39,011 nt of DNA from Oscillospiraceae bacterium. Lineage in GTDB: Bacteria > Bacillota > Clostridia > Oscillospirales > Ruminococcaceae. The stretch covers positions 1-39,011 of the forward strand of contig JAFXIC010000043.1 in the NCBI GenBank assembly GCA_017533485.1, given 5' to 3'. Made by a program: the position numbers and the translations under genes. Positions 1 through 39,011 of this stretch are shown in pieces (positions within the stretch are counted from its first letter, which is position 1; each line of letters starts with the position of its first letter). The notes under the pieces are model-generated. The model was not told the DNA's origin and ran no database searches. It was given only the letters and a program-made list of their open reading frames with translations.

Positions 1-1
1 A

Positions 2-133
2 CCAACCAATAAGGTTTTAGAAATTACGGGAGTTGACATTGACAGAGTTGTTGACGGTAAAATTGTCGAGCACGGCGGTTCAACTGAAACCTTTGAGACA
101 TTCTGGACAAACGGTTTGATTAAACCAGTATAA
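2..133 (+). CDS. C-terminal fragment of a SnoaL-like/ester cyclase (NTF2-fold) protein
   Basis: The reading frame enters from the left edge and stops at 131-133, leaving 43 residues. They contain the motif DGKIVEHGG followed by a Phe/Trp-rich end and GLIKP, which matches the last strand and tail of SnoaL-like polyketide cyclase or ester-cyclase proteins (the usual pattern is 'R..DGKI.EHW' or '..EHGG'). Such proteins are small cone-shaped alpha+beta barrels, often of unknown substrate. The catalytic part lies outside the window, so no reaction can be assigned. A strong terminator follows 37 bases later, so it is not part of the downstream surface operon. Confidence 0.6.
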   Translation, partial: PTNKVLEITGVDIDRVVDGKIVEHGGSTETFETFWTNGLIKPV

Positions 134-170
134 TACCAATCCCAATTGATCGAACTGAACATATTACAAA

Positions 171-200
171 GCCGTCTGTGCGCGATCACAGACGGCTTTT
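171..200 (+). terminator. Rho-independent terminator of the SnoaL-like gene
   Basis: A perfect 10-bp stem (GCCGTCTGTG at 171-180 and CACAGACGGC at 187-196) closes a 6-base loop and is followed by TTTT. It closes the upstream gene. A near copy of it ends the pilus locus at 14598-14629. Confidence 0.9.
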
Positions 201-243
201 CTGTATTACCTTCTGTTGTACATATATAAATAGTATATTTCAT

Positions 244-272
244 AAGCCTCCGTTCGGGGGCTTCTCTGTTTT
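244..272 (+). terminator. Possible second hairpin terminator
   Basis: AAGCCTCC (244-251) pairs with GGGGGCTT (256-263) with one G-U pair around a 4-base loop; the trailing CTCTGTTTT is an interrupted T-run. It could back up the terminator at 171-200. Confidence 0.4.
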
Positions 273-600
273 ATGCGCCAAATCCGGTTCCGGCGGGACA
301 CTTGCGCTCTACCGATTTTCACAATACAACTTCTGTTTTGGACGGGCAAATTTTAGAACATTTTATGCTTGTTTGAGATATAATATTTAATTATTTCGGA
401 TTTTGAAATCTGACAGGACGGATTTTGATGTATAATACGCATAAAACTTTATAAGGTGTCTTAACAATTTTGACATAAATTACCATACGCAAAAACTCCC
501 CTAATATATACCGAATGTATAAATACTGTGCACAATATACAAATTAAATATGGTTTGTATGGATAATGTATAGAAAATATCTTCCAATTGTTATTTCGTA
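273..600. other. AT-rich intergenic stretch without a gene
   Basis: I see no convincing coding frame. The stretch is clearly more A+T-rich than the rest of the window. It holds isolated TATAAT hexamers (for example at 431-436) without well-placed -35 partners. It probably contains regulatory DNA for the pilus promoter at 601-629, but I find no recognisable operator. Confidence 0.5.
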
Positions 601-629
601 TTGACTTTCTCTATTGCATATTGTATAAT
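601..629 (+). promoter_or_regulatory. Strong sigma-A promoter of the pilus operon
   Basis: TTGACT (601-606), a 17-bp spacer and a perfect TATAAT (624-629). Transcription should start near 635-637, directly on an in-frame ATG at 635. The mRNA could therefore be leaderless for the long form of the first gene, or have an 80-odd-base leader for the form starting at 719. Confidence 0.85.
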
Positions 630-718
630 AAGATATGTCAAGAAAACAAAATGCTTGCATAGAATTACCAATAGACGGAATAAGAAATATATTTGAAAAT
701 AAGGAGCAGTTTTATTCA

Positions 719-976
719 ATGACAGATAAAGAACTACGGAAACTGAAACGTGCAGACCTGCTTGAGATTTTGTTTCACCTGCAAAAAGAACTCGATGAGG
801 TGCGGAGTGAAAACCTGAATCTGAAACAGCAGCTCCAGAACGGTTCCGGCATGATGTTATCCGACGAAAGTATGCAGCAGCTCATTGATGGTGTTGCCGC
901 GGCAATCAGACAACCCGGAAATCCTTCCGGCGGACAAAACGGAAAACAGCCTGCCGGCGGTAAGCGGAGGCGGTAA
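719..976 (+). CDS. Small coiled-coil protein at the head of the pilus operon
   Basis: An 85-residue soluble protein starting MTDKELRKLKRADLLEIL. Residues 12-42 have the heptad-like L/E/N pattern of a coiled coil, and the tail is Gly/Pro/Lys/Arg-rich. Short proteins with this 'LRKLKRADLLEIL' opening commonly precede signal peptidase and sortase-substrate genes in gut Clostridia; their function is not known. I chose ATG 719 because AAGGAG lies at 701-706 and the conserved-looking sequence begins there. An in-frame ATG at 635 would add 28 residues but has no ribosome site; it lies where the mRNA itself is predicted to begin. The stop is 4 bases from the next start, so the two genes are translationally coupled. 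Confidence 0.75.
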   Translation: MTDKELRKLKRADLLEILFHLQKELDEVRSENLNLKQQLQNGSGMMLSDESMQQLIDGVAAAIRQPGNPSGGQNGKQPAGGKRRR

Positions 977-980
977 GCGT

Positions 981-1562
981 ATGACAGAACAACAGCTTCG
1001 CGATTTGCCGACCGCCGCACAGTATGCACAGGAAATGAAACGGCTGCGGTACCGGAAAGACTTCGCAAAGATGCTGAGAAGTACAGTCAGTTCCTTGCTT
1101 GTCGTTGCCGCAATCGCAGTTTTGATTTCCATGCTGTTTCTGCCGGTACTTCGTGTGACGGGCACCAGCATGACGCCGACCTTACAGGAAAATGAATTTG
1201 TGATATGCAGCGAATGGAGTAATTTCGACTGCGGAGATATCATCGCATTTCATTTCAACAACAAGATTCTTTTGAAGCGTGTCATCGGCACAGCAGGCGA
1301 TTGGATCGAAATTACGGAAGACGGCACAGTCTATGTGAACGGAGAAGAAATCGAAGAACCGTATATCGACCAGAAATCGCTTGGCCAGTGTGATATGGAG
1401 TTTCCGTATCAGGTTCCGGAGAACCGTGTGTTCGTCATGGGAGATCATCGTGAAACATCGGTGGACAGCCGTGTTTCAACGGTTGGCTGTATCGCAGACG
1501 AATACATTATCGGAAAAGTATTCCTGCGCGTATGGCCCTGGGAAACGATCAGCACGCTCTGA
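981..1562 (+). CDS. lepB: Signal peptidase I dedicated to the pilus locus
   Basis: A 193-residue serine/lysine leader peptidase of the S26 family. One membrane segment (about residues 36-56) anchors the protein with the catalytic domain outside. Box B is GTSMTPTL with nucleophile Ser63. Box D is LLKRVIGTAGD with general base Lys99. Box E is VMGDHRETSVDSR (152-164). All catalytic elements are intact. It probably trims the signal peptides of the adhesin and pilins encoded next to it, as locus-specific peptidases do in other Gram-positive pilus islands; this role is inferred from position. The start at 981 has GGAGG at 966-970. Upstream in-frame ATG codons would overlap the preceding gene and are unlikely. 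Confidence 0.9.
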   Translation: MTEQQLRDLPTAAQYAQEMKRLRYRKDFAKMLRSTVSSLLVVAAIAVLISMLFLPVLRVTGTSMTPTLQENEFVICSEWSNFDCGDIIAFHFNNKILLKRVIGTAGDWIEITEDGTVYVNGEEIEEPYIDQKSLGQCDMEFPYQVPENRVFVMGDHRETSVDSRVSTVGCIADEYIIGKVFLRVWPWETISTL

Positions 1563-1608
1563 CATCCAGACATCATTCTCAAAACCTTTTTAAGAGAGGA
1601 GGGGTTCC

Positions 1609-4600
1609 GTGAAAGAATTACAATCGACAGTTAAGAGCTATATCTTAAAAAATATACGGGCAAAACGTTACATGGCAGTGCTGGTTGCGCTATCACTCAT
1701 CGTAACTTTTGCGGTGCCCTATATTTTAACCCAGCCCGCAGCCAGCTGGACGGGAGACGGTTCTTTCTGCTCCATGCAAGAGCATACGCATTCCGATGCG
1801 TGTATTGATATGAATACACCATCCTGCGGACAAACGGAACATGAGCATTCTCCATATGTAGATGAATCCAATAAAGGCTGTTATACAAAGCAGAATTGTT
1901 GGAAATCTATCCATACGCATACCTTGACTTGCTTTCAGAATGCAGAACGTCCGAATTGGTGCTCGCTTCCGAATCATACGCATCAAGGAGATTGCAAGTA
2001 TACAAAGCTTTGTCCGTATGACCCGAATCATGTTCACAATAATGGATGTTACAATTGTATCATACCGGAACATCTGCATACTTCATGTGGGAAAAAATGT
2101 GGATTAGGCGATGCACACCAGCATGATCAAAATAGTTGCTGCAGCATTACGCCTCACTTGCATAGCTGGAATAATTGTTATTGTGCGGATACCACAGAAG
2201 GTCATCAGCATAGCGCACAGTGTTGTCAGCTTCCACAGCATCAGCATGATTACAGCAGCTGTAATTTTGATAGCTGTACGTTGGACGATAATCATACACA
2301 TACAGATGATTGTTACTACTGCGGTCAAGTGGGACACTCTCACGCTGATTCCAACTGCGAGCTGAAATGTACGATCGCAGATCCACATGAATGTAAGCTG
2401 GATATCAACGGCGACGGCAGCTGCCATACCGCTTACTGTGATAAGGAAACGCATACTGCTGAGTGTTTCTCTTGTGGAAGTGTTGAGCATACACATTCCG
2501 TAACGTGTTATGACCCCGGTCAGGCAACTTGTGGACAGGAACATCATCCTGCTCATACCCAAGAATGCTATACTCTGGAAGACGGACATCAGGAGCATAA
2601 GCATGAAGCCGGCTGTTACCAAACCCGAATTTGCGGCCTGGAAGAACATACCCACGGTTCCGGCTGTCTGATCAATACCAACGGCAGCAATATCGAACTC
2701 ATCAAGCTTTTGGTCGGTGCAAATATTATCGGTGACGGCGCAAACGAAGATATCCAGAAGCTCTGGGGTATTACTCGTGAGCAGGGTATAGAATTGCAGG
2801 GAATCTTCAACAACTGCGCGGATGATGCCGAAAGAACCGAAAAGCTTCAGGAATACTGTTCGAGCAAAGGTATTGACCTAACGCTTGCTCAGGTCATCCA
2901 AAACGCGGATGAAAACTTCCTCCTCGGTATTGCATCCCGATTCTGTGTCTTTGTAGAAGATTACTACCAGCCCAGCGATTCTGACGCGGAAGGCCGTGTC
3001 GCAGTCGGCGGTGACTTTATTGTCGATGCGAACTTTGCATACCAAATCGGTAAAGGTCCTTATATGACAACCGATTCGCTCGAAAGCAAGATGAATAACA
3101 TCGGATTCGCTTACCTGATCTTAGGCGGCGCAGTCACAAAAGGCGGTTTAGGTGATGAGCGAAACGATTCCGGGAATATTTATAAGCTTGGAAATGAAAT
3201 CGGTGTCTTGGAAGAAGCAGCAAGACGTTTTGTTCTGAATCATACGACCGGTGAAGCCGTATCAACCGCAGGCTTGATTCCGCTGGATCGTGTTTACCTC
3301 GCAGAGCTCTTCGATTTTGCAGCCGAATATGCAAAGTTTGAGGATACCTCGAAACGAATCTCTGGTAACCATACGGCAGGCGTCAGTAAGAATGTTACCG
3401 TTGAACTCAATAAAGAGATTCCGTATCAGGTCATTCCTGAGGTGAAGGATTCGAACGGTGTGCTGACCGGATATGAGGTTATCAATAAGAGTTATACTGA
3501 TCCGGAATATAAGACGCTGACGCTGACATATACCGGATCGGCGAATACTTCGTCGGATACGATCTTCTTTAACCTCAGTGAAGGCGATATCGACGGTTTG
3601 GATGAGATTCACTTTATTGGTGTTGGCGATGCAAATGTTGTTATCAATGTACCGGATGGCGGAACGATTAACTTCGGTGATGACGGCAGTACCATCGTAA
3701 CAAAATTCGGAGATTCCGAAATCTCCAAGAAACAAGACATCGTTGATAAAGCAAGCTTTGAAAGTATGTCTTTGGAAGAACAAACTGCAAGACGGAATGA
3801 GATCGCACATAACGAGCACGTTTCCAATAACAGTGAAGCTTCCGAGCGAATTCTTTATAATTTCTATAATGCAAATGAAATTATTCTGAACCGAAATCTG
3901 AACGGAACGCTGCTTGCGCCGAATGCACATATCGACGGCGGACATATCGGTTACGGAACAAATCTCGGTGTGCTGGAAGACGGTAACGGTCACTTGTCCG
4001 GTGCGATGATTGCGAAAAGCTTCCACGGTGCACTGGAAATCGGTTTCCGTCCCTATGCAGGTAATGCGAGTATCGCGGTAACAAGGAATGTGACCGTGAG
4101 AAAGAACTGGGCGAATGTCGAACCGCAGCCGATTGAAGTTACCTTGTACCAGTCGCTTGGTGAGCAGTATAATGTGACTGCTGATACAGTAGAAACTCTG
4201 CTGACTGAGGGAAAAATCACGAAGGTGTCCGAGAGCGACAACATCGTGAATCCCGTCACAATTCAAGCAGATTCCGGAGAGAACGGCTGGGAAAATACCT
4301 GGTATAATCTCCCGCAGTTCCAGACGATGGATGACGGTCAGACACAAACGCCTTACTACTATTATGCGATTGAAACACCAATCGAAAATGCTGACTGGGA
4401 AGTTGACTATCAGAATAATGGTATTTCCAACGGCGTGATTGATGTTACAAACCACAAGAACATTTCCGTTAAGGTTCAGAAGGAATATCTGAATTGGGAC
4501 GGAACTCCCATCGACTTAAAGGATATAAATCCGAAGCCGGTGGTTCAGTTCAAGCTGTACGCATCGACAGAACCTCATACACATGTACAGCCGAATCTCA

Positions 4601-7600
4601 GAAACCTGATTTGTGCAGAAACGCATACGCATACACCGAAGTGCTACGCAGCACATCTGGTGTGTACGGAAACGAGCATGGCGCATAAACACAAACCCTC
4701 CTGCTACGCTTGTCATTACGAATGTGAGTGGTTTGAGCATACGCACAGCGAAGAATGCGGCGATACCTGTACAATCAGAGAGCACACACATAATGAAGCT
4801 TGTATATCCTGTTCGTATCTGCCGGCGGAGGATTCGCTGAAACCGGTGAACAACGAATCCGGAAACAATATCTACACCATCGAGTATGACGCGAGTGGTG
4901 AACTTCCCTTGGATCCGGAAGAAACGCCGATTCTCGGCCCGAATCAGTCTCTCACAGGCGGTGGTTCTTCGAAGACCGCCATGATGACGGAACTTGAAAA
5001 TCTGCCTGCGATTGATGAAAAAGGCAATAAGCTCTATTATTATATTGAAGAGCTGAATGCGGATGGATATGATGTCACATACACTGGAAACGCATGGAAC
5101 GAAAATAGGGATGTGACAATCACCAACAAGCAGAAGTCCATTGAGATTACTGTTGAAAAGAACTGGGTCGGTGTTTCGCCGAGCGATAGGAATCCGGTTC
5201 AGATTCAGATTGAACAGTATATTCAGTCCGAAGATGGTAATATTACCGAAGATCTCGATATGCCGCTGATGTTCAATATCCTTGCGGATAAGGAATATCT
5301 GACCGTCGGCAGCACCGCACAGATCATTCCGGTCAATACCAAGGGCAAGGATGTCACTTACGAATCCACCAACGAGGCGGTTGCAACCGTTGACGAAAAT
5401 GGTGTGATTACGGGCGTCAGCAATGGTAAGACGACCATCATCGCAAATTGTGATGGTCAGTTTGCAAGCCTGAAAATGGAGGTTGCAGTCCTTTATCCGA
5501 AGGATGTCCTGAGCAATGTTGTCACGTTGGATTCTTCCAAGGTTTTGGATTCGTTTACATTAAAGTTTACGGATGTGATGCTGGATAAATTAAAGCAAAT
5601 GTGGGAGAATGATCCAGACAGCGATAACGACGGACGTGGACAGTATTTCCAGAACACACCGATTGTTCTCAACTTAAATGGTTCGGAAGTCAAGTTCGGT
5701 CTGAAGTACAAGGATTCACAGTGGTATTTTAATATGTGGTATTCGAATATCAATGGCAAAATTTATGATGATGCTACTGTGGATCACCTGATCGAAAACG
5801 GAAATCTGGTAATTGATCAGACATTTCTGCCTAATGATTTTAAGTGTGGAAATGTTCAGATTACCTCGAATCTGGTCGATCTGATTGCGTATCCGGAATG
5901 GACTTACGCATCCGAACAGTCCGCGCTCCAGAAAACTATGAGCCGAGCGGCAATGTACCGCAGTCTTCTGAGAAATATCACTTCCGAGGATGTCAAGCTG
6001 AAAATTAAGAATGTTAATTTTGCAACGCTGAGTCTTGGCCCAGGAAATAACTGGACACAGACGCTGGAAGTTCCGGTGGCTGACTTCTACGGAAATCCAT
6101 ATTACTATTCCGCAAAAGAAACCTCTGTACCCGATGGTTTTGTTGTAAAATACTACTTCGAGGATGACGATGATAAGTTCCAGACATTTATCAGTGCCGT
6201 AAATCCCGGAAAAGCAGAGATTACGGTCACCAACTCGAAGAAAGGCAGCTTCCCTGTCGAAAAGAAATGGGGCGATTCTGAGGACCATACCAATGATAAG
6301 GTTCGGATTAACCTCTATAAGGCGGGTACCGCGGACAGTACTGATGAAAATCTGAAATATGTCAAGCAGCTGGAGTTGTCCATAAGAAACAGCTGGAATA
6401 GTCAGTTCGATGATTTGCCCGCAACAGAAAAAGATGGCTCCGTTATCTATTATTATATCAGAGAAATCGAAATTTCCTTGGATGGCGGTGAATTTGTACC
6501 TGTCGAGAATACGGAATACCATCCGGAATATAATATCAACGGTTTGCCGTTGTCCGGAATCTCAGCAGATGCAGTCTTTACAGTCACCAACAACAGAACT
6601 TATCCGGAAAAACCGCTGTCGCTGACAGTCAATAAGGTTTGGCACGGTCAGGCGTCTGACAGTATTCGTTTCACCTTGAAACAGTACAGAAAAGCGCTGA
6701 ACGAAGAAAGCTATTCCCCGGTGGAAGAATATAGCAGTCAGACCTATGAATTGTCCGCAGCAAACGACTGGACCATAACGATTGATGATCTGGTCGGCCA
6801 GAGCACAGACGGCGCGGTTTATAAGTATGAGGTTGTGGAAGAAGCAATCAGCGGTTATCGTACTGCATATACGCAGGGCGCACCGAATTATGATGACTGG
6901 ACACAGTCCGCTACGATCACAAATACCAAGTACTTTAACCTGAAAGTATTAAAGAAATGGATTGACCGTACAAACAATGGGCACAACGGCGACTCGGTAT
7001 TCTTCAAGATCTTCCGTTCGGTCACAAAGCCCGATCGGGATGACGTCAATCTCTACGAGGCATTAACCATTACACCCGATGCACCGATCAATATGATCTG
7101 GGGCGAGAACAGCATACTTTACGTGAATAAGCAAGTGTCTGTCAAGGGTGAATATGACACCGATGTGATTGATGTGAACATCAGCGAAACACCCAACGAA
7201 AACGGCAGGTACAGCGTCCAAGTCTTTGGTAAGAAAGCCGGTGAAACACAGCTGACACTGACAGACGGACTGCTGGAACGTACTGTTTCTGTTACAATCG
7301 AAAATCCTGAGATGGTGATTGTCTTGCCTGAGGGTGAAGACGCAAGCATTCAGTCTCATGATGAGCTGCAGCTTCGCGTTGAGGATGTGAGCGGAAACGA
7401 ACTTCGCGACATCAGATTCACTTCGTCTGATACAAAGATTGTTACAGTCGATGCGGATGGAAAGGTAACGGGCGGAACGACTTCCGGTACCGCAACCATC
7501 ACAGCAAAGAAAGAAGGCTATAAGGATGCAACCATAGCGATTTCGGTTGGCTTGCGCAGCATGACCGTGAAAGACAGCAAAGGCAATACGGGCGAGATGA

Positions 7601-10020
7601 CGCTGACAACCGGCGATACGGAAACCCTGGCGGCATATTTCGGCAGTGAGGAGCTTGATGGCGTAACCTTTACTTCCAGTGAATCGACTGTCGTAAGTGT
7701 CGATGGAAACACCATCACAGCCGGTGTTCCGGGTACCGCAACCATTACCGCAACCAAGCCCGGATATGCTCCGGTTACCATTCAGGTAACGGTTCAGGAA
7801 ATTCCGTTTGTGATTATTCGCACGGATACCGGAGAAACGGTTCCGGCTGGTTCGACCGTAGAGGTTATGCAAGGTCAGGAGATTACATTCACATCGTCGA
7901 GAAAAATTAGCAGTGCTCGATGTCATTGGACGGAACTCATGCAGTGCACGGAGCTTACTGAAAACAGCGCGACTTTCGTAGCTTCCACGTATCATACGGG
8001 CAACAACACCATGGAATTCGTAGACGCGAACAATGAAAATAATAAATATTTATTTAGTATTAACGTTGTTACAAGACCTTTGAAATTCACGTATAACAAT
8101 ACAGATTATTGGACGAATTCTGAAACGGTTGTTGAGATTCCGCTAAACCAAGAAGTTGTCTTTGAATTTGCTGATGATATTAGAAATCCGAATGTATCGG
8201 ATGGTCAGATAGTTGAAGTGAGTCAAGACAATAGACGTTTGAAAGTAAAAGGTAAATCTGTAAACGGAACTGCTACGATACAGCTGAACGATCAAAAGCA
8301 CGCAATCAAGATTAAAGTTGTTGAGAGCAGCAGCGGCGGCGAAGAACCCGAAACCCCGTCCGATATGACCTTAACTTACAACGGAACGACCTATCAAAAG
8401 GACAATCAGAACAATCCGATTGTGATTACTCAGGGTCAGACGATTTATCTGAATGCTTCAACCAACATTTCGAATGATAACGGTGTACGTACAGATTCAG
8501 GTAATATTTCGGTGCAACGAAACAGCGATACACAGATTCAGGTTATCGGTAATTCTTCGACGAATGGTGGAACGGTATCGTTTACGGTGAAGAGCCAGAA
8601 CAACAACGAGTATACCTACTACGTCAAGGTAGAGCCGGAAAACTTCAAGTTGTCTATGGATGATGGCACGGAATATACTCCGGGTTCTACAATTACCATT
8701 AACAAGGATCAGACGATTTATCTGAATGCTTCGCCCGGAATTTCCACTGTAAACGAAAATGTAAACGAGATTACGGTGCAGAAAGAGCATGATACACGTA
8801 TGTGGATCAAGGGCGAATCCTCGACCGGAGATAATACAGTATCGTTTACGGTGAAGAGCCAGAACAACAACGAGTATACCTACTACATCAAGGTTGTGGA
8901 CAACACACCGGAAACCGAAAACTTCTACTTTACAGTAAACGGCACAAACTATTATCCGAACGGTGAAGCGATTACCGTAACAGCCGGCAGCTCAATTACC
9001 TTGAATTCGAACATTGGCTTCTATAATCCACAAGTACTGAATGACGCAAATGATAAGATTTCGGTATCTTCGAATGGAAACCAATTAACAGTTTCCGGTA
9101 ATGCTGCAACAGATGGCGATGAGCAATTCCAAGTTACAAGCCAAAACTCGAATACATCGTATGTGTTTAATGTAAAGGTTGAATCCGCTTCTTCCGGTGG
9201 CGGTGGAGAATCCGGCGAGAATGAAGTGCTTGTTAATAAAGTGTTGGATTCTGGCGGTGCTGGATTTAAGTTCGATGTTGATCCATCAAAACAAGTATCA
9301 ACAGTTGTTGTGACATTGACTGGAACCCAAGGAAATAAAAATAATATCCGAGTCGTAATGTCAAACGGAAAAGAGTTTTGGATTAATAATGTACAGTATT
9401 CTAGTGGAACGGCAACATTCACGATCCCACCGTATGAATCAATTCCAAGTGGGATTGATTCAATGACAATATACAATAATGATGGCGGGTCTTTTACTAT
9501 TGTAAGTTACAAAATTAACTATGCATCCACCTCCTACTCCCTCCGTTCGATGAGCAGTCTGGTACGCTCGATGCGAAGCAGCACACCGGTTGAAAGTTCT
9601 GTGGTATTCACAGATCCCGTAAACGGAATCGCAGCTTCGAATGTGATAAAGCTTTCCGCAGCAAATGATTGGGCGTTTGACGCGACCAATCTCCCTGCAA
9701 CCGATGCATCCGGAAATAAATATTATTACTGGGTCGTTGAATATGCGGATGAAGCCTGCACAACCGAGCAGATCAGAGGCTACACAACCAATTATATCTT
9801 CCAGGACGGCGACGCAAGCGATGCAGTGATTGATACCGAGAATCTCGGAAGCGATCCGACTGTCATCCTCTGCAACGTCGAAAAGGAACAAACCGCAGAA
9901 ATGCCCTCTACCGGTGGCAGAGGAACAGCTGCAAACACCTTTGCCGGAATGGCAATCATGGCGGGAAGCGCCGCCGGATATTTTGTACTGAAGCGTCGGA
10001 GGCACCGTCGCTCGGCATAA
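1609..10020 (+). CDS. Giant multi-domain LPXTG-type adhesin (putative pilus tip protein)
   Basis: 2803 residues, GTG start with a strong AGAGGAGG site. Order: membrane/signal segment (about 20-42); Cys/His-rich array (about 48-361) of some 18 C-x(n)-H-x-H-x(n)-C units; choice-of-anchor A adhesin domain (about 433-819, begins near VAVGGDFIVDANFAY); then six Cna_B-type beta domains to about residue 2760. Cna_B 2 holds a second Cys/His cluster (985-1069). Cna_B 3 holds a Big_2 Ig-like domain plus an unknown module (about 1220-1470). Cna_B 6 is split by about 840 residues with Ig-like domains, about five 90-residue repeats and a further beta-rich module. The C terminus is a sortase signal: MPSTGG, hydrophobic helix, KRRRHRR tail. 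The protein should be exported, cut and linked to pilin or wall. A tip role is inferred from size and gene order; the ligand is unknown. Confidence 0.9.
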   Translation: MKELQSTVKSYILKNIRAKRYMAVLVALSLIVTFAVPYILTQPAASWTGDGSFCSMQEHTHSDACIDMNTPSCGQTEHEHSPYVDESNKGCYTKQNCWKSIHTHTLTCFQNAERPNWCSLPNHTHQGDCKYTKLCPYDPNHVHNNGCYNCIIPEHLHTSCGKKCGLGDAHQHDQNSCCSITPHLHSWNNCYCADTTEGHQHSAQCCQLPQHQHDYSSCNFDSCTLDDNHTHTDDCYYCGQVGHSHADSNCELKCTIADPHECKLDINGDGSCHTAYCDKETHTAECFSCGSVEHTHSVTCYDPGQATCGQEHHPAHTQECYTLEDGHQEHKHEAGCYQTRICGLEEHTHGSGCLINTNGSNIELIKLLVGANIIGDGANEDIQKLWGITREQGIELQGIFNNCADDAERTEKLQEYCSSKGIDLTLAQVIQNADENFLLGIASRFCVFVEDYYQPSDSDAEGRVAVGGDFIVDANFAYQIGKGPYMTTDSLESKMNNIGFAYLILGGAVTKGGLGDERNDSGNIYKLGNEIGVLEEAARRFVLNHTTGEAVSTAGLIPLDRVYLAELFDFAAEYAKFEDTSKRISGNHTAGVSKNVTVELNKEIPYQVIPEVKDSNGVLTGYEVINKSYTDPEYKTLTLTYTGSANTSSDTIFFNLSEGDIDGLDEIHFIGVGDANVVINVPDGGTINFGDDGSTIVTKFGDSEISKKQDIVDKASFESMSLEEQTARRNEIAHNEHVSNNSEASERILYNFYNANEIILNRNLNGTLLAPNAHIDGGHIGYGTNLGVLEDGNGHLSGAMIAKSFHGALEIGFRPYAGNASIAVTRNVTVRKNWANVEPQPIEVTLYQSLGEQYNVTADTVETLLTEGKITKVSESDNIVNPVTIQADSGENGWENTWYNLPQFQTMDDGQTQTPYYYYAIETPIENADWEVDYQNNGISNGVIDVTNHKNISVKVQKEYLNWDGTPIDLKDINPKPVVQFKLYASTEPHTHVQPNLRNLICAETHTHTPKCYAAHLVCTETSMAHKHKPSCYACHYECEWFEHTHSEECGDTCTIREHTHNEACISCSYLPAEDSLKPVNNESGNNIYTIEYDASGELPLDPEETPILGPNQSLTGGGSSKTAMMTELENLPAIDEKGNKLYYYIEELNADGYDVTYTGNAWNENRDVTITNKQKSIEITVEKNWVGVSPSDRNPVQIQIEQYIQSEDGNITEDLDMPLMFNILADKEYLTVGSTAQIIPVNTKGKDVTYESTNEAVATVDENGVITGVSNGKTTIIANCDGQFASLKMEVAVLYPKDVLSNVVTLDSSKVLDSFTLKFTDVMLDKLKQMWENDPDSDNDGRGQYFQNTPIVLNLNGSEVKFGLKYKDSQWYFNMWYSNINGKIYDDATVDHLIENGNLVIDQTFLPNDFKCGNVQITSNLVDLIAYPEWTYASEQSALQKTMSRAAMYRSLLRNITSEDVKLKIKNVNFATLSLGPGNNWTQTLEVPVADFYGNPYYYSAKETSVPDGFVVKYYFEDDDDKFQTFISAVNPGKAEITVTNSKKGSFPVEKKWGDSEDHTNDKVRINLYKAGTADSTDENLKYVKQLELSIRNSWNSQFDDLPATEKDGSVIYYYIREIEISLDGGEFVPVENTEYHPEYNINGLPLSGISADAVFTVTNNRTYPEKPLSLTVNKVWHGQASDSIRFTLKQYRKALNEESYSPVEEYSSQTYELSAANDWTITIDDLVGQSTDGAVYKYEVVEEAISGYRTAYTQGAPNYDDWTQSATITNTKYFNLKVLKKWIDRTNNGHNGDSVFFKIFRSVTKPDRDDVNLYEALTITPDAPINMIWGENSILYVNKQVSVKGEYDTDVIDVNISETPNENGRYSVQVFGKKAGETQLTLTDGLLERTVSVTIENPEMVIVLPEGEDASIQSHDELQLRVEDVSGNELRDIRFTSSDTKIVTVDADGKVTGGTTSGTATITAKKEGYKDATIAISVGLRSMTVKDSKGNTGEMTLTTGDTETLAAYFGSEELDGVTFTSSESTVVSVDGNTITAGVPGTATITATKPGYAPVTIQVTVQEIPFVIIRTDTGETVPAGSTVEVMQGQEITFTSSRKISSARCHWTELMQCTELTENSATFVASTYHTGNNTMEFVDANNENNKYLFSINVVTRPLKFTYNNTDYWTNSETVVEIPLNQEVVFEFADDIRNPNVSDGQIVEVSQDNRRLKVKGKSVNGTATIQLNDQKHAIKIKVVESSSGGEEPETPSDMTLTYNGTTYQKDNQNNPIVITQGQTIYLNASTNISNDNGVRTDSGNISVQRNSDTQIQVIGNSSTNGGTVSFTVKSQNNNEYTYYVKVEPENFKLSMDDGTEYTPGSTITINKDQTIYLNASPGISTVNENVNEITVQKEHDTRMWIKGESSTGDNTVSFTVKSQNNNEYTYYIKVVDNTPETENFYFTVNGTNYYPNGEAITVTAGSSITLNSNIGFYNPQVLNDANDKISVSSNGNQLTVSGNAATDGDEQFQVTSQNSNTSYVFNVKVESASSGGGGESGENEVLVNKVLDSGGAGFKFDVDPSKQVSTVVVTLTGTQGNKNNIRVVMSNGKEFWINNVQYSSGTATFTIPPYESIPSGIDSMTIYNNDGGSFTIVSYKINYASTSYSLRSMSSLVRSMRSSTPVESSVVFTDPVNGIAASNVIKLSAANDWAFDATNLPATDASGNKYYYWVVEYADEACTTEQIRGYTTNYIFQDGDASDAVIDTENLGSDPTVILCNVEKEQTAEMPSTGGRGTAANTFAGMAIMAGSAAGYFVLKRRRHRRSA
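1750..2690 (+). repeat. Array of about 18 C-x(n)-H-x-H-x(n)-C units in the adhesin
   Basis: Residues 48-361 of the adhesin repeat the pattern Cys, 3-5 residues, His-x-His, 3-4 residues, Cys (often Cys-Tyr); examples are EHTHSDAC, IHTHTLTC, NHTHQGDC, EHTHSVTCY and EHKHEAGCY. The spacing between units is irregular and the DNA is diverged, so the array is old at nucleotide level. Two Cys and two His per unit would suit a tetrahedral metal site; metal binding is inferred. Related 'HTHT..CY' repeats are familiar in Cna_B proteins of gut Firmicutes, but I know of no assigned function. Confidence 0.85.
4561..4815 (+). repeat. Second, shorter Cys/His cluster inside a Cna_B domain
   Basis: Residues about 985-1069 hold four to five more units (ETHTHTPKCY, AHKHKPSCYAC, EHTHSEECGDTC, EHTHNEAC). 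They sit in the loop after the strand FKLYAS of the second Cna_B domain, whose second half resumes near residue 1070 and ends with ELNADGYDVTYTGN. Confidence 0.8.
7795..9182 (+). repeat. Five degenerate ~90-residue repeats in the adhesin
   Basis: Units begin near 7795, 8083, 8359, 8640 and 8920. Each has a hydrophobic start with an Asn/Tyr-Gly turn, a central 'I.I..GQTIYLN' strand and a closing 'YxxxVKV' strand, suggesting a string of small beta sandwiches acting as a stalk. Units 3 and 4 are the most alike. Confidence 0.7.
8575..8886 (+). repeat. Near-identical direct DNA repeat within the adhesin stalk
   Basis: The 48 bases at 8575-8622 recur exactly at 8839-8886 (offset 264 bp, 88 codons). 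A shorter identical stretch lies at 8436-8459 and 8709-8732. This is a recent in-frame duplication or gene conversion between repeat units. Confidence 0.85.
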
Positions 10021-10060
10021 AATCTCAGCATATTTTTAACAGTAACCCTTGTAAACGAGA

Positions 10061-10083
10061 GAGGGTGCAGAACCTGCACCCTC
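10061..10083 (+). other. Strong intercistronic hairpin before the major pilin gene
   Basis: GAGGGTGCAG (10061-10070) pairs perfectly with CTGCACCCTC (10074-10083) around a 3-base loop. The following AAAACCCAAAAC lacks a U-tract, so this is not a canonical terminator. It may be an mRNA processing or stability element giving the pilin message its own level. Confidence 0.7.
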
Positions 10084-10117
10084 AAAACCCAAAACTTTAT
10101 TTTAAAGGAGAATTATT

Positions 10118-11869
10118 ATGAAAAAGACTAGAACTATGAAGAAGGTTGCTTCTATCGCGACCGCAGCTCTGATGACCGCTTGCCTCGCAGTGCCGATGGC
10201 TGTTTCCGCTGCTACTGCTGAAACTGGTGGTTTAACTATTAGTTTCAACACGCAAGATGAGACCGACAAGGGTATCCATAAATTTGAAGCATATCAGATT
10301 TTTAGTGGAACCATGAGTGGCGGTGTTTTAACCGAGATTAACTGGGGTGATGCCGTTTCTGGTGTGAGTGATTCTATCTTAACTGCACTGAAAGCTTCTA
10401 CCACATTGGGTGATCTCTTCAAAAATTGTGAAACTGCTGAAGATGTAGCAAAAGTTCTGGGTGGTACAAAGACCGAGACCATTGAAGGAGTCGAGCAAAC
10501 TAGTGCAGTTTTTGAAGATGATGCTGCACTTGCTCAGGAAGTTGCTAAAATAATTGGTAATGCTATCAATGCAAATGCTGGCGCAGTAACGTCAGGTCAG
10601 TTTAATGCTGCAACTGACACTACCCCGGCATCTATCTCGAAGCTTCCTGCTGGTTATTACTTGATTCAGGATGTAGATGGTTCTCCGAGCTATGAAGATG
10701 GCGCTGATAATAGCGGTGCAAAGACACGGTATATCTTGAAGCTTACGGCAGAAAATGCGCAGGTGGAAATTAAATCGGCAGCACCGACTGTTGATAAGCA
10801 GGTATTAGATGAGGTAGCTGATGCCGAGGAAGGACATGAGGAAGGCTGGGGCGAAACTGCTGACCATGCAATCAATGAAACATTCCAATTCAAATTAATC
10901 GCAACGATTCCTGCAAATTCAGATTTGGCTGCCTACAACGCTTATAAGCTTATCTTCTCTGATGTTATGTCTGAGGGCGTGTCTTTCGAATCTGTCGAAA
11001 GTGTTGCTGTAGCGGGTTACACAGGAGATGTTGCTTACACGTTGTCGGATAATGTTAATAGTCTTGATGATGGCAAAACATTTGATGGAGACGGATCTAC
11101 TGCATGGACTTTGACGATTGCAGATCTTTTGGACTATGATAATAATCTGACTGATGGTGCAACTGTTGAAATCATTTATAATGCTCACCTGAATACAGAT
11201 GCTTATGTAAATGATGCTAGTGGTGATACCACAAATGCGAATACCGTTAAGCTGAATTACTCCAACAATCCTTATTGGGATGGAACCGTAGGTTCTGATA
11301 GTGATGAGACCGGCGAAACCAAAGAAGATACGGTATGGGTATTTACATATCAGATCAATAACACAAAGGTTGATGCAAGCAACAACAATGCTCCGTTGGC
11401 AGGCGTAAAATTTGGACTGTATGATTCCACAGGAAATAATCGTATCGCTTTGGCATATGATAACGAGCTGAAAGCTTATCGTCTTGCTGTAGATGACGAA
11501 CCCGGCGTGGATATGGAATCCACACTCAATGCCGATGAATCCGCAGCGGTATTCAATATTGTTGGTCTCGATGTCGGTACATATGTATTGAAGGAAATTC
11601 AGCCCTTGGCTGGTTATAACAGATGCCCTGATACAACGATCACGATTACTGCAAAGCATATCGAAGATGCAGATGAAGCGGGTGCAACTGTCGATCTTAC
11701 CGGTAGCCAGAATATGAGCAACGAGATTCAGAACAAGAAGGGCACCACGCTCCCCGGCACCGGTGGTATCGGTACAACGCTGTTCTACCTGATCGGTGGT
11801 ACAATGTTCGCAGGTTCGGGCGTATACCTGATCTCGAAGAAGCGCATGAAGAATAAGGAAGAGCAGTAA
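10118..11869 (+). CDS. Major pilin, SpaA-type, LPGTG-anchored
   Basis: 583 residues with a classical signal peptide (basic start, hydrophobic 10-30, AMA/VSA-like cleavage around residue 31). A pilin-like motif, PTVDK with Lys227, is the probable nucleophile for sortase polymerisation. The C-terminal Cna_B domain (about 410-540) has the E-box LKEIQPLAGY (491-500, Glu493), typical of intramolecular Lys-Asn isopeptide bonds. The sorting signal LPGTGG (545-550) is followed by a hydrophobic segment and KKRMKNK tail. This is the expected plan of a shaft subunit (N-terminal, middle fimbrial and C-terminal Cna_B domains). A very good ribosome site (AAAGGAG, 8 bases from the start) and the flanking hairpins fit high expression. 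It lies between the adhesin and the class C sortase. Confidence 0.92.
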   Translation: MKKTRTMKKVASIATAALMTACLAVPMAVSAATAETGGLTISFNTQDETDKGIHKFEAYQIFSGTMSGGVLTEINWGDAVSGVSDSILTALKASTTLGDLFKNCETAEDVAKVLGGTKTETIEGVEQTSAVFEDDAALAQEVAKIIGNAINANAGAVTSGQFNAATDTTPASISKLPAGYYLIQDVDGSPSYEDGADNSGAKTRYILKLTAENAQVEIKSAAPTVDKQVLDEVADAEEGHEEGWGETADHAINETFQFKLIATIPANSDLAAYNAYKLIFSDVMSEGVSFESVESVAVAGYTGDVAYTLSDNVNSLDDGKTFDGDGSTAWTLTIADLLDYDNNLTDGATVEIIYNAHLNTDAYVNDASGDTTNANTVKLNYSNNPYWDGTVGSDSDETGETKEDTVWVFTYQINNTKVDASNNNAPLAGVKFGLYDSTGNNRIALAYDNELKAYRLAVDDEPGVDMESTLNADESAAVFNIVGLDVGTYVLKEIQPLAGYNRCPDTTITITAKHIEDADEAGATVDLTGSQNMSNEIQNKKGTTLPGTGGIGTTLFYLIGGTMFAGSGVYLISKKRMKNKEEQ

Positions 11870-11936
11870 TTCAGAGCATTCCTGCTTCACGCATCAAAAT
11901 AAGAAACTGATTTGATGACAAGATAACCTAATTTAT

Positions 11937-11965
11937 GCCACCGGCGGTTTCGCGCCGTCGGTGGC
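11937..11965 (+). other. Strong intercistronic hairpin after the major pilin gene
   Basis: GCCACCGGCGG (11937-11947) pairs with CCGTCGGTGGC (11955-11965), one G-U pair, 7-base loop, no U-tract after it. It ends 5 bases before the ribosome site of the sortase gene. A weaker 7-bp hairpin (CATCAAA/TTTGATG, 11892-11917) lies just upstream. Together they may protect the 3' end of the pilin mRNA. Confidence 0.7.
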
Positions 11966-11981
11966 CATTAGGGAGGGTCCC

Positions 11982-12839
11982 ATGAGAAACAAATCGAGTC
12001 TTTACACTACAATCTTCTTTACAATTGTTCTGCTTGTGGGTCTCTCCGTGATGCTTTACCCGATAGTAAGTAACTGGTGGAATGAACGCGTGCAAAGCCG
12101 TGCGGTCGCAAGCTATAATGATGCAATTGTGCAAATGGATGAGGATAAGACAGCGGAGATACTGGACGCCGCACATGCATATAATCGAAAGATCGCGAAT
12201 CTGAACGCACCATTTTCGGATTATGTGAAGATTACGGGCTATGATGAGATACTGGATGTTTCCGGCACGGGTATTATGGGCTATATCACCATTCCGGCGA
12301 TTGGTGTTGAGCTTCCGATTTACCACGGCACAAGCGAAGCGGTACTGAATGTAGCGGCAGGCCATTTACAGGGCTCAGCGATTCCGGTCGGCGGCGAGAA
12401 TACACATGCAGTGATATCCGCACACCGCGGACTTCCATCCGCCAAGCTGTTTACGGATCTGGATAAAATGGTTGTGGGCGATGTTTTCACAATCACCATT
12501 TTAGACGAGGTGTATACCTATCAGGTGGAAGAAATCCTGATTGTACAGCCTTATGAAATGAATCGACTTGCAATTATCCCCGACAGCGATTATGTGACAT
12601 TGATGACCTGTACGCCATATGGCGTCAATACCCATCGGCTTCTGCTGCGATCCAAGCGCATTGAAACGATATATGAGCTGGACGTAAAGGTAGTGGCAGA
12701 CGCATTAAAAGTGGATCCGCTGTATGTTGTTCCGCTGATTGCAGCCCCGTTGCTGCTTGCGCTGTTAATCTTCTGGATTTTCGGCGGAAAGCGAAAGAAA
12801 AAGCGGTCGAGTCTGGAGTACATGATTTATCTGAAATAA
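11982..12839 (+). CDS. srtC: Class C sortase (pilin polymerase)
   Basis: 285 residues: N-terminal membrane helix (about 8-30), sortase beta barrel and C-terminal membrane helix (about 246-268) with a basic KRKKK tail, the layout of class C sortases. The active site is complete: His148 in ISAHRGLP, Cys210 in LMTCTPYG and Arg219 in NTHRLLL. It should cut pilin signals at the Thr and join them to the next pilin Lys. The lid that usually reads Asp-Pro-aromatic before the core appears here as Ala76-Pro77-Phe78, so the Asp is replaced. ATG 11982 was chosen because GGGAGG lies at 11971-11976; a start 21 bases upstream would precede this site. The gene ends 17 bases before the basal pilin start. Confidence 0.92.
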   Translation: MRNKSSLYTTIFFTIVLLVGLSVMLYPIVSNWWNERVQSRAVASYNDAIVQMDEDKTAEILDAAHAYNRKIANLNAPFSDYVKITGYDEILDVSGTGIMGYITIPAIGVELPIYHGTSEAVLNVAAGHLQGSAIPVGGENTHAVISAHRGLPSAKLFTDLDKMVVGDVFTITILDEVYTYQVEEILIVQPYEMNRLAIIPDSDYVTLMTCTPYGVNTHRLLLRSKRIETIYELDVKVVADALKVDPLYVVPLIAAPLLLALLIFWIFGGKRKKKRSSLEYMIYLK

Positions 12840-12856
12840 TGAGGAAGGTGATCGTT

Positions 12857-13930
12857 ATGCGCAAACAAACAATCAAGCGAGTCGGCACATTATGTTTATG
12901 TGTCGGTATGCTTCTGACACTGCTTTCCGGATTCTGCATACAGGCATTTGCGGCAGGAAATGAGGGCTCACTGACATTGATCTGTCAGAATGAGGATGAT
13001 ATTCTGGAAGGGCTGAAGTGGGATATATTACGAGTCGGATCCCGCGTTGGCGATAGCTATGTGCTGGAAGGCGAATTCAGTGAAGCGCCTGTGACCATGG
13101 ATGACTTATCCGAGGACGCACTGGTGAAAAAAGCGAAGGTATTAGAAGCCTATGCTGTTGCAAATGAGATCCAACCGCTTGCAAGCGGCGCGACCAATGA
13201 AAAAGGCATTCTGGTGTTTGACAATCTGGAAGAGGGCCTGTATCTTGTCTGGGGTTATAAGCTGACGAAAGGCAATACAACTTATTTTCCTTCGACGATG
13301 TTTGTTGAGATTCACGAAACACACGCCGCGCTTGACTGGAATGCATATCCGAAATATTACATGACCAATTTCTCCACAGAAGAGGAACGTCATGCAGTTA
13401 TGAAAGTATGGCTGAATGAAGACGGGGAACCGATCGACTATTCGACCAGCATTACAGTTGAGATTTACCGGGATCGGGAGCTGTATGATACCGTAGTGCT
13501 TTCGGAGGAAAACGACTGGAAATACTTCTGGACCAGCAAAGGCACCTATGATTGGTTCGTATATGAGGTAGATATTCCGGAGGGCTTTACCGTAGAGTAT
13601 GATGATAATAAAGTCCAGTACCGGATTAAGAATATCTATCATGGTGAAATCACCACAACGACCACAACGGATACGACGGAAACAACGGAAACGACAACCA
13701 CACTTTCCTCTGATACCACATCCACTACAACCACAACAACTACAACGTCCCAAACGACAACCACTACAATCACATCGAAAACAACCGGTACCACAACTCC
13801 GAATCTTCCGCAGACCGGACAGCTCTGGTGGCCGGTATTGGTGCTTGGTGCACTCGGTATGCTCTTTGTAGCGATCGGCTGTCGTATGACACTCATGCGA
13901 AATGATGAACAGGAGTCCAATGAAAAATAA
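12857..13930 (+). CDS. Basal/minor pilin with Thr-rich stalk, LPQTG-anchored
   Basis: 357 residues. Signal peptide 1-33; an N-terminal beta domain ending in WNAYPKYY (161-168), a likely YPK pilin motif with Lys166; a Cna_B domain (about 180-262); a threonine-rich stretch (about 266-313); then LPQTG (317-321), a hydrophobic helix and a short polar tail. The long Thr stalk next to the anchor and the different sorting signal suggest the wall-proximal subunit that ends polymerisation. The start at 12857 follows GAGGAAGGTG; an ATG at 12839 overlapping the sortase stop is in frame but lies before this ribosome site. The gene overlaps the next by 11 bases. Confidence 0.88.
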   Translation: MRKQTIKRVGTLCLCVGMLLTLLSGFCIQAFAAGNEGSLTLICQNEDDILEGLKWDILRVGSRVGDSYVLEGEFSEAPVTMDDLSEDALVKKAKVLEAYAVANEIQPLASGATNEKGILVFDNLEEGLYLVWGYKLTKGNTTYFPSTMFVEIHETHAALDWNAYPKYYMTNFSTEEERHAVMKVWLNEDGEPIDYSTSITVEIYRDRELYDTVVLSEENDWKYFWTSKGTYDWFVYEVDIPEGFTVEYDDNKVQYRIKNIYHGEITTTTTTDTTETTETTTTLSSDTTSTTTTTTTTSQTTTTTITSKTTGTTTPNLPQTGQLWWPVLVLGALGMLFVAIGCRMTLMRNDEQESNEK

Positions 13931-14561
13931 AGGATTGATTATGATTTTGCTTGGGACAGTGCTGCTGCTTGCAGCAGTGTCCCTTGTCATTTACAATATT
14001 TCCGAGGACCGTAATGGCGGGAAATATGCACAGTCTGCATTGACGATTATGCTGGAGGAGATGCCGGAAACGCGGTATGCCACAACCACTGCAACAACTG
14101 CTTACAGTGAGGATCTGTTTGCGGAATATGAAACGACGACGACAACCACGATTGCGGATGATGTTGTGATGATTGAAGATCGTCCGTATATCGGAATGAT
14201 CGAAGTCCCGTCCCAGCAGATTCAGCTTCCGGTTTTACAGGACTGGAATAAAGAATTCCTGCAATATGCGCCATGCCGTTACAGCGGTTCGCCGAAAACG
14301 AATTCACTGGTGCTCGCGGGCCATAATTATACGAAGCATTTCGGAAAGCTGTTTTCTGTAAATGTCGGGGATCCGATTTACTTTACGGATGTCAATGGTC
14401 TGGTCTATCAATATGCGGTAACCTATGTCGAGGTACTGGAGGGCGGCGATATCGAAGGAATGCTCGACCAGGATATGAGTCGTTGGGATCTGACATTATT
14501 TACCTGTACGTTGAGCGGCCAGAGTCGTATGACAGTACGTGCCGAACGCGTGATGACATGA
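13920..14561 (+). CDS. Second sortase of the pilus locus (class D-like)
   Basis: 213 residues: short cytoplasmic start, one membrane helix (about 5-25), a spacer with Thr runs (residues 55-60 and 72-77), then a compact sortase domain. Catalytic residues are His135 (VLAGHNYTKHFG), Cys196 (TLFTCTLSG) and Arg203 (QSRMTVRAER). There is no C-terminal membrane helix, unlike class C. The size and the AGHN and TLFTCT motifs fit a class D-like or related anchoring enzyme; class B is less likely because its extra helices are missing. It probably attaches the finished pilus or the LPQTG basal pilin to the wall. The start at 13920 has AGGAG at 13911-13915 and overlaps the previous gene. Confidence 0.85.
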   Translation: MKNKGLIMILLGTVLLLAAVSLVIYNISEDRNGGKYAQSALTIMLEEMPETRYATTTATTAYSEDLFAEYETTTTTTIADDVVMIEDRPYIGMIEVPSQQIQLPVLQDWNKEFLQYAPCRYSGSPKTNSLVLAGHNYTKHFGKLFSVNVGDPIYFTDVNGLVYQYAVTYVEVLEGGDIEGMLDQDMSRWDLTLFTCTLSGQSRMTVRAERVMT

Positions 14562-14597
14562 GTATATCTCGGAAAATGACGAAAATACGAAATGAAA

Positions 14598-14629
14598 AGC
14601 CGTTTGTGAGAAATCACAGACGGCTTTTT
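14598..14629 (+). terminator. Rho-independent terminator of the pilus operon
   Basis: AGCCGTTTGTGA (14598-14609) pairs with TCACAGACGGCT (14614-14625), one G-U pair, GAAA loop, followed by a T-run. It shares 16 identical bases (ATCACAGACGGCTTTT) with the terminator at 171-200. Confidence 0.92.
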
Positions 14630-14670
14630 CCATGCGTTCGGGATTTTTTTGGAAAAATTCGGATTTTCTC

Positions 14671-14699
14671 TTGACAAGTGTTATATTATGTGCTATACT
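14671..14699 (+). promoter_or_regulatory. Promoter of the GntR-ABC-hydrolase operon
   Basis: TTGACA (14671-14676), 17-bp spacer, TATACT (14694-14699). The -10 box lies inside the operator palindrome, which suggests repression by steric block. Confidence 0.88.
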
Positions 14700-14723
14700 G
14701 TATATAACACGATATATACAGTA
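14678..14723. promoter_or_regulatory. Probable GntR/YtrA autoregulatory operator
   Basis: Two interlocked inverted repeats. TACTGTATATA (14696-14706) and TATATACAGTA (14713-14723) are perfect 11-bp arms with a 6-bp gap covering the -10 and start region. GTGTTATAT (14678-14686) and ATATAACAC (14702-14710) lie across the promoter core. The position next to a YtrA-type gene fits negative autoregulation. Confidence 0.75.
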
Positions 14724-14740
14724 TGTCGGAGGAGCGCTTC

Positions 14741-15112
14741 ATGAAAATAATAATCAAGAACAAATCGGAGCTGCCGATTTATGAACAGATCGAGCAGCAG
14801 ATGAAAAAACAGATTCTGGACGGCACACTCGCTGAGGATATACAGCTTCCATCTATCCGTCAGCTTGCACGAGACCTGAAAATCAGCGTCATCACTACCA
14901 CCAGAGTCTACAATGATCTCGCGGAAGAAGGATTTATTATCTCAGTCGCCGGAAAAGGCTATTTTGTGGCGTCAAGAAATAATGAATTGCTGCGTGAGCG
15001 GATGTTTTATGAGATGGAAGAAGGACTGGAGAAAGCTGTGAAAAGCGGTCGGGATGCCGGTCTGACGGATGATGAGATTCTTGCCGCATTAAAAAAATTC
15101 TTGGAGGTATGA
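14741..15112 (+). CDS. GntR-family repressor, YtrA subfamily
   Basis: 123 residues. An N-terminal winged helix (about 5-75) has the family pattern: LPIYEQIEQQMK, LPSIRQLARDLKIS, TTTRVYNDLAEEGFI and GKGYFV. It is followed by a short helical tail of about 45 residues instead of a large ligand domain, the mark of the YtrA subgroup. These proteins dimerise, bind palindromes at their own promoters and typically control ABC exporters induced by cell-envelope stress. The start at 14741 is preceded by GGAGGAG (14729-14735). The stop overlaps the first possible ATG of the ATPase gene, so translation is coupled. The inducer cannot be read from sequence. Confidence 0.92.
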   Translation: MKIIIKNKSELPIYEQIEQQMKKQILDGTLAEDIQLPSIRQLARDLKISVITTTRVYNDLAEEGFIISVAGKGYFVASRNNELLRERMFYEMEEGLEKAVKSGRDAGLTDDEILAALKKFLEV

Positions 15113-15114
15113 AT

Positions 15115-15999
15115 ATGGAAAACATTCTCGAAATCAACGGACTGCATAAGGCGTATGATGATTTTGCGCTGAGGGATGTCAGCTTTTCGCTGCCGAAGGG
15201 CTTTATCATGGGATTTGTCGGAGAAAACGGCTCCGGAAAAACAACAACAATTCGCTCGATTCTGAACATGGCGAAGATTGACAGCGGAAAAATCAGCGTA
15301 TTCGGGCTGGACAGCATAACGGATACGATTGAGATTAAGGAACGGCTGGGCGTGGTATTCGACAGCCTCTATCTCCCCGAACACCTCAATGCCAAGCAGA
15401 TCGAACAGCAGCTTTCTCCGTTCTATAAGGACTGGGACAGCAAGGAGTATTATCGTCGTCTGGAGGAATTCGAGCTTCCGTTAAAAAAGAAGGTCGGGGA
15501 TTTCTCGAAGGGCATGAAAATGAAGATGATGATTGCGATCGCGCTTTCCCATAAGGCAGAGCTGATCATTCTGGATGAGCCGACGAGCGGACTGGATCCG
15601 GTGGCACGTGACGAGCTGCTGGATATACTCGCGGAATATATTGAAAACGAGAACTGCGGCGTACTGTTCTCGACCCATATCACAGCGGATGTCGAGCGGA
15701 TTGCGGACTATGTAACGATTCTGCATAACGGAAAGGTCTGGTATACGGGTACAAAGGATGAACTGATTGAAAAATATGTTGTATTAAAGGGTGCGGAAGG
15801 GGATATTCCGGAAACACTGAAAGAGAAGCTGATCGGCTTCCATGCTTACCGCAACGGATTCGAGGCATTGATCGATCGGACTGAAATCGCAGATATTCCG
15901 GATGTGCTGGAATATGAAAAGGCGAGCATCGACGAGATACTGGTTTACATCGCAAAGGAGGATAAACATGAGAGACGTTCTAAGGATTGTGCGGTTTGA
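15115..15999 (+). CDS. ABC transporter ATPase
   Basis: 294 residues. Walker A GENGSGKT (36-43), ABC signature as FSKGM (130-134) in place of LSGGQ, Walker B LIILDEP (150-156) and switch His188 (FSTH). The C-terminal 75 residues are a regulatory extension of the kind seen in drug or bacteriocin-type exporters (DrrA/BcrA-like). It should drive the two permeases encoded next. ATG 15115 is preferred over 15109 because GGAGG at 15103-15107 is then 7 bases away. The gene overlaps the next reading frame by 32 bases. Confidence 0.92.
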   Translation: MENILEINGLHKAYDDFALRDVSFSLPKGFIMGFVGENGSGKTTTIRSILNMAKIDSGKISVFGLDSITDTIEIKERLGVVFDSLYLPEHLNAKQIEQQLSPFYKDWDSKEYYRRLEEFELPLKKKVGDFSKGMKMKMMIAIALSHKAELIILDEPTSGLDPVARDELLDILAEYIENENCGVLFSTHITADVERIADYVTILHNGKVWYTGTKDELIEKYVVLKGAEGDIPETLKEKLIGFHAYRNGFEALIDRTEIADIPDVLEYEKASIDEILVYIAKEDKHERRSKDCAV

Positions 16000-16684
16000 T
16001 TTTCTGACGGCAAAACCGCTCGGATTGCCGATTGTGCTGGTTGTATGGTTTCTCTGTACATTGTTTGCGATGTTTTTCTCGCCGATGATTGAAGCATACG
16101 GAATCTTTGCGGCGATGGGGCTTGTGATTCCGCTGCAGCGCGTCGCGGATAAGAGCGGACTGCATAAGCTTTACGGGGTTTTGCCGGTCAAGCGGAAAAA
16201 TATTACACGCGGAAGATTCTGCTATATTTTTCTGGTGCATATCATTTCGGAGTTGACAACGCTGGGGCTTGCGCTGGGTACGTTTCATCTGAAGCTCTAT
16301 CGGTTTCTTCCGAATCAGGAAGGCCGGATGGTGCAGATGATTGCACGCGGCTATTCGGATGATACGACATATATCGTTGCTGTGATTGGGTTCGCGCTGA
16401 TCTTCTGTCTGATTTTTACGTATATGGAAATGATGGGACAGATTTTCGGGCGTGAGAATGAAATGAAGATCATTCTCATTACGCTGGCTGTGGTGTCGGT
16501 CATACTGCTTGGATTTTTTATCCTCTCCGACCACGGCATCATTCCGATGTTAAAACTGCCGGTGTTCCCGACCGATCGGCCGGCGCAGATACGTCTTGTA
16601 CTGATACTGCATATTGTGTTGCTTGGGCTTTCCGTATTGTTCGGAGAAATTACCGCACATATACTTGCGAAGCGTGAACTGTAA
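15968..16684 (+). CDS. ABC-2 type transporter permease
   Basis: 238 residues with about six hydrophobic segments (near 20-38, 43-58, 92-110, 134-156, 168-188 and 208-228). The intracellular motif LPVKRKNITRGRF is typical of ABC-2 permeases of the ABC2_membrane_5 type, where it reads 'LPvsR..iv..Rf'. It starts at ATG 15968 after a perfect AAAGGAGG, inside the end of the ATPase gene, and is followed after 13 bases by a second permease of the same kind. The two probably form a heterodimeric exporter. The substrate is unknown; an antimicrobial peptide or envelope-acting compound would fit the YtrA regulator. Confidence 0.85.
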   Translation: MRDVLRIVRFDFLTAKPLGLPIVLVVWFLCTLFAMFFSPMIEAYGIFAAMGLVIPLQRVADKSGLHKLYGVLPVKRKNITRGRFCYIFLVHIISELTTLGLALGTFHLKLYRFLPNQEGRMVQMIARGYSDDTTYIVAVIGFALIFCLIFTYMEMMGQIFGRENEMKIILITLAVVSVILLGFFILSDHGIIPMLKLPVFPTDRPAQIRLVLILHIVLLGLSVLFGEITAHILAKREL

Positions 16685-16697
16685 GGAGGTGGATGAT

Positions 16698-17495
16698 ATG
16701 ACAGGTATGAATCGAAGAAGAATTCTGAATATCATCCGTATGGATCTGATGACGATGAACGGCGGGAAGAACGTCCTGAAAACAACGGCTGTGATTATGT
16801 TTGTGATCTGTGCTTTCATGGTATTCTTCTTGTCGCCGCTGGCTTCGATCTATGCGCCGCTGATGATGGGGGCATTCTTTGTTCCGATGCTGTTTCAGAA
16901 CGAACTGAAATACCATAGCGACAAGATGCCCTGTCTGCTGCCGATCTCACGAAAAGATCTGGTGCGGGCACGGTTTATTCTGGTGACTGCCGCATATTTG
17001 GGCGTCAGTATCCTATTCTACCTGCTGGTACTGCTCGCGGCAAAAATCAAGCTCTATTGCCTGCTGGGCGGAGAAGAATTCGATGTGATCGCGATATTTT
17101 TGGAGCTGAGCGGCGGGAAATTCACAGAGATCGGGCTGATCAATCTTTTTTATTTCGCCGGCTTTACATTCGGCTTTATGCTGGCGTCGGCTTCCCTCCG
17201 AAAGTATTTCAGGAATAAGGAGTCCATCAGCAATTCCATCTCGCTCAAGCTAATCACCAAAAATGATATTGTCGGACTGTGCTTTCTTTTGGTACTGTCG
17301 CTGCTGTTTGTACTGACGATCACCGATGTGCTGCCGTTGGCGAACATGCTGCCGCCGCTGATCCAGCTGATGGTGCAGCTCGCAGAGGTTGCGAACGGAT
17401 TCCTGATGCTTGCGGTACTGCTGACATGGTCGGTCTGTAATGTGCTTTATAAGTATGTATCTGCGCTGGTTGAATACGAGCGTAAGGATTTATAA
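16698..17495 (+). CDS. ABC-2 type transporter permease, second subunit
   Basis: 265 residues, about six membrane segments. It has the same coupling motif as its neighbour, LPISRKDLVRARF, near residue 80. It begins with a basic stretch and first helix (about 33-55) and ends with a strongly hydrophobic helix (about 225-250). The start at 16698 follows AAGGAGGTGG (16683-16692); a Met three codons later is also possible. It ends 16 bases before the serine hydrolase gene, so all five genes are likely one transcript. Confidence 0.85.
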   Translation: MTGMNRRRILNIIRMDLMTMNGGKNVLKTTAVIMFVICAFMVFFLSPLASIYAPLMMGAFFVPMLFQNELKYHSDKMPCLLPISRKDLVRARFILVTAAYLGVSILFYLLVLLAAKIKLYCLLGGEEFDVIAIFLELSGGKFTEIGLINLFYFAGFTFGFMLASASLRKYFRNKESISNSISLKLITKNDIVGLCFLLVLSLLFVLTITDVLPLANMLPPLIQLMVQLAEVANGFLMLAVLLTWSVCNVLYKYVSALVEYERKDL

Positions 17496-17511
17496 GAAAG
17501 AGGGTGAAGCT

Positions 17512-19380
17512 ATGAAAAAAATCGGGAAACGATTGACAGCAGCCGTTTGTGCGGTCTGGATGATGTCGGCGGCGATGCTGTCTTCGGCAAGCGCAGCAGA
17601 GGAATCGACGGAAAAGACATTCAAGCTTCCCTCCGGCGAAACGATGGAAACATTTCAGCATCGGATGACCGAGCTGACAACCATGAGTCCGGACGATTTT
17701 GCTTCGGCGTCATTCGGTATTTTCTGTGGGGATGAAGTTCTCGAGACGCAGTATCTCGGTTATACGAATATCGAGGAGAAAATTCCCGCGAGTGCGGAAA
17801 GCGTATATGAATGGGGCAGTATCTCCAAAACCTTTATCTGGGTCAGCGCACTCCAGCTCTGGGAACAGGGAAAGCTGGATCTGGAACGGGATATCCGGGA
17901 ATATCTTCCGGACGGTTTCTTCCGCCATCTTTCTTATGACGCGCCGATTACGATGATGCACCTGATGAATCATAACGCAGGCTGGCAGGAAACGACATAT
18001 CCGCTCGAAAAGACAAAGGAAGATGAGATTCTGTCGCTGCGCGAGGAGTTACAGGCATTGGAACCGGCACAGATTCATCGTCCCGGTGAAGTGGTGGCAT
18101 ATTCGAATTATGGTGCCGGCGTTGCAGGCTATGTGATCGAATGCGTCAGCGGTATGGACTACTGTACATATGTCCGCCGGAATATTTTCGAGCCGCTCGG
18201 CATGGAGCATACCGCGCTCAGCCCGACACACAGCGACAATGCGTTTGTAAAGCAGCAGCTCGGACAGCTGAAAAGCTATGAATGTCGGTTTGGTTCGCTG
18301 ATTGATCTCGGATATTGTGACGCTTATATTCCTGCCTATCCCGCAGGTGCGGCAGCCGGTACGCTGCAGGATCTGATGACCTATGCACAGGCGTTTGTGG
18401 ATGATGACGCACCGCTCTTCCGGAATCCGGAAACACAAAAGCGGCTCTTTACGGCAACCACAGTCTATGGTACTTCGGATATTCCCTGCTGTGCACATGG
18501 CTTTTTCTGTACGGAATATGCAGTGCGAACCTATGGTCACAGCGGCGCGACCAGTACTTGTCAGTCGAATATGATTTTTGATCTCGAATCGAAAACCGGC
18601 CTTGTCATTCTTGTGAATGAGCCGAGAGGAAACCGCTTTTTAGAGGATGTGCCGATGTATGTATTCGGAGAGCTTTCACCCGAACGCTATGCTTCGGCGG
18701 ATGCAAAGCCGATTACGGTGGATGGATATTATCTGATATCACGTTCGACCCATCGCGGAATGTTCAAATTCATCTCCTATCTCACGGCAGTCAATCTGGA
18801 TAGGATGGGGACGATAAAAGATCTCGGAAATGAGGTCTGGCAGCTTGAAATGCCGGATATGCTGGACCAAAAGAAGGATATGGTAGTGATTGTCGGTTCC
18901 AATACAAAGGCGGACGGAACACATAGTGTCATGCAGCCTTCGGTTGAATTGCTCAGAGATCCCTTTTATCTCTGGAAGCTTCTGCTGCTGACGGGATATA
19001 TCCTGCTAGGCGTCATTTCGGTATTTATGCTGCTGATCCGAAGAAAGCTGAAGAAGGCGGATCATTGGAAGATTTATGCCGGTTCGGGCTATATGACAGC
19101 GGCTCAGGTCATCCGACTGATATCGGTGCTGCTGTTTTTGAGCCTGTATATGTTTTACAGTATGGGTCATGGCGGTGTCAGGACTTCGGGTGTTGTGATC
19201 GGTATCGGACAGATGGTCTGTGGTGCAGCCTGCTGTGTCCTGACGGTATTATCCCTTCTTTCTCTGCGTACAAAGCAGGAAAAGGATCGGCTGTTCCGCT
19301 ATCTGTTCAGCGCAGGCTCAAATCTGGTCTGTGTCGGTGCAATCCTCTATTTTGAGATGTATCGGTTCTGGGGCTGCTGA
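17512..19380 (+). CDS. Membrane-anchored serine beta-lactamase/PBP4*-like hydrolase
   Basis: 622 residues. A signal peptide (1-29) precedes a beta-lactamase-class C fold: S-x-x-K as SISK (Ser103, Lys106), Y-x-N as YSN (197-199), and a third box HSG (343-345) in place of KTG. After about residue 400 come a linker domain and some four membrane helices in the last 150 residues. The architecture matches the family of D-aminopeptidase, esterase and PbpX-like proteins with C-terminal helices that are often linked to antimicrobial peptide resistance ABC genes. Hydrolytic activity is expected; beta-lactam hydrolysis is not assured. It is the last gene of the GntR operon and is closed by the terminator at 19405-19446. 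Confidence 0.88.
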   Translation: MKKIGKRLTAAVCAVWMMSAAMLSSASAAEESTEKTFKLPSGETMETFQHRMTELTTMSPDDFASASFGIFCGDEVLETQYLGYTNIEEKIPASAESVYEWGSISKTFIWVSALQLWEQGKLDLERDIREYLPDGFFRHLSYDAPITMMHLMNHNAGWQETTYPLEKTKEDEILSLREELQALEPAQIHRPGEVVAYSNYGAGVAGYVIECVSGMDYCTYVRRNIFEPLGMEHTALSPTHSDNAFVKQQLGQLKSYECRFGSLIDLGYCDAYIPAYPAGAAAGTLQDLMTYAQAFVDDDAPLFRNPETQKRLFTATTVYGTSDIPCCAHGFFCTEYAVRTYGHSGATSTCQSNMIFDLESKTGLVILVNEPRGNRFLEDVPMYVFGELSPERYASADAKPITVDGYYLISRSTHRGMFKFISYLTAVNLDRMGTIKDLGNEVWQLEMPDMLDQKKDMVVIVGSNTKADGTHSVMQPSVELLRDPFYLWKLLLLTGYILLGVISVFMLLIRRKLKKADHWKIYAGSGYMTAAQVIRLISVLLFLSLYMFYSMGHGGVRTSGVVIGIGQMVCGAACCVLTVLSLLSLRTKQEKDRLFRYLFSAGSNLVCVGAILYFEMYRFWGC

Positions 19381-19404
19381 GCAGCGGCTGGATCCGGATC
19401 CATA

Positions 19405-19446
19405 AAAAAGAATCGGCTGTGTCGGAAAACACAGTCGATTCTTTTG
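19405..19446. terminator. Bidirectional terminator between convergent genes
   Basis: AAAAGAATCGGCTGTGT (from 19407) pairs with ACACAGTCGATTCTTTT (to 19445), one G-U pair. A-rich and T-rich flanks give a T-run on both strands. It serves the hydrolase (plus) and the VanY-like gene (minus). Confidence 0.88.
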
Positions 19447-19457
19447 TTTGCAGTATG

Positions 19458-20498
19458 TTATTCGGTGACGGCAGCAGTCTTGGTTTCGCCGGTGGCGTAG
19501 GTCACGATAAAGCCGCCTGTGTTATCGCCGGAAATGGTATGTGCGATATCACTCGGCGCAGGAATTTCAACAATTCCGGCTTCATCCTCCGTTTCGGCAG
19601 TAACATAGAAGGTTTCATAGACCTGACCGAGATGGTCAGTAATCTGTAAGCGTTCGCCCTCATAGGAATAATTTCTGAGGAGCGTCAGGTATTCTTCGAG
19701 ACAAAGCCCGTTTTCGGTCATATAGACCGCATGGGGAATTCCGACATAGCGGAAATGCCACGGCTCGGCAGAAAACTTTGTCTGTTCGACCTTATCGGCA
19801 GGATAACGCTGGATAAAGCCATAGTCGGCACAATGTTCGGTCAGCCATGCATAATCGCCGGTTCCGTCAAATTCTGCCGCAACGCCATCGCTGTACAGAT
19901 TGATATCGAAGGCAAGACCGGTTTCGTGGTCGCTGTGGCCGGCAGCAGCCGTGCGGTCAGGGCTGTGATTGTCGGTGACGGAATCCTTGTCGTGCAGCTT
20001 TTTCTGTTCGGATTTTGTGCGGTATCCGCCGGTTACCTGAACATCTTCATGACCGGTCGCGTCGTAAAAGCCCTGCATCATATCGGAAAGCGCGGTTGCC
20101 GCGTGTTCGAGGAGTTTGATATCGGTGCTGCGGACAGAATAATGCGGATTTCGTTTTTCGTAAACTGAAACGAGTCCTTCGGAGAGATCCGAGGTTTCAT
20201 GTTCACGGTTGACGAGGATGAGGTCGCCTTTTGCAAGATCGGTGAGGAAGCGTGCCTCATAGGAGAAGATAATTTTATTTTCATCCGGAGCGGTTGTTTC
20301 GCTGGGGATGGGGATATCAACATCAGTGGTCTGCTGTTCCACGGAGGATTGGGGAACGGTAGGGAGCGGATTGATATTTCTTGCGATTCTGATTGCGCCG
20401 TATATGCCGAAGAGTACGAGGATAAAAAGGATGCCGCCTGCGATCACGCCCTTTGGAGATTTACGGAGTTCTTTACCGGATGAGCGATATTCAGCCAT
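19458..20498 (-). CDS. VanY-type D-alanyl-D-alanine carboxypeptidase (peptidase M15)
   Basis: 346 residues. One membrane helix (18-40) anchors a secreted domain. The zinc site is HSDHETGLAFD (His191, Asp198) and EPWHFRYVG (catalytic Glu245, zinc ligand His248), the two signatures of M15B peptidases that remove the terminal D-Ala of peptidoglycan stems. GGYRTKSEQ (157-165) is the usual N-side motif. Residues beyond about 285 form an extra C-terminal beta-rich piece. No VanS/VanR or ligase genes are nearby, so a general wall-trimming role is likelier than vancomycin resistance. The AAAGGAG ribosome site lies 30 bases before the start with a hairpin between them. No alternative start closer to the site is in frame. 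Confidence 0.9.
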   Translation of the reverse strand: MAEYRSSGKELRKSPKGVIAGGILFILVLFGIYGAIRIARNINPLPTVPQSSVEQQTTDVDIPIPSETTAPDENKIIFSYEARFLTDLAKGDLILVNREHETSDLSEGLVSVYEKRNPHYSVRSTDIKLLEHAATALSDMMQGFYDATGHEDVQVTGGYRTKSEQKKLHDKDSVTDNHSPDRTAAAGHSDHETGLAFDINLYSDGVAAEFDGTGDYAWLTEHCADYGFIQRYPADKVEQTKFSAEPWHFRYVGIPHAVYMTENGLCLEEYLTLLRNYSYEGERLQITDHLGQVYETFYVTAETEDEAGIVEIPAPSDIAHTISGDNTGGFIVTYATGETKTAAVTE

Positions 20499-20506
20499 AT
20501 TGATAT

Positions 20507-20535
20507 GCTCTGTATCAGTACAGAGCTTCTCCTTT
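20507..20535 (-). promoter_or_regulatory. Ribosome site separated from its start codon by a perfect hairpin
   Basis: On the minus strand AAAGGAG (20535-20529) is followed by GCTCTGTA-CTGA-TACAGAGC (20526-20507) and then, 8 bases on, ATG 20498. Linear spacing is 30 bases; with the hairpin folded out it is about 10, the normal value. Confidence 0.65.
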
Positions 20536-20580
20536 CTTTTCTGGAATCGCCGCGTGATTCCGCGGAAGATTACAGTAGAT

Positions 20581-20589
20581 ATTATAGCA
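20581..20589 (-). promoter_or_regulatory. Extended -10 promoter of the VanY-like gene
   Basis: The minus strand reads TGCTATAAT, an extended -10 element; the -35 region is a weak T-rich stretch. The predicted leader is about 75 bases and also holds overlapping GGAATC/GATTCC and CCGCG/CGCGG pairings at 20543-20565. Confidence 0.65.
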
Positions 20590-20689
20590 TAGCTTTTTCA
20601 AAAAAGAAAATAATTCGCGAAAGAATCGTTAACCTGAACAAAATTAGTGCGGAAAAAGAATGATTTTCAACAAACTTGCACGCAAAAAC

Positions 20690-20718
20690 TTGACAAAACC
20701 GGTGGAATATGGTAATCT
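20690..20718 (+). promoter_or_regulatory. Promoter of the zinc-ribbon micro-gene
   Basis: TTGACA (20690-20695), 17-bp spacer, TAATCT (20713-20718). Confidence 0.65.
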
Positions 20719-20776
20719 ATAAATATGAAAGTGTGTGCGGAATATCCCGTACAGAACGGATTTCGAGGTGAGTGCA

Positions 20777-20971
20777 ATGATTTGTCCAAACTGCGGAGAA
20801 GTATCGCAGTCAAAGCATAGCTTTTGTGTGGTCTGCGGTTCGGATTTGATATCAGAACCTTGTTGCGAAGCAGATGCCGGAAAGCCGAAATGCAGAATAC
20901 TGGAGAAGCTCCGGAAACCCCGTGGGAAACAAGCGACGGATACCCGAAGACAGAACCTGAAACATCTGTAA
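20777..20971 (+). CDS. Small zinc-ribbon protein, possibly frameshifted
   Basis: 64 residues starting MICPNCGEVSQSKHSFCVVCG: two C-x-x-C knuckles (Cys3/6 and 17/20) 10 residues apart, a classical zinc ribbon. After residue 26 the sequence becomes basic and non-descript. The +1-shifted frame over 20824-21030 reads as an acidic Pro/Thr/Glu linker (NTGEAPETPWET, TEPETSVS) of the kind that normally follows such ribbons. The gene may therefore be a frameshifted remnant of a longer zinc-ribbon protein, or a genuine micro-protein. The start has GAGGTG six bases upstream and a good promoter. Function unknown. Confidence 0.55.
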   Translation: MICPNCGEVSQSKHSFCVVCGSDLISEPCCEADAGKPKCRILEKLRKPRGKQATDTRRQNLKHL

Positions 20972-21070
20972 GTATCTGCCCTTCCGTGTCAGAAAGCCGC
21001 AGTTTTGTGTGTGCTGTGCTTTCTGCGTGACATACTACCGGATGGATTTCGCAAATGCGGGATTTGTCCC

Positions 21071-21112
21071 CCTGCCGCGGCTTGCAGCAATGCGCTGGGG
21101 CAGGCTTTTTTT
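21071..21112 (+). terminator. Probable terminator after the zinc-ribbon gene
   Basis: CCTGCC (21071-21076) pairs with GGCAGG (21099-21104) around a GC-rich loop, followed by C and seven T. The stem is short and the loop long. A run of eight C (21120-21127) follows. Confidence 0.6.
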
Positions 21113-21213
21113 ATCTTCTCCCCCCCCGAACCGGATTGTATGTTTCTCCAAAAACAAATCAGCGGAAACCGGAAAAATCATCACTTTGCACGGATGCAAT
21201 TTTGTTCGGAATG

Positions 21214-21222
21214 TGATATAAT
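21214..21222 (+). promoter_or_regulatory. Extended -10 promoter of mscL
   Basis: TG-A-TATAAT at 21214-21222 without a recognisable -35. The leader to the start codon is about 48 bases. Apart from this and the terminator, the 305 bases between the zinc-ribbon gene and mscL hold nothing I can name. Confidence 0.65.
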
Positions 21223-21276
21223 GAAAGACGGAAATTGCGCGGTAAACGCGTAATAAAGAGAAAGGATGTAATAATC

Positions 21277-21738
21277 ATGGCAGACACAAAGAAAGCTGCG
21301 GCAGCAGCAAAAGAGAAGGGCAAGGGCTTCCTCACTGAATTCAAAGAATTCGCACTCAAAGGCAATGTTATGGATCTCGCAGTCGGTGTCATCATCGGTG
21401 CAGCATTCCAGAACATCGTCACCGCATTGACCGGCAGCTTCATCACACCGCTGATCGCACTCTGCACAGGCGGCTGCAAGAAGAATCCTGAAACCGGCGC
21501 ACTCGAAATGGTCGGCGGCCAGTTCACCATCAACGGTGTCGCATTCAACTACGGCGCATTCATTTCTGCGGTTCTGAACTTCCTGATCATGGCACTGATC
21601 CTGTTCCTGCTGATTAAGAGCGTCAATAAGCTGATGGCACTTGGCAAGAAGAAGGAAGAAGAAAAGCCGGCTGAGCCGCCGAAGCCCAGTAATGAAGAAG
21701 TATTGCTGACTGAAATCCGCGACCTTCTGAAAAAATAA
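21277..21738 (+). CDS. mscL: Large-conductance mechanosensitive channel MscL
   Basis: 153 residues. An N-terminal Ala/Lys-rich piece is followed by EFKEFALKGNVMDLAVGVIIG, the conserved start of TM1 of MscL, with Gly-rich packing. A periplasmic loop has a Cys-Lys-Lys insertion. TM2 (about 101-122) leads to a charged cytoplasmic helix ending in EVLLTEIRDLLKK. The protein forms a pentameric pore that opens under membrane tension and releases osmolytes on hypo-osmotic shock. Length and motif order are normal apart from a slightly longer N terminus. It is a single gene with its own promoter and terminator. Confidence 0.95.
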   Translation: MADTKKAAAAAKEKGKGFLTEFKEFALKGNVMDLAVGVIIGAAFQNIVTALTGSFITPLIALCTGGCKKNPETGALEMVGGQFTINGVAFNYGAFISAVLNFLIMALILFLLIKSVNKLMALGKKKEEEKPAEPPKPSNEEVLLTEIRDLLKK

Positions 21739-21756
21739 TCCGGGATCGTATCCCGC

Positions 21757-21793
21757 AACAGCATCATGCATTTCGCCGCATGATGCTGTTTGT
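21757..21793 (+). terminator. Terminator of mscL
   Basis: AACAGCATCATGC (21757-21769) pairs perfectly with GCATGATGCTGTT (21778-21790), followed by TGTTT. A smaller hairpin CGGGAT/ATCCCG (21741-21755) lies just before it. Confidence 0.85.
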
Positions 21794-21923
21794 TTATATA
21801 TGAAAAGTCTCCGGCGGCGGACTGCACATTGTCTTTGGATTCTGTCCGGATGCTCATAGAGAACAATTTTCCGCTGTTCAAATTGGGCAGATTGATGAAT
21901 TTGAAAAGCTTGGAGATTTGGTA

Positions 21924-21952
21924 TTGACAAACACCCCTGAAACTGCTATAAT
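21924..21952 (+). promoter_or_regulatory. Promoter of nrdG-nrdD
   Basis: TTGACA (21924-21929), 17-bp spacer, TATAAT (21947-21952): a full consensus promoter. The NrdR boxes start 10 bases downstream of it. Confidence 0.88.
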
Positions 21953-21961
21953 GAATACACC

Positions 21962-22010
21962 ACACATTTTATTGTGTGAATATCAGAAACAAAGCACAAT
22001 ATATAGTGTG
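21962..22010. promoter_or_regulatory. Pair of NrdR boxes
   Basis: ACACATTTTATTGTGT (21962-21977) and CACAATATATAGTGTG (21995-22010) both fit the 16-bp NrdR palindrome (ACACwATATATwGTGT-like). Their centres are 33 bp apart, about three helical turns, so two NrdR units could bind the same face. They cover the predicted transcription start, a repressing position. The nrdR gene is not in the window. Confidence 0.8.
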
Positions 22011-22094
22011 CAGCTCGAAACAAAACGGAGCTGACAGCTTGTATGAACCGCTTGCTGACATACCAGACAATCTCGGAAGAAATGAGGGATACGC

Positions 22095-22787
22095 GTGAAA
22101 ATTGCCGGATTACAAAAGTTAACGCTGCTGGATTATCCGGAGCATACGGCTTGTACCGTATTCCTTTGGGGTTGTAACTACCGCTGTCCGTTTTGCCATA
22201 ATGCAGGGCTTGTGACGAGGGCTTGTGACGCGGGCATTTCCGAAGACGAATTCTTCTCCTTTCTGGAAAAGCGGAAGGGTCTGCTGGACGGCGTCTGTAT
22301 CACCGGCGGTGAACCGCTGCTGCATCCGGAGCTGACGGAGTTTATCCGGAAAATCCGCGGCTATGGATATCGTGTGAAGCTCGATACGAACGGTACCGAT
22401 CCCGGACGGCTTTCGGCACTTCTGGCTGAAGGGCTGTTGGATATGGTGGCGATGGATATCAAGAATTCGCCCGAAAAATATCCGCTGACTGCCGGAACCG
22501 AGCACTGCGGAATCAGCGCGGTGAACGAAAGCATCAAAATTCTGATGCGGGGAGCCGTGGCTTACGAATTCCGGACAACAATCGTCAGGGACTATCATAC
22601 AACGGAAGACCTGCGGCAGATCGGTGCATGGATTCGCGGCGCACGCGCATATTATCTCCAGCGCTTTCAGGATTCCGGCGATCTGATCGGGGAAGGCCTT
22701 TCCGCCTGTACAGAAACAGAAATGCAGAAGATGCTGGAGGCAGTGCTGCCGGATGTGCCGGCGGCGAAGCTCAGAGGCATCGGATAA
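22095..22787 (+). CDS. nrdG: Anaerobic ribonucleotide reductase activase (radical SAM)
   Basis: 230 residues. The radical SAM motif is Cys27-N-Y-R-Cys31-P-F-Cys34, ligating a 4Fe-4S cluster. GGEPLLHPEL is the SAM-binding GGE motif, and the opening IAGLQKLTLLDYPEHTACTV is typical of the NrdG2-type activases of Clostridia. The enzyme cleaves S-adenosylmethionine to make the glycyl radical on NrdD. It uses a GTG start with GAGGG six bases upstream. It is the first gene of a two-gene operon, an order opposite to the enterobacterial nrdD-nrdG. Confidence 0.92.
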   Translation: MKIAGLQKLTLLDYPEHTACTVFLWGCNYRCPFCHNAGLVTRACDAGISEDEFFSFLEKRKGLLDGVCITGGEPLLHPELTEFIRKIRGYGYRVKLDTNGTDPGRLSALLAEGLLDMVAMDIKNSPEKYPLTAGTEHCGISAVNESIKILMRGAVAYEFRTTIVRDYHTTEDLRQIGAWIRGARAYYLQRFQDSGDLIGEGLSACTETEMQKMLEAVLPDVPAAKLRGIG

Positions 22788-22872
22788 TTCCCAGAGCATA
22801 TCGTATATGCATGATAGAACAAGGAAACAATGACAACAGACAGAAAGAAAAAATGAAGCGGAGGTTTTTATC

Positions 22873-25257
22873 ATGTTCCAGGTTACGAAGCGTGACGGAA
22901 AAGTTGTTGATTTTGAGATCTCAAAGATTTCCGAAGCAGTCCGGAAAGCATTTGATGCAACCAATAAGCAGTACCATCCTTCTATTATTGATATGCTTGC
23001 ACTTCGCGTGACGGCGCATTTTGAGCCGAAAATCAAGGACGATATGATCGCAGTCGAGGAAATTCAGGACAGCGTTGAAACCGTTCTGAGCGAGGCTGGC
23101 TATGCCGATGTCGCGAAGGCATATATCCTCTACCGTAAGCAGCGTGAGAAGCTGCGGAATATGAAGTCTACGATTCTCGATTATAAGGATACCGTAGACA
23201 GCTATGTAAAGGTCACCGACTGGCGTGTAAAGGAGAATTCCACCGTAACCTATTCGGTCGGCGGTCTCATTCTCAATAACTCCGGTGCCATTACCGCAAA
23301 CTACTGGCTGTCCGAGATTTATGATGAGGAGGTCGCGAATGCACACCGCTCCGGTGATATGCATATCCATGACCTTTCGATGCTGACCGGATACTGTGCC
23401 GGCTGGTCGCTCAAACAGCTCATTCAGGAAGGCTTAGGCGGTGTGGAAGGAAAAATCACCTCCGCCCCCGCAAAGCATCTTGCAACACTCTGCAACCAGA
23501 TGGTCAACTTCCTCGGTATTATGCAGAACGAATGGGCGGGCGCACAGGCATTTTCGTCCTTTGATACCTATCTCGCCCCCTTCGTAAAGGCGGATAATCT
23601 TTGCTATGATCAGGTAAAGAAGTGCATCGAGTCCTTTATCTTCGGCGTCAATACCCCCTCGCGCTGGGGCACACAGGCTCCGTTCTCCAATATCACACTG
23701 GACTGGACGGTACCGAATGATCTGGCAGAGCTCGATTGTATCGTCGGCGGTAAGCCCGCAGGCTTTCAGTATAAGGACTGCAAAAAAGAGATGGACATGA
23801 TCAATAAGGCGTTCATCGAAACCATGATTGAGGGTGATGCCCACGGCAGAGGCTTCCAGTATCCGATTCCGACCTATTCTATCACCAGTGATTTTGACTG
23901 GTCGGAAACCGAGAACAATCGTCTGCTGTTTGAGATGACCTCGAAATATGGTACGCCCTATTTCTCGAATTATATCAACAGCGATATGGAGCCGAGCGAT
24001 GTCCGTTCCATGTGCTGTCGTCTGCGTCTTGACCTCAGAGAGCTGCGGAAGAAGACAGGCGGCTTCTTCGGAAGCGGTGAATCCACCGGTTCTGTCGGCG
24101 TTGTCACAATCAATATGCCGAGAATCGCCTATCTGGCAGAAGATGAGGCAGATTTCTACCGTCGTCTGGATAAGCTGATGGATATTGCCGCACGTTCGCT
24201 GAAGGTAAAGCGTACCATTATTTCCAAGCTGCTGGCGGAAGGACTCTATCCGTATACGAAGCGTTATCTGGGCACGCTGGATAACCACTTCTCGACCATC
24301 GGTCTGATCGGCATGAACGAAGTCGGTCTGAATGCAAAATGGCTGCGGAAGGATATGACCCATCGCGAAACTCAGGTCTTTACCAAGCAGGTGCTCGATC
24401 ATATGCGCGAACGCCTTTCCGATTATCAGGAGCAGTATGGTGATCTTTATAATCTGGAAGCAACGCCTGCGGAATCGACGACCTATCGTCTGGCAAAGCA
24501 TGACATCAAGAAGTATCCTGATATTATTACTGCCGCAAAAGAGGGCGATACCCCGTACTATACCAACAGCTCCCATCTTCCGGTCGGTTATACTGAGGAT
24601 ATCTTCTCGGCACTCGATATTCAGGATGACCTGCAGACCTGTTATACTTCGGGTACTGTGTTCCATGCATTCCTCGGTGAAAAGTTGCCGGACTGGAAAG
24701 CTGCCGCAACACTGGTGCGTAAGATTGCACAGAACTATAAGCTCCCGTATTATACGCTTTCCCCGACCTATTCGGTCTGTCGTGAGCATGGCTATCTGGT
24801 GGGTGAACAGCATACCTGTCCGCACTGCGGAAAGGAAACCGAGGTGTATAGCCGTATCACCGGCTATTATCGCCCCGTCAAGAACTTTAATGACGGTAAG
24901 GCACAGGAATTCAAGGATCGTAAGGTATATAATATCGAGCGTTCCGTGCTGAAGCGTGACGGCGCACCGGTACAGACCGAGGATTCCGCAAATGTCTGCT
25001 GTACAGAGAGTGACAGTACCTTGCTGCTGTTTGCGACAAAGACTTGTCCGAACTGCAAGATGGCGGCAAAGTTTTTGGATGACGCCGGTATCGCTTACCG
25101 GAAACTGCTGGCAGACGAGGAACCGGAGCTGGCGGCGAAATACGGCATCAAGCAGGCACCGACGCTGATTATTGAAAACGGCGAGGAATTTGAGCGGATT
25201 GTGAATGTTTCGAATATCCGTAAATTTACCGAACAGGCTGCTGTGAAACCGAACTGA
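22873..25257 (+). CDS. nrdD: Class III (anaerobic) ribonucleotide reductase with C-terminal glutaredoxin-like domain
   Basis: 794 residues. ATP-cone allosteric domain at 2-95 (VTKRDGKVVDFE). The catalytic glycyl-radical barrel follows: candidate thiyl cysteines are Cys175 (LTGYCAGWSL) and Cys381-382 (SMCCRLR); the radical glycine is most likely Gly664 in RITGYYRPV. The C-terminal zinc site reads Cys636-x2-His639 and Cys649-x2-Cys652, so one of the usual four Cys appears to be His. After residue about 712 a glutaredoxin/NrdH-like domain follows (LLLFATKTCPNCKMAAKFL, active pair Cys725/Cys728, then QAPTLIIENG with the cis-Pro). The enzyme makes dNTPs without oxygen; the fused domain could supply electrons or repair. 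Strong GGAGG site; terminator directly after. Confidence 0.95.
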   Translation: MFQVTKRDGKVVDFEISKISEAVRKAFDATNKQYHPSIIDMLALRVTAHFEPKIKDDMIAVEEIQDSVETVLSEAGYADVAKAYILYRKQREKLRNMKSTILDYKDTVDSYVKVTDWRVKENSTVTYSVGGLILNNSGAITANYWLSEIYDEEVANAHRSGDMHIHDLSMLTGYCAGWSLKQLIQEGLGGVEGKITSAPAKHLATLCNQMVNFLGIMQNEWAGAQAFSSFDTYLAPFVKADNLCYDQVKKCIESFIFGVNTPSRWGTQAPFSNITLDWTVPNDLAELDCIVGGKPAGFQYKDCKKEMDMINKAFIETMIEGDAHGRGFQYPIPTYSITSDFDWSETENNRLLFEMTSKYGTPYFSNYINSDMEPSDVRSMCCRLRLDLRELRKKTGGFFGSGESTGSVGVVTINMPRIAYLAEDEADFYRRLDKLMDIAARSLKVKRTIISKLLAEGLYPYTKRYLGTLDNHFSTIGLIGMNEVGLNAKWLRKDMTHRETQVFTKQVLDHMRERLSDYQEQYGDLYNLEATPAESTTYRLAKHDIKKYPDIITAAKEGDTPYYTNSSHLPVGYTEDIFSALDIQDDLQTCYTSGTVFHAFLGEKLPDWKAAATLVRKIAQNYKLPYYTLSPTYSVCREHGYLVGEQHTCPHCGKETEVYSRITGYYRPVKNFNDGKAQEFKDRKVYNIERSVLKRDGAPVQTEDSANVCCTESDSTLLLFATKTCPNCKMAAKFLDDAGIAYRKLLADEEPELAAKYGIKQAPTLIIENGEEFERIVNVSNIRKFTEQAAVKPN

Positions 25258-25265
25258 ATGATAAA

Positions 25266-25302
25266 AAAATCCAGAGAAGATCTCGTTTCTTCTCTGGATT
25301 TT
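25266..25302. terminator. Bidirectional terminator between nrdD and trxB
   Basis: AAAATCCAGAGAAGA (25266-25280) and TCTTCTCTGGATTTT (25288-25302) form a perfect 15-bp stem with a 7-base loop, A-rich on the left and T-rich on the right, so it works on both strands. Confidence 0.92.
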
Positions 25303-25322
25303 CTTTTGTCTGTATGTTGTGT

Positions 25323-26231
25323 TTAAAGCGTATCAAGATACCGGCAGGCGGCGAGTGCGGCAACCGCTCCGTCCGCGGATGCGGTAACTACCTGGCGGAT
25401 TGCCTTGGTGCGGCAGTCTCCGGCGACAAAGAATCCTGCTGTTTTCGTCAGACAGCGTTCGTCGGAAACCGCATATCCATAGGCGTCCAGTTCCGCAAGT
25501 TCTGCGAATGCATCATTTTCGGGTTTCTGACCGATGGCAACAAAGACGCCCGTGACATCCAGTTTCTTTGCCGCACTGTTCCGGAGGATTTCAATCCCTG
25601 TCAGCATATCATCGCCGATCAGTGCGGATACGGTGGCGTCAGTGATGACGCTGACATTCGGAAGTGCTGCAATTTTGTCCTGTAATGCCTGTTCGCCGGT
25701 CAGCTTCGGGAGATTCTGTACGACCGTTACCGTTTTGCAGATTTCTGCGAGCAGTACCGTATCCTGTAATGCCGTATTGCCGCCGCCGATGACCGCAACA
25801 TCCTGTCCCTTGAAGAATGCGCCGTCACAAACCGCACAGTAGCAGACGCCGGCACCGACGAGCTGTTCTTCGTTGGGCAGTCCGAGCGTGCGGTGTTTGG
25901 AACCTGCGGCGAGGATGACAGTACGGGACTGATATTCGCCGTATTCGCCGTTCAGCGTAAAGCCGTCTGCGTCTTTGGCAATCGCAGTGATATGATCCAT
26001 TTCCAGTTCTGCGCCCTGAGCCTGCACCTGTTCGAGCATCTGTTCGGAGAGTGCGGCACCGCTGATTTCCTGATGGGTGGGGTAGTTTTCAACCTTCGGG
26101 GAAAATGTAATCTGGCCGCCGAAATTTTCTTTTTCGAGTACCAGTACGCTTTTTCCGGCACGTCTTGCATAGAGTGCGGCGGTCAGTCCGGCAGGCCCCG
26201 AACCGATGACCGCAATATCATAGCGTCCCAT
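25323..26231 (-). CDS. trxB: Thioredoxin reductase-like flavoprotein with atypical NAD(P) site
   Basis: 302 residues. FAD site GSGPAGLTAA (10-19). Redox-active CAVC (Cys132/Cys135) in the canonical CxxCDG context. Second dinucleotide fold at IGGGNTALQD (148-157). C-terminal FAD motif FFVAGDCR. In NADPH-dependent enzymes the strand after the second fold carries an HRRxxxR patch that binds the 2'-phosphate; here it reads VVQNLPKLTGE (170-180), with no such arginines. The donor may be NADH or another reductant. It should reduce thioredoxin- or glutaredoxin-like proteins, possibly including the domain fused to NrdD. The start codon overlaps the aminotransferase stop by one base (TAATG), so the two genes are co-translated. 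Confidence 0.9.
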   Translation of the reverse strand: MGRYDIAVIGSGPAGLTAALYARRAGKSVLVLEKENFGGQITFSPKVENYPTHQEISGAALSEQMLEQVQAQGAELEMDHITAIAKDADGFTLNGEYGEYQSRTVILAAGSKHRTLGLPNEEQLVGAGVCYCAVCDGAFFKGQDVAVIGGGNTALQDTVLLAEICKTVTVVQNLPKLTGEQALQDKIAALPNVSVITDATVSALIGDDMLTGIEILRNSAAKKLDVTGVFVAIGQKPENDAFAELAELDAYGYAVSDERCLTKTAGFFVAGDCRTKAIRQVVTASADGAVAALAACRYLDTL

Positions 26232-27445
26232 TATGCCTCACCGCAAACGCCATAGGCTTCCGCGAGCTTTTTGAATGCAGGGAGACTGCGCGTAATCATT
26301 TCTGTTGTGACACAGTATGCGAGCCGTACAAAGCCCTTGCAGCCGAAGCTGTCGGAGGGAACGAGGAGCAGCTCATATTCGCGTGCTTTCAGACAGAACG
26401 CAGCAGCATCTTCTTCGAGTGCTTCCACAAAGAGATAGAATGCGCCGTCGGGATGGATACAGCGGTAGCCGTAGGATTGGAGTGCTTCGTAGAGAAGGTC
26501 ACGATTCTTGCGGTAGATTGAGATGTCCGCAGTTTTCCCGACATTTTCTGCGACAACACGCTGCATCAGGCTGGGCGCACAGACAAATCCGAGTGCGCGG
26601 CCGGCACCGCAGACAGCTGCATAGAGCATACGATTTTCCTGCATTTTGGGGGAAACGACGATATAGCCGATGCGTTCGCCCGGAAGGGAGAGGGACTTGC
26701 TGTACGAATAACAGACGAAGGTATTGTCATAGAGATTGGTGAGATACGGAACGACCGCGCTTGCGTCATATACCAGCTCTCTGTACGGCTCGTCCGCGAT
26801 CAGATAAATCGGGTGACCGAATTCCTCAGCCTTTTTGCGGAGCAGTGCACAGAACGCACGGAGATTTTCCTCGGTATAGATAACACCCGTGGGGTTGTTT
26901 GGCGTATTGATGATAACAGCCTTCGTTTCGGGGGAAACCATTTCCTCGAATGCCGGAAGATTCATCTGGAAATTCGTGGTATCGGCAGGAACAACGGTGA
27001 ATTTCGCGCCAGTTGCCTCAACGAATACACGGTATTCGGGGAAGAACGGTGCAAAGGTCATGCATTCGTCGCCGTCACAGAGGATTGCGCGGAGGGTAAC
27101 GGTCAGCGAAGCGGCCGCACCGCAGGTCATATAGATATCGGACGCAGAAATACCTGCGCCATAGCGGCTGTTGATGTCATCGGCAATGGCTTTTCTGGTT
27201 GGTTCCGCACCGATTGCGGAGGTATAGCCATGCAGCAGCACCGAATCGACATCCTGCATCAGATGTGTCATCGAGTCGTGGACAGATCCGGGCGCCGGCA
27301 CACTGGGGTTGCCGAGGCTGAAATCAAAGACATTTTCTCTGCCGATTTCGGCGGCGCGGCGATTGCCGTATTCGAAGGTTTCACGGATGACGGAGGGCGC
27401 CTGACCGAGCGCGAGCATGGCGGGATGGCAGGACTTAAAAGACAT
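26231..27445 (-). CDS. PLP-dependent class I/II aminotransferase
   Basis: 404 residues, fold type I. The motif order is typical: FSLGNPSVPAP near the N terminus, NTPNNPTGVIY (180-190), ADEPYRELVY (217-226) and the PLP lysine Lys250 in SYSKSLSLPGERIGY, with Arg258 contacting the cofactor phosphate. The most similar group I can name is the aspartate/aromatic or alanine-type aminotransferases of Clostridia ('pyridoxal phosphate-dependent aminotransferase'); substrate cannot be fixed by eye. It is first in a two-gene operon with the thioredoxin reductase and has its own consensus promoter. The ribosome site is GAGGT. Confidence 0.9.
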   Translation of the reverse strand: MSFKSCHPAMLALGQAPSVIRETFEYGNRRAAEIGRENVFDFSLGNPSVPAPGSVHDSMTHLMQDVDSVLLHGYTSAIGAEPTRKAIADDINSRYGAGISASDIYMTCGAAASLTVTLRAILCDGDECMTFAPFFPEYRVFVEATGAKFTVVPADTTNFQMNLPAFEEMVSPETKAVIINTPNNPTGVIYTEENLRAFCALLRKKAEEFGHPIYLIADEPYRELVYDASAVVPYLTNLYDNTFVCYSYSKSLSLPGERIGYIVVSPKMQENRMLYAAVCGAGRALGFVCAPSLMQRVVAENVGKTADISIYRKNRDLLYEALQSYGYRCIHPDGAFYLFVEALEEDAAAFCLKAREYELLLVPSDSFGCKGFVRLAYCVTTEMITRSLPAFKKLAEAYGVCGEA

Positions 27446-27505
27446 AATAACGACCTCATTTCATGCAAAAATGCAATGCGGCGGGCTGCCGTATTGTATT
27501 TTTTA

Positions 27506-27534
27506 ATCATACCAGAAATTCTTGGTTTTGTCAA
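27506..27534 (-). promoter_or_regulatory. Promoter of the aminotransferase-trxB operon
   Basis: On the minus strand TTGACA (27534-27529), 17-bp spacer, TATGAT (27511-27506). Confidence 0.85.
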
Positions 27535-27641
27535 CCGAAAACCAATCCGCGGAAATCTTGAAAAACAATGGCGAAACATCCAAAAACCGTAAGAAGTTTG
27601 TATGGTTTTCCTTGCGACATAGAAAAATGTGCAATACCCCC

Positions 27642-27669
27642 TTGACAAAATCGGGAAATGTAGTAAAAT
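27642..27669 (+). promoter_or_regulatory. Promoter of pfkA
   Basis: TTGACA (27642-27647), 16-bp spacer, TAAAAT (27664-27669). It faces away from the aminotransferase promoter. The DNA between the two shows no other feature. Confidence 0.8.
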
Positions 27670-27751
27670 AATAATAGGCGACTTTTGCGCAAAATAATAT
27701 CCCGGATGGAATGAACCGCAGATTCCGCGGAAATATAGGAGGATTTTGAAG

Positions 27752-28711
27752 ATGAAAAAAATCGGTGTATTGACAAGCGGCGGTGACGCACCCGGCATGA
27801 ATGCTGCCATTCGTGCCGTCACAAGAACCGCACTTTATAAGAATATGGAAGTGATCGGTATCCGCAGAGGCTATAACGGCCTGATTAACGGGGATGTCTT
27901 TGAGATGAACGCACGCTCGGTATCTTCGATTATCCAGCGCGGCGGCACCCTTCTCTTTACTGCACGCTGTCCGGAATTCAAGGAAGAAGCCGGTATCATG
28001 AAGGCAGTCGAGACCTGTAAGCGTATCGGCATCGAAGGTCTTGTTGTCATCGGCGGCGACGGTTCCTACCGCGGTGCGGGCGATCTTTCCGCACACGGCA
28101 TTCCCTGTATCGGTATCCCCGGTACGATCGACAATGATATCACCAGCACCGATTATACCATCGGTTATGATACGGCAATGAATACGGTTATGGAGCTTGT
28201 CGATAAGCTCCGCGATACCAGCCACAGCCATGACAGATGTTCTGTCGTAGAGGTTATGGGACGCCGTGCAGGCTATATCGCCGTCAATACCGCAGTTGCC
28301 TGCGGCGCGGCAAATGTGCTGTGTCCGGAAAAGGAATATGACCTCGAAGCAATTACCAATAAGATGCTTGCAACCCGTAAGCTCGGCAAGCAGAATTTCA
28401 TTATCATCGTTGCAGAAGGCATCGGTCACTGTGACGAGATCGCAAAGTACATCACCGAGAAAACCGGTATTGACGCAAGAACCACAATCCTGGGTCATGT
28501 CCAGCGCGGCGGCAGCCCGACTGTTCGCGACAGAGTGCTCGCATCCCAGATGGGCAACTATGCGGTCAATCTGCTGGAGAAGGGTATCGGCAACCGTGTA
28601 GTTGGTGTACGCGGCGATAAGCTGGTCGATTTCGATATCCAGGAAGCACTGAAGATGCAGAAGGAATTTGACGACGATCTGTATCAGCTTTCTGATATCA
28701 TCAGCATCTGA
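27752..28711 (+). CDS. pfkA: ATP-dependent 6-phosphofructokinase
   Basis: 319 residues, the normal bacterial length. It has TSGGDAPGMNAAIR (8-21), GGDGS (101-105, with Gly104, the residue that marks ATP rather than pyrophosphate users), PGTIDND (123-129, catalytic Asp127) and the fructose-6-phosphate/effector motifs MGRRAGY and HVQRGGSPT. It phosphorylates fructose 6-phosphate, the committed step of glycolysis. ATG 27752 has AGGAGG at 27738-27743; a TTG two codons earlier is closer to the site and less likely. No clear terminator follows, so some read-through into the folT riboswitch region is possible. Confidence 0.96.
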   Translation: MKKIGVLTSGGDAPGMNAAIRAVTRTALYKNMEVIGIRRGYNGLINGDVFEMNARSVSSIIQRGGTLLFTARCPEFKEEAGIMKAVETCKRIGIEGLVVIGGDGSYRGAGDLSAHGIPCIGIPGTIDNDITSTDYTIGYDTAMNTVMELVDKLRDTSHSHDRCSVVEVMGRRAGYIAVNTAVACGAANVLCPEKEYDLEAITNKMLATRKLGKQNFIIIVAEGIGHCDEIAKYITEKTGIDARTTILGHVQRGGSPTVRDRVLASQMGNYAVNLLEKGIGNRVVGVRGDKLVDFDIQEALKMQKEFDDDLYQLSDIISI

Positions 28712-28763
28712 GATTTTATTTAGGTATTGTGATGCCTATGTGCGGACAGGAAATGTCCGCGCT

Positions 28764-28886
28764 GCATCAGAGTAGGAAGTTTCGCGTGAAGTGTCGGCTG
28801 AACGGGGAGTTGTCGGTCGAACGAAAAGCATTCGGGGGATATCCGCCCTTTGTGCTTGCGATGAGATTTCCGCATCCCGCTGACGC
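28764..28886 (+). ncRNA. Tetrahydrofolate (THF) riboswitch
   Basis: The conserved blocks appear in order: AGAGTAG (28769-28775), TTCGCGTGAAGTG (28781-28793; family UUCGCGUUAAGUG), GAACGGGGAGTTGTC (28800-28814; family GAAUGGGAUGUCGUC), ACGAA (28821-28825) and GATTTCCGCATCCCGC (28865-28880). P1 is GCATCAG (28764-28770) with CTGACGC (28880-28886). It is 60 bases upstream of a folate transporter gene, the classic context in Firmicutes. A separate hairpin GCGGACA/TGTCCGC (28742-28760) abuts its 5' side. Expected action: folate binding turns folT off. Confidence 0.85.
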
Positions 28887-28902
28887 ATAAGGGAACTGAA
28901 CA

Positions 28903-28947
28903 ACACTCCTTTGTGCATTAACGGAAGTAACAAAGGAGTGTGTTTTT
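28903..28947 (+). terminator. Riboswitch expression platform: terminator that also hides the folT ribosome site
   Basis: ACACTCCTTTGT (28903-28914) pairs perfectly with ACAAAGGAGTGT (28930-28941), followed by GTTTTT. The right arm contains AAAGGAG, the only ribosome site of folT, so the same helix can end transcription or block translation. Confidence 0.8.
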
Positions 28948-29562
28948 ATGAAATTTTATCGTATGTTTTCCGAATCCGCAAAAGAACTTAGCAATCTCCG
29001 CAGCCTACTGGTAACAGGAATGCTGATTGCGGTGTCCTACGCCATCGAATCCTTTACCATTGAGCTCGGGTTCGCAAAAATCAATTTTGCGTTTCTTGCA
29101 ATCGCTGCCATCGGAATGCTCTATGGGCCGACGGTTTCGTTTTTTGCAGGCGGTATCTGTGACCTCGTGGGCTATCTTGCACACCCCGACGGCGCATTTT
29201 TCCCGCTCTATACATTGATTGCGATGGGTCAGGGTCTGATTTACGGTGTGCTGGCATATCGGAAATTGCGGCTGACGGCAGCCGGTTCGGCGAATTCCCG
29301 TCGGTTTGATTTAGAAATGAGTATCCGTCTGGCACTTGCACGCGTACTCGATGTTGTGCTGATTAACATTATCTGCAACACCGCCGCCAATTATCATTAT
29401 GGCTTCGGCGTCAACGGCAGAACCCTCGGCGCAATGATTGCGGCACGAACGGTAAAGAATCTGATTGAACTGCCGTTTGACATTGTATTGATTGCGGTTG
29501 TGCTGATTGCGGTGCTCAAGGCATACGAAACGGTGTTCGGCAAGCAGAAGGCTGCCGCATAA
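28948..29562 (+). CDS. folT: Folate-specific ECF transporter S component
   Basis: 204 residues, five to six membrane helices. SLLVTGMLIAVSYAIE near the N terminus, and the loop after helix 3 with FFAGGICDLVGYLAHPDGAFF, are hallmarks of the folate S components of ECF transporters. The arginine-rich VRKL-like cytoplasmic part and the last helix complete the fold. It binds folates outside and is energised by a shared EcfA/A'/T module encoded elsewhere. The THF riboswitch directly upstream strongly supports the substrate. It ends 30 bases before proC. Confidence 0.92.
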   Translation: MKFYRMFSESAKELSNLRSLLVTGMLIAVSYAIESFTIELGFAKINFAFLAIAAIGMLYGPTVSFFAGGICDLVGYLAHPDGAFFPLYTLIAMGQGLIYGVLAYRKLRLTAAGSANSRRFDLEMSIRLALARVLDVVLINIICNTAANYHYGFGVNGRTLGAMIAARTVKNLIELPFDIVLIAVVLIAVLKAYETVFGKQKAAA

Positions 29563-29592
29563 CACCGACAGGAGCGAAAGGAAGTTTTCGAT

Positions 29593-30405
29593 ATGACCAT
29601 CGGTTTTCTCGGCGTCGGGAATATGGGAAGTGCGATGCTGCACGGAATTGCTGCATCCGAGCTTTGTCGCAGCGGCGAAATTACAGGCATCTATGCCTAT
29701 GACGCCAATACGGAAAAATGTCAGTCACTCCGTCAGGAGGGTGTTACGGTCTGTGAGAATGAACAGGCGCTTTGCGATGCTGTGGATTTTCTGATTCTCG
29801 CGGTAAAGCCGCAGGTGCTCGCGGACGTCCTCGACAGCATCCGGATTCGTCCGCAGCAGGTTGTGATTTCGATTTGTGCCGGTATTTCCGCGGAGATGAT
29901 TCGTTCGCATACACTCCCAAATGCGAAAATCATTCTCGTGATGCCGAATACACCGCTGATGCTCGGCGAAGGTGCTTCGGCACTCGCAAAATGTGACGGC
30001 GTATCGGAGGAAGAATTCGCGCTTGCAATGAAAATGTTTGCGACCTGCGGTGTCGCAGAAGAGATTCCGGAACAGAAGATGCGTGAGATTATCGCGGTCA
30101 ACGGCTCCAGTCCCGCATTCCTCTATCTGTATGCCAAGGCGTTTCTGGACTATGCCGGGGCGGAGGGAATCGACAGCAAAGCTGCGCTTTCTCTGTTTGC
30201 ACAGTCCATGATCGGTTCGGCGAAGATGCTGACCGATTCGGGATACAGCGTCGATGCGCTGATCCGGATGGTTTCTTCTCCCGGCGGCACAACGCTTGCA
30301 GGACTTGACCGGTTGTACGAGGGAAAGCTCGAAGAAACCGTAAAAAAATGCTGTGAAAGCTGTACGGCACGCGCCTATGCACTTGCCGGAGAGGAAAAAA
30401 AATAA
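29593..30405 (+). CDS. proC: Pyrroline-5-carboxylate reductase
   Basis: 270 residues. N-terminal Rossmann motif GFLGVGNMGSAM (4-15), the family block VMPNTPLMLGEGASAL (116-131), and the C-terminal signature with SPGGTTLAGLDRL. It reduces 1-pyrroline-5-carboxylate to L-proline with NAD(P)H, the last step of proline synthesis. Length is standard. It probably shares the folT transcript. A terminator begins 7 bases after the stop codon. Confidence 0.95.
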   Translation: MTIGFLGVGNMGSAMLHGIAASELCRSGEITGIYAYDANTEKCQSLRQEGVTVCENEQALCDAVDFLILAVKPQVLADVLDSIRIRPQQVVISICAGISAEMIRSHTLPNAKIILVMPNTPLMLGEGASALAKCDGVSEEEFALAMKMFATCGVAEEIPEQKMREIIAVNGSSPAFLYLYAKAFLDYAGAEGIDSKAALSLFAQSMIGSAKMLTDSGYSVDALIRMVSSPGGTTLAGLDRLYEGKLEETVKKCCESCTARAYALAGEEKK

Positions 30406-30412
30406 ATGTCAT

Positions 30413-30455
30413 CAACGACAGGGCAGGAGCATTGTGATCCCTGCCCGTTGTTTTT
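30413..30455 (+). terminator. Terminator of folT-proC
   Basis: CAACG-ACA-GGGCAGG (30413-30427) pairs with CCCTGCCCGTTG (30439-30450) with a small bulge, followed by five T. Confidence 0.82.
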
Positions 30456-30510
30456 CGGATGTTCTAAACTTCCGCGCCGAAGCATATGTTTGGGTGTGGA
30501 GGGATGCAAT

Positions 30511-31149
30511 ATGAAAATCTATCGTACATTATCCTGTCGGACAAGCGAGGAACGCGCACAGTCGGGCGTGCAGATGCTGCTGCTGTGGCTGTTGGGCGGA
30601 GTGTTTGCCGGAACCTTTCTGCATATGCAATGGCAGAGCGGAGATTCGGTAACAGACAACTGTTTTCTCAGGCTGTTCGGGGGACTGGCTGTGACGGAGG
30701 AATCGCGCACGCTCTGGGATGTATTCTGCGGTGCGGCATTGCCGGTACTGCTGCTTCTGGGCGGAATGCTGTATGCGGGCTGCTCAGCGGTCGGACAACC
30801 TCTTGCGGCGGCAATCCTGTTTTTGCGCGGGATCGCAGTCGGACTTTCCGGTGCGGCTTGTTTTGCGGCGTATGGTCTGCGGCATGGTCTGATGCTTGCA
30901 GGGACGATGATACTGCCGGAAGCATTTCTGAGCGGGATTCTGCTGGCATATGCGGCAAAGGACGCGCTGAAGCTCTCGGCACGAAGCTTCGGGTATTTGT
31001 TTCATGGCAATGCCGAGCCGGAAATCTGTACGGAGCGAAAGAATATTCATTTGAAATGGCTGGGACTAGCGGCATTGACGCTTGCGGTCGCGGCATTGCA
31101 TACCGCACTGGTCTGGGGGTTTACGACAAAGCTTCTGGGCGGCGGATGA
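30511..31149 (+). CDS. spoIIM: SpoIIM-like membrane protein
   Basis: 212 residues with five hydrophobic segments (about 26-45, 70-90, 98-118, 125-145 and 180-202). The block FLRGIAVGLSGAACFAAYG followed by a second RHG-containing helix with a central LPE matches stage II sporulation protein M, a member of the SpoIID-M-P engulfment complex in spore formers. The rest diverges, so this is a family-level call. ATG 30511 has GGAGGG (30498-30503) upstream; a longer frame back to 30406 would read through the proC terminator and is rejected. It is followed after 28 bases by a DUF624 gene. Whether this lineage forms spores cannot be told from the window. Confidence 0.7.
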   Translation: MKIYRTLSCRTSEERAQSGVQMLLLWLLGGVFAGTFLHMQWQSGDSVTDNCFLRLFGGLAVTEESRTLWDVFCGAALPVLLLLGGMLYAGCSAVGQPLAAAILFLRGIAVGLSGAACFAAYGLRHGLMLAGTMILPEAFLSGILLAYAAKDALKLSARSFGYLFHGNAEPEICTERKNIHLKWLGLAALTLAVAALHTALVWGFTTKLLGGG

Positions 31150-31177
31150 TGAAAAAGCATGAAAGGGGATGCGTCCT

Positions 31178-32089
31178 TTGGGACTGTTTGGAAACTATGA
31201 GAATGCCGGTGTGGGTATCAATCCGCACGCACCGAAAAAGAAACCGTTTTTCCGGTTCTGGGAATTGCTCTGGCGCAATCTCGGAAAGATACTGTTCTTA
31301 AATATCATTTTCGTCGGATTCCAGATTCCGATCATGCTCTCCTTAGTATTTTATGTGGAAACGAATAATAACCTGACGAAGCCGATGTGTATTTTCCTGC
31401 TGATATTACAGGCACTGCTCGAAGGACCGGTGCTTGCCGGCTGTACAAGAGTATTGCGGCTGATTGTGCTGGATAAGGCATTTTTCCTCTGGGAAGAATT
31501 CAAAAAGGGCTTTTCGGGGAATTTCTGGATGTCAGAATTGATTTTCGCGATCGACCTTGTGATTTCAGCATCCCTTGCCTGTGGTTGGGTGCTGTATCCC
31601 CAGCTTGCCGAATCTATGGGCTCGAATCTGATTTATGTTCCGTTTGTGATTTCGATGGCGGTGGCGGTTGTCATCCTCTTTATGAATTTCTTTATGCTGC
31701 CGATGATGGTTGCAACGAGTCTGAAACCGATGAATGTCATCAAAAATGCGTTTATGCTGGCTTGTCTGTCTCCGAAAACCTGTGTGCTGACCTTCCTTTG
31801 TATCGCGGCAACACTTGCGCTCTGTGTACTGCTGATGATGGCGAGCAGCGTATGTATGTTCTTGTTCTCGGTTTTTCCGGTATCCTTTCTCGGCTACCTG
31901 ATCCTGTTCATCAATTATCCGGTGGTTCAGCGTTATGTCATCAATCCGTACTATGAAGAAAGCGGAGAGGAGAATCCGGAGGCAGAACCGGAAACGCCGG
32001 AAGAAGAACGGATCTTTACAGACCGCGGCGGTTCCGAAACACCGATTAAAAAAGAAAAGAAAGTGCGCCGCGGAAAAACAATCCGCTGA
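31178..32089 (+). CDS. DUF624 (YesL-like) membrane protein
   Basis: 303 residues. The start MGLFGNYENAGVGINPHAPKK is the typical opening of YesL/DUF624 proteins, often found near carbohydrate-use genes. Five to six membrane helices follow (first about 30-55), with motifs GPVLAGCTRVLRL and FFLWEEFKKGF. The C terminus is a charged tail rich in Glu then Lys. A TTG at 31178 is chosen as start because AAAGGGG (31162-31168) is then 9 bases away and the protein begins at the family's usual residue; the ATG at 31169 touches the ribosome site. Function unknown. Confidence 0.82.
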   Translation: MGLFGNYENAGVGINPHAPKKKPFFRFWELLWRNLGKILFLNIIFVGFQIPIMLSLVFYVETNNNLTKPMCIFLLILQALLEGPVLAGCTRVLRLIVLDKAFFLWEEFKKGFSGNFWMSELIFAIDLVISASLACGWVLYPQLAESMGSNLIYVPFVISMAVAVVILFMNFFMLPMMVATSLKPMNVIKNAFMLACLSPKTCVLTFLCIAATLALCVLLMMASSVCMFLFSVFPVSFLGYLILFINYPVVQRYVINPYYEESGEENPEAEPETPEEERIFTDRGGSETPIKKEKKVRRGKTIR

Positions 32090-32130
32090 TCGCGGTACAT
32101 ACCGGACAAATCATATCACAGAAAAATTGA

Positions 32131-32164
32131 ACGGCTGCTTCCATTCCGGAAAGCAGCCGTTTTT
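32131..32164. terminator. Terminator between the DUF624 gene and feoAB
   Basis: ACGGCTGCTT (32131-32140) and AAGCAGCCGT (32151-32160) form a perfect 10-bp stem followed by T-run on plus; on minus the flank is also T-rich. Confidence 0.9.
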
Positions 32165-32183
32165 GCTGTGCGGTAGGGATTGT

Positions 32184-34538
32184 TCAGAGGATAGCGGACG
32201 CGATCAGGTGGGTGATAAATGCACAGACCCATGCGATTGCGCACTGTCCGAGTACGATGTTCCAAGCCCATTTTGTGCCAAGCTCGCGTTTGATTGCGGC
32301 AACTGCCGCCACACAGGGCGTATAGAGAAGGCTGAATACGAGGAGTGCCGCCGCAGCAGCAGGCGTTAAAATGCTTGCAACAGAAACATTGTGGAAGAGA
32401 ACGGAAAGCGTCGATACAACACTTTCTTTTGCGATAAAGCCCGAAATGAGCGCGGTGACACATTCCCATGAACCGAAGCCGAGGGGCTTGAAGACCGGGG
32501 CTAAGAAGCCTGCGATCACAGCAAGAATGCTGTCACCGGAATCCGAGACAACCGAAAGGCGGAAATCGAAGGTCTGTAAGAACCAGACCGCAATGGATGC
32601 GATAAAGATGACGGTGAACGCACGCTGTAAAAAGTCTTTTGCCTTGTCCCAGAGCAGGTGCAGAACATTCTTTGCGCCCGGCATCCGGTAATTCGGAAGC
32701 TCCATGACAAACGGTACGGCTTCTCCGCGGAATAATGTGTTTTTGGAAACGAGTGCAGTGAGGATGCCGACAAGGATTCCGAGGAGATAAAGCCCGATCA
32801 TAATCAGACCGCTGTATTTCGGGAAGAAAGCAGCCGTGAAGAAGCCGTAAATCGGGAGCTTTGCGGTACAGCTCATAAACGGTGTCAGAAGAATCGTCAT
32901 CTTTCTGTCGCGTTCCGAGGGGAGGGTGCGGCTGGACATCACCGCAGGTACCGTACAGCCAAAGCCGATCAGCATCGGAACGATGCTTCGGCCGGAAAGA
33001 CCGATTTTCCGGAGCAGCTTATCCATCACAAACGCAACACGTGCGAGATAGCCGCTGTCTTCGAGGAGCGACAGGAAGAAAAAGAGGACGATGATAATCG
33101 GAATAAAGCTCAGCACACTGCCGATACCGCCGAAAATACCGTCTATGATGAGGGAATGAAGGACAGGATTGATCGCGGCGGAAGTCAGTGCGGAATCCAC
33201 AAGGTTTGTGAGAGCTTCGATTCCGGCTTCGAGCATTTCCTGCATCCATAAGCCGATGACATTGAATGTCAGCCAGAATACTGCCGCCATAATCAGGATA
33301 AATGCAGGGATCGCGGTATATTTTCCGGTAAGGATACGGTCAATCCTGCGGCTTCGGATATGCTCCTTGCTTTCCCTGGGCTTGACGACTGTTTTATCAC
33401 AGAGCTTTGTGATGAACGAGAAACGCATATCCGCGATTGCAGCCGCACGGTCGAGTCCGCTTTCCTGTTCCATCTGTACAATGATATGTTCGATCAGCTC
33501 CAGTTCATTCTGTTCGAGCTTCAGGGCTTCGGGAATCAGCGTATCTCCTTCTATCAGCTTGCTTGCGGCGAATCGGAGCGGGATGCCGGAAGCCTCCGCA
33601 TGATCTTCGATGAGATGCATAATGCCGTGGAGTGCGCGGTGTACCGCACCGCCCTTGCTGTTTTTGTCACAGAAATCGGTTCGTCCCGGACGCTCCTGAT
33701 ATTGTGCGACATGAAGTGCGTGAGCGACGAGTTCATCCACACCCTCATTTTTTGCGGCAGAGATCGGGACGACAGGAATTCCGAGCATTTCTTCCATTTC
33801 ATTGATACGGATTGTGCCGCCGTTTCCGCGTACTTCGTCCATCATATTGAGTGCGAGTACCATCGGTACATCAAGTTCGATGAGTTGCATTGTCAGGTAG
33901 AGATTGCGTTCGATATTGGTCGCGTCTGCGATATTGATAATACCGGTTGGTTTTTCTTCGAGAATGAAGCGGCGGGAAATGATCTCCTCGCTGGTATAGG
34001 GGGAGAGGGAATAGATTCCGGGGAGATCTGTGACAAGCGTATTGGCGGTATTGCGGATGGCACCGCTTTTCTGGTCAACCGTGACGCCGGGGAAATTGCC
34101 GACATGCTGGTTGGCACCGGTCAGCTGGTTAAAGAGGGTTGTTTTTCCGCAGTTCTGATTGCCGGCGAGTGCGAATGTCAGCTTTGTACCCTTTGGGAGG
34201 GGATGCTCATCGGCTTTGACATGATAGATACCGCCTTCTCCAAGACCGGGGTGATGGGCTTTCGGACGCAGCGCGGATTTTGACGATTGGGGCTGAGGGG
34301 GCTGCTTCGGCAGTTCCAGGGGTTCGACCTCGATTTGTCCGGCATCCGCAAGGCGGAGCGTCAGCGAATAGCCATGGACAGTAAGCTCCAGCGGATCGCC
34401 CATCGGGGCATATTTCACGGGGAGGATCTCGGCACCGGGAATAATACCCATATCGAGGAAATGCTGGCGCAGAGAGCCTTCTCCGCCGACAGCAAGAATT
34501 CGGGCAGGTGTTCCGATTTCCAGTTCTTTGAGCGTCAT
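32184..34538 (-). CDS. feoB: FeoA-FeoB fusion, ferrous iron transporter
   Basis: 784 residues. Residues 1-75 are a complete FeoA SH3-like domain (LRQHFLDMGIIPGAEI). A Pro/Gln-rich linker follows. The FeoB G domain has G1 GNQNCGKT (126-133), G2 Thr153, G3 DLPG (171-174) and G4 NMMD (231-234). Then come the helical GDI-like region and the membrane core with two Gate motifs (FIPIIIVLFFFLSLLEDSGY; IGFGCTVPAVMSSR). It imports Fe2+ under anoxic conditions. FeoA is usually separate; fused forms are known in several anaerobes. It uses a strong AAAGGAG site and has its own promoter with a palindrome just downstream. Confidence 0.95.
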   Translation of the reverse strand: MTLKELEIGTPARILAVGGEGSLRQHFLDMGIIPGAEILPVKYAPMGDPLELTVHGYSLTLRLADAGQIEVEPLELPKQPPQPQSSKSALRPKAHHPGLGEGGIYHVKADEHPLPKGTKLTFALAGNQNCGKTTLFNQLTGANQHVGNFPGVTVDQKSGAIRNTANTLVTDLPGIYSLSPYTSEEIISRRFILEEKPTGIINIADATNIERNLYLTMQLIELDVPMVLALNMMDEVRGNGGTIRINEMEEMLGIPVVPISAAKNEGVDELVAHALHVAQYQERPGRTDFCDKNSKGGAVHRALHGIMHLIEDHAEASGIPLRFAASKLIEGDTLIPEALKLEQNELELIEHIIVQMEQESGLDRAAAIADMRFSFITKLCDKTVVKPRESKEHIRSRRIDRILTGKYTAIPAFILIMAAVFWLTFNVIGLWMQEMLEAGIEALTNLVDSALTSAAINPVLHSLIIDGIFGGIGSVLSFIPIIIVLFFFLSLLEDSGYLARVAFVMDKLLRKIGLSGRSIVPMLIGFGCTVPAVMSSRTLPSERDRKMTILLTPFMSCTAKLPIYGFFTAAFFPKYSGLIMIGLYLLGILVGILTALVSKNTLFRGEAVPFVMELPNYRMPGAKNVLHLLWDKAKDFLQRAFTVIFIASIAVWFLQTFDFRLSVVSDSGDSILAVIAGFLAPVFKPLGFGSWECVTALISGFIAKESVVSTLSVLFHNVSVASILTPAAAAALLVFSLLYTPCVAAVAAIKRELGTKWAWNIVLGQCAIAWVCAFITHLIASAIL

Positions 34539-34591
34539 ACGATAACTCCTTTCACACAGTTTGTGTATGCAGACTGTCTGAATTTCCGGTG

Positions 34592-34607
34592 GTTAGCTTT
34601 CGCTAAC
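34592..34607. promoter_or_regulatory. Palindrome downstream of the feoAB promoter (possible metalloregulator site)
   Basis: GTTAGC-4 bases-GCTAAC. On the minus-strand transcript it would fold as GTTAGC-GAAA-GCTAAC. It sits 12-27 bases after the -10 box. TTAG/CTAA half-sites resemble DtxR/IdeR-type operators, but the spacing is not a full consensus. Confidence 0.45.
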
Positions 34608-34618
34608 TCACAGGATTT

Positions 34619-34647
34619 ATTATACAGTGTTTTTTCTGTTTTGTCAA
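34619..34647 (-). promoter_or_regulatory. Promoter of feoAB
   Basis: On minus TTGACA (34647-34642), 17-bp spacer, TATAAT (34624-34619): full consensus. Confidence 0.9.
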
Positions 34648-34750
34648 GTATGTAATTCAGTTTAAGATATATTTCAGGAAAAAAGTGATGTTTTGTCCAT
34701 GTTTTATGGATAATGTGCATTGATTTAAGCGGCGGCTGTGATGTAGAATA

Positions 34751-34759
34751 TGATATAAT
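34751..34759 (+). promoter_or_regulatory. Extended -10 promoter of the esterase gene
   Basis: TG-A-TATAAT at 34751-34759 with no good -35. The leader would be about 90 bases. The region between it and the feoAB promoter shows no other element. Confidence 0.65.
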
Positions 34760-34856
34760 GGAAAGAATATATATAAGGGGCTTTCCGTTGATGCGTGTAC
34801 TTTCAGATGATTTTTCTTGGGGGAAAAATTATACGAAACCGAAAGGAAGAGTTCAC

Positions 34857-36506
34857 ATGAGAAAGAAACAAATTGCAGCCTCAGTGCTTGCACTGAGTAT
34901 GCTGACGGCATCAATGACTCCGATTTATGCCGCCAACGCAGTGTCAGGAGAAATTTTCCATACCACCTTTGAGGATGGTCTGGACAGCTGGGAACAGCGC
35001 GGAAGCGCAACGGTGACACGTTCCGCGGATACCGCTTCGGATGGTTCCTATTCCGCAGCCGTAACCGGAAGAACAGATAGCTGGAACGGCATCGCAAGAT
35101 CCCTCAGCACTTCTGATTTTACGCCCGGCAATACATACAGCTTCAGTGCGATGGTGATGCATAAGGGCGGTTCGTCTGTCAGATTCAAGATGACATTACA
35201 GTATGGAAGCGGTATGTCCAATACATACAGCACATTCGTAGAAATGGATGTTCCGTCCGGCGAATGGACACAGCTCGCCAATACCGCATATACCATCCCC
35301 GAGGGTGCAGAAAACTGTGTGCTGTATATCGAAACCGAAACAGACACCGTTGATTTTTATGTCGATGAGTTGGTTGCCGCGGCAGGCAATACCGTGATCC
35401 CCGGCACCAATCCCGGTACGCCGTCGGATTCCGCAAAGGGCGATGTGAACGGAGATGGAACGGTGAACGGCGCGGATGCGAGAGCAGTCGTTTCTTACCT
35501 GACCGGAAAAACCGATACCCTCGGCGCGGCAGCCGATGTGGACGGCAGCGGCACCATTACCGCAACTGATCTGACTCTCTTAAAGCGCCTCATCTTTTAT
35601 CCGCCGGTTGTGACGACCACGACCACCACAACAACGACTACGACTACGACAACGACTACGACCGCACCGCCCAGCGGAAAAACACCGACAGAATATATGG
35701 CGGAGGTTCGTAAAACCGCTTCTGCTTCCGCACCCGGCGGCATCACTTCTTCGCAGGATACCGGTAAGCTGACGCATATCAGTTATTTCTCATCGTTTGC
35801 AAACCGCCAGAAGGGTGCGAACGTCTGGGTACCGGCAGGCTATACCGAAAGCAAGCAGTATCCGGTTGTGTATTGTAACCATGGTATTATGGGAAATGAA
35901 AACGATATGCCAACTATGGGAATCCCGCAGATCGCTTCGAACCTCATTGCAAGCGGCGAGGCAGAGGAAATGATTATCGTCTTCCCGCAGATGTATACCA
36001 GCAAATCTTCCGCGAATCCTTCCGGCATCAATCAGGAAAGCTGTGTCGGATACGATGACTTCGTCTACGATATCGCAGACAGCCTGATGCCGTATATCGA
36101 AGAGAATTACAGCGTCAAGACCGGCAGAGACAATACCGCAATCTGCGGCTTCTCGATGGGCGGAAGAGAATCGCTCTATATCGGTCTTGTACGAAGCGAC
36201 CTGTTCGGCTATATCGGCTGTGCCGCACCCGCACCCGGCGTTACCCCCGGCTCCGATATGTTTATGACCCATCCGGGCAATATGCAGGAGAGCGAGCTGA
36301 AGTTCACAAAGGAAAAGCCGTGGCTGCTGATGATTGCGGGCGGAACGAATGACGGCGTTGTCGGAACCTTCCCTGAATCCTATCATAATATCCTGACCAG
36401 AAACGGCGAGGATCATATCTGGATTTCCGTTCCCGGCGGCGGCCATGACGGCTCTACGGTCACACCGCTGATGTACCACTTCTTCCGCAATCTTTTCAAG
36501 ACCTGA
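34857..36506 (+). CDS. Cellulosomal CE1-type esterase with carbohydrate-binding module and internal dockerin
   Basis: 549 residues. Signal peptide 1-25. A CBM4/9/22-like beta-sandwich (about 30-175, FHTTFEDGLDSWEQRG start) for plant polysaccharide binding. Type I dockerin (195-248) with two Ca2+ loops, DVNGDGTVNGAD and DVDGSGTITATD, to plug into a scaffoldin cohesin. A run of 17 Thr. Then an alpha/beta-hydrolase of carbohydrate esterase family 1 with GFSMGG (Ser433), a probable acid Asp499 and His530 in GGGHDG. It likely removes acetyl or feruloyl groups from xylan. The dockerin lies between modules, not at the end. ATG 34857 has GAAAGGAAG upstream and opens a normal signal peptide; earlier in-frame codons only add an implausible leader. 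Confidence 0.9.
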   Translation: MRKKQIAASVLALSMLTASMTPIYAANAVSGEIFHTTFEDGLDSWEQRGSATVTRSADTASDGSYSAAVTGRTDSWNGIARSLSTSDFTPGNTYSFSAMVMHKGGSSVRFKMTLQYGSGMSNTYSTFVEMDVPSGEWTQLANTAYTIPEGAENCVLYIETETDTVDFYVDELVAAAGNTVIPGTNPGTPSDSAKGDVNGDGTVNGADARAVVSYLTGKTDTLGAAADVDGSGTITATDLTLLKRLIFYPPVVTTTTTTTTTTTTTTTTTAPPSGKTPTEYMAEVRKTASASAPGGITSSQDTGKLTHISYFSSFANRQKGANVWVPAGYTESKQYPVVYCNHGIMGNENDMPTMGIPQIASNLIASGEAEEMIIVFPQMYTSKSSANPSGINQESCVGYDDFVYDIADSLMPYIEENYSVKTGRDNTAICGFSMGGRESLYIGLVRSDLFGYIGCAAPAPGVTPGSDMFMTHPGNMQESELKFTKEKPWLLMIAGGTNDGVVGTFPESYHNILTRNGEDHIWISVPGGGHDGSTVTPLMYHFFRNLFKT

Positions 36507-36508
36507 TC

Positions 36509-36646
36509 TTCAGGCAACACCACACAAAGCCCGCCTGACGGCTTTGTACGAAATCTGCTTGCATATTTTCCGCCATCCTGCACAGCAATCTGACGAAAAA
36601 CCTGACTTCGTATCTTCCGCACAAGTTCTGTGCGGGATTGCCTGAA
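36509..36646. repeat. MITE/REP-like element with terminal inverted repeats
   Basis: 138 bp bounded by TTCAGGCAACACCACACAA (36509-36527) and, inverted, CTGTGCGGGATTGCCTGAA (36628-36646): 15 of 19 positions match, the outer nine perfectly. Inside are CAAAGCC/GGCTTTG (36525-36546) and CCGCACA/TGTGCGG (36617-36635) hairpins. There is no coding capacity. It starts two bases after the esterase stop codon. Confidence 0.6.
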
Positions 36647-36757
36647 TTCCGGAATTTTCGGAAAACTGCGTGCTGCGCCGGCATCCCCTTCCGTTATGAC
36701 TGTTCATAACGCGCCGGTCGGAAGCGGCGGAACCGGAGCTGATTTTCATAAGAAACG
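36647..36757 (+). other. Non-coding, structured stretch before a strong terminator
   Basis: No gene seen. CTTCCG (36688-36693) pairs with CGGAAG (36719-36724) around an inner CGTTATG/CATAACG hairpin (36692-36711). With the terminator at 36758 it could be a small RNA or the displaced 3' UTR of the esterase gene. Confidence 0.4.
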
Positions 36758-36795
36758 GCATGGCTGATACTGCCTGGTATCGGCCATGCTTTTTT
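36758..36795 (+). terminator. Strong terminator downstream of the esterase/repeat
   Basis: GCATGGCTGATAC (36758-36770) pairs with GTATCGGCCATGC (36777-36789), one G-U pair, followed by six T. Confidence 0.9.
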
Positions 36796-36885
36796 GATAT
36801 GGAAGGAAAACTGGAGAAGTAAACGGAAAACATCCGGATGGATTCAGAAAAATCTGCGGAAATAGCAAGAATCCGATGTGCTCTC

Positions 36886-36914
36886 TTGACAAAAACAGCG
36901 GAACGTGATATAAT
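36886..36914 (+). promoter_or_regulatory. Promoter of the Sel1-repeat gene
   Basis: TTGACA (36886-36891), 17-bp spacer, TATAAT (36909-36914), also with an extended TG. Confidence 0.9.
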
Positions 36915-36936
36915 ACGGCTTATGACCAAAGAAAAT

Positions 36937-37017
36937 GTCGGATGATATGTTCCGTACCTGCCCGAAAGTTCCCGCCGACAGCTGTGAGCTTTCGGTATTT
37001 TCATGTCATTATCCGGC
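36937..37017 (+). ncRNA. Folded 5' leader of the Sel1-repeat gene (candidate cis-regulatory RNA)
   Basis: GTCGGATGAT (36937-36946) can pair with ATTATCCGGC (37008-37017), ten pairs with two G-U, enclosing CCGAAAG/CTTTCGG (36962-36995). The ribosome site AAAGGAG follows at 37024. It matches no riboswitch class I recognise. Confidence 0.4.
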
Positions 37018-37042
37018 TTGATGAAAGGAGCGCAGAGCTTAT

Positions 37043-37795
37043 ATGAAGATTTCCTATCTGCCGGCACTCCGCATGGTCTTTACCACAGACGATGCAAGAC
37101 CGCCGCTGACTGTGTTCCAGCCATATGCAGTGCTTCCGACGGAGGCGCTGGAAGACCGTGCCGCACAGGAAGAATGCGGTTCCCTGCTGGAGCTTGGCGA
37201 ACGCTATTACTTCGGAACGGGCGTGGAACAAAATTATGAGACTGCGCTTTCGTATCTGCACCGTGCCGCGAAACAGAATGCACAGGATGCCGAATATCTG
37301 ATTGCGGAATGCTACCGCTGCGGATATGGCGTGGCGCAGGATTATGCGGCATATTTTGAATGGATTTTCCGTGCCGCGGAGCATGGCTCCTGGATGGCAA
37401 TGTTTCATGTGTCTGCCGCTTACCATGACGGAAAAGCTGCATATGACGGATTCGGCGTGGATGCGGATCTGGAAAAATGCTTTTTCTGGAGCATCGAAAC
37501 CGAAAAGTCCATTCATGCGTACTGGAGATTCTATAACGCTGATTCGTTCGTGGACTTTGTGGAAACAAAGAGTCGGCTGATGCAGGCATATGTGCGTGCG
37601 GCAAGCCAGATTTCCGAACATTATGCAAATGGCGTCGGAACAAAACAGGATCTTTCTAAGGCAGTCTACTGGCTGAAACGCGGAAAGAAATTTGTCACAA
37701 GAGCAATCGGGGATCGGGAGATTCCGATGCTGGATACGAAGATTGCGGAGCTGAACGCGAGAATTGCGGCGGAAAAACAATCCGCGGACGCATGA
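37043..37795 (+). CDS. Sel1-repeat (TPR-like) protein
   Basis: 250 residues, cytoplasmic (no signal peptide). From about residue 45 it carries Sel1-like helical repeats: LGERYYFGTGVEQNYETALSY, then AECYRCGYGVAQDYAAYFEW, then a degenerate unit, and SEHYANGVGTKQDLSKAVYW near the end. The G-x-G-V followed by D/N and A-x-x-W/Y are the repeat marks. Such proteins are protein-protein scaffolds in many signalling and stress contexts; partner unknown. The start has AAAGGAG 12 bases upstream, rather far. The long folded leader suggests post-transcriptional control. It lies 93 bases before typA on the same strand. Confidence 0.85.
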   Translation: MKISYLPALRMVFTTDDARPPLTVFQPYAVLPTEALEDRAAQEECGSLLELGERYYFGTGVEQNYETALSYLHRAAKQNAQDAEYLIAECYRCGYGVAQDYAAYFEWIFRAAEHGSWMAMFHVSAAYHDGKAAYDGFGVDADLEKCFFWSIETEKSIHAYWRFYNADSFVDFVETKSRLMQAYVRAASQISEHYANGVGTKQDLSKAVYWLKRGKKFVTRAIGDREIPMLDTKIAELNARIAAEKQSADA

Positions 37796-37888
37796 ACTTG
37801 TAAAGATTCACTCTGTCGTCAGCCCTGAATACCGCGCAAAGGAAATATCCCGCGCACGGCATTCTATACTTGGAATGGAGGCATTTAA

Positions 37889-39011
37889 TTGGTTCGCAAT
37901 AATTTGCGTAACATCGCGATTATCGCACACGTTGACCACGGCAAGACCACATTGGTTGACGAGATGCTCAAGCAGAGCGGTGCGTTTCGTGAAAATCAGA
38001 ACGTCGCAGACCGTGTGATGGATTCCAATGCCATCGAACGCGAGCGCGGCATCACAATCCTTGCGAAAAACACCTCGATTATGTATAACGATGTGAAAAT
38101 CAATATCGTGGATACCCCCGGACACGCGGATTTTTCCGGTGAGGTGGAGCGTGTGCTGAATATGGTAGACGGCGTGCTGCTGCTCGTGGATGCAGCGGAA
38201 GGCCCGATGCCCCAGACACGTTTTGTACTCTCGAAAGCACTCGAAATGCGCCAGAAAATTATCGTTGTCGTCAATAAGATCGACCGTCCGGATGCAAGAC
38301 TGGATGAAATCGGTGATGAGGTGCTGGAGCTGCTGCTCGACCTCGACGCGAACGAGGAACAGCTCGAAAGTCCGGTGCTGTTCTGTTCGGGAAGAGCCGG
38401 TACAGCTTCTCTGAGCCAGTATGAGGCAGGGGAGAACCTGAAGCCCCTGTTCGATACGATCCTGGATTATATTGATCCCCCGACCGGAAATGAAACCGGC
38501 CCGCTCCAGATGCTCGTTTCGTCGATTGACTATAATGAGTATGTCGGACGAATCGGTATCGGCCGCATTCTCCGCGGTACGGCAACTGTCGGTCAGCAGG
38601 TTCAGGTCGGCAACTTCCATAGCGATGAAAAGCCGAAGTCCGCAAAGCTTGTGACGCTGCTCCAGATCGAACAGCTCCAGCGTGTCTCGACACAAACCGC
38701 AACCGTCGGAGATATCGTCTGGGTTTCGGGTATCGAGGATATCAATATCGGAGATACGATTTGTGCCGCAGGAAGCTACGATCCGGTGGACTTTACGAAA
38801 ATCAGCGAACCGACCGTTGAAATGACATTTTCGGTCAACGACAGCCCGTTCGCCGGTCAGGAAGGAAAGTTCGTGACCTCGCGTCAGGTTCGTGACAGAC
38901 TGTATCGGGAGCTGCTGCGGGATGTATCGCTGCGCGTCACCGATACGGAATCCACCGATTCCTTTACCGTAGCCGGACGCGGCGAAATGCATCTCTCGAT
39001 TCTGATTGAGA
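37889..39011 (+). CDS. typA: Ribosome-associated GTPase TypA/BipA (3' end outside the window)
   Basis: The first 374 codons are present. The start is non-ATG: TTG 37889, with TGGAGG 7 bases upstream (GTG 37892 is a second option). LRNIAIIAHVDHGKTT holds the G1 P-loop, RGITIL is switch I, DTPGHADF is G3 and NKID is G4. These are the marks of translational GTPases, and the TypA-specific block DSNAIERERGITILAKN follows the family closely. Domain II (beta barrel) and the start of domain III (AGRGEMHLSIL) are visible. It binds 70S ribosomes and aids 50S assembly and stress growth. The opposite strand has a long open frame over most of the gene, which is a shadow. Confidence 0.95.
   Translation, partial: MVRNNLRNIAIIAHVDHGKTTLVDEMLKQSGAFRENQNVADRVMDSNAIERERGITILAKNTSIMYNDVKINIVDTPGHADFSGEVERVLNMVDGVLLLVDAAEGPMPQTRFVLSKALEMRQKIIVVVNKIDRPDARLDEIGDEVLELLLDLDANEEQLESPVLFCSGRAGTASLSQYEAGENLKPLFDTILDYIDPPTGNETGPLQMLVSSIDYNEYVGRIGIGRILRGTATVGQQVQVGNFHSDEKPKSAKLVTLLQIEQLQRVSTQTATVGDIVWVSGIEDINIGDTICAAGSYDPVDFTKISEPTVEMTFSVNDSPFAGQEGKFVTSRQVRDRLYRELLRDVSLRVTDTESTDSFTVAGRGEMHLSILIE

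Follow-up and report, generated by a model that had tools for sequence, protein, structure and literature searches.

Short Metal Sites and Zinc-Associated Surface Proteins

Zinc knuckles, e.g., those of the retroviral CCHC type, span roughly a dozen residues, among which four Cys/His ligands follow one another at a fixed short spacing, and they often occur in tandem. The CHHC repeat considered here belongs to a sortase-type adhesin encoded in a 39,011-nucleotide stretch of DNA from an Oscillospiraceae bacterium (the whole of this stretch is referred to as the window). It likewise places four Cys/His ligands at short spacing within about a dozen residues and is arranged in tandem, but it differs from the knuckles in its ligand order (C-HxH-C), its location on a surface protein, the length of its arrays and the presence of cap units in relatives. 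Metallothioneins possess Cys-rich clusters (CxC, CxxC, CC) devoid of a regular HxH, whereas in the CHHC array His is as frequent as Cys and stands in a fixed HxH, some CC, CxC and CxxC being found between the units of the window protein. The B-repeats of the staphylococcal Aap protein are large G5-type folds that are joined through zinc and contain no small Cys-His units, and the Pht family is characterized by several HxxHxH triads. The adhesin contains one HxxHxH (residues 327-332), and its operon encodes a pilin and sortases but no zinc transporter.

According to excerpts from the respective publications, the Pht proteins of streptococci are surface proteins in which zinc-linked His motifs are repeated (PMC3842936), and the B-repeats of Staphylococcus epidermidis Aap are surface-protein repeats with zinc-dependent contacts (PMC9802226); the array shares these general traits and differs from the Pht motifs in being built from Cys2His2 units. 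The ZnuE, ZnuF and ZnuG proteins of Corynebacterium diphtheriae, as portrayed in an excerpt of PMC12445094, are secreted or located in the cell wall and share a zinc-associated motif of which HxH is a part, and ZnuG carries a sortase signal; the HxD and HxH elements of the motif given there are, however, about 150 residues apart and lack Cys, and the genes belong to a zinc-regulated cluster. As regards its overall architecture, the window adhesin resembles the ancillary or tip adhesins of sortase-assembled pili, since it is a large protein with Cna_B domains and a sorting signal whose gene adjoins those for a backbone pilin and a class C sortase. It departs from these proteins through its N-terminal CHHC array and through a gene pair located upstream, which encodes a coiled-coil-like protein and a signal peptidase I.

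The array thus resembles short tandem metal sites, placed on a sortase adhesin, and we assign it to no named family. Searches of the window protein against Pfam and NCBIfam at E 0.1 gave no match on either of its two arrays, and no Pfam model exceeded its cut-off when ten array segments of relatives were searched at E 0.01. An NCBIfam YD-repeat match in the segment of one relative (L014; 16.4 bits versus a cut-off of 15.8, E 0.0095) contains no significant stretch and was judged spurious. A search of PDB sequences at E 10 found 0 matches, and a second PDB search at E 1 returned two unconvincing matches, namely a designed repeat protein (1.3e-4), the individual stretches of which fail alone, and an acyltransferase (0.39). 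No description of the repeat was found in the open-licence literature searched by sequence strings, motif spellings and themes; the sole match for the term 'CHHC motif' concerns, as far as the excerpt goes, retroelements.

The Adhesin and Its Operon

The features of the locus are compiled in Table 1. Pfam and NCBIfam recognize in the adhesin a pAdhesive_15/choice-of-anchor A domain, four stretches of Cna_B, two of Big_2, and an LPXTG anchor domain. Together, the leader, the adhesin domains, the sorting signal and the sortases of the operon bear out the surface location that had been proposed for the protein in the initial annotation. An anaerobic ribonucleotide reductase gene is also present in the window and fits an anaerobic host.

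Table 1. Features of the adhesin locus in the window.
Feature	Coordinates	Strand	Basis
Small coiled-coil-like protein, 85 aa, MTDKELRKLKRADLLEIL..., first cassette gene	719..976	+	Profile matches
Signal peptidase I, directly upstream of the adhesin	981..1562	+	PF10502 5.1e-36, TIGR02227 2.2e-36, over cut-off
Sortase-type adhesin, GTG start, 2803 aa	1609..10020	+	Translation; Pfam and NCBIfam matches
End of basic n-region and hydrophobic leader, about residues 20-45	1666..1743	+	Sequence; similar leader precedes arrays in relatives
CHHC array 1, residues 54-353, 15 HxH units and 3 partial slots	1768..2667	+	Residue maps, motif count
Degenerate part of array 1, residues 250-286; one His missing or Cys shifted	2356..2466	+	Motif count, by eye
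Choice-of-anchor A/ice-binding-like adhesive domain, about residues 439-818	2923..4062	+	Pfam, NCBIfam
CHHC array 2, residues 990-1068, 4 full units and a lone HTH	4576..4812	+	Residue maps, motif count
C-terminal sorting signal: MPSTGG, hydrophobic stretch, basic tail	9895..10017	+	Sequence; TIGR01167 E 5.1e-4, 20.6 bits, cut-off 15.9
Backbone-type pilin without CHHC units	10118..11869	+	GramPos_pilinBB, RrgB_K2N_iso_D2, SpaA matches
Class C (pilus) sortase	11961..12839	+	NF033745 3.6e-79, over cut-off
Surface-protein-like operon gene without confident family	12839..13930	+	Matches below cut-off only
Second sortase	13902..14561	+	PF04203 2.6e-18; TIGR01076 over cut-off

The scores of the signal peptidase I were computed on the frame 885-1562, and its translation is taken from position 981. 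The coiled-coil-like protein has no Pfam match at E 0.01 and no NCBIfam match over cut-off; it scores E 1.1e-19 with an alignment (A5) that contains this protein itself, and E 1.2e-14 with an earlier model of array-adjacent coiled-coil genes, which had been started with one out-of-frame junk sequence in addition to a true protein from another contig of the host genome (C55).

Gene order and size indicate that the adhesin is probably the tip protein of a pilus, and the array is carried by this ancillary protein, of which there would probably be one per pilus. The backbone pilin contains 3 Cys residues, no HxH and no CHHC unit. The notion that the array is multiplied on a pilus, advanced in the initial annotation, consequently finds no support, as the units reside on the large ancillary adhesin.

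CHHC Arrays of the Window Protein

Within the 300 residues of array 1, 36 Cys and 37 His were counted, and array 2 contributes 10 Cys and 12 His in 79 residues; the 2424 residues of the adhesin outside both arrays contain 9 Cys (0.37%) and 21 His. The 15 HxH units of array 1 have flanking Cys residues, the distance from the first Cys (C1) to the HxH being x4 to x6 (once x9) and that from the HxH to the second Cys (C2) x2 to x4 (once x10). Three partial slots, recognized by eye within residues 250-286 and at residues 308-320, bring the number of slots to 18, with a period of approximately 17 residues. Between clear neighbours, the linkers measure 0-9 residues. In array 2, the lone HTH has no Cys nearby on its N-terminal side. 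These data agree with the roughly 18 units of the initial annotation, with its second cluster (placed at 4561-4815) and with its total of about 22; the first array, given there as 1750-2690, is present with the span listed in Table 1.

The arrangement is far from what amino acid composition would produce by chance. When the unit motif C-x(3-6)-HxH-x(3-5)-C was scored against shuffles that keep the composition of the respective sequence, array 1 reached 14 (shuffle mean 0.55, maximum 7 in 2000 shuffles) and the whole adhesin 18 (mean 0.0035, maximum 1). A tandem repeat at the DNA level was not detected at a minimum score of 30, and the possibility that the units are recent DNA duplications was rejected on this ground. 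Since seven regular units (five from array 1, two from array 2) share only 37% base identity in their non-ligand codons and 24% identity in their non-ligand residues, the window array looks old, and it appears to have diverged except at its ligands.

Such divergence could also be read as decay, in which case the window array would be a degenerate relic that drifts after having lost most of its consensus residues. Only five of its 20 HxH sites keep the G after the preceding Cys, E precedes His in eight of the 20, array 1 has its three partial slots, and the canonical profile (A2) derived for the repeat does not match the window array at E 1e-6. This reading is nevertheless highly improbable in our estimation, because the ligands have been kept in most units in spite of the low identity of the non-ligand codons, which points to selection acting on these residues. 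Within its degenerate part, array 1 contains the segment LDINGDGS (residues 264-271; nucleotides 2398-2421), which by eye resembles what we take to be a dockerin-type calcium-binding loop.

Distribution of the Repeat among Relatives

The pattern CG..EHTH...C, run over genome contigs from 84,980 species, each represented by a single genome, retrieved at least 120 stretches. Among the matches listed, 111 of 120 specify a protein with a score of at least two units, by a count that allows C1-H distances up to x6 and hence misses x7 units; the later per-protein counts are wider. With the addition of 11 loci from searches of the host genome and the family, all of which possess an array, 131 loci were analysed, and 122 of these carry arrays. 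The array-bearing stretches listed stem nearly all from gut Clostridia (Lachnospiraceae, Oscillospiraceae, Ruminococcus, Blautia, Faecalibacterium), in accordance with the earlier statement that the repeat occurs in related gut bacteria; the exceptions among the matches listed are one Erysipelotrichaceae and one Lentisphaeria bin. Nine of the 120 listed stretches are array-free. Five of them come from other groups (Planctomycetota, Ignavibacteria, Cytophagales, Spongiibacter, Ilumatobacteraceae) and hold zero units or one short chance frame, and four are Clostridia contigs (L024, L082, L086, L109); of these, L082 has a single unit, located in a long frame, and L086 and L109 each have two frames with one unit apiece. 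Two of the 111 stretches counted as array-bearing, with an 80-residue frame on an Acidobacteriaceae contig (L025) and a 252-residue frame (L050), are left with one unit each on a stricter non-overlapping count and look like chance occurrences.

The survey of phylogenetic range that had been called for reveals a modest prevalence: the window array was matched in eight of 197 family genomes at E 1e-3 and the canonical profile in three of 398 phylum genomes at E 1e-6, the host being included in both numbers and its own match to the canonical profile falling on contig C55, off the window array. Array size varies considerably. Among 121 array proteins of relatives listed, some of which are cut by contig ends, 46 have 2-3 HxH units, 58 have five or more, and the largest number is 21. 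Among the relatives listed, Cys makes up 8.85% of the residues inside the array windows and 0.85% outside. A domain scan of 32 hand-picked proteins, out of 35 complete array genes (101 called), detected SpaA in 13, Cna_B in eight, CHAP in five, and VWA and CBM77 in one each.

The host genome encodes a second CHHC protein on contig C55 (L154:6798-11891), which has three units behind a leader of the adhesin's kind, three CBM_4_9 stretches, a Cna_B domain and a sorting-like motif; its gene is likewise preceded by those for a coiled-coil protein and a signal peptidase I. The gene before that protein (L154:3-5228) specifies a subtilase/LRR protein with, by eye, a dockerin-like repeat at its end.

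Conservation of the Ligands

To assess the ligands in relatives, we counted how often each of them is kept when its three partners stand at canonical spacing; the window was excluded, and a single motif unit was dropped from every locus. Among the matches listed, H1 was retained in 250 of 250 cases, H2 in 250 of 251, C2 in 250 of 260, and C1 at x4 in 250 of 478, in a sample that stays biased even with one unit per locus dropped, given that the loci had been fetched via a four-ligand x4 unit. Other consensus positions drift among the relatives listed (G 57%, E 77%, T 44%, Y 53%). The comparatively low value for C1 goes along with variable spacing: of 760 HxH cores among the matches listed (window included, nothing dropped), 386 have C1 at x4, 219 at x7 and the rest at other distances. 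C2 stands at x3 in 719 of these 760 cores, and 21 cores have no Cys within 25 residues. Both His residues are found in 254 C-x10-C spans among the matches listed, neither in 16, and one in a single span. The ligands are hence conserved beyond the other positions, C1 being so at variable spacing. Since H1, H2 and C2 are near-invariant while other positions drift, the constraint is centred on the ligand quartet, a pattern that agrees better with a four-ligand metal site than with a purely disulfide-based one. The invariant HxH could also serve a role unrelated to metal.

The rival idea that the array is a disulfide ladder or redox-responsive module, in which the Cys residues pair within or between units upon contact with oxygen or an oxidant and the His residues are secondary, draws on the even numbers of Cys in arrays 1 and 2 and on the CC, CxC and CxxC sequences between the window units. 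Yet in relatives His is as invariant as Cys, and a disulfide-only role, which would not be expected to keep His, is disfavoured on this account. A search of the host genome (88.3% complete) at E 0.01 found no VKOR, DSBA or Thioredoxin_4 match; other oxidants exist, but this result favours the presence of the Cys residues as thiolates. According to excerpts from a 2025 study, several Clostridia possess DsbA and VKOR enzymes, and DsbB and VKOR are absent from two of the strains used there (PMC12453122). We consider the disulfide ladder distinctly improbable.

Spacing Grammar and a Compact Class of Arrays

Spacing was analysed in 71 runs of four or more units, without dropping any unit, and 44 of these runs were called N-terminal by a hydrophobicity rule. 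In these 44 runs, the first unit has a C1-H distance of x4 or less in every case and the last unit in 37, while 213 of 258 inner units have x5 or more, mostly x7. Perfectly capped runs number 26, compared with a shuffle mean of 2.1, and 0 of 5000 shuffles reached this figure; fetching loci by an x4 unit biases the composition of a run, not the position inside it. Four loci (L046, L118, L119, L123) share both the capped C1-H series 4-7-7-7-7-4 and the recurring linker series 6-8-8-8-6. Because the N-terminal arrays of relatives follow this cap-repeat-cap spacing, we suggest that they may form folded rods with cap units. The type of metal-binding unit envisaged in the initial annotation gains credence from the conservation of the ligands in relatives, whereas the polymer envisaged alongside would, if loose, fit poorly with their capped spacing; the window array itself does not follow that spacing.

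The window array represents a compact variant that the capped grammar does not cover. A general doublet grammar of alternating 4 and 5 spacings was rejected (165 of 557 steps alternate, the shuffle mean is 213, and 2000 of 2000 shuffles reach the observed level), and the window array's own 4/5 alternation is weak, as 141 of 5000 shuffles equal it. The 27 internal or unplaced runs include many in which all distances are x4, and L002, L077, L094 and L129 are among those with short linkers. The internal arrays look like a second repeat class, and this class is the closest to the window array in compactness. In the group comprising L002, L027, L040, L060, L067, L077, L094 and L129, several internal arrays have linkers of 0-4 residues, and several sit behind a stretch resembling VVFWGENADDxEYSY.

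The Coiled-Coil/Signal Peptidase I Cassette and the Gene Neighbourhood

In 85 of 111 array ORFs among the matches listed, the array is positioned directly behind a hydrophobic leader. A signal peptidase I gene lies immediately upstream of 47 of the 77 leader-type array ORFs with sufficient room, versus two of 13 of the rest. Where the 3' end of the array ORF is complete (46 cases), sorting-like motifs are present in 23; for the N-terminal class, the figure is 20 of 29. With the earlier coiled-coil model described above, the order coiled-coil gene, signal peptidase, array was recorded at 41 of the 110 loci that have array ORFs, a set in which many loci are cut. Both upstream genes also occur at eight loci outside this set (L003, L004, L006, L007, L008, L011, L154, L166); neither is found at L164, an internal array with upstream room, and the upstream region is cut at L005, L009, L163 and L165. 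Members of the small coiled-coil family (MTxKELRRLSRxELLExLL...), e.g., the window protein, L030:6478-6930 and L112:5148-5579, adjoin signal peptidase I, and six members scanned had no Pfam or NCBIfam match over cut-off.

A reverse search with the coiled-coil profile A5, whose alignment is clean, found 29 places in 25 of 197 family genomes, 28 of them with a signal peptidase. The next gene is visible at 25 of these 28 places and, by a count that used the earlier model, encodes an array in 16 (two of these from the host); in the other nine it has, by eye, a leader of similar type and no units. The idea that the signal peptidase pairing is specific for arrays was rejected because of these nine genes: the pair tracks the leader type, and the array is a frequent module directly behind the leader. 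Eight array-free homologues of the adhesin core, one from the host and seven from its genus (L153, L155-L161), had no cassette pair within stretches of 10.5-19 kb, and the three N termini read (L153, L155, L160) are ordinary-looking signal peptides. It seems that the array is gained or lost together with the leader and the cassette.

A survey of 111 neighbouring genes, hand-picked from 148 listed (302 called), identified Peptidase_S26 as the commonest family (36 of 111), followed by pilin and sortase domains with six each; a metal transporter was absent from the 25 families listed of 39, which further weakens the loose-polymer reading. This survey also bears on the proposal, modelled on that for the streptococcal Pht proteins, that the array is a surface zinc reservoir feeding ZnuA-type uptake. 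With as many as some 22 potential sites in one molecule of the window protein, five or more units in nearly half of the listed array proteins of relatives, a ZnuA-family gene in the host genome (E 5.7e-57) and the cell-wall zinc proteins of C. diphtheriae, one with a sortase signal (PMC12445094, in excerpt), as a precedent, such a reservoir has some appeal. However, the ZnuA gene is found on a separate contig (C73), no metal transporter accompanies the arrays in the families surveyed, and neither the capped grammar of relatives nor the 2-3 units of many listed array proteins (some being cut by contig ends) points to bulk storage. We therefore view the reservoir as unlikely.

A Possible Zinc-Built Module at the Adhesin N Terminus

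We suggest, with moderate confidence and from comparative sequence data, that the array is a series of tandem metal-binding units with which the adhesin begins and which would serve as a rigid, zinc-locked rod or tip module. In this proposal, each unit, canonically C-x4 or x7-H-x-H-x3-C, would fold round a single Zn2+ ligated by two Cys and two His residues, much as a zinc knuckle makes a fold from a dozen residues, and the chain of tiny zinc folds would stiffen or cap the N-terminal end of the sortase-anchored protein. Zinc is favoured over iron or nickel as the putative metal because the ligand set is Cys2His2. The leader before the array, of the type paired with the dedicated coiled-coil gene and signal peptidase I, would presumably be cleaved. 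A more far-reaching version envisions a hitherto undescribed class of extracellular zinc-built solenoid of 2 to about 20 Cys2His2 sites, capped in many relatives, that would start the adhesins of gut Clostridia and fold on metal after export via the dedicated pair, so that intestinal zinc supply would control adhesin assembly; this version is put forward only tentatively, and we rate it as rather unlikely.

The metal might instead be shared between cells or with a ligand of the host or of fibre, in a kind of metal-bridged adhesion reminiscent of the Aap B-repeats of staphylococci. The probably exposed N-terminal position of the array and the variety of surface domains on array proteins (SpaA, Cna_B, CHAP, VWA, CBM77, CBM_4_9) would suit this mode of action, but the four ligands of a unit, if all bound to one metal, would leave no open site, and we regard it as very unlikely.

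The repeat is thus found in surface proteins of many gut Clostridia, and the libraries searched offer neither a curated family nor a solved structure that credibly matches it. Should the predicted zinc folds be borne out, they would link the metal supply of the gut to commensal adhesion and would make testable why surface proteins otherwise poor in Cys keep many Cys residues at their N termini. The coiled-coil/signal peptidase pair offers a means of predicting the surface proteins that take this route.

Occurrences Outside the Clostridia and in Phage Collections

Carriage of the array by phages was rejected as a candidate, as one IMG/VR scan gave four pattern matches, none of which is a confirmed relative; plasmid carriage was likewise set aside after a plasmid search with the L065 array produced no match. 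The array protein of the Lentisphaeria bin from horse faeces (L067) resides in a non-Bacillota bin, which reflects either transfer or misbinning. An unannotated UNVERIFIED 'Bacteriophage sp.' entry from human faeces (L167; MT835974.1, 3169-13744) contains a coiled-coil gene, a signal peptidase I gene and a gene for a CHHC-array protein in this order, and this cassette is probably bacterial DNA in a phage collection.
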